DNA of 64,000 nucleotides, taken from Lachnospiraceae bacterium. GTDB taxonomy: Bacteria; Bacillota; Clostridia; Lachnospirales; Lachnospiraceae. Below are positions 1 through 64,000 of the stretch, piece after piece (positions within the stretch are counted from its first letter, which is position 1; every line of letters starts with the position of its first letter). The notes under the pieces are model-generated. The model did not search any database. It was not told the origin of the DNA and saw nothing but the letters and a program-made list of their open reading frames with translations. The translations under genes were made by a program, and so were the position numbers. The DNA lies in NCBI GenBank assembly GCA_016286555.1, contig JAEETA010000005.1:1-64000 (forward strand), read 5' to 3'.

Positions 1-1
1 G

Positions 2-895
2 GGTAAGGGAAATGCAGTGCTCTTCGCCAGAAGCGGAACGGCAGGATCTCAGAAATTCCCCGTGCACTGGGGCGGCGACTGCAGCGCGACCTACGCCTCC
101 ATGGCGGAGACGCTGCGTGCCGGGCTGTCCTTTGCCATGAGCGGATTTGCTTTCTGGTCCCATGACATCTCCGGTTTTGAGAGCACGGCGACCCCTGACC
201 TGTACAAGCGCTGGGTGCAGTTCGGCCTGTTCTCCACCCATTCCAGACTCCACGGTGCGGACACCTACCGCGTGCCCTGGATCTTCGACGAGGAATCCGT
301 GGATGTGGTACGTACCTTTGCCGAGCTGAAAAATACGCTGATGCCCTATCTCTACGGCACCGCCGTAAAGGCACATAACACCGGCGTTCCCATGATGCGG
401 CCCATGATCTTCGCCTTCCCCGATGATCCTGCCTGCAAGTACCTGGATATGCAGTACATGCTGGGAGAAAGCCTCCTGGTGGCGCCTGTCTTCAACGAGG
501 AGGGTCGCACCTCCTTCTATCTGCCCGAGGGACTCTGGAAGAACCTGCTTGACGGCGAGATCCTTTCCGGCGGCAGATGGTACGAGCGGACCTACGATTA
601 CTTCCACATGGCCGTATTTGTGAAGGGCGATACCGTCCTGCCCGTGGGAGGCAACAAAGATGTGCCTGATTATGACTATCTGGAAGATCTGACCCTGCAT
701 TACTATCTTCCTACGGAAGGAAAGCCCTGCCGCATTGAGATCCCCAATCTGGAGGGTGCCGTGGTGCTGGAGGTGGAGGCTTCCTGTCAGAACGGCAAGG
801 TACACCTGCAGATGAAGGGAGACCGGAAGCCCGACAAGCTTCGCTATGTGGTCCATCTCGAGGACGGAAGCGAAGAGAACGGCGAGCTCAGATAA
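2..895 (+). CDS. yicI: GH31 alpha-xylosidase, C-terminal part (5' end outside window)
   Basis: The reading frame is open from base 2, so the gene begins before the window; about 297 residues remain of a family usually near 770. It should release alpha-linked xylose from xyloglucan-type oligosaccharides. The stretch VHWGGDC followed by SMAETLRAGLSFAMSG and FWSHDISGFE matches the YicI/XylS group of GH31; the Asp of GGDC is the family acid/base, while the nucleophile Asp lies upstream and is not visible. The SRLHG and YRVPW segments and the C-terminal beta-domain follow in normal order. It ends just before a hairpin terminator shared with a convergent arabinofuranosidase, another hemicellulose enzyme. 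Confidence 0.92.
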   Translation, partial: GKGNAVLFARSGTAGSQKFPVHWGGDCSATYASMAETLRAGLSFAMSGFAFWSHDISGFESTATPDLYKRWVQFGLFSTHSRLHGADTYRVPWIFDEESVDVVRTFAELKNTLMPYLYGTAVKAHNTGVPMMRPMIFAFPDDPACKYLDMQYMLGESLLVAPVFNEEGRTSFYLPEGLWKNLLDGEILSGGRWYERTYDYFHMAVFVKGDTVLPVGGNKDVPDYDYLEDLTLHYYLPTEGKPCRIEIPNLEGAVVLEVEASCQNGKVHLQMKGDRKPDKLRYVVHLEDGSEENGELR

Positions 896-912
896 TAACA
901 GAGAAAACAAGA

Positions 913-946
913 AAGCCCCACCGTCCTGACGGACGGCGGGGCTTTT
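913..946. terminator. Bidirectional rho-independent terminator
   Basis: A GC-rich hairpin (AAGCCCC and CCGTCC paired with GGACGG and GGGGCTT) is followed by T residues on the plus strand and preceded by A residues, so it can stop transcription from both sides. It lies between two convergent glycosidase genes. Confidence 0.85.
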
Positions 947-970
947 CGATTGGCGTAACGAAAGAGTTTT

Positions 971-2521
<1,551 letters not shown>

Positions 2522-3421
2522 TTACGCTCTCGCAGTGATGATCCAGGGAGCGGGCTGGTTCTCAAATACGTTCTTGGAGGTCAGTTTGGAGACCGCGATC
2601 TGGATGACGGTCACATCCGTGAGGCCGTAACGAGCCAGGATGTCGGGCAGAGCGGCAGCCGTCTTGAAATCCAGGGTGTAGATGACAAAATCCATCTCGG
2701 GGTTCAGACCTGTCAGGAAGGAGAGTTCCTGCTCCAGGCTCGCGGAAGCCACCAGCATGGTGGTGTCCGGGATGGGCAGATTTTCAAAGGTGTCCTTTCC
2801 CACATGGTCGATGATGGTGACATTGTGGAGACCGAACTGGCCCACATTTTCCTCCATGGTCTCCCGGTCGCTTTCCTTGTACTCCACGGCGATGACGGTG
2901 CCTTCACCGCACATCATGGCGGATTCCACCGCGATGGACTCGCCGGAGATGACGCAGAGATTTTTGTGCTCGTCGATCTGCATCTTGGAGATCAGAACGG
3001 AACGGATCTCGGAGCCTACGTACTTTACGCTGCCGGAGGCGAATTTCTTGTTGTCCATGCCGAACTTGATGGTGCTGCGGGCATTGGGATTCAGGACGAT
3101 CATGCCGGCGGAGGCGTTGATGCCCCGGTCGATCATCTCGGAGACCTTGTTGCGCTTGATCTCACCCACGGGCTCGGAGCCTTCGTTGTAGATGACTTCG
3201 CAGTCCCCCAGGCCCACGTCCCACATTTTGTAGAAAATGTCCTTGTTGCCCGCCTCGGTAAAGACCAGAACGCATCTGTGGGCTTCCACCGTGGGGATCA
3301 GGTTCTTGTTCTTTCTGGTGATGTCCAGGATCTTGACATGCTCCAGATCAATGTCCGTGTTCTCCGAAAAATACTGCAGCCAGGAGAGAATATGGGTATT
3401 GGTAAAGAGTTTGCTTTCCAT
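2522..3421 (-). CDS. Degenerate CbiE/CbiT-like methyltransferase-fold protein
   Basis: 299 residues. Residues about 45-115 (CVLVFTEAGN, then GDCEVIYNEGSEP, then AGMIVLNPNA) resemble the C-terminal half of the precorrin-7 C5-methyltransferase CbiE. Residues about 118-280 resemble CbiT, a SAM-dependent precorrin methyltransferase and decarboxylase. The glycine-rich SAM loop expected in CbiT (DIGAGTGSxSIE) is replaced by VISGESIAVES, so SAM binding is doubtful. The N-terminal half of CbiE is missing. No other cobalamin gene is in the window. It sits 15 bp after porB and 33 bp before abfA in the same direction, so it is probably co-transcribed with the oxidoreductase. Function is unknown; fold assignment is from motif memory only. 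Confidence 0.7.
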   Translation of the reverse strand: MESKLFTNTHILSWLQYFSENTDIDLEHVKILDITRKNKNLIPTVEAHRCVLVFTEAGNKDIFYKMWDVGLGDCEVIYNEGSEPVGEIKRNKVSEMIDRGINASAGMIVLNPNARSTIKFGMDNKKFASGSVKYVGSEIRSVLISKMQIDEHKNLCVISGESIAVESAMMCGEGTVIAVEYKESDRETMEENVGQFGLHNVTIIDHVGKDTFENLPIPDTTMLVASASLEQELSFLTGLNPEMDFVIYTLDFKTAAALPDILARYGLTDVTVIQIAVSKLTSKNVFENQPAPWIITARA

Positions 3422-3436
3422 AGGATACCTCCGCGA

Positions 3437-4372
3437 TTATCTGCACTTATTCAGCAGTTCTTCCCATTTCTGATCGACATACGCCTGAGCGGCCTCGATG
3501 GTCCACTCGTTTCCGGGCTTGAAGCAGTGCTTGAAACGTCCCTGTTTGGACATGAACTCCTCCACGGGGAGCTTCTTTTTGGGCTCATAGGTCAGGCGAT
3601 ACTCGCCGTTCACCACTTCGTAGAGAGGCCAGATACAGGTATCGATGGCAGCCTTGCAGATGTCGATGAGCTCGTCTGCGGGATACTGCCAGCCTCTGGG
3701 GCAGGGGGTCAGCACGTTGACAAAGGTGGGACCTTCCGTGTAGATGGCACGGTGTGCCTTCTCGTGGAAATCCTTCATGGTGCCGAAGAGGGTGGTCTGA
3801 GCCACATAGGGGGAACCGTGAGCCACCATGATCTGGGTCAGGTCCTTCTGTACCTGCTTTTTTCCTACGGACTCGGACCCGGAAGGGGTGGTGGTGGCGG
3901 AAGCAAAGCGGGGAGTAGCAGAGGAACGCTGGGTTCCGGTGTTCATGTAAGCGTTGTTGTCATAACAGAAATAGGTGAAATCGTGTCCTCTCTCGAAAGC
4001 GCCGGAGAGGGACTGGAAGCCGATGTCATAGGTACCGCCGTCACCGCCGATGGCGAGGATCTTGGTGTGCTTATCCTCGGGGATGCGGCCTCTGCGCTGC
4101 ATCGCGCGGTATGCGGCTTCCACGCCGGAAGCGGTGGCGGATGCATTTTCGAAAGCGGTGTGGATGTAGGAATCCTCCCACGCGGTGTAGGGATACTGGA
4201 AGGACGAAACCTCCAGACATCCGGTTGCATTACAGATGACAGCCTTGTCATCCGGATCGACGGCGCGCATCATGGCCCGGCAGACAATGCCGGCGCCGCA
4301 GCCGGCACAGAGTCTGTGGCCGGAGTGGAAGCGCTCCTCCTTATTCATTTCTTCTTTCAGATTGTAAGCCAT
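3437..4372 (-). CDS. porB: 2-oxoacid:ferredoxin oxidoreductase, beta (TPP-binding) subunit
   Basis: 311 residues starting at the ATG at 4372 (MAYNLKEEM), which has GGAGG seven bases upstream; a longer in-frame reading to 4501 overlaps porA and lacks a site. The subunit binds thiamine diphosphate and a 4Fe-4S cluster and takes part in decarboxylation of pyruvate or a related 2-oxoacid to acyl-CoA. LCAGCGAGI near residue 22 gives two cluster cysteines, ATGC near 50 another, and GGDGGTYDIGFQ followed by CYDNNAYMNTG is the TPP/Mg motif (GDG and N). It is third from the end of a tight porG-D-A-B run. Substrate preference (pyruvate or branched-chain oxoacid) cannot be read from the sequence. Confidence 0.93.
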   Translation of the reverse strand: MAYNLKEEMNKEERFHSGHRLCAGCGAGIVCRAMMRAVDPDDKAVICNATGCLEVSSFQYPYTAWEDSYIHTAFENASATASGVEAAYRAMQRRGRIPEDKHTKILAIGGDGGTYDIGFQSLSGAFERGHDFTYFCYDNNAYMNTGTQRSSATPRFASATTTPSGSESVGKKQVQKDLTQIMVAHGSPYVAQTTLFGTMKDFHEKAHRAIYTEGPTFVNVLTPCPRGWQYPADELIDICKAAIDTCIWPLYEVVNGEYRLTYEPKKKLPVEEFMSKQGRFKHCFKPGNEWTIEAAQAYVDQKWEELLNKCR

Positions 4373-4391
4373 TGTATCCTCCGTGAAGGGA

Positions 4392-5576
4392 TCAGCGCTC
4401 GCGCTGTCCCATGTGTGTATAGACAGGACCCAGTTCGCCGCCGGCGGCAATGCCTGCCAGGCGATCGTATACGCTGCGGGCAGCTTCAACGGTAAAGTCA
4501 CGACCGCCCAGTCCGTAGACGATGTCGATCATTCTGGGGTGATGTTCCAGGTTCAGGCACGCGCCTGCGGTTTCCGCAAAAAGCGGTCCGCCCATGGCGG
4601 AGAAGCCTTCACTCTTGTCCATGATGGCAACGGCCTTGCAGTTCTGCAGTACGGCTGCCAGTTCCTCCCCGGGGAAGGGACGGAACACACGGAGCTTCAC
4701 GAGACCGGCCTTCACGCCTTCGGAACGCAGCTGGTCCACGCAGGCCTTGGCGGTTCCTGCGGAGGAACCCATGATGACCATGGCAATCTCTGCGTCTTCC
4801 ATGCGGTAGGACTCGAAGAAGCCGTAGGATCTGCCGAAGGTTTTTTCAAAGTCGGCAGCCACTTCCAGGATCACGGATTTGGCATTTTTCATGGCCTCGG
4901 CCTGTGCGACCCGGGCTTCCATATAGTACCCGGAGACACCGTAAGGGCCTACGGCCAGAGGATTTTCCTCTTTCAGAAGGTAGTGCTCGGGGCGATACTC
5001 ACCCACGAAGGCCTTTACCTTCTCGTCCTCTTCCAGCTCGATGTTTTCGATGGCGTGGGAGGTGATGAAACCGTCCTCACAGACCATGAGGGGCAGACGG
5101 ACGCTGGGGTGTTCCGCAATCCGGTGCGCCATCAGGTAGTTGTCGTAAACTTCCTGGTTGTTCTCGGCATAGAGCTGGATGAATCCGGAATCTCTCGCAG
5201 CGAGAGAGTCGGAGTAATCGTGGTTGATGTTGATGGGGCCCGTCAGAGCGCGGCACGCTACAGCCAGAACCACGGGGAGTCTTAAGGATCCTGCCACATA
5301 GAGGACCTCATTCATGTAGGAGAGACCTGCGGAAGATGTGGCGGTAATGGCTCTTGCGCCTGCGGCCTCGGCACCCAGGCAGGCGGAGAGGGAGGAGTGC
5401 TCGCTCTCAACGCAGATGAACTCGGTGTCGACCTTTCCGTCGGCTACATACTGTGCAAAATACTGCGGGATCTCCGTGGAAGGTGTGATGGGAAACATTG
5501 CAAACACATCCGGGTTGATCTGCCGCATGGCGGTGGCAATGGCTTCATTGCCGGACATTCTTTCTCTGATACTCAT
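4392..5576 (-). CDS. porA: 2-oxoacid:ferredoxin oxidoreductase, alpha subunit
   Basis: 394 residues, normal for PorA. The N-terminal pyrimidine-binding domain shows MSGNEAIATAMRQINPDVFAMFPITPSTEI, then VESEHSSLSACLGAEAAGARAITATSSAG, which are PorA/VorA signatures; the C-terminal transketolase-like domain II ends near LGGRDFTVE. It forms the heterotetramer with PorB, PorD and PorG in the cytoplasm and passes electrons to ferredoxin. It starts 3 bp after porD and ends 19 bp before porB, consistent with translational coupling. Most clostridia also rely on a single-chain PFOR, so this four-subunit enzyme could serve a different 2-oxoacid. Confidence 0.94.
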   Translation of the reverse strand: MSIRERMSGNEAIATAMRQINPDVFAMFPITPSTEIPQYFAQYVADGKVDTEFICVESEHSSLSACLGAEAAGARAITATSSAGLSYMNEVLYVAGSLRLPVVLAVACRALTGPININHDYSDSLAARDSGFIQLYAENNQEVYDNYLMAHRIAEHPSVRLPLMVCEDGFITSHAIENIELEEDEKVKAFVGEYRPEHYLLKEENPLAVGPYGVSGYYMEARVAQAEAMKNAKSVILEVAADFEKTFGRSYGFFESYRMEDAEIAMVIMGSSAGTAKACVDQLRSEGVKAGLVKLRVFRPFPGEELAAVLQNCKAVAIMDKSEGFSAMGGPLFAETAGACLNLEHHPRMIDIVYGLGGRDFTVEAARSVYDRLAGIAAGGELGPVYTHMGQRER

Positions 5577-5579
5577 TCG

Positions 5580-5879
5580 TTACGACTCCTTCCATGCAAT
5601 GGCGTTGAAGGGGCAGGCCTTGATGCAGATGCCGCATCCCTTGCAATGCTCGTAGTCAAATTCTCCCCGTCTGCCTTCCTTTACGGGGATGGAGGAATCG
5701 GGACAGAAAGGAGCGCACAGAAGGCACTGCTTGCATTTTTCCTCGATCCATTCGGGAGTGCGAACTCTCCATTCGCCGGTCTTGGTCAGGCGGCTGGTGC
5801 CGGGCTCGTAGATCTCGCAGCCCGTGGTCAGATCCTGCCATGCGATCTTTTCATTGATCTGTTCTGCTTTGGTAATCAT
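5580..5879 (-). CDS. porD: 2-oxoacid:ferredoxin oxidoreductase, delta (ferredoxin-like) subunit
   Basis: 99 residues with two 4Fe-4S motifs: CKQCLLCAPFCP near residue 40 and CKGCGICIKACP near 80. The middle segment PDSSIPVKEGRRGEFDYEHC is typical of PorD. It carries electrons from the catalytic subunits to ferredoxin. Its start overlaps the end of porG by 4 bp and its stop lies 3 bp from porA, so it is part of one transcript. Confidence 0.94.
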   Translation of the reverse strand: MITKAEQINEKIAWQDLTTGCEIYEPGTSRLTKTGEWRVRTPEWIEEKCKQCLLCAPFCPDSSIPVKEGRRGEFDYEHCKGCGICIKACPFNAIAWKES

Positions 5880-6445
5880 GCTTCCTTCACCTCATCCATC
5901 GCGATCCGCAGGCACTTAAGGTTTCCCTCGATGACCTGAGGCTTTCTGGCGAATTTATGGCGGTAGGACTCTTCCATCTCGGAGAGGAAGGTCTCCCGTT
6001 CGATCATGTTGCTGACAGCCACCACTGCAGCCAGCATGGGGGTGTTGGGGAAATAGGCTCCCAGACAGTCCATGGAAATGCTGCGTGCATCAATGGAGCA
6101 GACCCGTCCCTTGTAGCCGTTTAAGAGAGGCCGCAGTGCGGCGGGATCCTTGGCGGAATTGACAATGACGGCACCGTTCTCCTTCAGGCCTGCGGTGACA
6201 TCCACGCTTTCCAGCAGGGTTTCGTCCACAACCACCACATAGTCCGGATCGTAAATATTGGAATGGATGGGGCAACGCTCATCCGAGATCCGGTTGTAGG
6301 CGGTAATGGGAGCACCGGAGCGCTCCGGACCGTATTCCGGGAAGGACTGGACGTACTTTCCCGTCATAAAGGCTGCATCCGCCAGCAGCTGACTGGCGGT
6401 TTTGGCACCCTGGCCGCCACGGCCGTGCCATCTTACTTCGATCAT
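5876..6445 (-). CDS. porG: 2-oxoacid:ferredoxin oxidoreductase, gamma subunit
   Basis: 189 residues. The N-terminus IEVRWHGRGGQGAKTASQLLADAA and the following SFPEYGPERSGAPITAYNRIS are clear signatures of the gamma subunit, which contributes to CoA binding and acyl transfer. The start has AGGAGGAG about seven bases upstream. It is the first of the four por genes, 27 bp after the SDR epimerase gene in the same direction, so the por genes may not have their own strong promoter. Confidence 0.93.
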   Translation of the reverse strand: MIEVRWHGRGGQGAKTASQLLADAAFMTGKYVQSFPEYGPERSGAPITAYNRISDERCPIHSNIYDPDYVVVVDETLLESVDVTAGLKENGAVIVNSAKDPAALRPLLNGYKGRVCSIDARSISMDCLGAYFPNTPMLAAVVAVSNMIERETFLSEMEESYRHKFARKPQVIEGNLKCLRIAMDEVKEA

Positions 6446-6472
6446 CTTTATCTCCTCCTGATTCTAACTGCC

Positions 6473-7504
6473 TTATTTCAGGCTTTCTTTTGCTTTTTCC
6501 AGGGCGGCGATGACGCTGTCGCTGAAAGCGTCAAACTCCGGATCCTCTCTGCAGCATTCCTCCTTATGAGAAAGAATATAATCCACTGCGATCCGGGCCC
6601 CCTGACTGAAGGGCACGTGAGTTCCCATGTCGGGAACGATGCTCTTGAGCTTTGTGTTGTCAAATACCACGGAGACAGCCTTGTCGCCGATGAGACCTCC
6701 CTCGAAATCGTAGCCGTATTTTTCGTCGGCCACGGCTGCCAGGAAGTCCGAAGGCACGTAGTAGGGCTTGTAAGGAACCCCCAGGGCCTGCGCCACGGTC
6801 TCCATGATCTGGTTCCAGGTCAGGACCTCGTCACCGGTGATCTGGAATGCCTCGCCGATGGCGTGAGGATTGCCCATGAGCCCCGTAAAGCCGATGGCAA
6901 AATCCGCGTTGAAGGTCACGTGCCAGAGTGAGGTGCCGTCACCGCAGACGATGACGGGCTTGCCTTCCAGCATGCGCTTGATCACCTGATAACTGCCGCC
7001 CTTGCCGTGGACTGCCACGGGAATGCTGCGCTCGTCGTAGGTGTGGCTGGGCCGCACGATGGTCACGGGGAAGCCTTCTTCACGGTATTTTTTCATGAGG
7101 AATTCCTCGCAGGCGATCTTGTTCCGGGAATATTCCCAGTGCGGGTTGGCCATGGTGGTGCCTTCCGTGATCCGATAGTTCCGGGAAGGTTTGTGGTATG
7201 CGGATGCGGAGCTGATGTAGATATACTGTGCGGTTTTGCCGGCAAAGAGCCTGTAATCCCGCTCCACCTGCTCCGGTACGAAGCCGATGAATTCGCAGAC
7301 CGTGTCAAAGGTCATTTCCCCGATGGCCTTCAAAACGGCAGCTTCGTCGTTAATGTCCGCAGCGATAGTGTGAACATTCTCCGGCAGCACGCTGCTGCGG
7401 TTGCCTCTGTTCAGCACATAGACCTCCCACTGCGGAAGCCCGGCCAGACGTTTGACGATGGCCGTACTGATGGTGCCTGTTCCCCCAATGAACAAAGCTT
7501 TCAT
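6473..7504 (-). CDS. NAD-dependent epimerase/dehydratase (extended SDR)
   Basis: 343 residues. The Rossmann motif is MKALFIGGTGTISTAIVKRLA at the N-terminus, an extended-SDR GGTGxI variant. The usual active-site Tyr region is in YISSASAYHKPSRNYRITEGT, with the following YSRNKIACEEFL giving a YxxxK-like pair (Y..NK). The sequence resembles the CSP41/sugar-nucleotide epimerase-like group, but the substrate is unknown. It lies 21 bp after the hybrid kinase gene and 27 bp before porG, all on the minus strand. It could act on a sugar nucleotide or simply be a redox enzyme carried in the cluster. Confidence 0.82.
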   Translation of the reverse strand: MKALFIGGTGTISTAIVKRLAGLPQWEVYVLNRGNRSSVLPENVHTIAADINDEAAVLKAIGEMTFDTVCEFIGFVPEQVERDYRLFAGKTAQYIYISSASAYHKPSRNYRITEGTTMANPHWEYSRNKIACEEFLMKKYREEGFPVTIVRPSHTYDERSIPVAVHGKGGSYQVIKRMLEGKPVIVCGDGTSLWHVTFNADFAIGFTGLMGNPHAIGEAFQITGDEVLTWNQIMETVAQALGVPYKPYYVPSDFLAAVADEKYGYDFEGGLIGDKAVSVVFDNTKLKSIVPDMGTHVPFSQGARIAVDYILSHKEECCREDPEFDAFSDSVIAALEKAKESLK

Positions 7505-7525
7505 GTAATTGTACCCCCTTTTGTT

Positions 7526-9913
7526 TCAGTGCAGATTTGCGTTGATCTTGGTGATGAGATCCTCCTTTAAGAATGGTTTCGGAACATGGGCGTTCATGCC
7601 CGCGTCCAGGGCATCCTGAATATCGGATGCAAATGCGTTTGCCGTCATGGCCAGGATTGGGATGCTGCGCAGTGCGGGATCCTCCAGCGCACGGATCCTG
7701 CGGGTGGCCTCCAGGCCGCTCATCACGGGCATGGAAACATCCATCAGGATCAGATCGATCTCGCCGGGAGCGGATCTTTTCACCAGCTCGATGGCATCGA
7801 TACCGCTGCTTGTCTGGCGGACGGTAAATCCGAATTTGGTGAGGGTATGCTCGGCAAGCTTCAGGTTCATGGGGGTGTCGTCCACCACCAGAATGGTCCT
7901 GCCGTCATACCGCCTGTTCATGGCGTCTGCAGCGGCGCCTTTTTCCTGCTTGGAAGCTTCCGCAGCGGCGTCACAGGGCTCCAGAGGGAGCGTTACGGTA
8001 AACTCGCTTCCCTTGCCGGGAGCTGTCTCCAGACTGACGGTTCCCTGCATGAGGTTCACGATGTTTTTCACAATGGACATGCCCAGGCCCGTTCCCTGGG
8101 TCTCATGGACAGCCTTCACTTCCTCACGGGTGAAGGAATCCCAGATCTGCTCGCTGAACTCTTTGGACATACCGATGCCGGTGTCCTTGACCCGGATCTC
8201 GTAGGTGAGCCTGTCTCCGGCGCTCAGCAGCTTTCCCTTCAGGGAGACGGTGCCGCCGTCGGGAGTGAATTTGTAGGCGTTGGACAGGAGATTCAGGAGG
8301 ATCTGACGGAAGCGCAGCTTGTCGCAGTATATCGTGTCATCTCCCAAAGCTTCAAGATCCGTCTCGAAGCGGAGTTTTTTCTCCTCCATTTTGTCCCGGA
8401 TCATATCGGCGCAGTCATTGCACAGATCCCGGACTTTGGAGGGTTCCTTCGACAGCTCCATCTTGCCGCTCTCGATGCGGCTCATGTCCAGAATGTCGTT
8501 GATGAGGCTAAGCAAATGGTCGCCTGCGGTAATGATCTTGTCCAGGTATTCCGCCACCCGCTCTTTATTGTCGATATCCTCCAGGGCCAGCTTGGAAAAA
8601 CCTGTGATGGCGCCCATGGGAGTGCGGATGTCGTGGGACATGTTGGAGAAAAAGACGGTTTTGGCTGCGTTGGCTTTGGTGGCTTCTTCCACTGCCTTCT
8701 GCAGCATGACTTGCCGTTCCTCCAGCTCGGCTTTCTGTCTGGCGATGAGGCGGTCTGCGTCCATTTTCTGGGAGCGCAGGTCGTCGATGACGGACACGGT
8801 GATGAGGACTCTGGTGACCTGACGGTCATTGTCCCGCTCCACCACATGGTAGTCCACCCGGATCCAGCGGCCGGTGTCTGCATCCCTGTAGATGTATTCC
8901 CGCTTGTCCGCGTCTGCAAAAAGCTTGGTGCGCAGGTAGGGGATCTCCCGCAGGCGCTCTGCATCCGTTCTGTGCTCCTTCACGAGCCGGGGAACGATGA
9001 TCTCCGCCAGGTCGTGATAAGTGCTGCCCTCCGGGAGCCGGAGCACGGAATCCTGCTTGGTGATCTTCAGGGAGTCCTTGACGAAATCTTGAAGATAAAT
9101 GCAATCGAATTCTTCTGCCAGGGAAGCGATGATCTGATTGTCCAGCCGGATCCGTCCCAGCTCCGTTTCGGAGATCAGAGTGGCGGAGCCGAAGGCCTTC
9201 ACCGGATTCCCGGCCTCATCAAACTCGGTGGTATAGCGGACACGGAAGGGAACGCGGCCCACGGTCAGGGGGATGTCCGCCTCGATCTCCGGGATGCCGT
9301 TATCGATCTGCTGCATCATATCCCGGTACATATCCGCGTAATCCGGCGGGAAAATGCCCATGTCAATGGCAGGCTCCGGATAGTTGCGCACCAGCGCCGG
9401 CAGGCCCAGATCCCGCATACAGCGGTAACAGGGGCGCATTTCCTTGGTGGCGATGGTGTATTCCCAGTTGTAGATATTGATCTGTTCGCTGGCCATCTTA
9501 TACCGGCGCTCGGCGTCGGTCAGCATGTCCAGATGACGGCGGTCCGGGGTGATGTTCCGGATGCCTTCAAAGATCAGCGCGTGGTCTTCCGCCTTCTCCA
9601 GGAGGATGAGGCGGACCCGCAGGCAGATCTTGTCCACGCCGCAGCAGTTGGACATGAGAGAGGCCCAGATCTCACATTCGCTCTCTTCTCCGGAGGAAAC
9701 GCATTTTTTCACGGCGCCCAGATAGACTTCCAGGTTGATCTCGTCCAGCGTGGACAGCGGATCGGCGTCGATATATTCCTTCTCGTCGATGTTCATGCCC
9801 ATTTCCGGCAGAAAGTGACTGTTGATGTCCAGAGTGCGGACTTTTCCGCCTTCATAGGAAAAAACTTTCGCGGGACCTGAGAATTTGCTGTGTAAGATGT
9901 CGTCGTACCGCAT
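7526..9913 (-). CDS. Hybrid sensor histidine kinase with receiver domain
   Basis: 795 residues, no obvious transmembrane segments, so a cytoplasmic sensor. Residues 1-390 hold PAS-like sensory regions. A coiled-coil stretch (KAELEERQVMLQKAVEEATKA) leads to the HisKA domain with SNMSHDIRTPM (His about 427). The ATPase domain follows: NLLSNAYKFTP (N box), KDTGIGM (G1) and GTGLGMSIV (G2). The C-terminal receiver (about 675-795) has ILVVDDTPMNLK, phospho-acceptor Asp in LILMDVSMP and Lys in HVPKPF. No partner regulator is adjacent; the orphan Hpt proteins near 18-20 kb are possible downstream partners, which is inference. An AAAGGAG site lies before the ATG. Confidence 0.93.
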   Translation of the reverse strand: MRYDDILHSKFSGPAKVFSYEGGKVRTLDINSHFLPEMGMNIDEKEYIDADPLSTLDEINLEVYLGAVKKCVSSGEESECEIWASLMSNCCGVDKICLRVRLILLEKAEDHALIFEGIRNITPDRRHLDMLTDAERRYKMASEQINIYNWEYTIATKEMRPCYRCMRDLGLPALVRNYPEPAIDMGIFPPDYADMYRDMMQQIDNGIPEIEADIPLTVGRVPFRVRYTTEFDEAGNPVKAFGSATLISETELGRIRLDNQIIASLAEEFDCIYLQDFVKDSLKITKQDSVLRLPEGSTYHDLAEIIVPRLVKEHRTDAERLREIPYLRTKLFADADKREYIYRDADTGRWIRVDYHVVERDNDRQVTRVLITVSVIDDLRSQKMDADRLIARQKAELEERQVMLQKAVEEATKANAAKTVFFSNMSHDIRTPMGAITGFSKLALEDIDNKERVAEYLDKIITAGDHLLSLINDILDMSRIESGKMELSKEPSKVRDLCNDCADMIRDKMEEKKLRFETDLEALGDDTIYCDKLRFRQILLNLLSNAYKFTPDGGTVSLKGKLLSAGDRLTYEIRVKDTGIGMSKEFSEQIWDSFTREEVKAVHETQGTGLGMSIVKNIVNLMQGTVSLETAPGKGSEFTVTLPLEPCDAAAEASKQEKGAAADAMNRRYDGRTILVVDDTPMNLKLAEHTLTKFGFTVRQTSSGIDAIELVKRSAPGEIDLILMDVSMPVMSGLEATRRIRALEDPALRSIPILAMTANAFASDIQDALDAGMNAHVPKPFLKEDLITKINANLH

Positions 9914-10099
9914 TTTGCGCTCCTTTCATGCCGGCAGATATTGAAAGCAGTATAGCAGGAAAAATCTTGTAATTCTAATCAAATCTGACCAAAATGAATA
10001 AAAATGCACATACACAATTATGTTACCAAATATTGAAAAAAAATACGATAGAAAACCGTAGAAATATAAGAGAAATTCGGGATTTTCGAAAGCAACCCG

Positions 10100-10163
10100 G
10101 AAAAAAGAACCCCGCAGCTGCTCCTGCGCCCGTCGGAAGGCGGGAAGAAGACGACTGCGGGGG
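10100..10163 (-). terminator. Terminator downstream of the Na/Pi cotransporter gene
   Basis: Read on the minus strand, CCCCGCAG pairs with CTGCGGGG around an inner hairpin (CCCGCC with a GGCG-like return), followed by GTTCTTTTTTCC. It sits 17 bp after the stop codon of the transporter gene. Confidence 0.7.
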
Positions 10164-10180
10164 GATTGATTGAGGATGGA

Positions 10181-11944
10181 TCAAAGCAGGTACCGGGTGC
10201 GGAAGATCTCCAGGTCCCTGTGGAACTGCTCGGACTGTTTTTCCTCCACATGCTCCAGATACTCGTGGGTATCGAAGCTGCCCGCATCCAGCTCGATCAT
10301 GGCTACCGCCACATTGGAACAGTGGTCGGAGACACGCTCTAAGTTGGTGAGGAGGTCATTAAAGATGAAGCCCTGGTGGATGGTGCAGGTGCCCTGCTGC
10401 AGGCGCTCTACATGGTGCAGCTTCATTTCGTCGCAGAGATTGTCGATGACGGTCTCCAGGGGCTCCACCTTCACAGCGGTCTCCAGATCGTCCGCCTTGA
10501 AGGCTTCCGTTGCCAGCCGGGTGACTTCGGATACGGCATCCGTCACCACGTGCAGCTCATGCTGGGCCTCGCCGGAGAAGGTGACTTTTTTCTCCACCCG
10601 CTCTCTTGCGTTCTCCGCGATGTTGCGGGCGTGGTCCGTGATGCGCTCGAAATCCGAGAGCACGTGGAGGAACTTGGAGATCTCACGGCTCTGCTGGGTG
10701 GTCATGGTCTTGCCGGTGAGCTTGGCCAGATAGGTGCCCAGGATATCCTCGTACTGGTCGGCTCTGGCCTCCATATCCGTCACCAGCTTGAACCGGTTGT
10801 CAGAGTAGTTCCACAGAAGGCCCAGTGCGGACTCGATGGAACGGTCCGCCAGCTCCGCCATGGAGGCGATGGTGAGGCGGCACTGCTCGATGGCCAGAGC
10901 GGGGTGTGCCAGGAAACGCTCCTCCAGACGGATCATCTCCGGCGCTTCTTCCTCTGCTTCCTTCTGTTCCTTGTCCGGAATGATGGCCTTGACCAGTGCT
11001 TCGATCACATCCGTGAAGGGCAGCAGGATCGCGATCACCGCCAGACGGAACACCGTGTTGACCAGAGCGATGGAGAAGGGGTTCATGGTCAGGGAGGTGA
11101 AGCTGAAGTCTATGATGGCGTTCAATATATAGAAAAGAGAGCCGACGGACAGCACGCCCATGATGTTTTCCACCAGGTAGACATAGGCGGTGCGCTTTCC
11201 GCCGATGGTAGCGCCCAGAGAGGAAAGCAGGACCGGTGCGGAGGCACCCACGGAGACGCCCAGCAGCAGGGGCAGCGTGGATTCAAAGGTCATGGCGCCG
11301 GTGACGGAGAGGGCCTGCAGGATACCAACGGAAGCGGAGGCGGACTGCAGGACCACGGTGAAGAGGGCACCCACCAGGATACCGACGGCAGGGTTGCTCA
11401 TCTTGGTCAGGGTCTCCAGGAACCAGGGCTCATCCTTCAGGGGGCTGACGGAGCTGCTCATGGAGCTCATGCCCACCATGAGGATCACAAAGCCCAGCAG
11501 GATATTGCCGATGTTGACGGTGGACTGGCGCTTTGCCAGCATGCGCAGAAGCATTCCGATGATGGCCATCACACCGGTCAGGGTGGCGGTGGACAGCAGG
11601 CCTGCCACGCCCTCCGCGCCCTCGATGTAGCTCAGACAGATCACCCAGCCCGTGATACTGGTGCCCAGGATGGAGCCCAGGATGATGGGGATGGCCTGCC
11701 GCAGCTTCATGATGCCGGAGTTAACGAAGCCCACCACCATGACGGAGGTGGCACCCGAGGACTGGATCACTGCCGTAACCCCTGCGCCGAAGAGCATGCC
11801 CTTTAACTGCGTGCCGGAGAGGCGGAACAGGATGGGCTCCAGCTTGTTGCCGGATACCTGCTTCAGTCCGTCTCCCATGAGGGCCATGCCGTAGAGGAAC
11901 AGCGAGATGCCCATTAATAGCCCGATGATCTGTGAAATGCCCAT
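10181..11944 (-). CDS. Na+/phosphate cotransporter with C-terminal PhoU-like domain
   Basis: 587 residues from the ATG at 11944, which has AAGGAG six bases upstream; the frame is open further but without a site. The N-terminal half has two NaPi repeats with hydrophobic segments and the signatures VTAVIQSSGATSVMVVGFVNSG and TVVLQSASASVGILQALS (QSSGA and QSASA). Residues about 340-560 form an acidic helical PhoU-like domain. The protein imports phosphate with sodium, as in NptA/YjbB. It is divergent from a PhoB/PhoR-like pair, and the shared intergenic region contains TTAACA repeats facing this gene, suggesting induction by phosphate starvation. Confidence 0.93.
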   Translation of the reverse strand: MGISQIIGLLMGISLFLYGMALMGDGLKQVSGNKLEPILFRLSGTQLKGMLFGAGVTAVIQSSGATSVMVVGFVNSGIMKLRQAIPIILGSILGTSITGWVICLSYIEGAEGVAGLLSTATLTGVMAIIGMLLRMLAKRQSTVNIGNILLGFVILMVGMSSMSSSVSPLKDEPWFLETLTKMSNPAVGILVGALFTVVLQSASASVGILQALSVTGAMTFESTLPLLLGVSVGASAPVLLSSLGATIGGKRTAYVYLVENIMGVLSVGSLFYILNAIIDFSFTSLTMNPFSIALVNTVFRLAVIAILLPFTDVIEALVKAIIPDKEQKEAEEEAPEMIRLEERFLAHPALAIEQCRLTIASMAELADRSIESALGLLWNYSDNRFKLVTDMEARADQYEDILGTYLAKLTGKTMTTQQSREISKFLHVLSDFERITDHARNIAENARERVEKKVTFSGEAQHELHVVTDAVSEVTRLATEAFKADDLETAVKVEPLETVIDNLCDEMKLHHVERLQQGTCTIHQGFIFNDLLTNLERVSDHCSNVAVAMIELDAGSFDTHEYLEHVEEKQSEQFHRDLEIFRTRYLL

Positions 11945-11993
11945 GACATTCTCCTTTATAAGCGTTTTCTGTAGTTTCAGCATAGAAAAGAAA

Positions 11994-12035
11994 TGTTAAA
12001 TCCTCTGCCATGACAATGTTAAATTCATGTTAAAT
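11994..12035 (-). promoter_or_regulatory. PHO-box-like direct repeats upstream of the Na/Pi cotransporter
   Basis: On the minus strand TTAACA occurs three times, as ATTTAACA at 12028-12035, 12017-12024 and 11994-12001. The first two are exactly 11 bp apart and the third 23 bp further (about two turns). This matches the 11-bp-spaced TTAACA-like repeats recognised by PhoP/PhoB-type regulators. A TATGCT -10 candidate lies about 10 bp after the last repeat. Binding itself is inferred. Confidence 0.65.
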
Positions 12036-12051
12036 CAAAATGCCCCGAGTC

Positions 12052-12080
12052 TTTCAAAACCCCCGCAAATATGCTAAAAT
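12052..12080 (+). promoter_or_regulatory. Promoter of the PhoB/PhoR-like pair
   Basis: TTTCAA at 12052 and TAAAAT at 12075 are separated by 17 bp. Transcription would begin near 12087, which excludes the in-frame ATG at 12071 as start codon and supports the start at 12119. Confidence 0.5.
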
Positions 12081-12118
12081 TTGGGAAAGTTGGTTCTGGG
12101 GTTCCGACGGTGGAGGAA

Positions 12119-12811
12119 ATGGCTTTGATCTATCTTCTGGAAGACGATGACAGCATACGGAAACTGGTGATCTACGCTCTGGAAAGCCAGGGGTATTCCG
12201 CCACGGGCTTTGAGGCGCCCGGCATCTTTTGGGAGGCGGTGAATCGGCAGATCCCGGAGCTGGTCCTCCTGGACATCATGCTGCCGGAGCAGGACGGGAT
12301 CAGCATCCTGAAATCCCTCCGGGCAGATCCTTCGACCGCCCATGTGCCGGTGATCATGCTCACCGCCAGGGACACGGAATACGACAGAGTGGAAGGGCTG
12401 GACGCGGGAGCGGACGATTATCTGACCAAGCCCTTCGGAATGATGGAACTCACCGCCAGGATCCGGGCGGTGTTACGGAGAACGGAGCCCGCGAGGGACG
12501 CGGGAGGATATGTTCTGGGAGCACTGCAGGTGAGCCCTGCCCGCCACGAGGTGACGGTGGCAGGAGCGCCGGTGCATCTGACCCAGAAGGAATTTGCTCT
12601 GCTGCAGCTCCTGCTGGAGAACAGACCGCAGGTCATGACCAGGGAGGTGCTCCTGGACAGAGTCTGGGGGCTGGGAGCGGAGCGGGAAAACCGCACACTG
12701 GACGTGCACATCCGCACCCTGCGGTCCAAGCTGGGCACTGCGGGAGAGGTGATCGAGACCGTTCGCGGCATCGGTTACCGCATCGGCGGAGAGGTGCGCC
12801 GGGGAAAGTGA
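12119..12811 (+). CDS. OmpR/PhoB-family response regulator
   Basis: 230 residues. The receiver starts at once (MALIYLLEDDDSIRKLVIYALESQGY), with the phospho-acceptor Asp in LVLLDIMLPEQDG and Lys in DYLTKPFGM. The winged-helix domain includes LTQKEFALLQLLLENRPQVMTREVLLDRVWG and DVHIRTLRSKL, ending TVRGIGYRI. The ATG at 12119 is chosen because family alignment starts there, although its GGAGG is only about two bases away. It is followed after 7 bp by the sensor kinase and is divergent from the phosphate transporter, so a PhoB/PhoP role is likely. Confidence 0.92.
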   Translation: MALIYLLEDDDSIRKLVIYALESQGYSATGFEAPGIFWEAVNRQIPELVLLDIMLPEQDGISILKSLRADPSTAHVPVIMLTARDTEYDRVEGLDAGADDYLTKPFGMMELTARIRAVLRRTEPARDAGGYVLGALQVSPARHEVTVAGAPVHLTQKEFALLQLLLENRPQVMTREVLLDRVWGLGAERENRTLDVHIRTLRSKLGTAGEVIETVRGIGYRIGGEVRRGK

Positions 12812-12818
12812 GGGACGT

Positions 12819-14147
12819 ATGGTTCAGACGATCTTTCGGAACACGGTACTGGTAGGAAGCGCGGTGGTGCTGGTCTGTGCGGCCCTGGTCTTTGGGCTCC
12901 GCTACTCCCAGATCAAGCAGGAGGCCAGGGAAGAGCTGGCAAGGGAGGCGGTCTTTGTCCGGGAAGGCATTGATCTGAACGGCATCGCCTATCTGGAGGC
13001 TATGGAGATCGAGGATCATGTCACTCTGTTGGACGGGTCGGGGACGGTCCTCTATGACAACCGGGGACGCATGGAAGACGCCGGGAAGCCGGAAGCTCCG
13101 GAGTTCCGTACGGCCCGGGAAAAGGGAGAAGGGTACCACGTCCGCCGGAATCCGGAGGGGGGCTTGACCATGTACTGTGCCTTCCGCTGCGATGACGGCA
13201 ATCTCCTGCGGATCGGCCGCGCGCTGGAACCCGTGAAAGAAGCCTTTACCTTCGTAGGACAGATGATCTGGGTGGTGATCCTGGTATTTTTGCTGGCTTT
13301 TGTCCTGTCCTTCCGGGCGGCCAATCAGATCGTAAAGCCCATCAACGCCATGAACCTGGACGATCCCGAGGCAGTTCCCTATCCGGAGCTGGCGCCCCTG
13401 GTGAATCGGATCCGGGAGCAGAACCAGACCATCCGGGAAGAAACGGAACAGCGAGGAGAGCTGCGGAGAGAATTTTCCGCCAATGTGTCCCATGAACTGA
13501 AGACCCCCCTGACTTCCATTTCCGGCTTTGCGGAACTGATGCAGCAGGGGCTGGTGCCTCAGGAAAAAGTGCAGGAATTCGCCGGTGACATCTACCGGGA
13601 GTCCCAGCGCCTCATCAATCTGGTGGATGATATCATCCGCCTGTCGAAACTGGATGAAAACGCCATTCCTCCGGAGTGGGAGGATGTGGATCTCTACGAG
13701 CTGACCTCTGATCTGCTGGACAGCCTGCGCCCCGTAGCGGAGCGCCAGAACGTGCTCCTGCATCTGGAGGGAGACCATGCCGTGGTCCGCGGGATCCGGA
13801 GACTGCTCAGTGAGATGGTGTTCAACCTTTGTGACAATGCTGTCAAGTATAACCGCTGGGGCGGCACCGTCACCGTGACTGTGAAAGAAACTGAGGAGGG
13901 TGCTGCTTTAAGCGTTGCGGATACCGGCATCGGCATCCCGAAGGATCAGCAGGACAGAGTCTTTGAGCGATTTTACCGCGTGGACAAGAGCCATTCCCGG
14001 GAGCTGGGCGGCACCGGCCTGGGTCTGTCCATCGTAAAGCACGGCGCCCAGTTCCATGACGCCACCGTTTCCCTGGAGAGCGAGCCGGGGGAAGGAACCA
14101 CCATAACGTTAAAATTCCCCGCAAAGGAAAGCGAGGGAGAAGTATAG
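12819..14147 (+). CDS. Membrane sensor histidine kinase, PhoR-like
   Basis: 442 residues. A transmembrane helix at about residues 7-27 and a second near 145-165 enclose an extracytoplasmic region. HisKA has FSANVSHELKTPLTSISGFAELMQQG, the PhoR/PhoB-partner type; the ATPase domain has NLCDNAVKYNR, ADTGIGIPKD and GGTGLGLSIVKHGA. It starts 7 bp after the response regulator with GAGGG upstream. With the adjacent phosphate transporter it is the probable phosphate sensor; signal specificity is inferred from context only. Confidence 0.92.
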   Translation: MVQTIFRNTVLVGSAVVLVCAALVFGLRYSQIKQEAREELAREAVFVREGIDLNGIAYLEAMEIEDHVTLLDGSGTVLYDNRGRMEDAGKPEAPEFRTAREKGEGYHVRRNPEGGLTMYCAFRCDDGNLLRIGRALEPVKEAFTFVGQMIWVVILVFLLAFVLSFRAANQIVKPINAMNLDDPEAVPYPELAPLVNRIREQNQTIREETEQRGELRREFSANVSHELKTPLTSISGFAELMQQGLVPQEKVQEFAGDIYRESQRLINLVDDIIRLSKLDENAIPPEWEDVDLYELTSDLLDSLRPVAERQNVLLHLEGDHAVVRGIRRLLSEMVFNLCDNAVKYNRWGGTVTVTVKETEEGAALSVADTGIGIPKDQQDRVFERFYRVDKSHSRELGGTGLGLSIVKHGAQFHDATVSLESEPGEGTTITLKFPAKESEGEV

Positions 14148-14181
14148 ATCCGTTTTATCAAGGCAAATTCAGGAGGGAAAA

Positions 14182-14910
14182 ATGAGCGACAAGGCAATGC
14201 TGGAGATCCGGAACTATTCCAAGACCTACGGAGGAGAGAAGAAGGCGGCGGACAATGTGAGCCTCACCGTTATGAGCGGTGATATCTACGGATTCATCGG
14301 ACACAACGGCGCAGGAAAGTCCACAACTATCCGCGCGGTGGTAGGAGTGCTGGACTTTACCGAAGGAGAGATCTTCATCGACGGGCACTCCGTGAAGACA
14401 GACCCTATCGCATGTAAGAAGATCACGGCGTATATCCCGGATAACCCGGATCTCTATGAGAACCTGACGGGAATCCAGTATCTGAATTTCATCGCGGACG
14501 TCTTTGAGATCAGTGCCGCAGACAGAGAAGCACGGATCAAAAAATACGCGGACACCTTTGAGATCACGGACGCCCTGGGGGATCTCATCAGTTCCTACTC
14601 CCACGGAATGAAGCAGAAGCTGGCCATCATTTCCGCTTTGATCCATGAACCGAAGCTCCTGGTGCTGGACGAGCCCTTTGTGGGCCTGGATCCCAAGGCA
14701 ACCTTTACCTTAAAGGAGATCATGCACGAGATGTGCGAGCGGGGCACCGCCATCTTTTTCTCCACCCACGTGCTGGATGTGGCGGAAAAGCTGTGCAACA
14801 AGGTGGCTATCATCAAGAAGGGCCGGATCATCGCCTCCGGAACCATGGAAGAACTGACGGAAGGCCATTCCCTGGAAGAGGCATTTTTGGAGGCGGATCA
14901 TGAAGAATAA
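14182..14910 (+). CDS. ABC transporter ATP-binding protein
   Basis: 242 residues with Walker A (GHNGAGKSTT, about residues 38-47), Q-loop, signature YSHGMKQKLAI, Walker B LLVLDEPFVGLDP and switch His in FSTHVLD. It belongs to the ABC-2 exporter group that pairs with one large permease. AGGAGGG lies four bases before the ATG. Its last codons overlap the start of the permease gene by 11 bp, so the two are translated together. Substrate unknown. Confidence 0.93.
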   Translation: MSDKAMLEIRNYSKTYGGEKKAADNVSLTVMSGDIYGFIGHNGAGKSTTIRAVVGVLDFTEGEIFIDGHSVKTDPIACKKITAYIPDNPDLYENLTGIQYLNFIADVFEISAADREARIKKYADTFEITDALGDLISSYSHGMKQKLAIISALIHEPKLLVLDEPFVGLDPKATFTLKEIMHEMCERGTAIFFSTHVLDVAEKLCNKVAIIKKGRIIASGTMEELTEGHSLEEAFLEADHEE

Positions 14911-16504
14911 CGCATTTTTGCTGCTTCGGACCCTTCTCCTGTCCACCAGCAGCATCAATATCCTCAAACATACCACGGACAAAAAGAAGAAGGGCAGAAT
15001 CATCGGCGGCTTTGTCGGTCTGGCCCTACTCTATGCCATGCTGATGGCCTACTGCATCGCCACCTGTGCCGGGTTATGTGCCCAGGGGTTGGGAGATTCG
15101 GTACCCGCCTTTTGTGTCATGATCCTTTCGGGCCTGGCCCTGGTATTTACCTTTTTCAAGACCAACGGATATCTGTTTAATTTCAAGGAATACGATATGC
15201 TCATGTCCCTGCCCTTTGGCAGCGCTGCCGTTGCGGGGTGCAAGTTCCTTTACATGTATGTAAAGAGTCTGCCCTGGTACCTGATCATTTCCTATTCCAT
15301 GATGGGAACCTATGCATACTTTACGGGAGCGGGTGTTCTCCCTCTGATTCTGTGGTTTTTGCTGACTTTCTTCGTGCCCCTGATCCCCATGCTGGCGGCT
15401 TCCCTCCTGGGATTCCTCATCGCCCGGATCAGCGCAGGCTTTAAGAAGAGCAATGTGGTTCAGACCGTTCTCTCCGTGCTCATCGTGCTCTTTGCCTTCT
15501 CCATCCGGTTTATCCTGGAGGACGTGTTCCGCAATGACAAAGTGGAACAGGTGTTGGAGAAAACCTCCGACGTGACGGAGCAGGTGATCGGCAAGTATCC
15601 GCCCGGTGCCTGGTTTGCGAATGCCGTCACCGGGGGGAGCATCCTGCAGGCACTCCTGCTGATCGCAGTCAGCACGGGACTGTTCCTGGCGGTCTTTACA
15701 CTGGTGGGCAGATCCTACCGGAACATCAATTCCTCTCTGAAAAATCATGCCGCTTCCGGAAAATACCGGATGACGTCGCAAAAGACCCGCAGCACCCTGC
15801 AGGCCATCGCCTTCAAGGAGTTCAAGCGGATGATGGGATCTACCATCTACGCTACCAATGTGGGCATGGGAGAGATTCTTGTGACGCTCGTGTCAGTTGC
15901 AACCCTGATCCTGGGATTTGACAGGATCGTTGATATGGTGACCCAGAACGCACCCTTTGACCATGCGCTCCTGCAGCCTGCTATTCCTTTCATTGTCTAT
16001 TTCTTTATCGGGATGGTGGCTTCCACGGTTTGCTCTCCCTCCCTGGAGGGGAAGAACTACTGGATCGTACAGAGCCTGCCTATTGAGAAGAAGACCCTCT
16101 ATCAGGGGAAAATGCTCTACAACATGTATCTCACCGTTCCCTTCGCACTCCTGGGAACTCTGTGCATGTGCATTTCCGCCCGGGTGCCCTTCCTCAATGC
16201 GATCCTGTACCTGATCCTCAGCGTGGTACTGTGCGCTTTTTCCACCGCATGGGGTTGCGTCTGCGGCATCAAGCACATGCGGCTGGACTGGGAAAATGAA
16301 GTGGAGGTTATCAAGCAGGGAGTCGGGGTGGTGATCTACATGTTCCCGAACATGTTTGTGGTCATGGGACTCTGCGTCCTGACCGTAGTCATGGGTCGGG
16401 CCATGGATCACAAACTGGTGGCGCTGGTCTTTATCGTCATCGCAGGGGCTCTGACGGCGCTGAGCTACCGGAAAGTCCTGCGCCTGTCCCGGGAACGGGG
16501 GTAA
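14900..16504 (+). CDS. ABC-2 type permease
   Basis: 534 residues with about 12 hydrophobic segments in two halves; the linker around residues 185-320 is polar. It begins with MKNNAFLLLRTLLLSTSSIN, lacks a signal peptide, and overlaps the ATPase gene, with GGAGG six bases before the ATG. It is of the large-permease ABC-2 type found in Lachnospiraceae two-gene exporters. Substrate is unknown; export of a peptide, lipid or antimicrobial is possible but not shown. Confidence 0.87.
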   Translation: MKNNAFLLLRTLLLSTSSINILKHTTDKKKKGRIIGGFVGLALLYAMLMAYCIATCAGLCAQGLGDSVPAFCVMILSGLALVFTFFKTNGYLFNFKEYDMLMSLPFGSAAVAGCKFLYMYVKSLPWYLIISYSMMGTYAYFTGAGVLPLILWFLLTFFVPLIPMLAASLLGFLIARISAGFKKSNVVQTVLSVLIVLFAFSIRFILEDVFRNDKVEQVLEKTSDVTEQVIGKYPPGAWFANAVTGGSILQALLLIAVSTGLFLAVFTLVGRSYRNINSSLKNHAASGKYRMTSQKTRSTLQAIAFKEFKRMMGSTIYATNVGMGEILVTLVSVATLILGFDRIVDMVTQNAPFDHALLQPAIPFIVYFFIGMVASTVCSPSLEGKNYWIVQSLPIEKKTLYQGKMLYNMYLTVPFALLGTLCMCISARVPFLNAILYLILSVVLCAFSTAWGCVCGIKHMRLDWENEVEVIKQGVGVVIYMFPNMFVVMGLCVLTVVMGRAMDHKLVALVFIVIAGALTALSYRKVLRLSRERG

Positions 16505-16575
16505 GTGATCCTGCATCAATGAACCGGGATCAAGGATCCCGATAAACCTGTAATCCGGCACAAAGGGGAAAGCAC

Positions 16576-18258
16576 ATGAATGAGTTGGGATACATTGAAA
16601 GCCTGAAGCGGCGGATCCTCATCGTGGACGACGAGGAGATCAATCGGGAGATCCTGGGCCACATCCTGGAGCAGAATTACGAGATCGCCTATGCGGACAA
16701 CGGTGAGACGGCCATGTCCATGCTGGAGGATGGGGGAGGCAGATTTTCCCTGATCCTGCTGGACCTGCTGATGCCCGTGATGGACGGATTTACGGTGCTG
16801 GAGCGGATCCGCGGCAATGAGCGCCTGACAGGCATCCCGGTGATCGTTATGACTTCGGAGAAGCCTGCAGAAGTGCGCAGCATCAAGCTGGGGGCGGATG
16901 ATTTCATCACCAAGCCCTACGATATGCCGGAAGTGATCCTGGCCAGATGCGAGCGGATCATCCAGCTCTACGAGGACAAGAGCATCATCCGCAGCGCCGA
17001 GAAGGATGACCTCACGGGACTCTATACCAGAGAGTTTTTCCAGGAGTATGTCACCAGGATCGACACCTATGTCGGTAATCGTCCCATGGATGCCGTGGTG
17101 TGCAACATCGAGCATTTCCACATGCTGAACGAGATGTACGGCCGCAAAAAGGGAGACCGGGTGCTGCAGGCCACCGCGGCTGCGCTCTTTTCCCTGCTGG
17201 GGCCCGAGGACATCATCGGCAGCAGGCCCGACGCGGATTATTATTACTTTTATCTGCCTCACAGAGACAGCTATGAGGAGATCCCAGAGTTAGTGCAGGC
17301 CCGCCTGGCGGAGCGCATCGGGATCCCCGGGATCCGGATCCGCATGGGCATCTATCAGACCGTGAACAAGACCAGACCCGCAGAGCACCGCTTCGATCAC
17401 GCGAAGCTGGCCTGCGACAGGATCCGGGGGGACTATACCAGACAGATCCTGGTCTACAGCCGGGAAATGAATGAGCGGGATCTCTACGAGGAGCGGCTGA
17501 TCCACGACATCGACGCCGCCATCGCCAACCGGGATCTCATCGTCTATTACCAGCCCAAATACAACATCCGGGGAGAGGAGCCGCAGCTTTGCAGCGCCGA
17601 AGCCCTGATCCGCTGGCGGCATCCCGAGCTGGGAATGATCAGCCCCGGAGATTTTATTCCCCTGTTTGAAAGCAACGGACTCATCCAGAAGCTGGACCAC
17701 TATGTTTGGGAAGAAGCAGCCGCTCAGATCGGGCGCTGGAAAAAGGAGCTGGGCCGCGCAGTACCCGTCTCCGTCAACATGTCCAGGGTGGACATTTACG
17801 ATCCGGAGCTGGAGCAGCGATTCCTGGGACTCCTTCAGGAGAATGACCTGACCCCGGCGGATCTGATGCTGGAGGTGACGGAATCCGCCTACGCAGACGA
17901 TGCCCAGGGTCTCATCGATGTGGTGAACCGCCTGCGGGAGCAGGGCTTCCGCATCGAGATGGACGATTTCGGTACCGGATACTCCTCCCTGAACATGATC
18001 ACCACCATTCCCATCGATGTGCTGAAGATGGACATGATCTTTATCCGCAACATGAACCGGGACGAGAAGAGCCTGCGTCTGGTGGAGCTGGTGCTGGAGA
18101 TCGCGGAATTTCTGAAGGTGCCTGTAGTGGCGGAGGGAGTTGAGGACAAGGCCCAGGTGGAACAGCTCAGGAAAATGGGCTGCGATATCATTCAGGGTTA
18201 TTATTTCTCCAAACCGGTACCCCCGGAGGAATTTGAAGCGTTTATCAGAAAGGGGTGA
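16576..18258 (+). CDS. Response regulator with degenerate GGDEF and intact EAL domain (c-di-GMP phosphodiesterase)
   Basis: 560 residues. The receiver (about 12-135) has ILIVDDEEINREIL, acceptor Asp 63 in LLDLLMP and Lys in FITKPYD. A GGDEF-fold region (about 145-290) keeps DDLTGLYTREFF, but the active site reads GSRPDADYYYF, so cyclase activity is unlikely. The EAL domain (about 305-555) is intact: AEALIRW (Glu 342), VNMS, VTESAY, MDDFGTGYSSL, LKMD, AEGVE and IQGYYFSKP. It should hydrolyse c-di-GMP under control of phosphorylation. A free Hpt gene follows 38 bp later and a REC-Hpt-REC gene converges on it. Confidence 0.93.
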   Translation: MNELGYIESLKRRILIVDDEEINREILGHILEQNYEIAYADNGETAMSMLEDGGGRFSLILLDLLMPVMDGFTVLERIRGNERLTGIPVIVMTSEKPAEVRSIKLGADDFITKPYDMPEVILARCERIIQLYEDKSIIRSAEKDDLTGLYTREFFQEYVTRIDTYVGNRPMDAVVCNIEHFHMLNEMYGRKKGDRVLQATAAALFSLLGPEDIIGSRPDADYYYFYLPHRDSYEEIPELVQARLAERIGIPGIRIRMGIYQTVNKTRPAEHRFDHAKLACDRIRGDYTRQILVYSREMNERDLYEERLIHDIDAAIANRDLIVYYQPKYNIRGEEPQLCSAEALIRWRHPELGMISPGDFIPLFESNGLIQKLDHYVWEEAAAQIGRWKKELGRAVPVSVNMSRVDIYDPELEQRFLGLLQENDLTPADLMLEVTESAYADDAQGLIDVVNRLREQGFRIEMDDFGTGYSSLNMITTIPIDVLKMDMIFIRNMNRDEKSLRLVELVLEIAEFLKVPVVAEGVEDKAQVEQLRKMGCDIIQGYYFSKPVPPEEFEAFIRKG

Positions 18259-18296
18259 TCGCATATGCGATCTCTCCCCATACGGAGGAAGAAAAA

Positions 18297-18638
18297 ATGG
18301 CTACGATGGAAGATCTGAGGGCATACGGCGCCAATGTGGACGAGGGCCTGGCACGCTGTATCAACAATGAGGGTTTTTACCTGAAGATGATCGGAAAAGC
18401 GGTGGAGGATTCCTCCTTTGAGGACCTGGAAAAGGCCATTGAAGTGAAGGACTATGCACAGGCATTTGAACTTGCTCATGCATTAAAGGGAGTCCTGGCC
18501 AATCTGGCCCTGACTCCCCTTCATGATCCTGTCTGTGAAATGGTGGAACTGCTGCGCAGCAAAACGGATACGGATTACAGCTCCTATCTGGAACGGATCA
18601 GGACGAAAAAAGCGGAGCTGGAGTCACTGCTGCAGTGA
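18297..18638 (+). CDS. Free-standing Hpt phosphotransfer protein
   Basis: 113 residues starting at MATMEDLRAYG, which has GGAGG eight bases upstream; an upstream ATG at 18255 overlaps the previous gene and has no site. The helical protein carries AHALKGVLANLAL with phospho-accepting His 61, the Hpt signature. It would shuttle phosphate between a hybrid kinase receiver and a response regulator, most simply the REC-GGDEF-EAL protein just upstream. Its stop codon abuts the stop of the convergent REC-Hpt-REC gene. Confidence 0.85.
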   Translation: MATMEDLRAYGANVDEGLARCINNEGFYLKMIGKAVEDSSFEDLEKAIEVKDYAQAFELAHALKGVLANLALTPLHDPVCEMVELLRSKTDTDYSSYLERIRTKKAELESLLQ

Positions 18639-20258
18639 TCATTTTAACGTGTTGTTTTTGATCACCAGATCCCGGAAGAGACGATCCAACGAATCCATCA
18701 GCGCATCCTTGGGCATGGATTTTAAGAGATAGCCGTCCGGCTTTTTCTCCAGGATCTTCATGACATTTTCCCGGTCGCGCTGCCCTGTCAGGAAGACGAT
18801 GGGCACATCGTGGGCGCGGGGGATCTGACGGATCTGCTGCATGGTCTCGAACCCGTCCATACCGGGCATGATGTAGTCCAGCAGGATCAGATCCGGCACG
18901 GAGCTCTTCAGATAGAAGAGGACCTCGCTTCCGGAGCGGAAGGTCTTGACCCGGTATTTGTCCCGGAGCCAGCGCTCCGTCACTGCCAGGAAATCCGGAT
19001 CATCGTCGATGAGGAAGATGGTCTTGGTGCGGCTGGACTCATACTGGATGCTGGAGAAGGAGAGCATGTCCTTCACGAACTCCGCCATATCGATGGGACG
19101 GGCGTATTCCGCCTTGTAGCGTTCCGGATTGTGGATCTTTTTCGCCTCTGCGATGTCCAGAGCGTCACCCACCAGACAAAGGACACGGTTGTCATCTTCG
19201 CTGAGCTCCGTCAGATGGGAGCTGATGAGGCGGATGTGCTCCGTATCTCCTGCGGGATAGTAAAGCCAGAAATCGGCGTCGTGTCTGTGTTCCAGGATCT
19301 CTGCAGGATCGTCCGGAATGCGGATGATCCGGAAACCCACTTCTTCCAGTTTGTTGATGATTCCCTTGTTTACCATTCCCTGGGTGCCTTCCACGAAGAG
19401 GATGGTTTTGAAATCCGCCGGATCCTTGAAAGCTTCCGGCTCGGGGACCACGGGCTCCTCCACCTTCTTGAAGGAGGTCTGCAGGGGCTCAAAGGTACGG
19501 TAATGGAGCAGCAGCTCCCTGGTCAGTGCAGGCAGGTCACAGGTCTCGCCCTGGCGGGACAGGTACTCCAGCTTGGCAGCTTCCCCGGCCAGTTCCTTGG
19601 CGCCGATGAGCTCTGCCATGCTCTTCAGGGAGTGGGTCCGCAGGGAATACATGGACCAGTTACCGTTCCGGCAATAGGTATCGATCTCCTCCGCCTTCTC
19701 ATGGATGGAGGTGACAAAGATCTCCAGGGACTGCAAGTAATCCTCCGCGTCGCCGCAATGCTCGATGCCGGAACGCAGATCCAGCTTCGGCACCGACTTT
19801 AACCAGACGGGAAGGAAGGAAAGCTGCTGGTCGATGTCCTTCCGCTGCTCGGCATGACGGACACCTTCCACGGCGCCCTCCGGCAGGTAGGTCATAAGGA
19901 TGCGGGAGAGATCCTCGGGATTTACGGGTTTTAACAGCACGTCGGCAAAGCCGGCAGCCTTGTAGAGATTGACATTATCCTTGGCACTCTCGGCGGTGTG
20001 ACAGATGACGGGAGTGTCGGTTCCGTCACGACGGAACAGTTCCTTCAGATGGACCAGGGTATCCACACCGTCCACCTCGGGCATACGATGATCCAGAAGG
20101 ATCAGATCGTAATGCCGCTTTCGGCAGCAGTCCAGACACTCCGCAGCACTGCCTGCCAGATCGGAATTCACGCCAAAAGAAGAAAGCATCGAAGAAAGGA
20201 TGCTCCGGTTGATGGCCATATCATCAACGACTAAAACGTACGCGCTTTTGTTCTCCAT
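18639..20258 (-). CDS. REC-Hpt-REC phosphorelay protein without kinase domain
   Basis: 539 residues from the ATG at 20258 (GGAGGG eight bases upstream). The first receiver (5-120) has VLVVDDMAINRSIL, Asp 56 in LILLDHRMP and Lys in VLLKPVN. An Hpt domain (about 160-255) has LRTHSLKSMAELIGA with His 209. A third region (about 290-390, TILFVEGTQGM) looks like a receiver fold without the acidic pocket. The C-terminal receiver (about 415-535) has TIFLIDDDPDFLAV and LILLDYIMPGMDGFE. There is no HisKA, ATPase or output domain, so it is an intermediate in a relay. A TTGAAA/TATAAT promoter lies upstream. Confidence 0.9.
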   Translation of the reverse strand: MENKSAYVLVVDDMAINRSILSSMLSSFGVNSDLAGSAAECLDCCRKRHYDLILLDHRMPEVDGVDTLVHLKELFRRDGTDTPVICHTAESAKDNVNLYKAAGFADVLLKPVNPEDLSRILMTYLPEGAVEGVRHAEQRKDIDQQLSFLPVWLKSVPKLDLRSGIEHCGDAEDYLQSLEIFVTSIHEKAEEIDTYCRNGNWSMYSLRTHSLKSMAELIGAKELAGEAAKLEYLSRQGETCDLPALTRELLLHYRTFEPLQTSFKKVEEPVVPEPEAFKDPADFKTILFVEGTQGMVNKGIINKLEEVGFRIIRIPDDPAEILEHRHDADFWLYYPAGDTEHIRLISSHLTELSEDDNRVLCLVGDALDIAEAKKIHNPERYKAEYARPIDMAEFVKDMLSFSSIQYESSRTKTIFLIDDDPDFLAVTERWLRDKYRVKTFRSGSEVLFYLKSSVPDLILLDYIMPGMDGFETMQQIRQIPRAHDVPIVFLTGQRDRENVMKILEKKPDGYLLKSMPKDALMDSLDRLFRDLVIKNNTLK

Positions 20259-20283
20259 GAAGAAAGCCCTCCGCAACAGGTAA

Positions 20284-20312
20284 ATTATACTGTATAGGGG
20301 GCTTCTTTTCAA
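20284..20312 (-). promoter_or_regulatory. Promoter of the REC-Hpt-REC gene
   Basis: On the minus strand TTGAAA (20312-20307) and TATAAT (20289-20284) are 17 bp apart, about 26 bp before the start codon. Confidence 0.7.
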
Positions 20313-20329
20313 CAGCGGGCGGGGTTTGG

Positions 20330-20359
20330 TTGACGAAACGAAAGCGGCGAACCTATAAT
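20330..20359 (+). promoter_or_regulatory. Promoter of the traX gene
   Basis: TTGACG at 20330 and TATAAT at 20354 with an 18-bp spacer, divergent from the REC-Hpt-REC promoter. It leaves a leader of about 100 bases before the GTG start at 20471. Confidence 0.7.
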
Positions 20360-20470
20360 TCATAAGTAAGAAGTGACGAGTTTTGCGGGAAACGGAAGGG
20401 AAGGAACGGGATGGTCCCGATGCCCGGGAGGAAGGGACCCGCGAAGGCTCGATATGAGGGGGAATCAAAA

Positions 20471-21187
20471 GTGAAACTGTCTTTGAACCGGAATCAGATC
20501 AAATACATCGCCATCATTGCCATGGTCATCGACCACATCGCATGGCATTGGGTGCCGACCACGACACTGCTTGGGCAGGTGATGCACTTTATCGGGCGGC
20601 TTACGGGTCCTTTGATGGCGATCATGATCGCCGACGGATATCAGTACACCAGGGACCTGAAAAAATACGCCCTGAGACTGGCGATCTTTGCGGTGCTCTC
20701 CTGGCCCGCCTACAGTCTGAATGCATACGGAACATGGCCTCTCTTCGGAATAGATACCTTCGGTGTGATCTACACCCTCTTCCTGGGGCTCATGGCCATC
20801 TGCATCTGGGACCGGACGAAACTTCCGAAGGCGGCAAAGGTTACTTTGGTGGTTCTGCTGTGTATCCTGTCCCTTTTCGGAGACTGGCCCATCTTTGACG
20901 TGCTCTGGCCGTTGTTCCTGTTTATCTATCGGGATGACAAGAAGGCAAAGTGGACATCCTTTGCTATCATTGTCGCTGTGGAATGCGGGATTTTGATCTT
21001 CTTTGATATTCTTGGGGGGAATCCATTTGCAGACATTTTCCAGCTGGGGGCTTTCATGGTGATCCCGCTGTATCTCTTTGTTTACAACGGAGAACCCGGC
21101 AGCAAACATCCCTTCCACAAGTGGTTTTTCTATGCATTTTATCCGGCGCATTTGCTGGTGCTGTATTTCCTGTATTGGAAGATGTAA
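20471..21187 (+). CDS. TraX family membrane protein
   Basis: 238 residues if the GTG at 20471 (GAGGGG upstream) is used; an ATG at 20411 in the same frame is possible. About seven to eight hydrophobic segments. The N-terminus NRNQIKYIAIIAMVIDHIAWHW and GRLTGPLMAIMIADGYQYTRDLKKYALRL are typical of TraX, named for F-pilin acetylation but common as chromosomal acyltransferase-like membrane proteins in Firmicutes. HPFHKWFFYAFYPAHLLVLYF is the conserved C-terminus. No conjugation genes are nearby, so a pilin role is unlikely here. Confidence 0.9.
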   Translation: MKLSLNRNQIKYIAIIAMVIDHIAWHWVPTTTLLGQVMHFIGRLTGPLMAIMIADGYQYTRDLKKYALRLAIFAVLSWPAYSLNAYGTWPLFGIDTFGVIYTLFLGLMAICIWDRTKLPKAAKVTLVVLLCILSLFGDWPIFDVLWPLFLFIYRDDKKAKWTSFAIIVAVECGILIFFDILGGNPFADIFQLGAFMVIPLYLFVYNGEPGSKHPFHKWFFYAFYPAHLLVLYFLYWKM

Positions 21188-21196
21188 GGAGGATTT

Positions 21197-21430
21197 ATGG
21201 GTTCCATTTTGATCAAAGATACCACAAGAGAAGAGCGGGAGCAGATCGTTGCCGAGTCCGTGGGCAACATCAGCGGCGCCTGTGACGGCTGTGCTGCGGG
21301 CCTCATCGATATGTACCAGGATTACATTGACGGTAAAAAGGAAATCCGCGACATCAACATGGAGTTTCGGGCTCATTATGAGTCCGGCATGGAAGTGCCC
21401 GAGAAATCCGAGTGCGGATACGCACGGTAA
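21197..21430 (+). CDS. Small conserved-looking cytoplasmic protein
   Basis: 77 residues, starting 9 bp after traX with AAGGAGG before the ATG. It has a short CDGC motif in ISGACDGCAAGLIDMYQDYIDGKKEIRDIN and one more Cys near the end, and no signal peptide. I do not recognise a named family; the CxxC could bind a metal. Co-transcription with traX is likely from spacing. Confidence 0.7.
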   Translation: MGSILIKDTTREEREQIVAESVGNISGACDGCAAGLIDMYQDYIDGKKEIRDINMEFRAHYESGMEVPEKSECGYAR

Positions 21431-21509
21431 GTGGCACGGAAGCCCGGAGGAAGTGATGCGCAAGGTCGGGCGCACAGGGCGGGCGATTTTGCAGTGAGGG
21501 AGAAGAAAT

Positions 21510-22061
21510 ATGACAAAGTATGGAGCATTGGCACTGCTGTTGAGCATTGGATTGATCCTGACAGCCTGCGGTGCGGGCAAAGGAAGCCTATCCACGCCGG
21601 AGGGAGCTTCGGTGGAAGCGGTGACTGAGAGCGGGACACCCAAGAGTGAAAACGAAACGGTGGCGGAGGTTCCTGCAGATGGGCAGGAAGAAGCGCCGAC
21701 AGAGACGATGGAAGACCCGACAGATACTTCGGATGAGACTCAGGAGCTCGCAGATACTCCCACAGACGACCGGATCACGGAAGAACAGGCACTGGAAGCC
21801 ATCCGCGCGCACTGCTACGCCCAGAATCCGGAGCTGGAGGGCATCGTGGAAGCGGGAGAATATCCCGTTTACTGGGAAGCAGTGTCCGAGGATGATTCTC
21901 AGATCATCATTCTCTACCGCACCTACACCGGCGTTCTGGTCCGGTACTACATCGATCCCGTGACCGGGGATACCTATGTGACGGAGTATGTGCCCGGCAT
22001 CACCGATGAAGAAGAACAGACAGGCGAAACCTTTAACTTAAGAGACGAGATGGCAGAATAA
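21510..22061 (+). CDS. Lipoprotein with PepSY-like C-terminal region
   Basis: 183 residues. The N-terminal signal MTKYGALALLLSIGLILTAC ends in a lipobox (LTAC, Cys 20). An acidic, Thr/Glu-rich low-complexity linker (about 25-90) follows. The C-terminal part (ITEEQALEAIRAHCYAQNPE, then VRYYIDPVTGDTYVTEYVPG) resembles a PepSY-like module, a putative inhibitor or binding domain. It is anchored to the outer face of the membrane. GAGGGAG precedes the ATG. It is followed 26 bp later by the adenosine-deaminase-like gene. Confidence 0.85.
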   Translation: MTKYGALALLLSIGLILTACGAGKGSLSTPEGASVEAVTESGTPKSENETVAEVPADGQEEAPTETMEDPTDTSDETQELADTPTDDRITEEQALEAIRAHCYAQNPELEGIVEAGEYPVYWEAVSEDDSQIIILYRTYTGVLVRYYIDPVTGDTYVTEYVPGITDEEEQTGETFNLRDEMAE

Positions 22062-22087
22062 AGTTTTTCTGAGGCGGAGGACAGCCC

Positions 22088-24604
22088 ATGACCTATTTCA
22101 CGTGCTTTTTCCTGGATAACGAAAAAGACATCATTGTCAATCTGTACAGGGATCTGGACAGAATGCTGTTCGTGCTGCAAACCCCGAACCATCATACGGG
22201 AAACCTGATCACCAATCTGGCCCGGGCCTGCGGACTGTCCCTGTCGGAAGACGCGGACGGCAAGAAGATCATCCGGGGCGAGGTACCTTGTTACATCGAT
22301 GCCAACAACGAGGAGGTCTTCCTGTTCCGTCTGGGAGAGACCCGTGTCGCAAATATCTACCCCGACGGCCGCGTGGAGCGGATGGCAGCCATCCCCGCCA
22401 TTGCCAAGACTCTCATGAGTCAGACCAAGGACTTTCGCCCGGAGATGGCAAAAGCGATTTTTTCCACCTCTGTGCCCCGGGACCTGAAATTCCGCTCGGA
22501 TCTCCTTACCCACATGAACGGCAATCTGCCGGCGGATATCCTCATCGCGCTGGGGATCGCCCATCAGATCCGTTATCCCCTCTACTATGTGAAAAAGCTG
22601 GAGCTGGAGCTGACGCCGTCTCAGTGGGAGAAGGTGAATGCCGACAGGGAAAAGGTGGCGCGGCAGTTTGCGTCCTCCGATCTGAAGGGCAAGTATCTGG
22701 CCCGGAGGATTAACGACAATACCTTCCTGAATTTCGCAGATCTGATCCTGAACAATCTGGACAATGCGGAGATGAACATCGTAAAGATCCGCGGATCCTT
22801 AGGCATCATCCGTGACGGTCAGGCCGTCTTTACCAATCTGGAAAAAGTTTATCTCTATCGCTATGTCTTTACGAAGGGCACCGAATCCGAGGAGAGGATC
22901 CCTCTGGAGCACGTGGCCCAGATTCCTGACGAAGATGTCAAAAATACCCTTATGCAAATGCTGCGAGATCGGGAGAATCCGGACTATTGCCGCAATACCG
23001 TTTTTCAGGACAAACTCCTCTGGATCGCCCGGAACTACCGGAGGCAGGGCATCTGCTACGCCGAGATCAGTGACACGACTCTGGTGAAAAAATACGAATC
23101 CCTGGAAATGCTCAGGCAGGTTCATGAGATCATGCCGAAGATCTACCGCGAAACCGGCGTGATGCTGCGGTTCCTGGCAGCCATTCGAAGGATCCCTCTC
23201 ACCATCATCAAGGATGCGGTGACCCCTGCGGATTATCTGGAGAAAAATCTGGAGGTGCTCCGTGCCACGGCCCTGGATCCCTATGTCGCGGGCTGTGATT
23301 TTGTGGGAGAGGAGATCAGCGACATCCTCACCTTAAAGCCCGTCTTTAAGGAAATCGTCAAGATCGCGGCGGCCGATCCTTACTTCGTCATCCGTATCCA
23401 CGCGGGAGAGAACGACAGCCAGAAGGGGAATGTGGCAAACAGTATCCGCTGCGTTCTGGACAACCTGGCACCGGGCCAGAAAGTGCCTCAGATCCGCCTG
23501 GGGCATGGCCTCTACACTTACAGCTTACGCTCCGCCAGAGGGCGGGAAGCACTGAAGGCATTGAAGGAAAACGGCGTGGTGCTGGAGTTTCAGCTTACCA
23601 GCAATGTGCGTCTCAACAACCTGAATTCTCTGGATGCCCACCCCATCAAACAGTATCTGAAGCAGGGAATCCGCTGCGTGCAGGGCACGGATGGTGCTGC
23701 GCTCTACGGCACCAATTCCATGGATGAACAGCTCTCTCTGGCGATTTTTCTGGGACTCTCCGATGAGGATCTGCGCAGGATGAAGGCGGCGGAGGAGGAG
23801 ATCATCGCCTTCAGCAGCGAAGGATACTCGGCCAAGAAGGCTGCTTTTGCGAAGCTCTTGAACGGTCGTGAGCTGGAGGAAGTCCTCCTTGAAAAAATGC
23901 AGACGGTGAAGATCCGCGGAAAGGCGGGCGCCCCCAGGCTGGATGCCAACGCGGAGCTGAAAGACCGGATCGGGGAGATCGCCTGGGACAGATCTCCCAT
24001 CATCCTGCTGGGAGGAAGCTTCAACACCAGGAGCCGCGCTACCAGGGTAACTCCTACCGGGAAGGCGCAGATGGACGAGCTTCTGGAAGCGCTGGATCCG
24101 GGCGACGTCTGCTTTGTCATCGGACATAAGCTCTCCGGTTATGAAAAATACCTTGTGGACCATAACAGGAAGGGCTTCCGGATCTATGCCATCGTTCCCG
24201 CAGCCCTTACTGCGCCGGAAATTAAAAAGCTCCGGGAATCCGGGGTGATCATCCGCGTCTCCACGGAGACCGAGGAAATGGGCATCTACAAGAGCTTCAA
24301 TTTCGAGATCTTTGAGAGACGCCCCTCCGTGGTCATCGCCTTTGACGGCAACAGCGCAGCGGCGAACCTCATTCAGGAAGCCAAAAACGGCAAGGGCAAA
24401 GCCACCATCTATATCTGGAGTCATTCCGGGACGCTGAAGCAGAAGGCAGCATCGTTAAAGGGCTATGTTCAGTTTTTTGACGAGGAGAACACCATCGTAG
24501 GGAGACTCCGGGAGTTGCAGGAAGGGAAGACGTCCCTCAGGGGACTGCCCAGGGACGAGGACTATCTGACCAGGAAAGGAGCAAAGAATCATGACTATAA
24601 ATGA
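22088..24604 (+). CDS. Adenosine-deaminase-like protein with C-terminal SLOG/Rossmann-like domain
   Basis: 838 residues, much longer than an ordinary adenosine deaminase (about 330-350). An N-terminal extension of about 130 residues is followed by an amidohydrolase barrel: DLLTHMNGNLPADIL (138-152), RIHAGEN (His 438, Glu 441), RLGHG (His 473) and GTDGAALYGT (Asp 535). Compared with the deaminase pattern HxH, HAGE, GHG, TDD, the first His is Leu 140 and the last Asp is Gly 536, so zinc binding or catalysis may be altered. Residues about 636-810 (IILLGGSFNTRSRATR, then DVCFVIGHKLSGYEKYLV) resemble a nucleotide-binding SLOG fold. A GGAGG site precedes the ATG. Function is unknown; nucleotide signalling or defence is a hypothesis. 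Confidence 0.8.
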   Translation: MTYFTCFFLDNEKDIIVNLYRDLDRMLFVLQTPNHHTGNLITNLARACGLSLSEDADGKKIIRGEVPCYIDANNEEVFLFRLGETRVANIYPDGRVERMAAIPAIAKTLMSQTKDFRPEMAKAIFSTSVPRDLKFRSDLLTHMNGNLPADILIALGIAHQIRYPLYYVKKLELELTPSQWEKVNADREKVARQFASSDLKGKYLARRINDNTFLNFADLILNNLDNAEMNIVKIRGSLGIIRDGQAVFTNLEKVYLYRYVFTKGTESEERIPLEHVAQIPDEDVKNTLMQMLRDRENPDYCRNTVFQDKLLWIARNYRRQGICYAEISDTTLVKKYESLEMLRQVHEIMPKIYRETGVMLRFLAAIRRIPLTIIKDAVTPADYLEKNLEVLRATALDPYVAGCDFVGEEISDILTLKPVFKEIVKIAAADPYFVIRIHAGENDSQKGNVANSIRCVLDNLAPGQKVPQIRLGHGLYTYSLRSARGREALKALKENGVVLEFQLTSNVRLNNLNSLDAHPIKQYLKQGIRCVQGTDGAALYGTNSMDEQLSLAIFLGLSDEDLRRMKAAEEEIIAFSSEGYSAKKAAFAKLLNGRELEEVLLEKMQTVKIRGKAGAPRLDANAELKDRIGEIAWDRSPIILLGGSFNTRSRATRVTPTGKAQMDELLEALDPGDVCFVIGHKLSGYEKYLVDHNRKGFRIYAIVPAALTAPEIKKLRESGVIIRVSTETEEMGIYKSFNFEIFERRPSVVIAFDGNSAAANLIQEAKNGKGKATIYIWSHSGTLKQKAASLKGYVQFFDEENTIVGRLRELQEGKTSLRGLPRDEDYLTRKGAKNHDYK

Positions 24605-24980
24605 GAGAGCCGAGAAGGCCGTTAGTATGAAAACATCCGGAAAGTACAATTGCGCCCAGTCGGTGACCGTGGCGCTGGCGGATCAGACTGACCTCACCGA
24701 GGAGCAACTGATGCAGATCTCCGCCGGATTCTGCGCCGGCATGGGGAACCTGGAAGCAACCTGCGGCGCCCTCATCGGTGCCGGCATGATCACGGGCCTC
24801 CGGACGGAAGGCAAGGGAACCCTGGGAACCGTGCGGAAGATCCAGGAGGAGTTCGGCCGCAGGTGCGGTGCCATCAAGTGCAAGGACCTGAAGACCCTCA
24901 CGGACGGCAAACCCCTCTGCCCTTGCGAGGAATGCGTGAGAAACGCCGTGCTGATCTATGGGGAGATCATGGGAGAGTAA
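24591..24980 (+). CDS. C_GCAxxG_C_C family protein
   Basis: 129 residues. The family pattern is clear: YNCAQSV, CAGMGNLEATCGALIGAGMITGL, then RCGAIKCKDL and CPCEECV, a set of cysteines that probably bind a metal or redox cofactor. It overlaps the end of the adenosine-deaminase-like gene by 14 bp and has AAGGAG before the ATG, so the two are likely coupled. The family is widespread in anaerobes and its function is not known to me. Confidence 0.9.
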   Translation: MTINERAEKAVSMKTSGKYNCAQSVTVALADQTDLTEEQLMQISAGFCAGMGNLEATCGALIGAGMITGLRTEGKGTLGTVRKIQEEFGRRCGAIKCKDLKTLTDGKPLCPCEECVRNAVLIYGEIMGE

Positions 24981-24987
24981 TGTAATC

Positions 24988-25740
24988 ATGGGAAATGAAA
25001 GCGGCACATGGATCATGTACGGCGTGGAGTGGGATGACCCCGAATGCCTGCATACCGTGGATGAAGCAATCGAATATATCGAGCAGGTAGGCTTCCTCCC
25101 CCTGTTCAAAAACGAGATTCCCGGGTTTTCCCTGGAGGAGCGGACCGTGCCGGAGTACTGGTGGTCGGGAGATGTAGAGCATGATCCCTGGGAATGGCGT
25201 GAGATCATCGCGCGCAGGGGTGAGATCGCCTATGGCAAATTTTTCGACAAAAAGGCCGGATTCATCGCAAAAGAATGGGTCCCTGCCTTTGTGAATTACC
25301 GCCGGGACGGGTATGATTTCGATGCCCTCTGGGAGGACGGAAAAGCCTCTGCCAGACAGCGGAAGATCATGAATCTATACGCCGATGAATCGGAGGGCAG
25401 CGAGTATTTTTCCAATGACCTGAAAGCGAGAGCCGGGTTCGGCAAGGGCGGAGAAAAAGGCTTCGACGGGATCATTACCGGCCTCCAGATGCAGATGTAC
25501 CTCTGCGTCCGGGACTTCCGTCAGCGGAAAAATAAAATGGGTGAAGCCTACGGCTGGCCCATCGCCGTTTACATGACTCCCGAAGGGATCTGGGGCTACG
25601 ACTACGTAACCTCTGCTTATTCGGAAAAACCGGACGAAACTGCAAGCCGCATTGCCCGGCACATCGCCGATGTGTACCCTGTCGCCACCCCCGGGCAGAT
25701 CCGGAACGTGATCGGACGAAAGCCCGGTGAGCGGAAGTGA
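24988..25740 (+). CDS. AlkZ-related protein
   Basis: 250 residues if the ATG at 24988 is used; the frame is open 10 codons further into the previous gene. The sequence LHTVDEAIEYIEQVGFLPLFKNEIPGFSLEERTV and WWSGDVEHDPWEWREIIARRGEIAYGKFFDKKAGFIAKEWVPAFVNYRRDGYD resembles proteins labelled AlkZ-related (HTH_42 family), known for DNA glycosylases that act on interstrand crosslinks. The QxQ/QxD catalytic motif was not identified with confidence, so enzyme activity is not assured. It follows 7 bp after the C_GCAxxG_C_C gene. Confidence 0.72.
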   Translation: MGNESGTWIMYGVEWDDPECLHTVDEAIEYIEQVGFLPLFKNEIPGFSLEERTVPEYWWSGDVEHDPWEWREIIARRGEIAYGKFFDKKAGFIAKEWVPAFVNYRRDGYDFDALWEDGKASARQRKIMNLYADESEGSEYFSNDLKARAGFGKGGEKGFDGIITGLQMQMYLCVRDFRQRKNKMGEAYGWPIAVYMTPEGIWGYDYVTSAYSEKPDETASRIARHIADVYPVATPGQIRNVIGRKPGERK

Positions 25741-25801
25741 CGGGGCGAAAGGCTGACCGAGGAGTACGTTAATTGGCTGAAAAAATATCTGAGGTGCTTA
25801 T

Positions 25802-26236
25802 TCAATCCTCTGATTTTAAATATTGTGTTATCGTAGATCCATCATTAACTGTAAGTCTTCCGCCTATATAAACATAAGGCATTCCGCTCTTTTTTTCGGA
25901 ATCTTCCGCCAAATAGAGGCAATACTGGTCATAAATATACTCTGTTACTTCACCATCAAGTTCAAAAGTGGCGGTTCCGTCTTCGTTTACGACAAGAATC
26001 CCTTTATCCGCTATCTTGTTTAGTTCAAGCATTTCTTCATAGGTCTCGTCTTTTTTAGCAATTGCTACACGTTTATAATTGCCTGCCGGAACCATACCTA
26101 TGGTTGGATCATCGGCCCACTCGATTATGTCACTATGAGCTGCGACATCATCAGTCGCATTATCACTATTTTTGCAGGCAGTAAAGGAAAAGCAAATGGC
26201 CCCAATAAGTGCTGCCGTAATTACTCTTCTTTTCAT
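25802..26236 (-). CDS. Small putative lipoprotein
   Basis: 144 residues, signal MKRRVITAALIGAICFSFTAC with lipobox Cys 21, then a short acidic linker and a mainly beta-predicted domain (GILVVNEDGTATFELDGEVTEYIYDQYCLYLAEDSEK). Base composition is clearly AT-richer than the genes to its left, so this may mark the beginning of the accessory region. No family recognised. Confidence 0.8.
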   Translation of the reverse strand: MKRRVITAALIGAICFSFTACKNSDNATDDVAAHSDIIEWADDPTIGMVPAGNYKRVAIAKKDETYEEMLELNKIADKGILVVNEDGTATFELDGEVTEYIYDQYCLYLAEDSEKKSGMPYVYIGGRLTVNDGSTITQYLKSED

Positions 26237-26351
26237 GATCAGTTTAATGAATCCTCCCTTTGTTTACCGAATTTATAATTCTTTTTATATTATAGCAGAG
26301 AAAACAAATACAAGGAGATAAGCAGCTGTCGATCGGCACGGGGGAAAAATT

Positions 26352-26990
26352 ATGGCAGAACAGCAGGAAATTGTGATCAGATACGGAACTCCCAAACCCG
26401 TCATCTTCAGAGAAACCATGGGGACGAACATCTTTGATGTGGATCTCGCCGCACGATCTTTCGGTAACATACATGTCTCGGGATATGATACGGAGAAGTA
26501 TCCGGATGAAGAGGCGCTGAGACAGGCGGTCCGAACCGGGATCATGGGTATGATACAGAAGTGCCTCGGGGTCATGTCAGAGAAATCCGTGATGAGAAGT
26601 GATCCCCAGGGACGGCTGGCTGATCTGCTGGGAAAAGAACTGTCGGAGATCGGTATCGAAGCCAAGGTCGAAGTCCTCAGCTTTGTCCTTGACGAGGATT
26701 CCGAACAGATCTTTCAGAAAATGAAGGAAGAACTGAAAAAAGGCCTGCTGGAAGATCTGGCAGTAGATCGAACCGACAGGCCTTATATCAAACCGGATTG
26801 CGTTCCGCCCCCGCCGATCCCTGCGGATGGTAGCTTGGGTGGATTCATGAGCATGGTTAAGAGAGACAAATTCTGCAGAAAGTGCGGGAATCAACTGGGC
26901 TCTACGGATAACTATTGCCGTGAGTGCGGCGCCCAGGTGGTTGTTTCCAGTATATTCGGCAATCCCTTAGCACCAAATACAGACAAGTAA
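26352..26990 (+). CDS. Zinc-ribbon protein of unknown function
   Basis: 212 residues. The N-terminal two thirds (IVIRYGTPKPVIFRETMGTNIFDVDLAARSFGN, then IGIEAKVEVLSFVLDEDSEQIFQKMKEELKK) resemble SPFH/virion-core-like or secretion-associated small domains only weakly. The C-terminus has a double zinc knuckle, FCRKCGNQLGSTDNYCRECGAQV (about 178-200). No membrane segment. It converges on the XRE regulator gene with a shared terminator between them. Confidence 0.8.
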   Translation: MAEQQEIVIRYGTPKPVIFRETMGTNIFDVDLAARSFGNIHVSGYDTEKYPDEEALRQAVRTGIMGMIQKCLGVMSEKSVMRSDPQGRLADLLGKELSEIGIEAKVEVLSFVLDEDSEQIFQKMKEELKKGLLEDLAVDRTDRPYIKPDCVPPPPIPADGSLGGFMSMVKRDKFCRKCGNQLGSTDNYCRECGAQVVVSSIFGNPLAPNTDK

Positions 26991-26993
26991 GTG

Positions 26994-27022
26994 AGTGAGC
27001 AGGTTTACCTGCTCACTTTTTG
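26994..27022. terminator. Shared hairpin terminator between convergent genes
   Basis: AGTGAGCAGG, loop TTTA, CCTGCTCACT followed by TTTTT on the plus strand. It overlaps the last codons of the minus-strand XRE regulator gene. Confidence 0.85.
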
Positions 27023-27769
27023 AATCCGCCCCTTGATGGCATACATGATCAGCGCCCCCAGAACGGGATAAAATGCAGATAGGGCAACGACTGCAAAGCT
27101 GGGCCCCAGAGTGGTGAAGTCATATTCATAGGCCCAGTATCCCATGGAAACAATCTCAATCGCAATGGATAAAGTTCCGCTCAAAAGAAGCACCTTGATG
27201 CCGTATGAGATAGCATATTCAGATCTCTCTGCCTGAATAGCCAGCTGCTCCGGAGCATATTTTTTCGGCGCAAAAGCCACCTTGAACCCTTTGAAAAAAT
27301 CACTAAACTGCCCTGCAATGCCCAGAATGATAAATTGCAGCCCAAAAACAGACAGGATTGTCGGAAAATCCAAAAAGAAGTAAAAATATGTGTATCCTCC
27401 GCAGGAAAACATGATAAATGCCACAAATAAAAGAATCATGATCAAGCCCATGATCAGCCCGATGATGGTATGCTTTCCGGCTCTTTTTTCCGCCTCATTA
27501 TTTCTGATCAAATCCACCATATGTTCCTCCGCCTTTCCGCTGTAAGCATCCTCGGACAGCCGTTCCCCTGACAGAAGTTCATTGATGTTGATCTCCAGCG
27601 TCCTGCACAGTTCCGGCATGATCATGGTGTCGGGCATGCCGCGACCGGTCTCCCAGCGGGAAACCGCTTTGTCACTGACGCCGATCTCCTCCGCCAGCTG
27701 CTTTTGTGTGAGACCTTTTGCTTTTCTGACTGCTGCTATGAACAGTCCTGTTTTCTTCTGATCGATCAA
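27005..27769 (-). CDS. XRE-family regulator with membrane C-terminus
   Basis: 254 residues from a TTG start with GGAGG six bases upstream. The HTH (about residues 8-62) is FIAAVRKAKGLTQKQLAEEIGVSDKAVSRWETGRGMPDTMIMPELCRTL. Residues about 95-250 hold four hydrophobic segments, so this is a membrane-anchored helix-turn-helix protein of a type common in Lachnospiraceae. Target genes are unknown; it may control itself or the neighbouring zinc-ribbon gene. Confidence 0.9.
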   Translation of the reverse strand: MIDQKKTGLFIAAVRKAKGLTQKQLAEEIGVSDKAVSRWETGRGMPDTMIMPELCRTLEININELLSGERLSEDAYSGKAEEHMVDLIRNNEAEKRAGKHTIIGLIMGLIMILLFVAFIMFSCGGYTYFYFFLDFPTILSVFGLQFIILGIAGQFSDFFKGFKVAFAPKKYAPEQLAIQAERSEYAISYGIKVLLLSGTLSIAIEIVSMGYWAYEYDFTTLGPSFAVVALSAFYPVLGALIMYAIKGRIQKVSR

Positions 27770-27990
27770 GGGGTGCCTCCTGTACCAAGGGTTGCCTCGT
27801 TACGCTTTCAGCGTATTCCCGCGCAGCTCTCCTGTAAATCTATGTATCGTAGAGTTTGGGGATGGGCGGTATATTCTTACTCTCGTAAAGCAAGAAAAGC
27901 ATAACACATCTCGCGCACATCGGCATCCGTGATCCAGGAGAAAGGAGGCAGTGAGGATAGAAAGGGGCAGGTGTGGAAGAGGGAGCAAGA

Positions 27991-28181
27991 TTGCGGATAG
28001 GAACGCATCCACACAAGCTCCTTATCCGCAAAATGAGGGAAGAGCGAGGAGGGAAGGGAGCAAGATTGCGGATAGTAGCGCCCCCACGCAAGCATCTTAT
28101 CCGCAAAAACCGAGAAGGCCACCCCGAGTAAGGATCAAGATTGCGGATAATAGCGGTTCCTCTCAAACTTCTTATCCGTAA
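27991..28181 (+). repeat. Palindromic 75-bp repeat array A (3 units)
   Basis: Three 41-bp palindromic units start at 27991, 28066 and 28141, exactly 75 bp apart. Each begins TTGCGGATA and ends TATCCGCAA (the last one TATCCGTAA), with a 23-bp middle containing GCG and CGC arms; 34-bp spacers separate them. The array ends 16 bp before a copy of the tRNA-Gly 3' end. Open frames through it are only a consequence of the 75-bp period and have no ribosome binding sites. Confidence 0.93.
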
Positions 28182-28196
28182 TCACCGTCTCGCAGG

Positions 28197-28216
28197 AGCG
28201 GGTGATGGGAATCGAA
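28197..28216. repeat. Copy of tRNA-Gly 3' end (putative att site, module 1 left)
   Basis: AGCGGGTGATGGGAATCGAA is identical to the last 20 bases of the tRNA-Gly gene at 36411-36430. There is no complete tRNA here. It is the left boundary of the first module. Confidence 0.85.
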
Positions 28217-28237
28217 GTAGTATATCGGCTCGAAAAC

Positions 28238-28305
28238 CCAGTAAAATCAAGGAGGAAAACTCCGTCAGGTGACTTGTAATAGTCGTGTAATAGTTTTTGT
28301 ACTAC
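28238..28305 (+). repeat. Left-end conserved motif and 11-bp-spaced direct repeats, module 1
   Basis: CCAGTAAAATCAAGGAGGAA begins 41 bp after the start of the att copy, as in module 2. GTAATAG follows at 28276 and 28287 (11 bp apart) and a related GTACTAC at 28299. Such spaced repeats look like arm-type integrase sites; this role is inferred. Confidence 0.6.
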
Positions 28306-28399
28306 AGATACTTTATTATTCTTTTTATTTTTTCTTTCGCAAAAATCAAAATTGATTAAAAATGCGAAATGGAATATACTTTTTTTGAGGTGAATTATC

Positions 28400-29593
28400 A
28401 TGAAACTGATCAAAAGAGATTATTATCTTAATAGACTCCTGGCGGTAAAAAACATACCGGATATCAAAGTGATCACCGGCGTCAGACGAAGCGGAAAGTC
28501 CAGGCTCATGGACTCGTTTATTGAGCAAATATCAGATGAAGAGAATGCCAATATCGTTAGGATCAAGCTTAACTTAAAGAAAAATGAGAAGCTGTTGTAT
28601 GCGGACGGGCTATACAATTACATTGAGGAGTCTTATGACTCAACGAAAGAGAACTATTTGTTCATTGATGAGGTCCAGTTGTGTGAAGGATTTGAAAGAG
28701 TCATAAACAGTATATACGAGGAAGAACTGTATGACATATATCTGACCGGATCCAATGCCTTTTTGCTTTCTAGCGATTTGGCAACGCTGTTCGGTGGAAG
28801 AGTTTTTGAGATTAGCCTATATCCTTTTTCTTTCCAAGAATTTCTAGCTTATTACCCGGAGACAGATATAGATCGTGCATTTGATGAATATGTGAAAAAA
28901 GGTGGAATGGCAGGCTCATATCTGTATAAAACGGATGACGATGCCAGGAAATATGTAAATGGAATCTATAGAACCACGATTGCGAAAGATATCGTAAGAA
29001 AGTTCAAAATAGAAAACGAAGACCTGCTGATCATGATTGGTAATTTTCTGATGGATAATATCGGAAGCCAGACATCCATCAGGAATGTTGCCTCAAAACT
29101 AACATCCGGAACTTACAAGACAAATGATAAAACAGTAGGGGCTTACATTAGCTACCTATGCCGAGCTTTTCTGTTCTATCCGATTCAGAGATACGATATT
29201 AGAGGAAAAAAATATTTGGAATCGGATCAGAAATATTATTTGGCAGATTTGTCATTTCGCTTCTCGGAGATAGGGACAAAAAATGCTGATTATGGTCATC
29301 TATATGAGAATCTGGTAGCTATTGAGCTTTTTCGCAGAGGATACGAGGTTTATGTTGGGAAATTATATGAAAAGGAAGTGGACTTCGTAGCAATCAAAGA
29401 GGGCGAGAAGCTGTATATTCAGGTCTCGGATGATATTTCGAGAGACGAGACATTTGCAAGAGAGGTATCGCCTTTGTTGAGCATCAAGGATGCTTACCCT
29501 AAAATGCTCCTGGCCAGAACAAAACACGATAGAAGCCAGTATGAAGGCATACAAATCATAGATATAGCCAGGTGGCTTGTTTCGCAAAAATAA
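28400..29593 (+). CDS. ATP-binding protein with DUF4143 (AAA_14 family)
   Basis: 397 residues, complete. The N-terminal AAA domain has Walker A GVRRSGKSRL (about 27-36) and Walker B YLFIDEVQL (about 86-94), then YLTGSNAFLLSSDLATLFGGR as sensor region. The C-terminal DUF4143 nuclease-like region includes YLADLSFRFSE and LYENLVAIELFRRGYEVYVGKLYEKEVDFVAIKEGEKLYIQVS, with the E..D.. ExK-like pattern of restriction-type folds. Cellular role of the family is not established. AT-rich codon use sets it apart from the backbone. GAGGTG precedes the ATG. It is the first gene of module 1. Confidence 0.92.
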   Translation: MKLIKRDYYLNRLLAVKNIPDIKVITGVRRSGKSRLMDSFIEQISDEENANIVRIKLNLKKNEKLLYADGLYNYIEESYDSTKENYLFIDEVQLCEGFERVINSIYEEELYDIYLTGSNAFLLSSDLATLFGGRVFEISLYPFSFQEFLAYYPETDIDRAFDEYVKKGGMAGSYLYKTDDDARKYVNGIYRTTIAKDIVRKFKIENEDLLIMIGNFLMDNIGSQTSIRNVASKLTSGTYKTNDKTVGAYISYLCRAFLFYPIQRYDIRGKKYLESDQKYYLADLSFRFSEIGTKNADYGHLYENLVAIELFRRGYEVYVGKLYEKEVDFVAIKEGEKLYIQVSDDISRDETFAREVSPLLSIKDAYPKMLLARTKHDRSQYEGIQIIDIARWLVSQK

Positions 29594-29823
29594 AAAAGAT
29601 TGAAATTTGCGAAAAGCTACGATCGGTTCTTTATATCTTCATCTAAACGAGCGCTAACAGTTGCGAACGTTGATGCTGAGTTATGTAGTTTTTGATATTG
29701 TATTCATTCAGTACCCGGAATATGTAGTTATGGTGGTTTTGGGATCCGATGAATAAAAAGGGATTGATGAGAACCTTTCAGGGAAGGATTTATACGCACA
29801 ATGACATATAAGGGGGATTTGGC

Positions 29824-30429
29824 GTGGCTAATGAATTGAAATTGAAAGCTGGCTCTAAAATTTCTTCTGATACGATTCTCTATGAAGGATTTCAGAAGTA
29901 TGAGGAACATATCATAGCCAATGTTGGAATCGACAAGATTGATGACGTTTTTCAGCACTTCATCGCCATGCATGACGAACCGCTATTCTTTATTCTGGAA
30001 CTTCCGGCAAAGGTGGATGATGAAGAGGAAGTGACGCCCGGAGTTCTGAAAACCCAGCACAAGGATGTTTATTACATGGATGGTTGCACCCAGGAAGAAG
30101 CGCTTACCATTCTCATGCGAGTGGGGAATCTTCTTTACAATGACGGATTGTCTTCCTTCGGGTTTGGCGGGCATGAGAGTAACGATGAGATCATGTTTGG
30201 AAAATACAATGTTCTCACTCTCTATAGCACCAATATAGGCAAGTACGATGATTTCTTTGAGCCACATGAAATAGAGGAGACAGAGGAAATCGTCACAGCA
30301 TGGGATACTATCTCTGAAAAGACCCCAGGGATAAGCGAGCGCTATGAGTCAGAAGGTAAGACCGTTTATGATATTCCCGAGATGTTTGCGGATTGGGGAA
30401 TCTACCTGGCGGAACAGAGAGAGGAATGA
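29824..30429 (+). CDS. Hypothetical acidic protein, immunity-like
   Basis: 201 residues from a GTG start with AGGGGG seven bases upstream. Very acidic, with no signal peptide or membrane segment. FFILELPAKVDDEEEV, DGCTQEEALTILMRVGNLLYNDGLSSFGFGGHESNDEIMFGKYNVLTLYS and a C-terminal WDTISEKTPGISERYESEG suggest a compact globular domain. The acidic composition and setting resemble immunity proteins of polymorphic toxin systems, but no cognate toxin lies next to it and I do not recognise the family. Confidence 0.75.
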   Translation: MANELKLKAGSKISSDTILYEGFQKYEEHIIANVGIDKIDDVFQHFIAMHDEPLFFILELPAKVDDEEEVTPGVLKTQHKDVYYMDGCTQEEALTILMRVGNLLYNDGLSSFGFGGHESNDEIMFGKYNVLTLYSTNIGKYDDFFEPHEIEETEEIVTAWDTISEKTPGISERYESEGKTVYDIPEMFADWGIYLAEQREE

Positions 30430-30433
30430 TGCC

Positions 30434-30571
30434 ATGGTGGATAAAATAGCAAACATATATGCGCGTATTGAGACGGAAGAAAAGAAACATACAGATGTCT
30501 TGATGATGGATGCTGAAACTCTAGATATAGAACTGGAGAAAGGGTATGTGGATATGCAGGCGGACGTGTAA
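30434..30571 (+). CDS. Very short ORF, possible truncated protein
   Basis: 45 residues from the ATG at 30434, four bases after the previous stop (MVDKIANIYARIETEEKKHTDV, shown to 20 residues by its first part, ends GYVDMQADV). The site upstream (GAGGAATGATGCC) is plausible. It may be a remnant or a tiny antitoxin-like protein. Coding status is uncertain. Confidence 0.35.
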   Translation: MVDKIANIYARIETEEKKHTDVLMMDAETLDIELEKGYVDMQADV

Positions 30572-30632
30572 AAACTGCAGCGCTGGTTTTTGCAGATATT
30601 CGTCGTGATTGGATTGTTTAAGGAGACATGAT

Positions 30633-30884
30633 ATGTTATCGGATATCGCAGGGGATGTCAGTCGCTGTATTTCAAGCAGAAAAGCTTTTTTAAACGGAGA
30701 TGCGAAACAGGATTATTCTTTGTTTTGGCTTCAAAGAGTGATCGATGCCTGCAACAATGAAATCGATGAAAGCGAACTTCCGGAGTTCCTGGATGAGGTA
30801 AACGAGATTCGCGAGTATCTTAAAGGTAATCGGGATGAGGAGTATATTTTGCGTTACTGGAAGCAGTACGAACAAATTGGGTAA
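30633..30884 (+). CDS. Small hypothetical protein
   Basis: 83 residues from the ATG at 30633, with AAGGAG seven to eight bases upstream. Helical and acidic (LFWLQRVIDACNNEIDESELPEFLDEVNEIREYL). It ends directly against the start of the acetyltransferase gene, so the two are probably co-transcribed. No family recognised. Confidence 0.65.
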   Translation: MLSDIAGDVSRCISSRKAFLNGDAKQDYSLFWLQRVIDACNNEIDESELPEFLDEVNEIREYLKGNRDEEYILRYWKQYEQIG

Positions 30885-31385
30885 ATGAATATAGTATACA
30901 GATTAGGGACCAAGCAGGATTTAGATACAATTTGTCTGCTGATCCATCAAGCTATAAATGAGATGGAAAGCCACGGTATATATCAGTGGGACGACATATA
31001 TCCTTCACGAAAAGATTTTGAAGAAGATATCGAAAAACAATCATTGTTTCTGGCATATTTGAATGAGAGTTTGGTTGCTCTGTATGTGATAAGCGCTGAA
31101 TGCGATGAGCAATACAAAAACGGACACTGGGAATGTGAAGAGAAAACCGCATATATATTGCATAGATTCTGTGTCTCTCCGGTTTTCCAGAATCAAGGTA
31201 TAGGAAAGACAGTCTTGCTGCATGTTGAAGAACAGATCAAAGAGATGGGATATCAATCCATCAGGCTGGACACGTTTACCGAGAATCCCTTTGCACAAAG
31301 ACTGTATTTGCATAATGGATACGAATCCAGAGGATATGCAAATTGGCGCAAAGGGAGGTTTGATCTGATGGAGAAGAAGTTATAA
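30885..31385 (+). CDS. GNAT family N-acetyltransferase
   Basis: 166 residues, normal GNAT length. The acetyl-CoA-binding loop is FQNQGIGKTVLLHVEEQIKEMG (Q/RxxGxG/A) at about residues 102-122, and the later NPFAQRLYLHNGYESRGYANW is motif B. It transfers acetyl from acetyl-CoA to an unknown amine. It begins immediately after the preceding stop. Located in the accessory module, so a resistance or toxin-modifying role is possible but unsupported. Confidence 0.9.
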   Translation: MNIVYRLGTKQDLDTICLLIHQAINEMESHGIYQWDDIYPSRKDFEEDIEKQSLFLAYLNESLVALYVISAECDEQYKNGHWECEEKTAYILHRFCVSPVFQNQGIGKTVLLHVEEQIKEMGYQSIRLDTFTENPFAQRLYLHNGYESRGYANWRKGRFDLMEKKL

Positions 31386-31434
31386 CTTCAGTTAAACCTG
31401 ACCGAGGAAAAATGGTTTGTAGAGGAGGAACCTT

Positions 31435-31665
31435 ATGCCACATGTGGAGATTCAATGCTTTCCGGGAAGAACGGAGGAGCAGAAGCAACTTTGCGCTGAG
31501 AAGATAGCGGATGTGGTTGCGGAGACGTTGGGTTGCAAGACTTCCAGTGTCTCCGTCGCAATCAAAGAAGTCGTAGAGGCGGACTGGAAAGAACAGGTCT
31601 GGGACAGATGCGTCGTCCCAGACGCGGAGTATCTCTACAAGAAGCCAGGGTATACCTGTGACTAG
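31435..31665 (+). CDS. Tautomerase (4-oxalocrotonate tautomerase superfamily)
   Basis: 76 residues. The catalytic N-terminal Pro follows the initiator Met (MPHVEIQCFPGRTEEQK), and SVSVAIKEV matches the second strand of the fold. AGGAGG lies before the ATG. Substrate unknown. It is the last gene of module 1 before palindrome array B. Confidence 0.85.
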   Translation: MPHVEIQCFPGRTEEQKQLCAEKIADVVAETLGCKTSSVSVAIKEVVEADWKEQVWDRCVVPDAEYLYKKPGYTCD

Positions 31666-31699
31666 ATCATCGTGGGCAGGTGTTGGTCTTGAAGCGCAA

Positions 31700-31890
31700 T
31701 TGCGGATAATAGCGCCCTTATTCAAGTTCTTTATCCGCAAAAAGGAAGAGCCAAGCGTTGGAGCGGAAGCGAGATTGCGGATAGTAGCGCTCCAACACAA
31801 GCTTCTTATCCGCAAACCACAAGAAGTAGGCGCTGACTCGAAAGCAAAATTGCGGATAATAGCACTCCCACTCAAGCATCTTATCCGCAA
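31700..31890 (+). repeat. Palindromic 75-bp repeat array B (3 units)
   Basis: 41-bp palindromic units begin at 31700, 31775 and 31850, again exactly 75 bp apart, all in the same orientation as array A. Each has TTGCGGATA and TATCCGCAA arms. The 34-bp spacers differ from one another. The array starts 34 bp after the tautomerase stop. Confidence 0.92.
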
Positions 31891-31933
31891 AATCGGGGAA
31901 GAGCGAGCAGAGAAGAGCGAGCAGAGAGGAGCA

Positions 31934-32130
31934 AGCGGGTGATGGGTCGCACGAGGTCCGGGGGACCTCGGAATTGCGACGACCGAAGCGAAGCGGAGAC
32001 TGAGGCGGAATAAGAAAAAGGTCCGGTGGACCTTTTTCCCGCCGAACCGACCGAGCCGGAGGTTCAGAGCGGGTGATGGGGCGCACGAGGTCCGGTGGAC
32101 CTCGGAATTGCGCCGACCGAGCTGGAGCGC
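31934..32130 (+). repeat. GGTCC hairpin repeats with tRNA-derived 13-mers
   Basis: AGCGGGTGATGGG occurs at 31934 and 32068, each followed by a GAGGTCC/GGACCTC hairpin and GGAATTGCG. Between them AAAAAGGTCC, GGT, GGACCTTTTT (32015-32037) forms a symmetric terminator-like hairpin. The same elements recur near 36.0-36.3 kb. Confidence 0.85.
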
Positions 32131-32184
32131 GAGGTGTCACACCTAACGGTGAGACGAACCCTTTGGGTTCGAGGTCTCGCCTCC

Positions 32185-32230
32185 TTACGAAAAAGGTCCC
32201 TCAGGATATCCTGAGGGACCTTTTTCGTAA
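32185..32230. terminator. 46-bp perfect palindrome (terminator-like)
   Basis: The 23-bp arms are exact complements and meet at GATATC with no loop; each end has a run of five A/T bases (GAAAAAGG and CCTTTTTC). It lies one base before the tRNA-Gly 3' copy at 32232, the same position the real tRNA terminator holds at 36367-36410, so it is probably a copied or converted tRNA terminator. Confidence 0.8.
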
Positions 32231-32231
32231 C

Positions 32232-32251
32232 AGCGGGTGATGGGAATCGAA
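32232..32251. repeat. Copy of tRNA-Gly 3' end (boundary of modules 1 and 2)
   Basis: AGCGGGTGATGGGAATCGAA, exact copy of 36411-36430. It ends module 1 and begins module 2; the distances to the neighbouring copies are 4035 and 4179 bp. Confidence 0.85.
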
Positions 32252-32272
32252 ATAACGTACGCCCCTGGAAAT

Positions 32273-32330
32273 CCAGTAAAATCAAGGAGGAAAGTAGCGC
32301 CAGGCACTATGTACCAGCTTTGTACCAATC
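32273..32330 (+). repeat. Left-end conserved motif and 11-bp-spaced direct repeats, module 2
   Basis: CCAGTAAAATCAAGGAGGAA again starts 41 bp after the att copy. GTACCA occurs at 32311 and 32322, 11 bp apart, in the position of the GTAATAG repeats in module 1. The repeat sequence differs but the spacing is kept. Confidence 0.6.
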
Positions 32331-32528
32331 CGGTAGTTCATTCTTGGAATAATGGGAATTATATAAGTTGAGTTTAGAAAGGCCATTGCGCTATAGGTAT
32401 AATCACCATAGATGTTTCTATGGAACAACTCACTTTTTCATGGAGGCTGATTGTTTAGCAATTGAACGTCTAAAATAGCAAAAGCCCGTCCATGCATGCG
32501 TAAAATTAAAATAAATGCACGCATAGTA

Positions 32529-32557
32529 TTGACTGTTGGCAATTTACGAGCTATTAT
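32529..32557 (+). promoter_or_regulatory. Promoter of the fic gene
   Basis: TTGACT at 32529 and TATTAT at 32552, spacer 17 bp. An ATGCGT/ACGCAT inverted pair (32496-32524) flanks an AT-rich core just upstream and touches the -35, so it may be an operator. Confidence 0.65.
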
Positions 32558-32589
32558 GATTAAAACAGTTCAATAAGAGGGGGAGAGCG

Positions 32590-33660
32590 ATGGAGTACAT
32601 TAAGGATAGAGTTGACGATTATGATGCAAACTATTTCGTTAATGAGCTGGTTGATGCCTCAAAACTTCTAGGACTGCTTGAAGCTAAAATTTCGGGGTAT
32701 CAATTTAATGGGATTATTATTCCTATGCTGCACAAAAAAGAGGCGATATCCTCGATGTACATTGAGGGGACGCAGACCACCATCACGGATGTGTATAAGA
32801 ACGAGGTGAAATCTTCATCCATTGATAATCGCGTCATGCTCGAGGTAAAAAATCATACAAAAGCCTTGGCCTATGGTGCTGATGTGTTGAGAGTAGAAGG
32901 TTTTTCGCATTCTTTTATAAAAAAAATACATGAACTGATGCTGACGAACATTGTTTCGAAGCAAAAGGAGGATTCACTCGGAAGGTATAAAACACAGAAT
33001 AACTTTATTGTAAACAGTTTGGGCAAAGTTGTTTTTACCCCGCCATCTTTTGAAGATACTCAAAAATATATGGACGAATTGATCGACTATATGAATGACA
33101 CAACGGATGGCGTAAATCCTCTGATAAAAGCAGCGGTTGCACATGCCCAATTCGAGTCTATCCATCCCTTTGAGGATGGAAATGGAAGAGTGGGTAGATT
33201 GCTGGTAAGTCTGTATCTTTTTAGAGCAAGGGTTATCAATTTCCCGTTCTTTTATATAAGCGAGGCTATCAGTCAGGATAAGGCTGTTTACTATAATCAG
33301 CTTACTGGGACAAGAACTGGTGATTATAATGCCTGGATTAAGTTCTTCCTGCAGAAGTTGATTGTGCAGGCAAACAATCACATAAAGTATATCGACGATC
33401 TGAATAACCTATATCTGCGCACGAAAAACACGCTCACAAACTGTATTAACAGTCCTAAATACGATAGTATCCTGGAGTGTCTGTTTACGCAACCGGTACT
33501 GACATCGGGTTATCTGGCTGAGAAGCTGAACGTTTCCGTAGGCCAGGCAAACAGATATTTAGTAGCCTTGGAAGAAAACTCCATTTTGCAGGGGGATGAT
33601 AAGAAACGAAACAGGCGGTTTTACTTCTCTGAATTGATCATCCTAGCAGAAAGAACGTAA
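32590..33660 (+). CDS. Fic family protein (class II, self-inhibited)
   Basis: 356 residues. The Fic core motif is IHPFEDGNGRVGR (catalytic His about 192). The N-terminal helix carries the inhibitory motif SMYIEG (S55, E59, G60), the class II arrangement, so its AMP-transfer activity is probably self-restrained. The C-terminal 90 residues form a winged helix (LAEKLNVSVGQANRYLVALEENSIL), suggesting DNA binding or autoregulation. GGGGGAGAG precedes the ATG and a good promoter lies upstream. Targets are unknown. First gene of module 2. Confidence 0.94.
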   Translation: MEYIKDRVDDYDANYFVNELVDASKLLGLLEAKISGYQFNGIIIPMLHKKEAISSMYIEGTQTTITDVYKNEVKSSSIDNRVMLEVKNHTKALAYGADVLRVEGFSHSFIKKIHELMLTNIVSKQKEDSLGRYKTQNNFIVNSLGKVVFTPPSFEDTQKYMDELIDYMNDTTDGVNPLIKAAVAHAQFESIHPFEDGNGRVGRLLVSLYLFRARVINFPFFYISEAISQDKAVYYNQLTGTRTGDYNAWIKFFLQKLIVQANNHIKYIDDLNNLYLRTKNTLTNCINSPKYDSILECLFTQPVLTSGYLAEKLNVSVGQANRYLVALEENSILQGDDKKRNRRFYFSELIILAERT

Positions 33661-34039
33661 GACCGAATGAAGATAGATCTGTTGGAAAGAGGTGATGCGT
33701 ATTGGGGGAGCAGGAAATAGCTTGAAAACGTATCTTGGGTGAAATGCCATTGATGATACAACCCCATTACTTGTAGAAAAGGATTGAAAAAAATTGAATA
33801 TGGAAAAAAAGAAAAAACGTATAACCGTTGGCGCGGCTATACGTTCTCTCAAAGAAAGATGTAAGTATCTTTCCCAAATGCTTAACAGAATTTTACTACA
33901 TTCTTTCCGAGAGAGCAACGAGAATTTGTTACTCGTAAACTCAGTTTTGCTACAAATGTAGCGGAAAGGAAAGGATGTAGTATGTTTATTTTTAGCGCAA
34001 TAATTCCTTTTCTGTCATCGTTGACAGGAGGGGATATTT
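33661..34039. other. Gene-free interval between fic and the EndoU-like gene
   Basis: No convincing protein gene. A hairpin at 33816-33845 (AACGTATA paired with TATACGTT) is followed on the minus strand by a long T-rich run, so it would terminate minus-strand transcription, although no minus-strand gene is seen. A 23-codon ORF from 33981 overlaps the next gene start and may be a remnant of a longer toxin N-terminus. Confidence 0.5.
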
Positions 34040-34528
34040 ATGGGAACAACTAAGACCGGAAGAGTATTAAATACCCGTGGTGCAGCGGGGACTGCCAGCC
34101 AATTTGCGGTAGTTCATTCTAATGAAGGAGAGTACACTAAACCGGGCAAGGATAACCTCATCAGGCTTAAAAATGGTGGCCATGGGCAGACCGGAATGAA
34201 TGAGCTCGACAAATACGGGATTCAATATGTCGTTGAGAAAACATATCCTAATGGAGTTAGAGTCGGGCGTGTCCCAAATCACAAGAATAAAGCTAAACAA
34301 AGGCCTGGGGGACAAACATGGTTTCCGAGGAATTGGACTGGCAAGGACATCAAACGTGCCGGTGAACATGTAGCGAACCTAAAAGGGAACAGGCATTCAA
34401 AAGATGGCGTTGCAGTTTTTGGCATGTGGAAAGGCGTTCGTGTAGGAGTAATTCGTACTCATGGTCAGATAGCAACTATCTTCCCGGATTCGAAACAGCC
34501 GACTTCAAAAGGAGGAAAGAGAAAATGA
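34040..34528 (+). CDS. EndoU-like nuclease toxin domain protein
   Basis: 162 residues. The segment GGHGQTGMNELDKYGIQYVVEKTYPNGVRVGRVPNHKNK, then GGQTWFPRNWTGKDIKRAGEHV and VRTHGQIATIFPD (FPxxW and a T..FP terminus) resemble the bacterial EndoU nuclease domain used as a C-terminal tip by polymorphic and contact-dependent toxins. Here it is nearly alone: there is no N-terminal secretion or repeat region, so it may be an orphan tip or a toxin-antitoxin style nuclease. AGGAGGGG precedes the ATG. The stop overlaps the start of the next gene (ATGA). Confidence 0.72.
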   Translation: MGTTKTGRVLNTRGAAGTASQFAVVHSNEGEYTKPGKDNLIRLKNGGHGQTGMNELDKYGIQYVVEKTYPNGVRVGRVPNHKNKAKQRPGGQTWFPRNWTGKDIKRAGEHVANLKGNRHSKDGVAVFGMWKGVRVGVIRTHGQIATIFPDSKQPTSKGGKRK

Positions 34529-34884
34529 ATGCTGAGAAACTAAAAGAAGTGATAAAACACCGCGAATATGTTGATGAAATCAGTCAGAGCGAGTGGTATG
34601 AAGAGATAGAAAAATGTCAAAACCAAGTGACAGATATTATAACCGAAGATATTTCATCTGCGACAGAGTATCTTACTCATCAGTGTACAGCCATGGAGTA
34701 TGTTTATATCGGCGAGATTTTGGATGATGTCATTGAAAAAATACCCAGCAGAGAATTTGTGGAGAGTTTTAAAAGACTTAAAGACAAATTCCCGAAAGAA
34801 TATTCTGAATATTGTATTGAAAATGACATAATTCGTGCTGAAAACATACTGAAGTGGGAGGAGGAACATGGGAAAAAAGATTGA
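34525..34884 (+). CDS. Putative immunity protein for the EndoU-like toxin
   Basis: 119 residues from the ATG at 34525, with GGAGGA upstream and a 4-bp overlap with the toxin stop. Strongly helical and acidic (YVDEISQSEWYEEIEKCQNQ, then KFPKEYSEYCIENDIIRAENILKWEEEHGKK), no signal peptide. Position, overlap and charge fit an immunity protein neutralising a basic nuclease; the family was not recognised. Confidence 0.7.
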   Translation: MNAEKLKEVIKHREYVDEISQSEWYEEIEKCQNQVTDIITEDISSATEYLTHQCTAMEYVYIGEILDDVIEKIPSREFVESFKRLKDKFPKEYSEYCIENDIIRAENILKWEEEHGKKD

Positions 34885-35545
34885 GAATCTTATTGACGAA
34901 GGATTCCGAGTATCTTTAGTTGAACGGGCTTTCTTTGACGGGGTGTTTGAAATACCACATATACCAGGACCGGACAAAATTGTGATTCCGAAGGGAATGG
35001 TTCCATTTTCATTGCGAAATCATAGTGATAATTTTGAAGATTTCGTATGTTTTTATGAGCATGACATAAAGTTCCGAGAGATCCTCACGAATACAGAGAA
35101 TTGTGTGGAGGATCTTAAGCGGTTTCCGGGCATCGTTTCACCGGATTGCTCATTATATATTGATGCGCCCTTGTGTGTACAGATAGCCGATATATATTTA
35201 AACCGAGCTATCGGATATTATTTGCAACAACAGGGTATCTATGTCGTTCCAAATATCCGTTGGGGAGATGAAAGAACTTATACCTCGGAACTTTTAGGAG
35301 AAAAGGTTGCATTTCAGGGAGTCGATAAACATAGTATCGTGTCTGTAGGTACTTATGGACAGATACAATCGTCAGAGGCGAAAAGGTACTTTAGAGAAGG
35401 ATTAGTCGAGATGCTTAATGAATTAGAGCCAGAAGTGGTTTTGGTGTATGGATCCATGCCGGAAAAGATCTTTGGTGATCTGAAAGACAGGACATGTTTT
35501 ATTGCATTTCCAGACTGGATGACGAGAAAAAAGAGCGTCCAATAA
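34868..35545 (+). CDS. DUF4417 domain protein
   Basis: 225 residues. The DUF4417 pattern is visible: FPGIVSPDCSLYIDAPLCVQIADIYLNRAIGYYLQQQGIYVVPNIRWGDERTY, then SVGTYGQI and VVLVYGSMP near the end. Function is unknown; the family is common on phages and mobile elements. It overlaps the putative immunity gene by 17 bp and has GGAGGAGG before its ATG, so it is part of the same transcript. A strong terminator follows at 35590. Confidence 0.88.
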   Translation: MGKKIENLIDEGFRVSLVERAFFDGVFEIPHIPGPDKIVIPKGMVPFSLRNHSDNFEDFVCFYEHDIKFREILTNTENCVEDLKRFPGIVSPDCSLYIDAPLCVQIADIYLNRAIGYYLQQQGIYVVPNIRWGDERTYTSELLGEKVAFQGVDKHSIVSVGTYGQIQSSEAKRYFREGLVEMLNELEPEVVLVYGSMPEKIFGDLKDRTCFIAFPDWMTRKKSVQ

Positions 35546-35589
35546 TATATTTTTAGATAGACGGAGATCTATACTCGAAATGAATAGAG

Positions 35590-35628
35590 AGGCATCAGGA
35601 ATCCGGATCGGAGACCTGATGCCTTTTT
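35590..35628 (+). terminator. Rho-independent terminator after the toxin-immunity-DUF4417 transcript
   Basis: AGGCATCAGG pairs with CCTGATGCCT over a 15-base loop, followed by TTTTT. Confidence 0.85.
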
Positions 35629-35677
35629 GATGGAAAGGTTTGGTTTTCTGTGGTGAGTGGGAGGGAAGATTCGGGGC

Positions 35678-36019
35678 CGACGGATAATAGCACCCCCACG
35701 CAAGCATCCTATCCGCAGAAATCCAGCTGGCCAACCCGAGCGAGGAGCAAGATTGCGGATAGTAGCGCCCCCACGCAAGCATCCTATCCGCAACAATCCG
35801 GCTGGTCAACTTGAGCAAGGAGCAAGATTGCGGATAATAGCGCCCCCACGCAAGCATCCTATCCGCAGAAATCCGGCAGGCCAACTCGGGCCAGAAGCAA
35901 GATTGCGGATAGTAGCGCCCCCACGCAAGCATCTTATCCGCAAAAATTCAGATGGCCAACTCGGGCAAGAAGCAAGATTGCGGATAGTAGCGCCCCCCAC
36001 GCAAACTTCTTATCCGTAA
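35678..36019 (+). repeat. Palindromic 75-bp repeat array C (5 units)
   Basis: Units start at about 35678, 35753, 35828, 35903 and 35978, all 75 bp apart. The 41-bp palindromes have TTGCGGATA and TATCCGCAA-type arms (first and third with one or more changes; the last is 42 bp and ends CCGTAA). Spacers are more alike than in arrays A and B (shared CTGGCCAAC and AGCAAGA-like segments). The last unit runs into TCACCGTCTCGCAGG and a tRNA-derived 13-mer, identical to the end of array A. Confidence 0.92.
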
Positions 36020-36050
36020 TCACCGTCTCGCAGGAGCGGGTGATGGGTCG

Positions 36051-36192
36051 CATGACGTCCGGGGGACGTCAGAATTGCGATGACCGGAGCGAAGCGGAGA
36101 CTGCATGGCGTCCGGGGGACGTCAGAATTGCGACGACCGGAGCGAAGCGGAGACTGCATGGTGTCCGGGGGACGCCGGAATTGCGCCGACCG
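36051..36192 (+). repeat. 53-bp tandem repeat with internal hairpins (about 2.7 copies)
   Basis: Copies start at 36051, 36104 and 36157. Each has a GACGTCC/GGACGTC-type hairpin, AGAATTGCG, then ACCGGAGCGAAGCGGAGACTG. Related single copies occur near 31.95-32.1 kb and 36.28 kb. A terminator-like AAAAAGGTCC/GGACCTTTTT hairpin (36221-36243) matches the one at 32015-32037. Confidence 0.85.
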
Positions 36193-36366
36193 AGCGGGTG
36201 ATGGGGTGAGGCGGAATAAGAAAAAGGTCCGGTGGACCTTTTTCCCGCCGAACCGACCGACGAAGGAGCGGGTGATGGGGCGCATGGCGTCCGGGGGACG
36301 CCAGAATTGCGCCGACCGAGCCGAAGGCGAGATACGAACCCTATGGGTTCGGGAGCTCGCCTTCCT

Positions 36367-36410
36367 CACACGAAAAGCCCTCAGGATTTCTCCTGAGGGC
36401 TTTTCATGTG
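36367..36410 (-). terminator. tRNA-Gly terminator
   Basis: On the minus strand, immediately after the tRNA 3' end, AAGCCCTCAGGA pairs with TCCTGAGGGCTT and is followed by TTTTCG. Confidence 0.85.
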
Positions 36411-36481
36411 AGCGGGTGATGGGAATCGAACCCACGTGTCCAGCTTGGAAGGCTGGTGTTCTACCATTGAACTACACCCGC
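36411..36481 (-). tRNA. tRNA-Gly (anticodon TCC)
   Basis: 71 bases. Acceptor stem GCGGGTG pairs with CACCCGC; the D-arm TTCAATGGTAGAA, the anticodon loop CTTCCAA (anticodon TCC) and the T-arm GTGGGTTCGATTCCCAT are complete. Discriminator T, no encoded CCA. A TTGACA/TACAAT promoter lies upstream and a terminator directly downstream. Its 3' 20 bases are repeated at 32232 and 28197. Confidence 0.95.
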
Positions 36482-36512
36482 AAAGTACTTATGCACTTCA
36501 ACAACAAATGGT

Positions 36513-36541
36513 ATTGTAGCGAAAGCGGAGAACCTTGTCAA
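36513..36541 (-). promoter_or_regulatory. tRNA-Gly promoter
   Basis: Consensus TTGACA (36541-36536) and TACAAT (36518-36513) with a 17-bp spacer on the minus strand, about 32 bp before the tRNA 5' end. The -35 lies within a hairpin (AGCGGAGA/TCTCCGCT) that could also terminate murG transcription. Confidence 0.85.
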
Positions 36542-36593
36542 GGGCTCTCCGCTTTTTCTGTGCAGAATCGAACCGAAAGCAGTCCGCGTACCT

Positions 36594-37670
36594 TTATTCC
36601 GTCTTCCCGCACTCTTCATCGATCAGCTGGATGATGGTGGGAATGGCGTCCAGCATGGGGCTGGCAGCCATGGTGTCGATGTATTTCTGACGGTCGTGGT
36701 AGAGCTCGTTTACTTTCTTCACCAGATACTTCGTGGTCAGATCCTCCTGGTCGATGAGAATGGAGAAGCCCTGGGCCTGGAAGGATTCCGCGTTCTGTAC
36801 CTGGTCCCCCCGGGAACCGGAGGAGGTGGGGAGCGGGATCAGGATGTTGGGTTTCTTCAGGGCCAGCAGCTCGCAGATGGCATTGGCGCCGGCACGGGAG
36901 ATCACCACATCCGCCATGGCGAAGAGGTCGCCCAGCTCGTCGGTGATGTACTCGAACTGCTTGTAGCCGGGAGTGGTCAGCAGCAGATTGTCCATTTTGT
37001 CCTTGCCGCAGAGGTGGCAGATCTGATAGAGGGGCAGGAGCTTCGGCAGCGCGTCCCGGACCGCCTGGTTCACGGCTGCGGCGCCCTGGCTGCCGCCGAT
37101 GATGAGGAGCACGGGCTTGCTGTCGTCGAATCCGCAGAGCTCGCGGCCCTTGGCGGGATCACCGTCAAAGAGCTCCTTCCGGATGGGCGTGCCGGTGAGC
37201 ACAGCCTTGTCGGAGGGGAGATTTTCCAGCGCCTCGGGGAAATTACAGCAGATCTTCTTCGCAACCTTCGCACAGATCCGGTTGGCCAGACCCATGGAAA
37301 CATCGGACTCATGAATGATGCAGGGAATCTTCAGGGATGCTGCGGCCCGCACGATGGGGACGCTGACGAATCCGCCCTTGGAAAAAACGATGTCCGGGCG
37401 CTCCTTCTTCAGGATGTCCTTCGCTTCCCGGTACCCCCGGATGACGCGGAAGAAATCCGCGAAATTCTTGGAATCCAGGCTCCTGCGGAACTTTCCCGTA
37501 GCAACGCCGAAATAAGGGATGCCCAGATCCGAGATCAGCCGTTTTTCGATGCCGTTGTAGGAACCGATGTAGGAAATATCGTATCCTGCTTCTTTTAATG
37601 CGGGGATCAGTGCGATGTTAGGGGTGACATGGCCTGCGGTGCCGCCGCCGGTCAGAACGATTTTTTTCAT
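36594..37670 (-). CDS. murG: UDP-GlcNAc:lipid I N-acetylglucosaminyltransferase
   Basis: 358 residues from the ATG at 37670. It adds GlcNAc to lipid I on the inner membrane face to make lipid II for peptidoglycan. Signatures: IVLTGGGTAGHVTPN at the N-terminus, SKGGFVSVPIVRAA, CIIHESDVSMGLANR, IIGGSQGAAAVN and VISRAGANAICELLALKKPNILIPLP in the UDP-GlcNAc-binding half. The start has GAGG about five bases upstream; an upstream extension to 37724 is not conserved. It is a single gene away from any cell wall cluster. Confidence 0.95.
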   Translation of the reverse strand: MKKIVLTGGGTAGHVTPNIALIPALKEAGYDISYIGSYNGIEKRLISDLGIPYFGVATGKFRRSLDSKNFADFFRVIRGYREAKDILKKERPDIVFSKGGFVSVPIVRAAASLKIPCIIHESDVSMGLANRICAKVAKKICCNFPEALENLPSDKAVLTGTPIRKELFDGDPAKGRELCGFDDSKPVLLIIGGSQGAAAVNQAVRDALPKLLPLYQICHLCGKDKMDNLLLTTPGYKQFEYITDELGDLFAMADVVISRAGANAICELLALKKPNILIPLPTSSGSRGDQVQNAESFQAQGFSILIDQEDLTTKYLVKKVNELYHDRQKYIDTMAASPMLDAIPTIIQLIDEECGKTE

Positions 37671-37736
37671 GGGAGCCTCGATTCGTAAGTTCTTGATTTT
37701 CGTGGGTTTTACCCGCTTCATCATAGCACAATCCGC

Positions 37737-37765
37737 TTGAATTTGCCATATAAGTTTGCTACACT
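37737..37765 (+). promoter_or_regulatory. Promoter of pgi
   Basis: TTGAAT at 37737 and TACACT at 37760, 17-bp spacer, about 68 bp upstream of the pgi start codon. Confidence 0.7.
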
Positions 37766-37832
37766 ATGATGTGCGCACGGGCCATCCCGGCGCGCGATTT
37801 TTTGTTTAGCACCATCATAAGGAGGCAGATAT

Positions 37833-39185
37833 ATGAGCAATCAGGTAAAGTTTGATTATTCCAAGGCAAGCGGATTCATTTCTCAGGAAGAAGTCGGCTA
37901 CATGAAGAAGCTGACGAAGGACGCGAAGGAGCTTTTACTTTCCCGTGAGGGCGCCGGCAACGACTTCCTGGGCTGGATCGACCTGCCCGTAGATTACGAT
38001 AAAGAGGAGTTTGCCCGCATCAAGGCTGCAGCAGAGAAGATCCGCAAGGATTCCGAAGTGCTTCTGGTCATCGGCATCGGCGGTTCCTATCTGGGCGCCA
38101 GAGCAGCCATCGAGTTCCTGGGCCACAGCTTTGCTAACGTTCTTCCCAAGGAACTGCGCAAGGGACCTGAGATCTACTTCTGCGGTAATTCCATCAGCTC
38201 CACCTATCTGAAGCATCTGATGGATGTTGTGGGCGATCGTGATTTCTCCATCAACATGATCTCCAAGTCCGGCACCACCACCGAGCCTGCCATCGCTTTC
38301 CGTATCTTCAAGGGCATCCTGGAGAAAAAATACGGCAAGGAAGGCGCAGCAAAGAGAATTTACGCTACCACCGATAAGGCTAAGGGAAGCCTGAAGAACC
38401 TGGCAACCGAGGAAGGTTATGAAACCTTCGTGGTGCCCGATGATGTAGGAGGAAGATTCTCCGTTCTCACCGCAGTGGGCCTGCTTCCCATCGCAGTCAG
38501 CGGTGCAGACATCGACAAGCTGATGGAGGGCGCTGCTTCCGGCAGAAAGCTTGCCATCGAGAAGGATTTCGAAGAGAACGACGCAATGCAGTACGCTGCA
38601 ATCCGTAACATCCTGCTCCGCAAGGGCAAGCAGGTGGAGATCCTGGCCAACTACGAGCCCGCTGTTCACTATATTTCCGAGTGGTGGAAGCAGCTCTACG
38701 GCGAGTCCGAGGGCAAGGATCAGAAGGGTATCTTCCCCGCAAGCGTGGATCTGACCACCGATCTGCACTCCATGGGTCAGTTCATTCAGGACGGTTCCCG
38801 TCTCATGTTCGAGACCGTCATCGAGATCGAGAAGCCTCGCGAGGATCTCTTCATCGGTGAGGAGCCCGTGGATCTGGACGGCCTGAACTACCTGGCAGGA
38901 CAGAGCGTGGACTTCGTCAACAAGAGCGCTATGAACGGCACCATCCTGGCACACACCGACGGACAGGTTCCCAACCTGAAGGTGAATGTCCCTGAGGTCA
39001 GCGAGTTCTACCTGGGCCAGCTCTTCTACTTCTTCGAGTTTGCCTGCGGCATGAGCGGCTACCTGCTGGGCGTGAATCCCTTCAACCAGCCCGGTGTGGA
39101 GAGCTACAAGAAGAACATGTTCGCACTTCTGGGCAAGCCCGGCTACGAGGCACAGAAGGCAGCGCTGCTGGAGAGACTCCAGTAA
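37833..39185 (+). CDS. pgi: Glucose-6-phosphate isomerase
   Basis: 450 residues, the short bacterial form. It interconverts glucose 6-phosphate and fructose 6-phosphate. Signatures: [20 protein letters not shown], the phosphate-binding [34 protein letters not shown] (family signature), and [11 protein letters not shown] with HTDGQVPN later. AAGGAGG precedes the ATG. Codon use is strongly biased, as expected of a highly expressed gene. A terminator follows. Confidence 0.97.
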
Positions 39186-39205
39186 TCGTCACTTCACAAA
39201 ACACC

Positions 39206-39232
39206 AAGGGGGGTCGTTTTACGGCCCCCTTT
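39206..39232 (+). terminator. pgi terminator
   Basis: AAGGGGG and CCCCCTT arms around TTTTAC, then TTTGC. Confidence 0.7.
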
Positions 39233-39288
39233 GCTATGAGCATCAATGGAAATGCTACAAATTGCATTGATGCGGCATGAGGAAAAAT

Positions 39289-40251
39289 ATGAAGATCGTT
39301 GTTTTGGAGAGAAATTCCGTAGGACCCGACATCTCCGTCGACTGTCTGGGGGAGCTGGGTGAGCTCGTTACCTATCCCAACACCGTTACCGTGGAAGAGG
39401 TCCGGGAGCGGGTGAAGGATGCGGACATCGTGGTGGCCAACAAATCCCCCATGCGAGAGGAGAGTCTGAAGGATGCCGCGAATGTGAAACTGATCTGTGA
39501 GTTCGCCACCGGATATGACAACTGTGACCTGGTCTACTGCAAGAGCAGAGGGATCCCGGTGTGTAATGTGGTCAATTACAGCACTGCCATGGTGGCACAG
39601 CACACCTTTACCATGGCACTGGCCTTAAGCCAGAAGCTGCCCCATTATGACGACTATGTCAAGTCCGGTGCCTACAGCGCTCAGGACCGTTTTTCCAATT
39701 TCGATGTCCCCTTCTATGAGCTGGATGGCAAGACCTGGGGCATTGTGGGCATGGGAAACATCGGACAGCGGGTGGCACGCATCGCCGAGAGCTTCGGCTG
39801 TCATGTGATCTTCCATTCCGTCACCGGCAAGAGCAAGGTGACGGCTTACGAGCAGGTGAGCAAGGACGAGCTCCTGGAGCGGAGTGATTTTCTTTCCCTG
39901 CACTGCCCTTTGAGCGACCTGAGCAGAGACTTCATCGATGCGGCGGCCCTGAAGAAAATGAAGCCCTCCGCCTACCTCATCAACGTGGCTAGAGGCCCCG
40001 TGGTGAACAATCCGGATCTCTATGAAGCACTGGAGGCGGGAGAGATCGCCGGCGCCGGCCTGGACGTTCTGGAGAAGGAGCCGCTGCAGCTTTCCAATCC
40101 TTTGAGCAAGATCAAGGATTCCAACAAGCTCATCATCACGCCCCACCTGGCATGGGGCAGCGTGGAAGCCAGAGAGCGCTGCGTATTGGGCGTATACGAT
40201 AACATTAAGGCATTTTTGGAAGGCAGCCCGATCCATGTGGTGAATCCCTGA
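39289..40251 (+). CDS. D-2-hydroxyacid dehydrogenase (NAD-dependent)
   Basis: 320 residues from the ATG at 39289 (GAGG upstream; ATG at 39277 lacks a site). The NAD-binding motif is GIVGMGNIGQRVARIAESFG. The catalytic Arg is in INVARGPVV, Glu in GLDVLEKEPL and His in ITPHLAWGSVEAR. It reduces a 2-oxoacid to a D-2-hydroxyacid; hydroxypyruvate or a similar substrate is likely. Two small EamA-like genes follow within 20 bp and could share a transcript. Confidence 0.92.
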   Translation: MKIVVLERNSVGPDISVDCLGELGELVTYPNTVTVEEVRERVKDADIVVANKSPMREESLKDAANVKLICEFATGYDNCDLVYCKSRGIPVCNVVNYSTAMVAQHTFTMALALSQKLPHYDDYVKSGAYSAQDRFSNFDVPFYELDGKTWGIVGMGNIGQRVARIAESFGCHVIFHSVTGKSKVTAYEQVSKDELLERSDFLSLHCPLSDLSRDFIDAAALKKMKPSAYLINVARGPVVNNPDLYEALEAGEIAGAGLDVLEKEPLQLSNPLSKIKDSNKLIITPHLAWGSVEARERCVLGVYDNIKAFLEGSPIHVVNP

Positions 40252-40269
40252 TCGGTCGAAAGGAGAACT

Positions 40270-40662
40270 ATGTTAGAAGCGTTGAAGAAAAACGGGAAAG
40301 GCATCATCCTGATGCTGATCTCGGCCTTGAGTCTGTCCGTGGGACAGCTCCTGTGGAAACTGGCAAATGTGTCGGAACTGGTAGCGGCTTTAAACAGCGG
40401 CGATTCCATGATCGCCGGCCTCTGGAAGCTGTTCCTGGCAGTCCTGCCCGGATTCATCGTCTATGCGGTGGGTGCACTCATCATGACGGTAGCACTGGGA
40501 TACGGAGAGCTTTCCGTGCTCCAGCCCGTGAACTCCATGAGCTATGTGTTTGCACTGATCCTCTCCGCCATCTTCCTGACGGAGCGCATTTCCTGGGTGA
40601 CCGTCATCGGGATCTTTGTGATCATGGCGGGAGTCATAACGATAGGAGGGAGTGAGAAATGA
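40270..40662 (+). CDS. Small EamA/SMR-like transporter subunit 1
   Basis: 130 residues with four hydrophobic helices, the size of a half EamA protein. MLISALSLSVGQLLWKLANVSE and YGELSVLQPVNSMSYVFALILSAIFLTERISWVTVIGIFVIMAGVITIGG match the DMT superfamily. It overlaps the next gene by 4 bp, which encodes another four-helix half, so the two probably form a heterodimer. Substrate unknown. Confidence 0.85.
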   Translation: MLEALKKNGKGIILMLISALSLSVGQLLWKLANVSELVAALNSGDSMIAGLWKLFLAVLPGFIVYAVGALIMTVALGYGELSVLQPVNSMSYVFALILSAIFLTERISWVTVIGIFVIMAGVITIGGSEK

Positions 40663-41015
40663 GTGACGTGATCATCATCATTGGCGTGCTCCTTGCGGAG
40701 ACCATCGCCGCTTCCTTCGCAAGCTATTTCCTGAAACAGTCCGCAAATACAGGGGAAAAGCCCAAGTTCTTTATCCTGCTTTCTCCCTTCTTCTACCTGG
40801 GCGGATTCCTGTACGTATTTTCCGCACTCTGCGGGATCTACCTCCTGCAGAAGCTTCCTTACGCAGTGGTATTGCCCATCGGTTCCCTGACCTATGTGTG
40901 GACCCTCTTCGTATCCCGGATCCTTCTGAAGGAGAAGATCACGAAGCGCAAAGTCCTGGGCATGACGACTCTGATCCTGGGCGTGGTGCTGGTAGGCGTG
41001 GGAAGCACGCTGTGA
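40659..41015 (+). CDS. Small EamA/SMR-like transporter subunit 2
   Basis: 118 residues with four hydrophobic helices (LLAETIAASFASYFLKQSA, then KLPYAVVLPIGSLTYVWTLFVSRILLKEKITKRKVLGMTTLILGVVLVGVGS). It is the partner of the preceding gene (ATGA overlap). Paired small DMT proteins of this kind include ArnE/ArnF flippases and the paired SMR exporters. A terminator at 41045 follows. Confidence 0.85.
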   Translation: MSDVIIIIGVLLAETIAASFASYFLKQSANTGEKPKFFILLSPFFYLGGFLYVFSALCGIYLLQKLPYAVVLPIGSLTYVWTLFVSRILLKEKITKRKVLGMTTLILGVVLVGVGSTL

Positions 41016-41044
41016 TCGTATTCATCTGAGGAAAGAACAAAGCG

Positions 41045-41087
41045 AAAAAACGGGTGACCCTGCTGATTGCGGAGTCACCCGTTCTTA
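41045..41087. terminator. Bidirectional terminator
   Basis: AACGGGTGAC pairs with GTCACCCGTT, with A residues before and T residues after, between convergent genes. Confidence 0.8.
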
Positions 41088-41102
41088 TTTCCGGTAAAAC
41101 TT

Positions 41103-41804
41103 TTATTTGATCTTTGCCACCAGAGCGGTCACCAGCTTTGCGCAGTGATCCGCAGCCTTGCACTCAAAGGTGGGATAATCCATGTGTGCGGAGTCGTCTG
41201 CCTTGTCGGAGATGGCACGGAGGATCACGAAAGGAATGTTGTTCAGGTAGCAGCCGTGGGCGATGGCAGCTCCCTCCATCTCGCAGCAGTCGCCGCGGAA
41301 CTCCCGGATCAGACGCTCCTTCACGGATTTCTCGGCGATGAACTGGTCGCCGCTGACCACGCGTCCCACCACGCTGTGGAGCTCCGGCAGGACCTCTGCC
41401 ATGGTGAGGGCGGAGAGCTCGATGAGATGCTGGTCTGCAGGGAACTCCGTGATGCCCATCTGCGGGACTTCTCCCAGAGGATAGCCGAAATTGGTGGCAT
41501 CCATATCATGGTGCAGAGCGATGCGGGAGATCAGGATGTCTCCGATGTCCAGGGCTGCGTTGAGGGAGCCGGCAACGCCGGTGTTGATGACGTGGGTGAC
41601 CTCGAAGATGTCTGCCAGGATCTGTACGCAGAGAGCAGCGTTGACCTTGCCGATACCGCTGCGGACCACTACGACATTTGCGCCGTTCAGCTTGCCTTCG
41701 CAGAAGGTCATGCCCGCTTTGGTCACAGTCTTTTCAATGTCCATGGTGCTCTTGAGTGCTTCCACTTCCAGCTCCATAGCGCCGATGATTCCGATCTTGC
41801 TCAT
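41103..41804 (-). CDS. mtnN: 5'-methylthioadenosine/S-adenosylhomocysteine nucleosidase
   Basis: 233 residues. It cleaves SAH to adenine and S-ribosylhomocysteine and also removes methylthioadenosine. Signatures: KIGIIGAMELEVEALKSTM, VRSGIGKVNAALC, GVAGSLN, CCEMEGAAIAHGCYLNNIPFVILRAISDKAD (with the SDxAD-like Asp). AAGGAGG precedes the ATG. It lies 31 bp after luxS on the same strand, so both SAH-recycling steps are in one transcript. Confidence 0.95.
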   Translation of the reverse strand: MSKIGIIGAMELEVEALKSTMDIEKTVTKAGMTFCEGKLNGANVVVVRSGIGKVNAALCVQILADIFEVTHVINTGVAGSLNAALDIGDILISRIALHHDMDATNFGYPLGEVPQMGITEFPADQHLIELSALTMAEVLPELHSVVGRVVSGDQFIAEKSVKERLIREFRGDCCEMEGAAIAHGCYLNNIPFVILRAISDKADDSAHMDYPTFECKAADHCAKLVTALVAKIK

Positions 41805-41835
41805 GTTTTCCTCCTTATGTGTCTGTGTATTTGTC

Positions 41836-42315
41836 TTATGCAGGATAATGCAACTGATCTTCTCTGATGTTCAGGAGCACATTCTCCAGATACCGCTTTG
41901 CCAGGAAATGTGCCATGGGCAGGTTCTGATCCAGGTAATTGCCACAGTCCATGGGAGTAGCTCCGGGGATCTCGCCTTCAAAATCCCGGATGAAGGTGAA
42001 CATCTCGATCATCAAAGGAACGATGTCCCGGGACTCCAGGTCTCCCGCCAGCAGCAGATAGAAGCCGGTGCGGCAGCCCATGGGGCCGAAGTAGATGGTT
42101 TTCTCCTTATAATCCGGATGGTTCCGCAGGAAGGTGGCACCCAGATGCTCGATGGTGTGGATCTCTGCGGTGTTCATGACGGGCTCGTCGTTGGGGCTGG
42201 TGAGCCGCAGGTCAAAGGTGGTGACGGTCTCACTTCCGATGTGGTCCTTTCGGGATACGTAAACCCCGGGGATCATGCGGATGTGATCCACGGTAAAACT
42301 GGCGATCTTTTCCAT
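41836..42315 (-). CDS. luxS: S-ribosylhomocysteine lyase (autoinducer-2 synthase)
   Basis: 159 residues from the ATG at 42315 with AAGGAGG upstream. It converts S-ribosylhomocysteine to homocysteine and the autoinducer-2 precursor DPD. The metal motif is HTIEHLGATFLRN (HxxEH), GCRTGFYLLLAG supplies the catalytic Cys and ATPMDCGNYLDQNL the last Cys ligand. mtnN follows 31 bp downstream. Confidence 0.96.
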   Translation of the reverse strand: MEKIASFTVDHIRMIPGVYVSRKDHIGSETVTTFDLRLTSPNDEPVMNTAEIHTIEHLGATFLRNHPDYKEKTIYFGPMGCRTGFYLLLAGDLESRDIVPLMIEMFTFIRDFEGEIPGATPMDCGNYLDQNLPMAHFLAKRYLENVLLNIREDQLHYPA

Positions 42316-42421
42316 AGTATCCTCCTTGCTGAAGAGAATATTTCTCAAAATCCCGTCCGAAGTAGCATAACTGCGGACAGGTAACACTTCCTATCCGATT
42401 GTAGCACATTTCCCGTGATTC

Positions 42422-42450
42422 TTGTACTTCAAAGGGAATTTTGCTATGAT
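42422..42450 (+). promoter_or_regulatory. Promoter of the FakA-C-like gene
   Basis: TTGTAC at 42422 and TATGAT at 42445 with 17-bp spacing, about 72 bp before the start codon. Confidence 0.55.
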
Positions 42451-42522
42451 GAGCCTTGAGTGAAAGCCGGACCGCGATTTTCCGCGGAATGCAGGGCTTT
42501 TTCATAGTGAGAAAGGAGCGAC

Positions 42523-42849
42523 ATGGCAGAAAGAGAGATCATTGAATTTCGTTATGACACCCAGCTCTTGCTGGACAAATATGTGGAGGACGGCCAGGAT
42601 CCCGACGATGTATCCGATGACCTGGTAGACGAGATCCGGGAGCATATCCTGGAGACTTTCAAAGGCGACTGCCTGGTACTGGCAGGAGACAGCGGCGAGG
42701 ACGACCTCTTCGGTGAGAAGGCCATCGTGAAGCTGCATTTTCATACCAACGAGCCCTGGCTGGTGCTGGCATACTGCCGTACCCTTGGTGAGATCTACGA
42801 TATCGTGGTGGAGGACATGCAGCGCCAGTCCGACGGACTCCACGGCTGA
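42523..42849 (+). CDS. Stand-alone FakA/DAK2 C-terminal-like domain protein
   Basis: 108 residues, starting after AAAGGAG. GDSGEDDLFGEKAIVKLHFHTNEPWLVLAYCRTLGEIYDIVVEDMQRQ closely resembles the C-terminal end of FakA (fatty-acid kinase subunit, VKVHVHTDxPGxVLxYA..E). The kinase and DegV-binding regions are absent. A short protein of this kind could be a regulator or a degenerate paralogue. A terminator at 42877 follows, so it is transcribed alone. Confidence 0.75.
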   Translation: MAEREIIEFRYDTQLLLDKYVEDGQDPDDVSDDLVDEIREHILETFKGDCLVLAGDSGEDDLFGEKAIVKLHFHTNEPWLVLAYCRTLGEIYDIVVEDMQRQSDGLHG

Positions 42850-42876
42850 CGGGGAGCCGGGACCCGGAAATAGCGT

Positions 42877-42917
42877 AAAAACAGGCCTTTGCGGGAAGTG
42901 CAGGGGCCTGTTTTTTT
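42877..42917 (+). terminator. Terminator after the FakA-C-like gene
   Basis: AAACAGGCC and GGCCTGTTT arms around a 17-base loop, followed by T7. Confidence 0.85.
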
Positions 42918-42954
42918 CTATCCAAAAATCTCTCTTTCTTCTTGAGAAATCTTA

Positions 42955-42984
42955 TTGACAGGCGCATCCGGAAACGGCTAAAGT
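42955..42984 (+). promoter_or_regulatory. Promoter of the reverse rubrerythrin gene
   Basis: Perfect TTGACA at 42955 and TAAAGT at 42979, 18-bp spacer. The leader to the start codon is about 65 bases. No clear PerR box was seen. Confidence 0.65.
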
Positions 42985-43054
42985 GGATACATAGGCAGGA
43001 ACTTTTAAAAATGCCGAATGGCGGCGAAACTGCCGCAGAAAGAGAGGTATTTCC

Positions 43055-43594
43055 ATGAAGTTTGTTTGTACTGTTTGCGGGTATATTTACGAAGGTGACA
43101 AGGCTCCCGATGAGTGCCCCGTTTGCCATGCAGGCGCCGATAAGTTCAAGGCAATGGCAGGCGACAAGGTTTGGGCTGCGGAGCATGTGGTAGGCGTTGC
43201 AAAGGGCGCTCCCGAGGATATCATTCAGGGCCTGAGAGATTGCTACAACGGCGAGTGTGCCGAGGTAGGTATGTATCTGGCTATGTCCCGCCAGGCCATC
43301 CGCGAGGGATACCCCGAGATCGGCGAGTTCTTCCGTACCGCTGCATTTGAGGAAGCTGATCACGCTGCAAAGTTTGCTGAGCTCCTGGGCGAGGTGCTGA
43401 CGGATTCCACCAAGAAGAATCTGGAGCTCCGCGCAGAGGCTGAGTACGGCGCAACCCAGGGCCGTGTGGATATCGCTAAGCGTGCGAAGGAAGAGAACCT
43501 GGATGCCATCCATGACACCGTGCATGAGATCGGCAGAGATGAGGCAAGACACGGTAAGGGCTTCGAAGGCCTGCTGAAGAGATATTTCGGCTAA
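43055..43594 (+). CDS. Reverse rubrerythrin (NADH peroxidase-type)
   Basis: 179 residues with the rubredoxin domain first: FVCTVCGYIYEGDKAPDECPVCHAG, then a ferritin-like diiron domain with NGECAEVGMYLAMS, FRTAAFEEADHAAKFAELLGE and HEIGRDEARHGKGFEGLLKRYF (Glu/ExxH ligands). This order is the reverse of classical rubrerythrin and is used by clostridia to reduce hydrogen peroxide. Codon bias suggests high expression. Own promoter and terminator. Confidence 0.94.
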   Translation: MKFVCTVCGYIYEGDKAPDECPVCHAGADKFKAMAGDKVWAAEHVVGVAKGAPEDIIQGLRDCYNGECAEVGMYLAMSRQAIREGYPEIGEFFRTAAFEEADHAAKFAELLGEVLTDSTKKNLELRAEAEYGATQGRVDIAKRAKEENLDAIHDTVHEIGRDEARHGKGFEGLLKRYFG

Positions 43595-43635
43595 GCCGCA
43601 GGGCACTGCCCATAGACCAAATACGGAAATGAGAA

Positions 43636-43670
43636 GCGGAAGTGTCGAGAACATCGGCACTTCCGTTTTA
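43636..43670 (+). terminator. Terminator after the reverse rubrerythrin gene
   Basis: CGGAAGTG and CACTTCCG arms around 14 bases, followed by TTTTAC. Confidence 0.75.
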
Positions 43671-43689
43671 CTAGGGAACGATCGAAATA

Positions 43690-45402
43690 ATGACGGTAAA
43701 CACCAAAGCGACAAAAGAACAGAAAAGTGCGGGGGGCGTGGGAGAAAGGATCCATGTGCGGAAATGCGTCTGCGCTCTGATCACGGGCTTCCTCTTTGCT
43801 TTTTCCCTGGTCTTCGGAAAGGCCTATGTCACGGACCGGACACCGGCGCTGAGCGTGGGTGCGAACATCGCAAAGTTCCTCCTTCTTTGGGGGCTGACAT
43901 CTGTGTCGGTATTTTTCCTGTGGGAGGGAGCAGAGCGCCTGAACGCGCGCCGGAAGGAAGCGGAGCCCCTGTTGACAGGGAAGGGTGCTTTCCTGCTCTG
44001 GTGCATTTTGATGCTCTGCAGGCTGCCCTTTTATCTCGCCTGCTTCCCCGGTTTTTTTACCTATGATGCGGGATCGGCACTGATCCAGGTGCTCTATGAG
44101 GATGTGGCTTATTCCACCCAGAATCCCCTGCTTCACACCTTGCTTCTGGGAGGCGTGATCAAACTGTTCTATCAGTTGACCGGAAGCTGGAACGTGGGGG
44201 TTTGCGTCTTTTGTGTGGCACAGATGGCCTTCTGCAATCTGGTCTATATCCGCATCATCCGCGTTCTGGACAGGCGGGTCCGCAGCAGGGGGATCACGGT
44301 CTTTGCCATCCTCTACTACGCCCTGATGCCCACCATTACATTGTTGAGCTTCTGCACCACCAAGGACACCCTCTCCGCACATTTGATGGTGCTGTTCCTG
44401 CTGCGGTTCCGGGAGGTGTTTGAGGATCGGACGGAAAGACGCGGCAGTGCTGACATGCGCGGCTCGAACCGGGATGAAGAAGGCGGCGGAGATGCACAAG
44501 TCCGAAGACAGCAGATCATAGACATCTGCGGTGTGGTCCTTCTGGAAGTTCTGATGCTCCTGTCCCGGAAAAATCTCCCCATTGCCTTTGCCGTATTTTT
44601 TGTCGTGCAGTTTTTTTTCCGCAAAAAAGATCTGCTGCGGCGGACGGCTGTCCTGCTGCTGGGATGCCTGCTGGCCTTTGGGGTAAACCGTGCGCTGGAG
44701 TGGCGGCTGCAGCCGGAGGAGGGGTCCATTGCCGAAGCCTTCAGCGTCCCTGCCTGTCAGCTGGCCAGAGTTTACAGGGAATACGGGGAGAGCGCCTTTT
44801 CCGAGGAGGAATGGGAGCTGCTGGACCGGTATATCTACATCGTCAATCCCTACTACCCCTTCAACGCGGACCAGATCAAATCCGGGTTTAAGGAGACCAT
44901 CGACCAGTGGCCGGGAGGATTTCTGAAGCTCTGGGCGAAGGTGGGGCTCCGGTATCCGGAGGAATATGCGGACGCCTTCCTGGCGCTGACGGCGGAGGCC
45001 TGGTACCCCTTCACCGACATCGACGGCTATTGCAGAACGGACTATGCTGGGATCAAGGGAGGGACGGATTATTTCATGTGTCTCATTGAGGAACCTGCGT
45101 CTCTTCACAGCCTGATCCCGGGACTCTATGACCGGATCTGGTATTTTTCCAGGGAGATGAGCCTGTGGAAGATCCCGGTGCTGGGCTTTTTCTTAAGCGT
45201 GGGAGGACAGCTCTGGTGCTGGATCTTTGCGGCGGGGTACGCCATCAGCCGGAGGCGGAAGGAGCTGTACCCTGTGTTTGCACTGATCGCGGGCCTTATC
45301 TTTACCAATTTCATGGGCCCCATCGTGCTGGTGCGGTATTACCTGATCCTCTATCTGATGCTCCCCGTTTTCGTGGGGACCATAGGGAAACAAAGCAAAT
45401 AA
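43690..45402 (+). CDS. DUF6020 family membrane protein (glycosyltransferase-like)
   Basis: 570 residues with about 11-12 transmembrane helices. YLACFPGFFTYDAGSALIQVLYEDVAYSTQNPLLHTLLLGGVIKL resembles the first loop of GT-C type glycosyltransferases (GT39-like) as in DUF6020 proteins. A short Glu/Arg-rich cytoplasmic insert (about residues 245-275, ERRGSADMRGSNRDEEGGG) interrupts the middle. It probably transfers a lipid-linked sugar to a cell-surface glycan; not proven. The ATG has only a weak site upstream. No adjacent glycan gene. Confidence 0.8.
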   Translation: MTVNTKATKEQKSAGGVGERIHVRKCVCALITGFLFAFSLVFGKAYVTDRTPALSVGANIAKFLLLWGLTSVSVFFLWEGAERLNARRKEAEPLLTGKGAFLLWCILMLCRLPFYLACFPGFFTYDAGSALIQVLYEDVAYSTQNPLLHTLLLGGVIKLFYQLTGSWNVGVCVFCVAQMAFCNLVYIRIIRVLDRRVRSRGITVFAILYYALMPTITLLSFCTTKDTLSAHLMVLFLLRFREVFEDRTERRGSADMRGSNRDEEGGGDAQVRRQQIIDICGVVLLEVLMLLSRKNLPIAFAVFFVVQFFFRKKDLLRRTAVLLLGCLLAFGVNRALEWRLQPEEGSIAEAFSVPACQLARVYREYGESAFSEEEWELLDRYIYIVNPYYPFNADQIKSGFKETIDQWPGGFLKLWAKVGLRYPEEYADAFLALTAEAWYPFTDIDGYCRTDYAGIKGGTDYFMCLIEEPASLHSLIPGLYDRIWYFSREMSLWKIPVLGFFLSVGGQLWCWIFAAGYAISRRRKELYPVFALIAGLIFTNFMGPIVLVRYYLILYLMLPVFVGTIGKQSK

Positions 45403-45407
45403 ACCCT

Positions 45408-45436
45408 TTTACATTTCAGCGTTTTTTCGGTACAAT
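45408..45436 (+). promoter_or_regulatory. Promoter of the DUF3048 lipoprotein gene
   Basis: TTTACA at 45408 and TACAAT at 45431 with a 17-bp spacer, overlapping the end of the DUF6020 interval. Confidence 0.7.
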
Positions 45437-45514
45437 GGAAGGTAGGTTTCGGGCCGGTTTCCCGAGAATGGCCGCGCCCGGACCGAAAGCTTCGAAAACG
45501 ACAGGAGAAGAAAA

Positions 45515-46681
45515 ATGAAAAAAAGATTTACAGTTTTGGCCGCGATTGCCTTATCCGTGGCTATGTTGACCGCCTGCGGATCCGCTTCCGAGGAAGCACC
45601 CGAGGTAGTGGCTGAGCCCATCGTGGTTCTGCCCGAGACCACCGAAGAGCCTGCTACCGAGGAGCCTGTAGCTGAGGAGCCTGCTCCCGTCGAGGAGGAG
45701 GAGCCCGAGGAGGTTCGCGAGGGATATTACAGAAGTGAGTTGACCGGTGAGTGGATCGATGAGTCCCTGAAGGATCAGCGCCCCATCGCAGTCATGATCG
45801 ACAACGAGATCACCGCACTGCCCCATTACGGCACTTCTCAGGCAGACATCGTCTATGAGATGATGAACAGCACCCAGAACGACCGTGTCACCAGATTCAT
45901 GGTCCTGTTCAAGGACTGGGAGCCCATCGAGAGACTGGGCAGCGTTCGTTCCACCCGTCCTACCAACATCATTCTTGCACCCGAGTACAATGCGATCCTT
46001 TGCCATGACGGCGGCCCTTATCACAACGACGCATACTGGGCCAAGAGTTGGGCACCGGATCACCTGAACGGCATCTTCAAGCGTTTCGAGAACGGCAAGC
46101 CCAGAGAGTTTACCGAGTATGTAACCTCCGACAAGCTGACCTCCAACATCGGCACCGACAAGATCAGCCGCACCTATGACAATTACTGGGGAGAGCATTT
46201 CCGCTTCTCTTCCAAGGGCGTGGATCTCTCCGGCGAGCAGCGTGTGTTTGACGCTACCAAGGTAGATCTTTCCGCAGCATTTAAGCACAACCGTTCCACT
46301 CTGACCTATGACGAGAGCACCGGCCTGTATGTTTACAACGAGTACGCCGGCAGCACCAGCAAGTACGGATACAGCGGCACCTATTACGATGCCGGCAACA
46401 ACGAGTCCCTGGCCTTCACCAACGTGATCCTGCAGTGCTGCGATTTCAACCAGCTGGATGATCACGGCTACCTGATCTACAATGTCATGACCGCTACGCC
46501 CAAGGACGGCTACTATCTCACCGGCGGCAAGGCTATCCCCATCATCTGGGACAAGACCGGCGAGACCGAGCTGACCAAGTATTACAACACTCTTACCGGC
46601 GAGATCCAGAAGATGAATGTCGGTAAGACCTACATTGCCATCGTTCCCCAGGATTACTGGGATGAGATCATCGTAGAGTGA
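45515..46681 (+). CDS. DUF3048 (YerB-like) lipoprotein
   Basis: 388 residues. The signal MKKRFTVLAAIALSVAMLTAC has a lipobox Cys at about residue 21. A Glu/Pro/Thr-rich low-complexity linker (about 24-75) follows, rich in EEPA repeats. The DUF3048 domain has RPIAVMIDNEITALPHYGTSQADIVYEMMNS and RLGSVRSTRPTNIILAPEYNAILCHDGG. It is anchored outside the membrane; family function is not known. AGGAGAAG precedes the ATG. The sensor kinase follows 16 bp later, so it may be co-transcribed. Confidence 0.92.
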   Translation: MKKRFTVLAAIALSVAMLTACGSASEEAPEVVAEPIVVLPETTEEPATEEPVAEEPAPVEEEEPEEVREGYYRSELTGEWIDESLKDQRPIAVMIDNEITALPHYGTSQADIVYEMMNSTQNDRVTRFMVLFKDWEPIERLGSVRSTRPTNIILAPEYNAILCHDGGPYHNDAYWAKSWAPDHLNGIFKRFENGKPREFTEYVTSDKLTSNIGTDKISRTYDNYWGEHFRFSSKGVDLSGEQRVFDATKVDLSAAFKHNRSTLTYDESTGLYVYNEYAGSTSKYGYSGTYYDAGNNESLAFTNVILQCCDFNQLDDHGYLIYNVMTATPKDGYYLTGGKAIPIIWDKTGETELTKYYNTLTGEIQKMNVGKTYIAIVPQDYWDEIIVE

Positions 46682-46697
46682 TCACGGTACCGGATAT

Positions 46698-48149
46698 ATG
46701 AAGCTGAGAACCAGGATGGCACTGACCTTCGTTCTGATCATCGCGATCCCGCTACTGCTGACGGTCCTGTCATTTATGGCGATCCGGACCGTCATCGGGG
46801 ACAGCGATGATCCGATCTGGTCTCTGCACAATTACAGCGTTCAGGATATCACCATGAAAGCGGATGATATCTACAACGATCTGCTCAGGCAAAAATACAA
46901 GGATTCCAGCCGGCTGGAAGATGAGAAATACCTGCAGGAGATGAGCGACATCGTCCCCAACAAGGCGGTATTTCTCCTGGGCCGGAAAGGAAATGAGATC
47001 TTTTTCAAGGGCAACGATGATGTGTCCGCATCCCTGATCGGGGAGCTTCCGGCTTTCGGCAGATCGGCGGATCAGGCTCTGACGGGCATCTGGCTGAACA
47101 CGGAAGAGGTCTACATCCAGCAACTGGATTTCTACTTTCAGGATGGTGCGGAAGGCAGCATTTTCGTCATCGCCAAGGGGTCCGGCGTGATCTCCAGACG
47201 GCTGATGATCGACATGCTGATGGCCATTATCGTGATCCTGGTCCTGACCAGCGTGGGACTCACAGCCTGGATCAATCGCGGTGTCTACGAACCGGTGCAG
47301 CGGCTGAGCGAAGCCATGACCGCCATCCGGAACGGCGATTTTAATTACATCCTGGATATCGACGAAGAGGGAGAGATCGGGGATCTCTTCCGGAACTACG
47401 AAGACATGAGACTGCGCCTGAAGGAAAGTGCCGAGGAAAAGGTGGACCAGGAGGCGCGGAGCCGGGAACTCATCAGTAATATCTCCCATGACCTGAAGAC
47501 CCCCATTACCTCCATCAAGGGGTATGTGGAGGGCATCATGGACGGTGTGGCGGATACACCGGAAAAAATGGACCGCTACATCCATACCATCTACAACAAG
47601 ACGGTGGATATGGACCGTCTGATCAACGAGCTGACCGTCTATTCCAAGGCGGCCAATGACAGGATCCCCTACAAGTTCCTGCGGATCAATGTCAGCGATT
47701 ACTTCGGTGACTGCAAGGAAGAGGTGGGACTGGATCTGGAAGCAAGAGGCATCGACTTCCGGTACGCAAGCTTTGTGCCGGAGGATACCATGATCATCGC
47801 AGACCCCGAGCAGATGAAGAAGGTCATCAACAACATCATCGGGAACAGCGTGAAGTACATGGACAAGCCCAGAGGTGTCATCGAGATGCGCCTTTTGGAT
47901 GAAGTGGATTCGGTCCGTGTGGAGATCGAGGACAACGGCAAGGGCATCGCCCAGGAGAATCTGGAGAAGATCTTCGACCGTTTCTATCGCACGGATGCAG
48001 CCCGCAACTCCAACACCGGCGGCAGCGGCATCGGTCTTTCCATCGTGAAGAAGATCATCGAGGATCACGGAGGAATGATCTGGGCCACGGCCCGGGAGGG
48101 TGAAGGCACCTGTATGCATTTTGTCTTGAGAAAGTATGTTGAGCTCTGA
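46698..48149 (+). CDS. Membrane sensor histidine kinase
   Basis: 483 residues. Transmembrane helices near residues 6-26 and 165-190 enclose a roughly 135-residue external sensor. HAMP-like region follows (VQRLSEAMTAIRNGDFNYILD). HisKA: ELISNISHDLKTPITSIKGYVEGIMDGVAD; ATPase: NNIIGNSVKYMDKP, EDNGKGIAQENL, GGSGIGLSIVKKIIEDHGG. It is placed before its response regulator, an order less common than regulator-first. Signal unknown; it may respond to cell-envelope state given the lipoprotein upstream. Confidence 0.92.
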   Translation: MKLRTRMALTFVLIIAIPLLLTVLSFMAIRTVIGDSDDPIWSLHNYSVQDITMKADDIYNDLLRQKYKDSSRLEDEKYLQEMSDIVPNKAVFLLGRKGNEIFFKGNDDVSASLIGELPAFGRSADQALTGIWLNTEEVYIQQLDFYFQDGAEGSIFVIAKGSGVISRRLMIDMLMAIIVILVLTSVGLTAWINRGVYEPVQRLSEAMTAIRNGDFNYILDIDEEGEIGDLFRNYEDMRLRLKESAEEKVDQEARSRELISNISHDLKTPITSIKGYVEGIMDGVADTPEKMDRYIHTIYNKTVDMDRLINELTVYSKAANDRIPYKFLRINVSDYFGDCKEEVGLDLEARGIDFRYASFVPEDTMIIADPEQMKKVINNIIGNSVKYMDKPRGVIEMRLLDEVDSVRVEIEDNGKGIAQENLEKIFDRFYRTDAARNSNTGGSGIGLSIVKKIIEDHGGMIWATAREGEGTCMHFVLRKYVEL

Positions 48150-48205
48150 CAGAGCCGGAGATAACAGAAACCAAAACAAAAAGTGACCGGCAGAGAGGGG
48201 GTACT

Positions 48206-48901
48206 ATGAGCAGGATACTGATTGTAGAGGACGAGGAGGCCATTGCCGAGCTGGAGCGCGATTACCTTGAGATGAACGACTTTGAGGTAACGGTCCGTAA
48301 CAACGGTCAGGCAGGTCTGGATGAGGCACTGAGTTCCGAGTATGACCTGGTGGTACTGGATCTGATGCTTCCCGAGATGGACGGATTTGAGGTCTGTAAG
48401 CGGATCCGTGAGAAGATGAACATCCCGATCCTGATGGTTTCCGCCAAGAAGGATGACATCGACAAAGTGCGCGGTCTGGGACTGGGCGCCGATGACTATC
48501 TGACGAAGCCCTTCAGTCCCAGCGAGCTGGTGGCCCGTGTGAAGGCGCACCTGACCCGTTATGAGAGACTGGTGAGTGCCGGCGCTGCCAAGATGGAAAA
48601 TGATGTGGTGGAGATCCGGGGCATCCGCATTGACAAGACCGCCCGCAGAGTCTTCATCGGCGGCGAGGAGCGTTCCTTTACCACGAAGGAATTCGATCTG
48701 TTGACCTTCCTGGCAGAGCATCCCAACCGCGTCTTTACCAAGGACGAGTTGTTCCGGGAGATCTGGGGCATGGAGTCCATCGGTGACATCGCCACCGTCA
48801 CGGTGCACATCAAGAAGATCCGTGAGAAGGTGGAGGAAAATACCGCAAAGCCTCAGTACATTGAGACCATCTGGGGCGTGGGATACAGATTTAAGATCTG
48901 A
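48206..48901 (+). CDS. OmpR-family response regulator
   Basis: 231 residues. The receiver has ILIVEDEEAIAELERDYLEM, acceptor Asp in LVVLDLMLPEMDGFEV and Lys in YLTKPFSPSEL. The winged helix has FTTKEFDLLTFLAEHPNRVFTKDELFREIWGM, VHIKKIREK and TIWGVGYRFKI. It follows the sensor kinase by 56 bp. The partner relationship is inferred from adjacency. A strong terminator follows. Confidence 0.94.
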   Translation: MSRILIVEDEEAIAELERDYLEMNDFEVTVRNNGQAGLDEALSSEYDLVVLDLMLPEMDGFEVCKRIREKMNIPILMVSAKKDDIDKVRGLGLGADDYLTKPFSPSELVARVKAHLTRYERLVSAGAAKMENDVVEIRGIRIDKTARRVFIGGEERSFTTKEFDLLTFLAEHPNRVFTKDELFREIWGMESIGDIATVTVHIKKIREKVEENTAKPQYIETIWGVGYRFKI

Positions 48902-48934
48902 CGCAAGCGTCGGAAAACAGAAGATGCAAAATAC

Positions 48935-48971
48935 AAAGCTCCGGTTACCCTTTCGGTAACCGGAGCTTTTC
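48935..48971 (+). terminator. Terminator after the two-component pair
   Basis: AAAGCTCCGGTTACC pairs with GGTAACCGGAGCTTT, loop CTTTC, followed by T residues. Confidence 0.9.
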
Positions 48972-48995
48972 TCGTGGAGGCGTATTTATCTGAGT

Positions 48996-50936
48996 TTATT
49001 GATAGTAGGAAGCGTCGCCCTGATAGTACTCGATGTTTTCCCGGATGTATTCTCTGCAGATCTCATCCACCAGGGTGTTGGTCTCGGTAAAGCTCAGAGG
49101 AATGGTGATGTAATTGTATCCGTCATTCCATCCGTTGTCCTCTGACTCATAGCGGAGCTCCAGCTGGATGTGGATTTCGGGATCCTCGGTCTCATCCCCA
49201 ATGGACTCGGTCTCGGTATCCAGCTCTTCCAGCGTATTGTGGAGAGAAAAGTCTCTGCGGTAAGCTCCGATCACATCGGCGATCTGCCTCGGCTGGATCT
49301 CGATATAGCGCCAGGTATCGGCGGCTGCATCATACCAGTCCGCTTCGACATAATCGGGCAGGTCCAGCCGGCCGGTGGCCAGGGGATACATTTTTTCCTG
49401 ATATGCCCTGCTCTCAACGATGGCACGAATGGACTCCAGAGAAGACTCGGGCAGGGAATAGGTACGGGTAAAGATTCCGCCGAAGCGACGCTCTACCTTG
49501 ATTTCCACCGTTGCATAGTAACGGAAGGAACCGTCTCCGTTAGAGGCTTCGATAATGCTGTCATCGATGCTGTTGTAGCCTCCCAGGTAAGGGGTTACTC
49601 CCAGCTCACGGCGAAGTTTGTTGTAGGCCACACCTTCTCGGATGATCTGCTCGATGAGTGCGGGATCCTCAATGGGGACTACATAGCGGTTGTCATACTC
49701 GTAGACGCCGGTGTCGTAATAGGAAGTGGAGTAACCGTTCTCCGCAAAGGGATAAATCCGTGCCACATGAGCGCTGACGATGTTTTCCTGCCGGGGGATC
49801 ACATTGTCGTAAGGGATCAGACCGGCCCGGAAGATCAGGTAGATGATCAGGGTGCCCACGGGGATCAGGATCAGGCGAAGCTTTCGCTTCCAAACTGCCC
49901 GGAAGGAGCGCAGGAAGGACAGGTTCAGCAGCAGGACACTTAAGAAACTTCCCAGCAGACAGCAGAAGATCTCCCAGAAGAGGATCGCCATACTATAGCG
50001 GATTTCCACGATGAAGCGGGCCAGCACTGCGCCGCAGAGGAATCCCACGGGGATGCTGATGAGGAGCTGTACGAGCATGGAATTCAGACCGGATGTGGCC
50101 TGCTCGCTTTTTCTCACCTTATACAGGCGGATCGCCAGGAACAGCAGCAAAGCGATCATCAGGATGCTGCCCGCAAGGGTGAAAGACAGGTGCTGCAGTA
50201 CATTCGACCAGGTATTTCCATCCGTATAGGACATCAGGATCCCGAAGGGAGCGGCCAGAGGGCTCATCCAGAGCAGATATTGCAGCTCTTCGCCGGCTTC
50301 CGCAAAACTGAAGGTGAAAGCCTGCATCAGGAGATAGTAGGTTCCCCAGCAGGCGACCACCACGGTGCCCAGAATGCCGGAACTCAGGAGCGCGCAAAGC
50401 ACGTTGCCACTGAGCATGGTGCACACCAGGAAGAGGTGATAGGTCAGCAGGAAGGCCAGGGTTGCCAGCGCCAGGTCGGAAAAGCAGTACCGGAACACAT
50501 GGGACAGATACTCTTCGGGAATGAAGACGGCGCCCAGGATCATGACAGTGAGCCAGCACAGCACCAGAGGCACTGCCCAGATCAGGAGCCCGTTCAGGTA
50601 GATGGCGGTGAAGTGTTTCTCCCGCTTTACGGGGACGCTGTGGTAGAGATCCGTAGCGCCGGGATGCAGCAGATAGGAAAAACCGCCGATGGCTACAATG
50701 GCTGCCCCCACCACGGCGATGACCACCAGCATGCCTGCATAGGTGTCGGAGATAAAGTGCAGGATGGCCTGGGAGAGATAGCGCTCGTAATACTCATTTT
50801 TCTCAATGCCGGAGACGGCAAAGAGGATGGCGATGGGGCCGGCGATGAGTTCGGTGACCGCAGAAAGGGCCACCATCCACAGGCGGTGTCTGAGGTTTTC
50901 CGCCATCATGGACTTAAGCGAGATTTTTGAAGTCAT
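48996..50936 (-). CDS. ABC-2 permease of a GntR-regulated exporter
   Basis: 646 residues from the ATG at 50936, which lies inside the ATPase gene (23-bp overlap). About eight hydrophobic segments in the N-terminal 370 residues. The C-terminal 250 residues are soluble and probably face outward (DUF6449-like in my recollection). It pairs with the ATPase just upstream on the same strand, in the YtrABC arrangement. Substrate unknown. Confidence 0.82.
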   Translation of the reverse strand: MTSKISLKSMMAENLRHRLWMVALSAVTELIAGPIAILFAVSGIEKNEYYERYLSQAILHFISDTYAGMLVVIAVVGAAIVAIGGFSYLLHPGATDLYHSVPVKREKHFTAIYLNGLLIWAVPLVLCWLTVMILGAVFIPEEYLSHVFRYCFSDLALATLAFLLTYHLFLVCTMLSGNVLCALLSSGILGTVVVACWGTYYLLMQAFTFSFAEAGEELQYLLWMSPLAAPFGILMSYTDGNTWSNVLQHLSFTLAGSILMIALLLFLAIRLYKVRKSEQATSGLNSMLVQLLISIPVGFLCGAVLARFIVEIRYSMAILFWEIFCCLLGSFLSVLLLNLSFLRSFRAVWKRKLRLILIPVGTLIIYLIFRAGLIPYDNVIPRQENIVSAHVARIYPFAENGYSTSYYDTGVYEYDNRYVVPIEDPALIEQIIREGVAYNKLRRELGVTPYLGGYNSIDDSIIEASNGDGSFRYYATVEIKVERRFGGIFTRTYSLPESSLESIRAIVESRAYQEKMYPLATGRLDLPDYVEADWYDAAADTWRYIEIQPRQIADVIGAYRRDFSLHNTLEELDTETESIGDETEDPEIHIQLELRYESEDNGWNDGYNYITIPLSFTETNTLVDEICREYIRENIEYYQGDASYYQ

Positions 50937-51813
50937 AGCCCAGCACCTCCGTTTCACTGATAAAGATCTCCTCCAGGGACAGAGGAAGGATTTCGTAAAA
51001 TACCGGCTGCAAAGCCGTAATGGCGGTCTCGATCTGGACCCGTTCACCCCGCAGGGTCAGGGTCTGCAGGGAACCTCTGGTCTCGGAAGAAACCAGGGGA
51101 AAGGTGGAGAGGATGCTGTCCTTGTCCGCAGGATCCCGGAAGACCACCTGGACCTTGAAGATGCCCAGTTTCATGTCGTCCAGATCTCTGGAAAGAAGGA
51201 TGCCGCCCTGATGCAGGAGTCCCACGTGATCGCAGATGTCCTCCAACTCCCGCAGGTTGTGGGAAGCGATGATGGGGGTGAGCTTCCGCTCGGCCACCTC
51301 GCGGATGAACACCTTTTTCACTGCCTGTCGTATCACGGGATCCAGGCCGTCGAAGGTTTCGTCGCAGAGGAAATATTTGCATCCGGAGCAGATCCCGAAG
51401 AGCAGGGAAAGCTGCTTTTTCATCCCCTTGGAGAAGGTCTGGATCCTGCGCTGTGGATCAAGCTTCAGGATGCCCATCATCTCATAGAAGAGCTCGGTGT
51501 TAAAATCCGGATAGAAGCTCCGGTAAAATCCCAGCATGTCCTTCGGGGTTCCGCCGGGGAAAAAGTACTGGTCATCGGAAATGAAGAAGATCTTGGACTT
51601 GGCCGCAGGGTTCTCATACACGGGTGCTCCGTCCACCAGGATCTCCCCCTGATCCGGGCGATAGATACCCGCAAGGCAGCGCAGCAAAGTGCTCTTGCCG
51701 GCGCCGTTGGTACCGATGAGGCCGAAGATCTGTCCGTCGTCCATGGTCAGGGAAATGTCCGACAGGGCGACGAGATCATCAAAGCTTTTTGTGAGATTTC
51801 GTATTTCTATCAT
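50914..51813 (-). CDS. ABC transporter ATP-binding protein (YtrB-like)
   Basis: 299 residues. Walker A GTNGAGKSTLL, signature FSKGMKKQLSLL, Walker B FLCDETFDGLDP (Leu-Cys before DE, a small variation), switch ASHNLRELED. The C-terminal 70 residues form a regulatory extension. AAGGAGG precedes the ATG; its start overlaps the GntR gene by 4 bp and its end overlaps the permease, so the three genes form one operon controlled by the repressor in front. Confidence 0.93.
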   Translation of the reverse strand: MIEIRNLTKSFDDLVALSDISLTMDDGQIFGLIGTNGAGKSTLLRCLAGIYRPDQGEILVDGAPVYENPAAKSKIFFISDDQYFFPGGTPKDMLGFYRSFYPDFNTELFYEMMGILKLDPQRRIQTFSKGMKKQLSLLFGICSGCKYFLCDETFDGLDPVIRQAVKKVFIREVAERKLTPIIASHNLRELEDICDHVGLLHQGGILLSRDLDDMKLGIFKVQVVFRDPADKDSILSTFPLVSSETRGSLQTLTLRGERVQIETAITALQPVFYEILPLSLEEIFISETEVLGYDFKNLA

Positions 51814-52181
51814 ACTTCCTCCTTAAGAAACGCTTTTTCCACGCAGAGCAGAGCCTGCTCCTTTGTGAGGCCGCCTCTTCTGACCTGGAGAACGGCTTCG
51901 GTCAACTGCTGTTCCAGAGCGGATTCATGATCCTGCTTCCAGGCATCCGGGTCTGCCACGTAGTTGCCCCGGCCGGTGACGGTGTAGATGTAGCCGTCGG
52001 CTTCGAGGGCATTGTAGGCCCTTTGGATGGTGTTGGGGTTGACCGAAAGATCCATGGCGAGGCTCCGTACCGAGGGGAGTTTGTCCCCGGGGCTCAGGCC
52101 TCCGCCTGCGATGAGCTGGATCATTTTTTCAATTACCTGTTCGTAGAGGGGACGTTTGTCCCGATAGTCGAGTAAGATCAT
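51810..52181 (-). CDS. GntR-family (YtrA subfamily) transcriptional regulator
   Basis: 123 residues from the ATG at 52181. The wHTH is DKRPLYEQVIEKMIQLIAGGGLSPGDKLPSVRSLAMDLSVNPNTIQRAYNALEADGYIYTVTGRGNYV, the YtrA type with no effector domain. It sits first in the operon with the ABC genes. Immediately upstream are a TTGACA/TAATCT promoter and a 27-bp perfect palindromic operator, so autorepression of the transporter is likely. Confidence 0.93.
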   Translation of the reverse strand: MILLDYRDKRPLYEQVIEKMIQLIAGGGLSPGDKLPSVRSLAMDLSVNPNTIQRAYNALEADGYIYTVTGRGNYVADPDAWKQDHESALEQQLTEAVLQVRRGGLTKEQALLCVEKAFLKEEV

Positions 52182-52293
52182 ATGCACCTGCCGTTTCATC
52201 CGCGTTAGCGCTGCCCGCATCCGGCGGGATCCGCATCAGCGGTGGGAAAAAGACTGTCCGCGGCTGCGCATGCCGGGGCAGTAGTGACATTGC

Positions 52294-52320
52294 AAGTGTA
52301 TTAAGACATGTAATACACTT
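52294..52320 (-). promoter_or_regulatory. Operator of the GntR/ABC operon
   Basis: AAGTGTATTA, 7-bp spacer AGACATG, TAATACACTT: perfect 10-bp arms. It lies just downstream of the -10, where a bound repressor would block transcription, and resembles the AGTGTA-TACACT core of YtrA-type operators. Confidence 0.8.
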
Positions 52321-52327
52321 CGTACAC

Positions 52328-52356
52328 AGATTATCACCGGGAATTCTATCTGTCAA
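52328..52356 (-). promoter_or_regulatory. Promoter of the GntR/ABC operon
   Basis: TTGACA (52356-52351) and TAATCT (52333-52328) with a 17-bp spacer on the minus strand. Confidence 0.8.
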
Positions 52357-52385
52357 CACAAAAAATGTAACTAAGTTGGGGGCGG

Positions 52386-52700
52386 CTCGCGGACTTCCCA
52401 CGGCGGGCGAGCTCGATCAATATACAAATGAACGCAAGCGTTCATTTGTCATGAATTCGCCGCTGCGTTGATCTCCCACGGGATGGTGGAATGAGGGTGG
52501 ATTACGAGGGAGCTGCAAGTTCTTCCCACAAGGCGGTCAACTGCGAGTCGGTACTTAGCGAGCGGTGCGAAATGCGCAGCTGCAGCAGGGCGTTGTCCCC
52601 CGCGAAGCGAGTTCAGCCCTGCAAGGCTCGGGTTGGCATGAGCAGCGGCGAGGTTAGTATCCGAGCTCGCCCGCCGTGGGAAGACTTGCAGCTCCCGCAA
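52386..52700. other. Structured GC-rich intergenic element with inverted repeats
   Basis: No gene is visible. A 22-bp exact inverted repeat joins 52394-52415 with 52662-52683; a second pair joins 52508-52529 with 52676-52696 (one-base insertion); a 26-bp palindrome lies at 52424-52449. The enclosed region has short repeated GCGAGC/GAAGCGAG-type hairpins. It could be a structured RNA or a non-coding repeat element. Confidence 0.55.
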
Positions 52701-52813
52701 TGGTTTGCAGTGATCCCGGGTTTCTGATAAACTTATGCGATGAAAACGGAAATTAACATGTGTAGTGTCCGGTTAATGCGTAAGAGAAAAGACAAGACAT
52801 CATGGAGAGACCT

Positions 52814-54139
52814 ATGAACGAGAATTTGAATATAGATGAACAAAAATGCCGCGCTGCCCGCAGCGTCTGCCTCCTGAACGACTCTTTCCCGCCCCTCATC
52901 GACGGCGTGGCAAATACGGTTATGAACTATGCGAAGGTGATCGAGAGTATGGGCGGCAGAGCCGTGGTGGCCACCCCGGACTGTCCCGGCGCGGATGACA
53001 GCAACTGCCCCTTCCCCATCGTCCGCTACCCCAGCATCGATGCGCGGAAGAAGACCGGCTACATGGCAGGCGTCCCTTTTTCGCCGTCCCTGGCACAGCG
53101 CCTGCAGCAGGAAAAAACGGAGATCCTGCACAGTCACTGCCCCGCCATGTCCACGGTACTGGCCAGAGAGCTGCGGGACAGATTGAATGTGCCCCTGATC
53201 TTTACCTATCATACGAAGTTTGACATCGATATTGCGGACATCACCTCCTCCAAGCTGGTCCAGTGGGAGGCGACCCGCCTGCTGGTGCAGAACGTTACCG
53301 CCTGCGACGAGGTGTGGGTGGTGAGCAACGGCGCCGGAGAGAACCTGAAATCCCTGGGATACGAAGGGGACTACATCGTTATGAACAACGGTGTGGACAT
53401 GGAGCGCGGACGGATCCCGGAGGACCGGGTGCGGGAAGCGCTGAAGGATTATGATATCCCGGAGGGTATCCCCGTCTACCTCTTTGTGGGAAGAATGATG
53501 TGGTACAAGGGGCTCTGGATCCTCTTAAATGCTCTGGGCCGCATGAAAGCACAGAATTACAGATTCCGGATGGTATTTGTGGGCCGCGGAGCCGATCTGG
53601 AGGAGATCAAGGAATATGTGGAAGATTTGGGCCTGACGGAAGATGTGATCTTCACCGGAAGCATCTCTGACAGAGAGCTGCTGAAATGCTGGTATTGCCG
53701 GTCGGATCTCTTCCTGTTCCCTTCCGTTTACGATACCAACGGTCTGGTGGTCCGGGAAGCGGCAGCCTGCTCCGTTCCTTCCGTGCTGGTGAAGGGGAGC
53801 TGTGCAGCGGAAGGCGTGACGGACGGTGTCAACGGTTACCTCATTGAGGAAAATGCTGCCTCCATGGCAGAGAAGCTGATCTCCCTGTACCCTTGCGGAG
53901 ATGCAGTAAAGCAGGTGGGAGAGGGCGCTGCAAGGGATCTGTACCTTTCCTGGCATGATGCGGTGGTGACGGCAAGCGAGCGTTATGAGATCGTGCTGGA
54001 CAAATATCGCAGCGGCGGGTATCCCCGGAAGCCGGAGTTCTCCCGTGACCTATATGCGGCACTGGGCACCTGGATGGACCGTCTGGGGAAGGCGGAGAAG
54101 CGCATCTCGGAAGTAAAGGATTCGATATGGAACACCTGA
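52814..54139 (+). CDS. GT4-family glycosyltransferase
   Basis: 441 residues from the ATG at 52814 (GGAGAG four bases upstream; the ATG at 52802 has no site). GT-B fold: N-terminal DSFPPLIDGVANTVMNYAKVIESMGG, YHTKFDIDIAD, then FVGRMMWYKGLWILLNAL and the donor-site SVYDTNGLVVREAAACSVPSVLVKGSCAAEGV in which the usual EX7E begins with Asp. It resembles 1,2-diacylglycerol or cell-surface glycosyltransferases of Firmicutes. The arginase-like gene overlaps its end by 13 bp. Confidence 0.88.
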   Translation: MNENLNIDEQKCRAARSVCLLNDSFPPLIDGVANTVMNYAKVIESMGGRAVVATPDCPGADDSNCPFPIVRYPSIDARKKTGYMAGVPFSPSLAQRLQQEKTEILHSHCPAMSTVLARELRDRLNVPLIFTYHTKFDIDIADITSSKLVQWEATRLLVQNVTACDEVWVVSNGAGENLKSLGYEGDYIVMNNGVDMERGRIPEDRVREALKDYDIPEGIPVYLFVGRMMWYKGLWILLNALGRMKAQNYRFRMVFVGRGADLEEIKEYVEDLGLTEDVIFTGSISDRELLKCWYCRSDLFLFPSVYDTNGLVVREAAACSVPSVLVKGSCAAEGVTDGVNGYLIEENAASMAEKLISLYPCGDAVKQVGEGAARDLYLSWHDAVVTASERYEIVLDKYRSGGYPRKPEFSRDLYAALGTWMDRLGKAEKRISEVKDSIWNT

Positions 54140-54903
54140 TCTTTGATGTCACGGGATCTTATGACGCGAATGTCATGAAGGGATTCCTGGGGGAAGCCAC
54201 CCGGATCGATCTGACGGACGCGGAAGGGGTAAACCTCTACTGTGATGACGCGGCAAGGGAACGCCTGGCCGGTGTGATAGCAGAGCATGAGAGAAGCGGG
54301 ATCCGGCTTTTAGACTCCGGCAACACCCACTATCTGTCGGCGTTGCTGGCGGAAGGGACCTCCGAGGATTTTGCCCTGGTGCTCTTCGATCATCACACGG
54401 ATTGCAAAGCGGCCATGTTCGACATGCTCAGCTGCGGCTCCTGGGTGCGAAACCTGCAAAAAGAAAATCCGCGGTGTAAGCAGACGATCCTCATCGGACC
54501 GCCGGAGAGTGCTTTTCGGGAATTGGAAGCCTTCCTTGCGGAGCGGGAAGAGGCGCTGCCGGAAGGAACTGTCTGTATCACGGAAGAGGATCTCTTAGAG
54601 CGCGGTGCGGAGGCCGTAGCGGAAGCAGCGGCGCAGATCCGGTATCCCATCTACCTCTCAGTGGACAAGGATATCCTGACAACTGATACGGTGCGGACCA
54701 ACTGGGATCAGGGGAAGATTTCCCTCTCGCTGCTGCTGGAGTGTCTGCGGGCCCTGGAATGCGGGTTTCGAGACAAAACATTTCCCCGCAGGCTCCTGGC
54801 CCTGGACATCTGCGGACTCCTGCCTGTGCGGGAAGGCGCAGGCCCCTATGAGGAAGAGGGGTATGAGACGGATCGTTCCATCGCAGAGTTGTTCCTGCAC
54901 TGA
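54127..54903 (+). CDS. Arginase/agmatinase-fold protein
   Basis: 258 residues, a little shorter than typical arginases (about 300). Metal-site motifs: SGNTHYLSALL in place of GGDHS, LVLFDHHTDCKAAMFDML (DxHxD with a changed fourth position) and LSVDKDILTTD (DxD). Enough ligands remain for a dinuclear metal site, but the unusual spacing makes ordinary arginase activity uncertain. It overlaps the glycosyltransferase gene by 13 bp and is followed by a terminator, so the two are co-translated. Confidence 0.8.
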   Translation: MEHLIFDVTGSYDANVMKGFLGEATRIDLTDAEGVNLYCDDAARERLAGVIAEHERSGIRLLDSGNTHYLSALLAEGTSEDFALVLFDHHTDCKAAMFDMLSCGSWVRNLQKENPRCKQTILIGPPESAFRELEAFLAEREEALPEGTVCITEEDLLERGAEAVAEAAAQIRYPIYLSVDKDILTTDTVRTNWDQGKISLSLLLECLRALECGFRDKTFPRRLLALDICGLLPVREGAGPYEEEGYETDRSIAELFLH

Positions 54904-54957
54904 ACCGGATGAGGATCACCCTGAACAAAATCTGATCCGAACAATATTGGAAAATGC

Positions 54958-54996
54958 AAAGAGCCGATCGGTTTTGCCCGACCGGCTCTCTTTTTG
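54958..54996. terminator. Bidirectional terminator
   Basis: GAGCCGATCGG and CCGACCGGCTC arms with loop TTTTGC, flanked by A and T runs, between convergent genes. Confidence 0.85.
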
Positions 54997-55017
54997 TGCA
55001 ATTCTATGACGCTTTTG

Positions 55018-56445
55018 TCAGTTCTTCGCAGCGCCTTTTTCCTTCTTTTCTCCTGCCAGGAGCAACTTCAAACCCTGGAGGACTTTGATGGGATTACCCT
55101 TGTAGAGGCTCATCATATGATAAGCTCTGCCGGATACCACCACCAGAAAGCCGCTGAGCAGCACTGTCAGGAGGAGTCCCAGCAGGCTCACCCATACGGG
55201 GGAGGAGCCCAGGATCGCACATCCCGGTGCCACCAGAACGGCGGTGAAGGGGAAGAGCTGCATCCAGATGGGCGTGCTCTCGGCGGACATGCCTCCTCCC
55301 AGCATGACCAGGAAAAAGCTGGCCAGAAGTACCATCACAAAGGTGGAGCTGGTGGAGTTCAGTTCCTCTCTGGTCTGAGCGAAGGAGCCGCAAATGGCGG
55401 AGAGGGAGCAGTACAGCAAAAAACCTGCCAGCAGGAACAGGAGGGCGATGACAAATCCGCCCGGGGCGAACATGGAGGTGCCGACGGTAACGCTTTCCGT
55501 GCCGGTGGCGTAAGCCTCACTGACATTGGCATTGGCCAGGCTGAAGAGGTTCACCAGAGGGGCAGGGTTGATGATCAGCGCAACCAAAGTGCCGACGATC
55601 AGACCTACCACACCGCAGAAGATCCAGAGGAAGAGCTGCAGGAAGGCTGCCAGCACGATGGCCAGGAGCTTGCCCAGCACCATGGACTGGGGCTTGACGC
55701 TCACCAGCATGGTATCCATGAGCTTGGAGGCTTTTTCCAGCACTACGCTCTGGGCCACGCCGTTGGCGTACATCAGTACCAGGAAGTACATGAGCATGAT
55801 AAAGACATAGGGAATGGCGAAGCTTAGGCCGCGGACCAGGTCTGCCTGCTTTTGCTGTGCCTGTGCTTCTCTGTCCTCACCGCCGGAGAGGTAGTCGCTG
55901 ACGGTGTAGCTCTCGGAAGTGACGGTGGCCATGACCTCAACGCTTCCTGCCATCAGGTCTTCTTCATCCAGCAGGAGAGAGGCCAGAGCCTGGCGCTTTT
56001 TCTCCAGGAAGCTGTTAAACTTCCGGGCGTTGCCGGTGGAGAGACCGGATTTTTCCGGTACGATGACGGAGGCCAGGGGATGGCCCTCCTCCCTGGAGAT
56101 CACCAGGACAAAAGCCTTGATCTCACCGGCATTGATGGTGCTTAGAGCGCTGTCTACGGAATCTGCGGGGATGTAGCTTAAGTGGTCGTAATTTTCCACT
56201 CCCAGGAGATTCAGCTCGTTCAGGTCGGGATTCACGCCGGTCTCATCTACCACGTAGATGCTTTCCGCTTCGCAGGGTTTGATCTGATCGCCGCGCCAGA
56301 TCTGCCAGAGCTCCTTGCCGGGCAATATCAGGGCGGGCAGCAGGAAGATCGCCAGCGCCATAAAGATGGTGGTGTATTTATAGCCTTTTCCGCTGACCTG
56401 ATTGTGGAAGGTGAAGCGAAAAACGGTTCCGAAATGCTCAAACAT
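55018..56445 (-). CDS. ABC exporter permease, NatB-like (second)
   Basis: 475 residues. One N-terminal helix, a large external domain (about 45-220) and five or six C-terminal helices, the ABC-2 NatB layout. AKTQVRELN-like SFAQTREELNSTSSTFVMVLLASFFLVMLGGG is the typical last core. It overlaps the first permease gene by 8 bp. Together with it and the ATPase, it forms a three-gene exporter. Substrate unknown. Confidence 0.85.
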   Translation of the reverse strand: MFEHFGTVFRFTFHNQVSGKGYKYTTIFMALAIFLLPALILPGKELWQIWRGDQIKPCEAESIYVVDETGVNPDLNELNLLGVENYDHLSYIPADSVDSALSTINAGEIKAFVLVISREEGHPLASVIVPEKSGLSTGNARKFNSFLEKKRQALASLLLDEEDLMAGSVEVMATVTSESYTVSDYLSGGEDREAQAQQKQADLVRGLSFAIPYVFIMLMYFLVLMYANGVAQSVVLEKASKLMDTMLVSVKPQSMVLGKLLAIVLAAFLQLFLWIFCGVVGLIVGTLVALIINPAPLVNLFSLANANVSEAYATGTESVTVGTSMFAPGGFVIALLFLLAGFLLYCSLSAICGSFAQTREELNSTSSTFVMVLLASFFLVMLGGGMSAESTPIWMQLFPFTAVLVAPGCAILGSSPVWVSLLGLLLTVLLSGFLVVVSGRAYHMMSLYKGNPIKVLQGLKLLLAGEKKEKGAAKN

Positions 56446-57799
56446 TTGCAGCCTCCTTTTCTTTCTTCGGGAAAGCCATCCGGAAGACTGTTTTCAGCGG
56501 GACTCTCGCACCGTCGTTCATGGCCAGCCTGCGATAGGTACGGGCACAGATCAAGGCCAGGAGGAACAGGGTGGCGATGTTGACGAGGAAGAACAGGATG
56601 AGGACGACGATGCCGATCCTGCCGCCCATGAAAAATATCGGTGCGATGTAGGTGGAGAGGAAGGGGATCAGGCTTAAAACGGTGCAGGCGGTGGGGTCCG
56701 TGATGGCAAAGGATGCCGTGGCAAGGATGTAGCCGCCCATGCTCAGCATCATGATGGGGCTCATGGCGTGCTGGGAATCCTCGGGATTGGAGATGGCACT
56801 GCCTGCGACGCCGGAAGCAATCGCGTAGAGCATATATGCAAGGACAAAGGTCAGGAGCATGATCAGTGCATTTGCGGGCTTCATGAGCAGGGAGAAGTCA
56901 AAGATCCCCGAGAGATCTGCCACGGCACTGTTGCTGCCCATGATCTTCTTCACAATGGAAGAGGAGAGCAGGGCACCGCCGCCTCCGCAGATCAGTACTG
57001 CGGTGACATAGCACATCATAGCCAGGATCTTGCCCAGCACCAGGGACAGGGGATCCACACTGGTGATGAGCATATCCACCAGACGGGAACTTTTTTCCTC
57101 CACCAGAGAGCTGATGATAAAAGAGGTGCTTAAGGACACCAGGATCATCAGTGCAACGGCATAGAGGATCGCGGTCCCCATGAGTTCGTCGGAAGTGACG
57201 CCTGTGTCGCCCAGATGGTATTTTTCCTCGGAGACGGGAGACGCAATGGAGATACCGCCGGTGATGCTGCCGATGGCGGACTGGCTCAGATTCAGGGATT
57301 CATAGCGCAGCGTGGAGTAAATCTCCGCGAAGGAATCCCGGATGCTTTCCTGCTCATTGGTACCGATCTCGCTTTCATCGGATACGATGCCGCTGACCTC
57401 ATAGACCGGCAGGCCGGAAGAATCGTCCCGGGATGCGATGATCAGCAGTTCCCGGTCGGACAGCTCCTTCAGGAGAGCGGTTTCCTCCCCGTCCTCCAGA
57501 AATTTCACGGGAAGAGCGCTGAGCAGTTCACTTTCCTGCAGATCGTCTGCAGTTACGGGGACATCGGTTTTGTTGCAGACATAGACCTGGCCCGTAGCCA
57601 GATTGTCGGAACTGACATTGACTTCAAAAGAGGACACAGCGGCGTTTGCTCCCGCCAGCCCGGAAATGTTGGTGATGACGGGCATCAGTGTGAGCGTGAC
57701 GATCATACCGATGAAGGAGGAGCGGTACCGCTTGTCCTTGAAGGTTTCCCGCAGTGTGAAGGAGAAAACCTCGCGTAGACCGCCTAACCTAATCTTCAT
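56438..57799 (-). CDS. ABC exporter permease, NatB-like (first)
   Basis: 453 residues with the same layout as its partner: an N-terminal helix, an external domain of about 160 residues and a C-terminal bundle of helices. SLVEEKSSRLVDMLITSVDPLSLVLGKILAMM is a shared NatB/YhaP signature. It overlaps the ATPase gene by 11 bp and the second permease by 8 bp. Confidence 0.86.
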   Translation of the reverse strand: MKIRLGGLREVFSFTLRETFKDKRYRSSFIGMIVTLTLMPVITNISGLAGANAAVSSFEVNVSSDNLATGQVYVCNKTDVPVTADDLQESELLSALPVKFLEDGEETALLKELSDRELLIIASRDDSSGLPVYEVSGIVSDESEIGTNEQESIRDSFAEIYSTLRYESLNLSQSAIGSITGGISIASPVSEEKYHLGDTGVTSDELMGTAILYAVALMILVSLSTSFIISSLVEEKSSRLVDMLITSVDPLSLVLGKILAMMCYVTAVLICGGGGALLSSSIVKKIMGSNSAVADLSGIFDFSLLMKPANALIMLLTFVLAYMLYAIASGVAGSAISNPEDSQHAMSPIMMLSMGGYILATASFAITDPTACTVLSLIPFLSTYIAPIFFMGGRIGIVVLILFFLVNIATLFLLALICARTYRRLAMNDGARVPLKTVFRMAFPKKEKEAANV

Positions 57800-58802
57800 T
57801 GTCTGCGCCTACCTCCTTTACAAAGATTTCGTGCAGGGAGGGCTCCCGGAGATCGAAGCGTACCACGCAGATCCGGTTGTCCACCAGGACTTTCAGCAGA
57901 TCCAGGGCCTGGTCCTGACCGGTGACACGGATGTCATACTCGAACTCTTTCTCATTCAGAATGGTAACGCCCACCTGCTGCGCGTAAGCAGTGATGTCCT
58001 GCTCTGTCTTAAGACTCAGGTTAATGCGGCCGTAGCTCTTCTTGATCTCGTTGAGGTTGCCGGAGACAACGGCGCGGGATCTGTGGAGAATGGTGATATC
58101 GGTACAGAATTCCTCTACGGCAGGCATCTGATGGCTGGACATGATGATGGTCTTGCCGGCATCGATCTGCTCGTGGATAACGCTGCGGAGGATGTCGGAA
58201 TTCACGGGATCCAGACCGGAAAAGGGCTCATCCAGGATGAGAAGCTCCGGATCGGAGATCATGGCGATCATGAACTGGATCTTCTGCTGGTTACCCTTGG
58301 ACAGCTGGTCCGGGGTTTTGGGCTTTTCTTTTTTCTTGGCGGGAGTACCGCCGAAGGCGCGGGCCGGTGCCTTGCCCTCAGAAGTGCTTTCGGTGGCAGC
58401 AGGCTTCTCGGCTTCCGGTGCCTTGCCGGGGAAGATGTACTCCTCCACATTCAGGCGCTCTGCCCAATACTTGATCCGCTTTTCTGTCTCTGCGTCGGAC
58501 ACACCGCGGAGCTTCGCAAAATAGCGGAGCTGGTCGATGATGGGGTACTTGGGATAGAGGCCGCGCTCCTCCGCGAGATACCCGATGTTGCAGGTGGTAA
58601 AGCTTAAGGGCTGTCCGTTCCACAGGACCTCCCCGCTGTCTTTCTCCAGCATATCCAGCATCATGCGGATGGTGGTGGTCTTGCCGGCACCGTTGGTGCC
58701 AAGCAAAGCGTAGACGCCGGGGCCGTCCATCTCGAAGCTGATGTGGTCCACCACGGTCTTCTCCCCGTATTTCTTACTCAAATCTCTGACAATCAGACTC
58801 AT
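57789..58802 (-). CDS. ABC exporter ATP-binding protein, NatA-like
   Basis: 337 residues. Walker A GTNGAGKTTT, signature QLSKGNQQKIQFM, Walker B LLILDEPFSGLDP, switch SSHQM. An insert of about 40 residues between Q-loop and signature (PEAEKPAATESTSEGKAPAR) is rich in Pro, Ala, Glu and is not part of the fold. The C-terminal 85 residues are the NatA-type extension. AAGGAGG precedes the ATG. First gene of the three-gene operon. Confidence 0.93.
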   Translation of the reverse strand: MSLIVRDLSKKYGEKTVVDHISFEMDGPGVYALLGTNGAGKTTTIRMMLDMLEKDSGEVLWNGQPLSFTTCNIGYLAEERGLYPKYPIIDQLRYFAKLRGVSDAETEKRIKYWAERLNVEEYIFPGKAPEAEKPAATESTSEGKAPARAFGGTPAKKKEKPKTPDQLSKGNQQKIQFMIAMISDPELLILDEPFSGLDPVNSDILRSVIHEQIDAGKTIIMSSHQMPAVEEFCTDITILHRSRAVVSGNLNEIKKSYGRINLSLKTEQDITAYAQQVGVTILNEKEFEYDIRVTGQDQALDLLKVLVDNRICVVRFDLREPSLHEIFVKEVGADNED

Positions 58803-59034
58803 GATCCCTCCTTAAAACGCGACACATTCGTCAGGTGGAGTGCGGTTTCCACGGTAATCCGCTCACAGCACCGCCACAAACTGCCCCTACTATAACACAG
58901 TTCCCATTTGCGGACAAGGACGCGGCATTGTGGTATACTGGTAAATCAGAGTATTTGCAGGTGCTTGATCGCGTGCGCACCGATACGCCGATTCTGAGAA
59001 TTCGCATACGCGAATTCTCATCACGGAGGAAAAA

Positions 59035-60462
59035 ATGGAGCTGCCCGTATCCTATACCAATCGCATGAAGGAACTCCTGGGGCCGGAGTGGGAAGCCTTT
59101 CTGGAGGGCTTTTCCGCGGAGGCCATGCACGGTCTGCGGACGAGAAGTGCTGCTCCGGAGGAACTGTTCCCGGAACGGCCTGACGCACTGCGTCCAGTGC
59201 CCTGGGCAAAGCGTGGATATTATTATCCCGAGGACCTGCAGCCCGGAAAGCATCCCCTGCACGAAGCGGGAGCCTACTATATCCAGGAACCCAGCGCCAT
59301 GGTGTCTGCTACACTTCTGGCTCCGCAGCCCGGAGAGCGGGTGTTGGATCTGTGCGCCGCACCGGGAGGCAAGACCACTCAGATCGCAGCGGCCATGGAG
59401 GGACAGGGAATCCTCATCAGCAACGAGATCCATCCCGGACGGGCTGCCATTTTGTCCGAAAATGTGGAACGGATGGGCTATACCAATGTGATCGTCACCA
59501 ACGAATCCCCGGCGAAGCTGGCGGAGCGCTTCCCCCTTTCCTTTGATCGCATCTGTGTGGATGCCCCCTGCAGCGGTGAGGGCATGTTCCGCAAGAACCC
59601 GGAGGCGGTGAAGGAATGGTCCCCGGAGCAGGTGGGAGTCTGCGCCGCAAGGCAGGAGGAGATCCTGGAGGAAGCAGCGAAAATGCTGCGCCCCGGTGGA
59701 TACCTTGTGTATTCCACCTGCACTTTTGCTCCCGAGGAGGATGAGGGCGTCATTGCCGGATTCCTGGCAAAGCATCCGGATTTTGAGGCGGGAGACAGTA
59801 CTGCGGTGAAAGCGGCGCTGCGACAGTGCGCGGCGGAAGATGCTCCCGGAGATGCCTTTGACGGAAAGCCTGCCTGGGGAGACGGAAATCCGGACCTTGC
59901 GAAGGGCGTCCGGATCTGGCCCCATCATTTGCCGGGCGAGGGGCATTTTGCCTTTCTGCTTCACCGCAAAGGAGATGCACCCGCCCAGGAAGGCGTACTG
60001 CAACCGGGCTGCGAAGTGCGCCTGTTGAAGGATTACCTGGAATTTGCAAAAACGACATTTGCGTCGGGAAGTACTCTTGCCGAAGAGGCGGAAGGCTTGT
60101 CCCGTGCCAAAGGGATCGCGGAAGGATATGTGCTCTTTGGGGACAGGCTCTGCCGGATCCCTGCGGGGACACCGGAACTGCGTGGCTTAAAAGTGCTGCG
60201 TCCCGGCCTGGTGCTGGGAAGCTTTAAGAAGGGGCGCTTCGAACCGGACCATGCCTTGTCTCACGCATTGCGTTCCGAAGACGTACTGCGGAGCGCGCAT
60301 CTTTCCATGGAGGATGCGGCCCGGTTTCTGACGGGACTTACTTTCCCTGCAGAAGGTGAGAACGGCTGGACCCTGGTCTGTGCAGGGCAGGAACCCCTGG
60401 GCTGGGGAAAGGCTGCCGGCGGCACTCTGAAAAATCATTATCCCAGAGGACTCAGAAAATGA
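59035..60462 (+). CDS. rsmF: 16S rRNA m5C methyltransferase, NOL1/NOP2/Sun family
   Basis: 475 residues. SAM-binding: VLDLCAAPGGKTTQIA; catalytic Cys in VDAPCSGEGMFRK and second Cys in VYSTCTFAPEED. The N-terminal NusB-like part is absent and a C-terminal RsmF-type (PUA-like) region is present, so RsmF rather than RsmB. GGAGG lies before the ATG. The RluA-type gene overlaps its stop by 4 bp. Confidence 0.92.
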   Translation: MELPVSYTNRMKELLGPEWEAFLEGFSAEAMHGLRTRSAAPEELFPERPDALRPVPWAKRGYYYPEDLQPGKHPLHEAGAYYIQEPSAMVSATLLAPQPGERVLDLCAAPGGKTTQIAAAMEGQGILISNEIHPGRAAILSENVERMGYTNVIVTNESPAKLAERFPLSFDRICVDAPCSGEGMFRKNPEAVKEWSPEQVGVCAARQEEILEEAAKMLRPGGYLVYSTCTFAPEEDEGVIAGFLAKHPDFEAGDSTAVKAALRQCAAEDAPGDAFDGKPAWGDGNPDLAKGVRIWPHHLPGEGHFAFLLHRKGDAPAQEGVLQPGCEVRLLKDYLEFAKTTFASGSTLAEEAEGLSRAKGIAEGYVLFGDRLCRIPAGTPELRGLKVLRPGLVLGSFKKGRFEPDHALSHALRSEDVLRSAHLSMEDAARFLTGLTFPAEGENGWTLVCAGQEPLGWGKAAGGTLKNHYPRGLRK

Positions 60463-61166
60463 TGCGGATTCAGATCCTCTACGAGGACAAGGAAAAAATA
60501 GTCATCTACAAGCCTGCGGGCCTTGCCACCCAGAGTGCGAAGGTCTCTCAGGCAGATGCGGTGAGCGAGCTGAAAAACTACCTGAAGGGCGGTTATGTAG
60601 GCGTGGTTCACAGGCTGGATCAGCCCGTGGAGGGCGTGCTTCTTTTTGCCAAAACTCCTGCCGCTGCCAAAGCTTACTCCGCTGCTTTGCAGGAAGGGAC
60701 CCTGAACAAGGAATATCTGGCAGTGTGTTATGGCAGTCCGTCAGTTTGGAAGGGTGGGCACACCCTTGTAGAATCCGTTTCGGACGGTTACCGCCTGACC
60801 ACATACCTGAGGAAGGAAAGCGGACCCAAGGGAGCGGCAGCCGTGGCAACCGCAGCCGACGACCCTGAAGGAAAGAAAAGCGTTCTGGAGATCACGGTAC
60901 TGAAAAGCAGGGAGGACTGCACTCTTCTGCGAGTGAAGCTTCTGACGGGGCGTTTTCACCAGATCCGTGCACAACTTTCGGATGTGGGACTACCTCTTCT
61001 GGGAGATGAGAAATACGGTTCATCGGAGAGCAGAGAACTTTCCGCAAACTACGGAGTCCGCACCGTAGCATTGTGTGCGGACAGGCTGACGGTTCCCGGG
61101 AAAGACGGGAACCCGGAAAGAGAGATTGAGATCAAACCGAATGGGACAGCTTTCACAATCTTTTAA
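60459..61166 (+). CDS. RluA-family pseudouridine synthase
   Basis: 235 residues. The catalytic motif is VVHRLDQPVEGVLLFAKT (Asp in HRLD), preceded by IYKPAGLATQSAK and followed by GRFHQIRAQLSDVGLPLLGDEKYG. The S4 domain is absent. It modifies uridine in rRNA or tRNA; the exact site is unknown. It overlaps rsmF by 4 bp, so two RNA-modifying enzymes are coupled. Confidence 0.93.
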   Translation: MMRIQILYEDKEKIVIYKPAGLATQSAKVSQADAVSELKNYLKGGYVGVVHRLDQPVEGVLLFAKTPAAAKAYSAALQEGTLNKEYLAVCYGSPSVWKGGHTLVESVSDGYRLTTYLRKESGPKGAAAVATAADDPEGKKSVLEITVLKSREDCTLLRVKLLTGRFHQIRAQLSDVGLPLLGDEKYGSSESRELSANYGVRTVALCADRLTVPGKDGNPEREIEIKPNGTAFTIF

Positions 61167-62760
61167 AAACTGCAAAAAGGATCCCGTGAATGTCTTCTGC
61201 ATTCTGTGGATGAGCCTGTACCTGGTGGCTGTGACCGTCGCCGAGACCCTGTACCTTACGGACGGCTATGGCCGTGCGGGAACGGACAAGTCGGAGTTCT
61301 ATACCCGGGCCACCCTGGTCTTTTTCGCCGGGATGGTGATCCCGCTGGCGGCATGGCTCATGCGTATCACCGGCAGGAGAGCAGGGGGACGTGCGCAGAA
61401 AAAAGCCGGATCCGGCATCCTGAAAAAATATGACGTCACTGTCGCAGAGATCGCGGCTGCGTTCTGGGTCCTTTGGCTGCTTCTGAGCTACCTCTTTTCC
61501 GATTACAGGGATGTGGCACTTTGGGGCACCAGGGGCTGGTTTATGGGGCTGCTGCCGGAGCTTATGGGCGTGGCGGTATTTTTCCTTTTTGACAGAGTCT
61601 GGAAGGGACCGAAGTGGGTACCGCTCCTGGCTATGGCGGGCCTTGCGGCAAATGCTTTCATGGGCATCGCGGACCGCTTCGGCGCAGGGCTGGTGGCCCC
61701 GGGAAAACCGGACAAGCTTGGCACCATCGGGAACATGAACTGGTATTGCGGCTATCTGGTGTTGCTGCTCTTCGTCCCTGCGGTGCTGCTGCTTTTGCGG
61801 GAGCGGGAGCAGACAGTATTGACCGCTCTGTGGGCGGTGCTGACGGTGCTTTCCTTTGGTGCCCTGATGATCCAGGGAAGCGCCAGCGGCGTGCTGGCTC
61901 TGGGAGCGGGAATGTTCGGACTCTGGGCCCTGGCCTGCAACCGGATTCCCCGCATGCGCCGCTTTGCGGAAGTACTGTGCCTCTTTTTCCTGGCATCTAC
62001 GCTGCTGTATGTGGCCTGCAGCCTGGGAGCACGATTGGATTTTTCCGATACCTTTGTGAAGCTCTGGACCGCGACACCCGTGGGACCTGTGGGGCTTTTG
62101 CTGTCAGGCATCTTATGGCTGTGCCTCTTTTTCGCTGAGCAACGGGAAAAACAGCAGGGGGAAGCTGCTCCTGCCGGAAATGAATGGCTCCCTAAGGATC
62201 GCTTTGGCAGGATCTCTACGATTTTGTTTTATTTGGGGTTGGGAATTTGTGCCGTTTGTGTCATAATCTACGGCATCTACGTAATGCGCTTTGAAATGAG
62301 TCCCGGCTGGGGCAGCAATCGGGGCGCCACCTGGTTTGTGGGATTGCAGCTTTTCCTGCGGGGAGAGCCTCTGCGGCAGATCTTCGGCGCCGGTCCCGAT
62401 GCGTTTTATGCGTACCTCACCGGCGGAGACTGGGAATGGCTGGCGGATTTTTCCGGCGAGGTCTTTTCCAATCTGCGGCTCACCAACGCCCATAATGAAT
62501 ATCTGACACTGCTGGTAAATACCGGACTCCCGGGAATGCTGAGTGCCGCATTCTGGATGGGCAGCAGCATTTTCCGCTTCCTGCGGTCCGGAAAGAAAGG
62601 GAATGTGGGAGCGGCTGCCTGCGCAGTCTGTCTGTTGGCTTACACCGCCAACGGGATGGTAAGCTTCCGCACGGCTCTGACCCTGCCCATCATGTATCTG
62701 CTGCTGGGTCTGGGAGAGTATTATCTGAGAGAGGAACAAACATGCACGAGCTTCGAGTGA
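61141..62760 (+). CDS. O-antigen ligase-like membrane protein
   Basis: 539 residues from the ATG at 61141; a TTG at 61126 is possible. About 12 hydrophobic segments. The large external loop carries SPGWGSNRGATWFVGLQLFLRGEPLRQIFGAGPDAFYAYLTGGDWEW and TNAHNEYLTLLVNTGLPGML (Wzy_C signature with the conserved NxHNxY). It would join sugar polymers or transfer a glycan at the membrane. It overlaps the RluA gene by 26 bp. Confidence 0.87.
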   Translation: MGQLSQSFKNCKKDPVNVFCILWMSLYLVAVTVAETLYLTDGYGRAGTDKSEFYTRATLVFFAGMVIPLAAWLMRITGRRAGGRAQKKAGSGILKKYDVTVAEIAAAFWVLWLLLSYLFSDYRDVALWGTRGWFMGLLPELMGVAVFFLFDRVWKGPKWVPLLAMAGLAANAFMGIADRFGAGLVAPGKPDKLGTIGNMNWYCGYLVLLLFVPAVLLLLREREQTVLTALWAVLTVLSFGALMIQGSASGVLALGAGMFGLWALACNRIPRMRRFAEVLCLFFLASTLLYVACSLGARLDFSDTFVKLWTATPVGPVGLLLSGILWLCLFFAEQREKQQGEAAPAGNEWLPKDRFGRISTILFYLGLGICAVCVIIYGIYVMRFEMSPGWGSNRGATWFVGLQLFLRGEPLRQIFGAGPDAFYAYLTGGDWEWLADFSGEVFSNLRLTNAHNEYLTLLVNTGLPGMLSAAFWMGSSIFRFLRSGKKGNVGAAACAVCLLAYTANGMVSFRTALTLPIMYLLLGLGEYYLREEQTCTSFE

Positions 62761-63623
62761 TCAAAGTGGCGGAGCTGCGGAGCAGGCTGGGGGTGATCCC
62801 GGTGAAACTCCTGGTATCCTGCCTGCTTCTCATAGGGTTTGATATTCTCCTGCTGGGGAAAGGCTGGACCACGGATTCCCTGCTGGCCTACATGCAGGAG
62901 AATCTTTCGACGCAGGGGATCGCTCTGGTGATCTTCTACGGTGTGGTCAGCTATCTGTATTTTTTCATTCGTCTGATGCACCACTGGATCCTGGGCATCG
63001 CCGCAGGGATTCTGGTGGCGGTGCTGATGTGGAACTACCGGGATCACATGCAGGGACAGACCCTGCTCATCGCCCTGGGCATCATGCTTTTCGGCGGGCC
63101 GGTGCTGGACCTGATGAATTTCCTGCGGTATCGCTCCTTACGCAGAAAGGTGATCCGGGAGAGCGACAGGAGGTACGGCTATGACCGGGAGGAGGATGAC
63201 TCCTACGGCAGAGGCTACGAAAGCGGTTTTGACAGCGGATTCGAGCGCGGCCGAATGTCTGCCCGGCAGGACAGACGAGAGCGTTATATAGACAGCGCTT
63301 ACGACGAGGATGACCGTTATCTGCAGGATCGCCGCGGCTACGGAGAAGAAGATTACGACGAGGACGACCGATACATCGAGGACCGGTACTACGAGGACTA
63401 CGACGAGGATCCCGAGGAGGATTACGACGAAGCCCCCGCTTACGAGCAGCGGCGCGGCGGCAGCGATCCCGGCGGATTTTTCCGGGGCTGTTCCGATGAA
63501 GCCTCCATCAAGCGCCGGTACCGGGAGCTGTGCAAGGTGTATCACCCCGACGGCGGAAACGGATCGGAGGAAATCTTCGAGGAGATCGGTGAGCAGTACA
63601 GGGCTCTGACGGGAACCCGATAA
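62742..63623 (+). CDS. Membrane protein with C-terminal J-domain
   Basis: 293 residues. Three or four transmembrane helices (about residues 20-125), then a long acidic, Tyr/Asp/Glu/Arg-rich low-complexity region (about 140-245) with repeated DEDDRY and EDYDED segments, and a short C-terminal J-domain: SIKRRYRELCKVYHPDGGNGSEEIFEEIGEQY with HPD. It would recruit DnaK to the membrane. It overlaps the ligase-like gene by 19 bp. Confidence 0.88.
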   Translation: MHELRVIKVAELRSRLGVIPVKLLVSCLLLIGFDILLLGKGWTTDSLLAYMQENLSTQGIALVIFYGVVSYLYFFIRLMHHWILGIAAGILVAVLMWNYRDHMQGQTLLIALGIMLFGGPVLDLMNFLRYRSLRRKVIRESDRRYGYDREEDDSYGRGYESGFDSGFERGRMSARQDRRERYIDSAYDEDDRYLQDRRGYGEEDYDEDDRYIEDRYYEDYDEDPEEDYDEAPAYEQRRGGSDPGGFFRGCSDEASIKRRYRELCKVYHPDGGNGSEEIFEEIGEQYRALTGTR

Positions 63624-63647
63624 AAGCCTGAAAACGGCGGTTTTTCT

Positions 63648-63676
63648 TTGACGAAAGCGCCCGAAAATATTATAAT
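63648..63676 (+). promoter_or_regulatory. Promoter of metG
   Basis: TTGACG at 63648 and TATAAT at 63671 with a 17-bp spacer. Confidence 0.8.
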
Positions 63677-63702
63677 AGTAAGATACTAGTGTGAATTCTG
63701 AG

Positions 63703-63725
63703 GATAAACCATGATCCGGTTTATC
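63703..63725 (+). promoter_or_regulatory. Leader hairpin before metG
   Basis: GATAAACC, 7-base loop, GGTTTATC, ending five bases before the GGAGGAG site. It is too short for a T-box and may only tune initiation. Confidence 0.45.
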
Positions 63726-63740
63726 GGATGGGAGGAGTTT

Positions 63741-64000
63741 ATGGAAAACAAAGGACCTTATTATCTGACTACGGCCATTGCCTATACCTCCGGCAAGCCC
63801 CACATCGGGAACTGCTACGAGATCGTATTGGCAGACTGTGTCGCAAGATACAAGAGAGCGGACGGCTACGATGTCCGTTTCCAGACCGGAAGTGACGAGC
63901 ACGGCCAGAAGATCGAGACCCGTGCCATCGAGGAGGGCGTGAGCCCCAGAGAGTTCGTGGATGCTACCGCAGGCGTGATCAAGTATCTCTGCGATCTGCT
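63741..64000 (+). CDS. metG: Methionyl-tRNA synthetase, N-terminal part (3' end outside window)
   Basis: 86 residues are visible before the window ends; the family has about 510-670. ATG at 63741 follows GGAGGAG. The start YYLTTAIAYTSGKPHIGNCYEIVLADCVARYKRADGYDV contains the HIGH-type motif as HIGN, and FQTGSDEHGQKIE is the second class I signature. It charges tRNA-Met in the cytoplasm. Confidence 0.95.
   Translation, partial: MENKGPYYLTTAIAYTSGKPHIGNCYEIVLADCVARYKRADGYDVRFQTGSDEHGQKIETRAIEEGVSPREFVDATAGVIKYLCDL

Follow-up and report, generated by a model that had tools for sequence, protein, structure and literature searches.

Organisation of the tRNA-Gly locus

The window analysed here is a 64-kb stretch (64,000 nucleotides) of the genome of a Lachnospiraceae bacterium, in which ARAGORN detected no tRNA gene besides tRNA-Gly(tcc). 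Two 4-kb modules lie behind this gene (Table 1), at a locus where its T-loop and 3′ half are repeated. A sequence search bore out the first-pass annotation: exact copies of a 20-mer (AGCGGGTGATGGGAATCGAA) lie at 28197, 32232 and 36411, and eight of a 13-mer (AGCGGGTGATGGG) at 28197, 31934, 32068, 32232, 36035, 36193, 36267 and 36411. All 20-mers are on the + strand of the window and none is on the other. The chance expectation per strand in 64 kb, under a dinucleotide-Markov model, is 3e-7 for the 20-mer and 2.9e-3 for the 13-mer. The whole assembly (G000; 2.93 Mb in 83 contigs, 89.8% complete) contains eight forward and no reverse matches to the 13-mer, every one inside the window.

The att copies are spaced 4035 and 4179 bp apart, as had been reported, and the modules do share a left end and a type of right end. 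Their left ends are 75% identical across 80 nt, and their right ends have in common 75-bp-period repeats and a 54-nt block that is 100% identical (32001–32054 and 36207–36260). The cargo was also rightly called different and AT-rich: the two blocks encode different protein families (Pfam), with a G+C content of 0.41 and 0.40 vs 0.53–0.55 in the flanks. None of the 9 cargo open reading frames has a recombinase domain (Pfam, E≤0.001), in agreement with the earlier description, and none is an integrase, transfer or relaxase gene (Pfam, NCBIfam, PADLOC; E≤0.001). From its position, the 119-aa protein of module 2 is a possible immunity partner of the EndoU-type nuclease.

The 13-mers are of two kinds. 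Three of the eight include the T-loop and represent the att copies, which occur in exactly three places. The other five, each a tRNA 3′ half, stand directly behind a palindrome, X, when read in the orientation of the tRNA. X is an imperfect hairpin of ~51–54 bp with a bulged two-helix stem and an unpaired stretch on one arm, and copies are found on the tRNA-proximal side of both modules. Since five of the 13-mers follow X, and the same arrangement occurs elsewhere without cargo, we no longer regard all eight as boundaries of one kind of element. X together with tRNA-tail copies would explain both the five extra 13-mers and the common right end. When positions 27800–36600 were compared with Rfam, the tRNA alone reached its gathering score and the remaining matches listed fell below theirs; no family matched X, and the right-end hairpins were rejected as a known RNA family.

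Table 1. Positions of features at the tRNA-Gly locus (window coordinates)
Feature	Positions	Strand	Source
75-bp-period palindromic repeats (TTGCGGATA..TTATCCGCAA), distal flank	27982..28190	+	
Module 1 distal end: att 20-mer 28197-28216 and end motif 28238-28255	28197..28260	-	
Module 1: AAA_14/DUF4143 ATPase, PADLOC candidate PDC-S01	28400..29593	+	Pfam, PADLOC
Module 1: 201-aa ORF, no family match (Pfam, PADLOC, NCBIfam)	29824..30429	+	
Module 1: 91-aa ORF, no Pfam family; weak PADLOC HamA match, E 1.6e-4	30609..30884	+	
Module 1: GNAT acetyltransferase	30885..31385	+	Pfam
Module 1: tautomerase, PptA-like, slightly below NCBIfam cut-off	31435..31665	+	Pfam, NCBIfam
75-bp-period palindromic repeats, tRNA-proximal side of module 1 cargo	31691..31900	+	
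X type 2, then 13-mer 31934	31945..31985	-	
X type 1	31998..32053	-	
X type 2, then 13-mer 32068	32079..32119	-	
Terminator-like hairpin behind displaced 3′ end at 32232, 23-bp perfect arms	32185..32230	-	repeat analysis
Module 2 distal end: att 20-mer 32232-32251 and end motif CCTCCTTGATTTTACTGG 32273-32290	32232..32295	-	
Module 2: Fic/DOC protein; PADLOC SoFic, but under NCBIfam SoFic cut-off	32590..33660	+	
Module 2: EndoU-type nuclease	34040..34528	+	Pfam
Module 2: 119-aa protein	34525..34884	+	
Module 2: DUF4417 protein	34868..35545	+	Pfam
75-bp-period palindromic repeats, tRNA-proximal side of module 2 cargo	35669..36020	+	
X type 2, then 13-mer 36035	36046..36086	-	
X type 2, tandem	36099..36139	-	
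X type 2, tandem, period ~53 bp	36151..36192	-	
X type 1, then 13-mer 36193	36204..36259	-	
X type 2, then 13-mer 36267	36278..36318	-	
Terminator-like hairpin directly behind tRNA-Gly, 22-bp arms	36365..36412	-	repeat analysis and predicted fold
tRNA-Gly(TCC), target gene	36410..36481	-	ARAGORN; Rfam RF00005
att 20-mer, proximal copy inside tRNA-Gly	36411..36430	+	

Related loci and the origin of the modules

The search for an empty site in relatives that the first-pass annotation had proposed was successful. In G012, which is syntenic on both sides, murG, tRNA-Gly, one hairpin unit, repeats and HTH are kept and the 8 kb containing both modules are missing. The repeats of G012 are closest to those of the distal flank (27982–28190). 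G012 could have lost the modules instead of never having carried them.

Each module ends in a motif of the form ~CCTCC-n-TTTTACTGG, ~18 nt ahead of the T-loop. In 31 genus genomes the exact motif was matched six times, including the two window modules, and every match is immediately followed by a T-loop and tRNA 3′ half. The same motif read backwards likewise gave six matches in the 31 genomes, a control in which matches were counted irrespective of context. As the exact pattern is no commoner than this control, it is the location of the motif next to T-loops that gives it weight. When 12 distal ends taken from tRNA-Gly and tRNA-Leu loci were aligned, the T-loop and CCC proved to be conserved and the motif spacing to be constant within 1 nt. 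Eleven rows cover the motif; nine of these read TTACTGG, and both G008 ends are variants (CTACAGG and TTACAGT).

The end motif is also found on tyrosine-integrase and relaxase-bearing elements of relatives at tRNA-Gly and tRNA-Leu. G002 has an integrase-bearing element of 7.0 kb behind tRNA-Gly, and G025 has one of 8.7 kb behind tRNA-Leu(tag); the two integrases are 67% identical. In G021 (L040) the motif has a PF00589 integrase next to it, and a G003 contig ending in the motif (L033) carries a relaxase and MobC/NikA. A 120-aa open reading frame in the second G008 module, taken by eye for an integrase C-terminus, had no Pfam match and was rejected. The window modules yielded no remnant of an integrase or transfer gene, and it is from their ends only that we infer descent from a complete element.

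The block of module 2 encoding EndoU, the 119-aa protein and DUF4417 is also present behind tRNA-Leu(tag) in G008 (L039), with 77% nucleotide identity and amino acid identities of 88%, 74% and 84% respectively. The cargo has thus changed site. The empty site in G012, the distal ends shared with integrase and relaxase elements, and the presence of cargo behind another tRNA together support repeated integration at one tRNA gene, as had originally been suggested.

We consider it likely that the locus contains two accreted, integrase-less (CIME-like) elements, inserted via the T-loop of tRNA-Gly(TCC) and mobilisable only with an incoming relative. Tyrosine-integrase elements, such as the integrative mobilizable-type islands at the tRNA-Gly and tRNA-Leu genes of relatives, would recombine within the T-loop. 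Every insertion would give the tRNA a new T-loop, 3′ half and terminator, and the previous 3′ half would end up on the distal side of the inserted DNA. Two insertions of this kind, head to tail, would have produced the present arrangement, the module nearer the tRNA being presumably the younger by its position. Both would have decayed from an integrase-bearing ancestor to forms without integrase or transfer genes, which could probably move again only when a relative enters the cell. Between the tRNA and each cargo block there would be tRNA-tail copies beside, and partly interrupted by, X as a mobile palindrome.

A less likely reading is that the modules are not decayed at all. They would then be dedicated satellites, stable cassettes that lack an integrase and are routinely moved in trans by that of a helper, with the hairpins possibly serving as recognition sites. 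In favour of this, both modules retain both ends and open reading frames, the cargo has changed site in G008, that genome has a tandem layout resembling the present one behind its tRNA-Leu, and G005 has a single module. Against this, only one cargo block was found at two sites, and hairpin units occur at many tRNAs without cargo. Furthermore, the G002/G025 integrase family is present in 6 of the 31 genus genomes at E≤1e-30, and neither G000, the genome of the window, nor G008 is among them. Given the completeness and the number of contigs of the G000 assembly, a helper integrase could be absent from the data; three PF00589 proteins of this genome, one of them cut at a contig edge, may also act as helpers.

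Local tandem duplication or repeat shuffling, in which homologous recombination duplicated the tRNA 3′ segments, 75-bp repeats and hairpins and the cargo was acquired otherwise, is quite improbable. Exact tandem repeats of a tail unit do occur elsewhere (Gly-gcc in G109, L219), and the stretches ending at the 13-mers at 28197 and 36035 share 96% identity across 51 nt. However, the protein families of the two cargo blocks differ, and both blocks end in the motif common to integrase elements at other tRNAs. A casposon-like duplication of the target was also considered and set aside.

Palindrome X in the genus and family

X covaries strongly. Many tRNA genes, both in the genus and in the wider family, are followed by a cargo-less unit consisting of the palindrome and a tRNA end. 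In the genus, X downstream of a tRNA is followed by the 3′ end of that same tRNA in 49 of 57 units, taking the nearest tRNA within 450 bp. The corresponding figure for the family is 35 of 48 among the matches listed, taking the best of the tRNAs within 350 bp; the control for this comparison drew single tRNAs, which slightly favours the observed value where tRNAs cluster. The genus statistics are based on 75 unique contexts of 84 matches, after removal of matches shorter than 39 nt and duplicate contexts, and include those of the 58 R2 matches that have a locus sequence. The family statistics are based on 103 unique contexts (85 loci) out of 113 model matches in 93 loci, made up of 28 loci beyond the genus, 5 of G188 and 60 chosen from the matches listed; this set excludes the 15 loci of G220 as well as the rows for G000 and G002.

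In 15 of the 19 distinct loci with a tRNA 3′-end copy within 300 bp of the tRNA, the first copy lies 142–180 bp behind the gene; the others are at +197, +236, +261 and +278. In 24 of the 57 genus units the 5′ half of the T-stem was found exactly ahead of X, a count made without a control, so that a position of X inside the T-loop is shown for part of the units only. We also considered the tail units as a sense-antisense-sense copy of the tRNA, but an antisense copy of the acceptor is present in 11 of the 57 genus units vs 177 of 2124 (8%) in the non-cognate control, which is too weak. The first-pass annotation had named a 20-mer that is widespread and unlinked to cargo as evidence against integration. 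This description fits the 13-mer with its hairpin, but not the 20-mer with the left end.

X is not strictly bound to tRNA genes. At the family level at least 48 of 103 contexts are within 350 bp of one, a lower bound because 7 of the other 55 have less than 350 bp of sequence on the left. Nor is it accompanied by a tRNA in every genome: the G220 copies, at the 15 loci examined (16 matches), belong to a dispersed repeat and have no tRNA. X was found within the apical loop of a yjdF riboswitch, and in-frame in a C_GCAxxG_C_C protein gene of G164, where it makes a net insertion of 17 aa that is absent from the 69% identical homolog in G039.

That X is an attC-type folded single-strand recombination site and the modules captured integron-like cassettes is barely credible: an imperfect, strongly covarying hairpin with an unpaired stretch on one arm, on the tRNA-proximal side of both modules, would suit such a site, but X also occurs behind cargo-less tRNAs, within a riboswitch loop and as an in-frame part of proteins, and the distal borders of the modules are T-loop copies, not X.

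We tentatively propose, giving it about an even chance, that X is a new Lachnospiraceae-wide mobile palindrome which settles in hairpin loops and leaves the host stem intact. It would settle above all in tRNA T-loops and tail copies, but also in the yjdF apical loop and in the loop codons of proteins, and would copy or capture the 3′ end of the tRNA itself, acting as a structure-guided selfish element. If this is true, X-decorated tRNA tails would serve integrative elements as landing pads. X provides a testable case of selfish DNA tolerating, or preferring, structured-RNA loops, and it accounts for repeats of tRNA ends which, if X were overlooked, would be wrongly counted as borders of integration.

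Comparison with known systems

Williams is said to have described, in 2002, tyrosine-integrase islands in tRNA genes with the T-loop as a sublocation. The window modules resemble such islands in the displaced tRNA 3′ end forming a direct repeat and in the T-loop lying inside the common core, and differ in having no integrase.

Rickettsia palindromic elements insert in-frame in protein genes, and X has done the same (G164, net 17 aa). X is like these and the CGTC/GTAG REP elements (PMC3733652) in being short and multi-copy, in occurring both between and in-frame within protein genes, and in that no linked mobilising gene was noticed, a judgement made without a systematic search. It differs from them in sequence, with no GTAG foot and, in 103 contexts, no terminal CGTC tag as defined there (both by eye), and in its length of ~51–54 bp, its bulged two-helix stem, its concentration behind tRNA genes and its occurrence in Lachnospiraceae.

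CIMEs accrete in tandem at the 3′ ends of genes (PMC5704250, PMC7563491). The window modules are like them in carrying cargo without integrase or transfer genes, in having att copies on both sides (20-mer and T-loop, 28197/32232/36411), in their size (within 1.2–13 kb) and head-to-tail position at a gene 3′ end, and in that related elements with an integrase occupy similar sites. The modules may derive from an ICE or IME: they share distal ends with integrase elements and with the relaxase/MobC contig (L033), and contain no gene remnant. They differ from CIMEs in their host family, in the apparent crossover in the T-loop of Gly and Leu tRNAs, and in having X palindromes on the stretch that separates the tRNA from the cargo. 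The pieces that have decayed most in Streptococcus salivarius are farthest from the target (PMC7563491). The gene-less units of the window are nearest the tRNA, the opposite order, which counts against the accretion of decayed elements that we favour.

MicroCIMEs are gene-less and 130–220 bp long (PMC7563491). The hairpin units are similar: they have no genes and duplicate the 3′ end of the target, which in 15 of 19 loci recurs for the first time 142–180 bp behind the tRNA. By eye, however, their distal side is X and not an integrative-element end motif, so that element ends are not retained; they also lie closest to the tRNA, and similar hairpins occur at many different tRNAs, mostly with cognate ends. 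Among the matches listed, a literature search found no paper on this topic in Lachnospiraceae. What is documented here for this family is the accretion of islands that lack an integrase and carry candidate defence genes (PADLOC: SoFic, PDC-S01), with one cargo block seen behind two different tRNA genes. The islands add a member to an established kind of element; the novelty lies in the tRNA tails that carry X.

Two modules behind tRNA-Gly(TCC)

The first-pass annotation had placed a 20-mer at three positions (here called att copies) and its 13-mer core at eight. Both were confirmed where it put them, with counts far above chance, and a whole-assembly search gave no further copy of the 13-mer in the 2.93-Mb assembly beyond the window (C44:1–64000, on a contig of 113.5 kb). 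Read in the orientation of the tRNA, the 20-mer consists of the T-loop, the T-stem 3′ strand and the acceptor 3′ strand. Identity between att copies ends at the T-stem 5′ strand, as expected if recombination occurs in the T-loop. The eight 13-mers had been taken as one kind of boundary; this was not supported, since a palindrome of about 51–54 bp (X) directly precedes each of the five that are not att copies.

The two modules, module 2 being nearer the tRNA, are AT-rich in composition, as claimed. Their left ends, described as the same, are 75% alike over 80 nt; of the shared type of right end, what stands is that hairpins and 75-bp-period repeats are common to both. These repeats, on the flanks of each cargo block, form a second palindrome of 41 bp, TTGCGGATA-n-TTATCCGCAA, which recurs on contig C5; the 18 kb retrieved there gave no tRNA. 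Neither an integrase nor a transfer gene was found in either module, in agreement with the reported absence of a recombinase. Both modules carry candidate anti-phage genes, PADLOC names being labels of candidate or known defence families given from sequence match alone.

Features of the window and of its two modules
Feature	Position	Strand	Remarks
tRNA-Gly(TCC)	36410–36481	minus	
att copies (20-mer)	28197, 32232, 36411		
Module 1 cargo			AAA_14/DUF4143 ATPase, GNAT, tautomerase, two unknowns
ATPase (module 1)	28400–29593		PADLOC PDC-S01, E 7e-141
Module 2 cargo			Fic/DOC, EndoU, 119-aa protein, DUF4417
Fic protein (module 2)	32590–33660		PADLOC SoFic, E 8e-89; under NCBIfam SoFic cut-off
Second palindromic repeat	27982–28190, 31691–31900, 35669–36020		75-bp period

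Distal ends and integrase-bearing relatives

Both modules terminate, far from the tRNA, in CCTCCTTGATTTTACTGG, about 18 nt ahead of the T-loop. Across 31 genomes from the genus, the pattern CCTCCTN{0,4}TTTTACTGG gave six exact matches, the window modules accounting for two. The reversed pattern, used as a control, likewise gave six in the same genomes, so the count by itself carries no weight. The weight of the motif lies in its position beside T-loops: all six true matches, the only ones inspected for position, lie directly ahead of a T-loop and tRNA 3′ half. When distal ends from tRNA-Gly and tRNA-Leu loci, 12 in all, were aligned, the T-loop TTCRANT and CCC were invariant or nearly so, motif-to-T-loop spacing differed by 1 nt, and each end bore the 3′ end of its own tRNA. 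The motif is covered in 11 of the 12 rows, reading TTACTGG in nine and CTACAGG and TTACAGT in the two ends of genome G008; the G002 end, whose motif falls outside its alignment excerpt, reads CCTCCTTTCTTTTATGGGA.

Such ends belong to integrase-bearing elements of 7.0 kb behind tRNA-Gly in G002 and 8.7 kb behind tRNA-Leu(tag) in G025, with integrases 67% identical. A PF00589 integrase lies next to the end motif in G021 (L040), and a G003 contig terminating in the motif bears relaxase and MobC/NikA genes (L033). At E ≤ 1e-30, an integrase of this element family was found in 6 of the 31 genus genomes and not in that of the window, which has three PF00589 proteins elsewhere, one truncated by a contig end. 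Because att copies lie on both sides, integrase and transfer genes were not found, and like ends in relatives accompany an integrase or relaxase, the window modules are, judging from sequence, CIME-like accreted elements (resembling the integrase-less class of cis-mobilizable elements).

Empty and alternative insertion sites

A search for an empty site in relatives, as had been proposed, found one in G012, syntenic on both sides. Contig C124 retains murG and the HTH gene (82% aa each) together with tRNA-Gly, one hairpin unit and the repeats, and the intervening 8 kb, both modules, is absent. In G026, murG and tRNA-Gly are present along with a distant HTH homologue (36%); neither a copied end nor a hairpin was found at its tRNA-Gly locus.

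Module 2 cargo was located behind tRNA-Leu(tag) in G008, with 3′-end copies at +175, +3465 and +6627. The first module there encodes EndoU (88% aa), the 119-aa protein (74%) and DUF4417 (84%), and has 77% nucleotide identity to window positions 33811–35532. The cargo match and the three 3′-end copies indicate that one cargo block has been inserted behind two tRNA species, Gly and Leu, and that the tandem small-module layout is not window-specific. A 120-aa ORF in the second G008 module, read by eye as an integrase C-terminus, was rejected as Pfam gives no support. Separately, a 10.3-kb element in G001 (L100, G001:C1:197000–212000) is flanked by tRNA-Leu(aag) and an older X tail. Its PF00589 integrase lies towards the tRNA, and it also encodes a D5_N/DUF5906 primase-type protein; an ORF judged by eye to be terminase-like found no match in Pfam.

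Palindrome X

X is described by two models. R1 (type 1) gave 29 matches in 18 of the 31 genus genomes and R2 (type 2) 58 in 22; many relatives' assemblies are fragmented, some with breaks near these repeats. G001 and G002, both near-complete, have seven matches, each of them downstream of a same-strand tRNA gene: six at distances of 90–114 bp and one at 10.4 kb, behind an inserted element. Across the genus, 61 of 75 unique contexts have a tRNA gene no farther than 450 bp away, and 57 of them lie downstream of it on the same strand. X is followed by the 3′ half of its own tRNA in 49 of these 57 units (≤2 mismatches in 12), against 448/2124 (21%) for non-cognate tRNAs, a control that is high because leucine tRNAs resemble one another. 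In 24 of the 57 units the exact T-stem 5′ half stands immediately ahead of X. Such tails were observed at Gly-tcc, Gly-gcc, Leu-aag, -cag, -tag, -caa and Arg-acg; those at tRNA-Met have oppositely oriented hairpins. The 144-nt unit adjoining the window tRNA is predicted to fold into three hairpins (−91.6 kcal/mol, z −10.8).

With filters stricter than in the genus search, R2 matched 121 of 397 Lachnospiraceae-family genomes; a type-1 pattern matched 28 contig stretches labelled Lachnospiraceae, Lachnoclostridium or Agathobacter. Among the matches listed, at least 48 of 103 unique family contexts have a tRNA gene no more than 350 bp away, 35 of the 48 with a cognate 3′-end copy (control 82/2201, 3.7%). 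By eye, X lies in the T-loop of a tRNA-Lys-like sequence within a tRNA cluster (L216, G317:C36, near 6065), and in the variable region of the second copy where tRNA-Pro(cgg) and its terminator are duplicated (L228, G386:C12); tandem arrays of about 48–53 bp were seen in L224, L214 and the window.

X also lies inside yjdF (azaaromatic) riboswitch matches in G179 (G179:C17, L150/L318) and G355 (G355:C92, L153), with aptamer scores remaining above the gathering threshold. The G179 copy is placed in the aligned apical loop, and this was the one locus matched by R2 among 16 riboswitch loci fetched; a sibling genome (G457:C250, L317) has, by eye, another hairpin at the same place. In G164 (G164:C17, L252/L291), X makes a net in-frame insertion of 51 bp (17 aa) in a C_GCAxxG_C_C redox protein gene; a 69% identical homologue in G039 (G039:C28, L292) is without it. 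X is also in frame within an aminotransferase (L287). The G220 copies (16 matches, L176–L190) sit within a larger repeat scattered along one 3.2-Mb contig, with no tRNA found in the 15 X loci fetched.

The X stem is paired in 99.0% of alignment cells. Cells changed on both sides number 183 against 36.9 in shuffles, and the covariation score is 0.474 against 0.02–0.07 in slid versions, in an alignment fitted to the model's own structure. This strong covariation shows that pairing is kept, RNA and DNA structure being undistinguished. Our favoured, still unproven, account of the tail units (X plus tRNA 3′ end) is that X would insert into the T-loops of tail copies left behind by integrations or duplications.

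Comparison with known systems

A study of Streptococcus salivarius describes classical CIMEs of 1.2–13 kb and gene-less microCIMEs of 130–220 bp (PMC7563491). The hairpin units are like the microCIMEs described there in size and target-end duplication, but lack an integrative-element end and lie nearest the target instead of farthest from it; for these two reasons we did not file them as microCIMEs. X behaves like the Rickettsia palindromic elements in being palindromic and in inserting in frame, but by eye has no CGTC tag of the sort described for some members of that group (PMC3733652).
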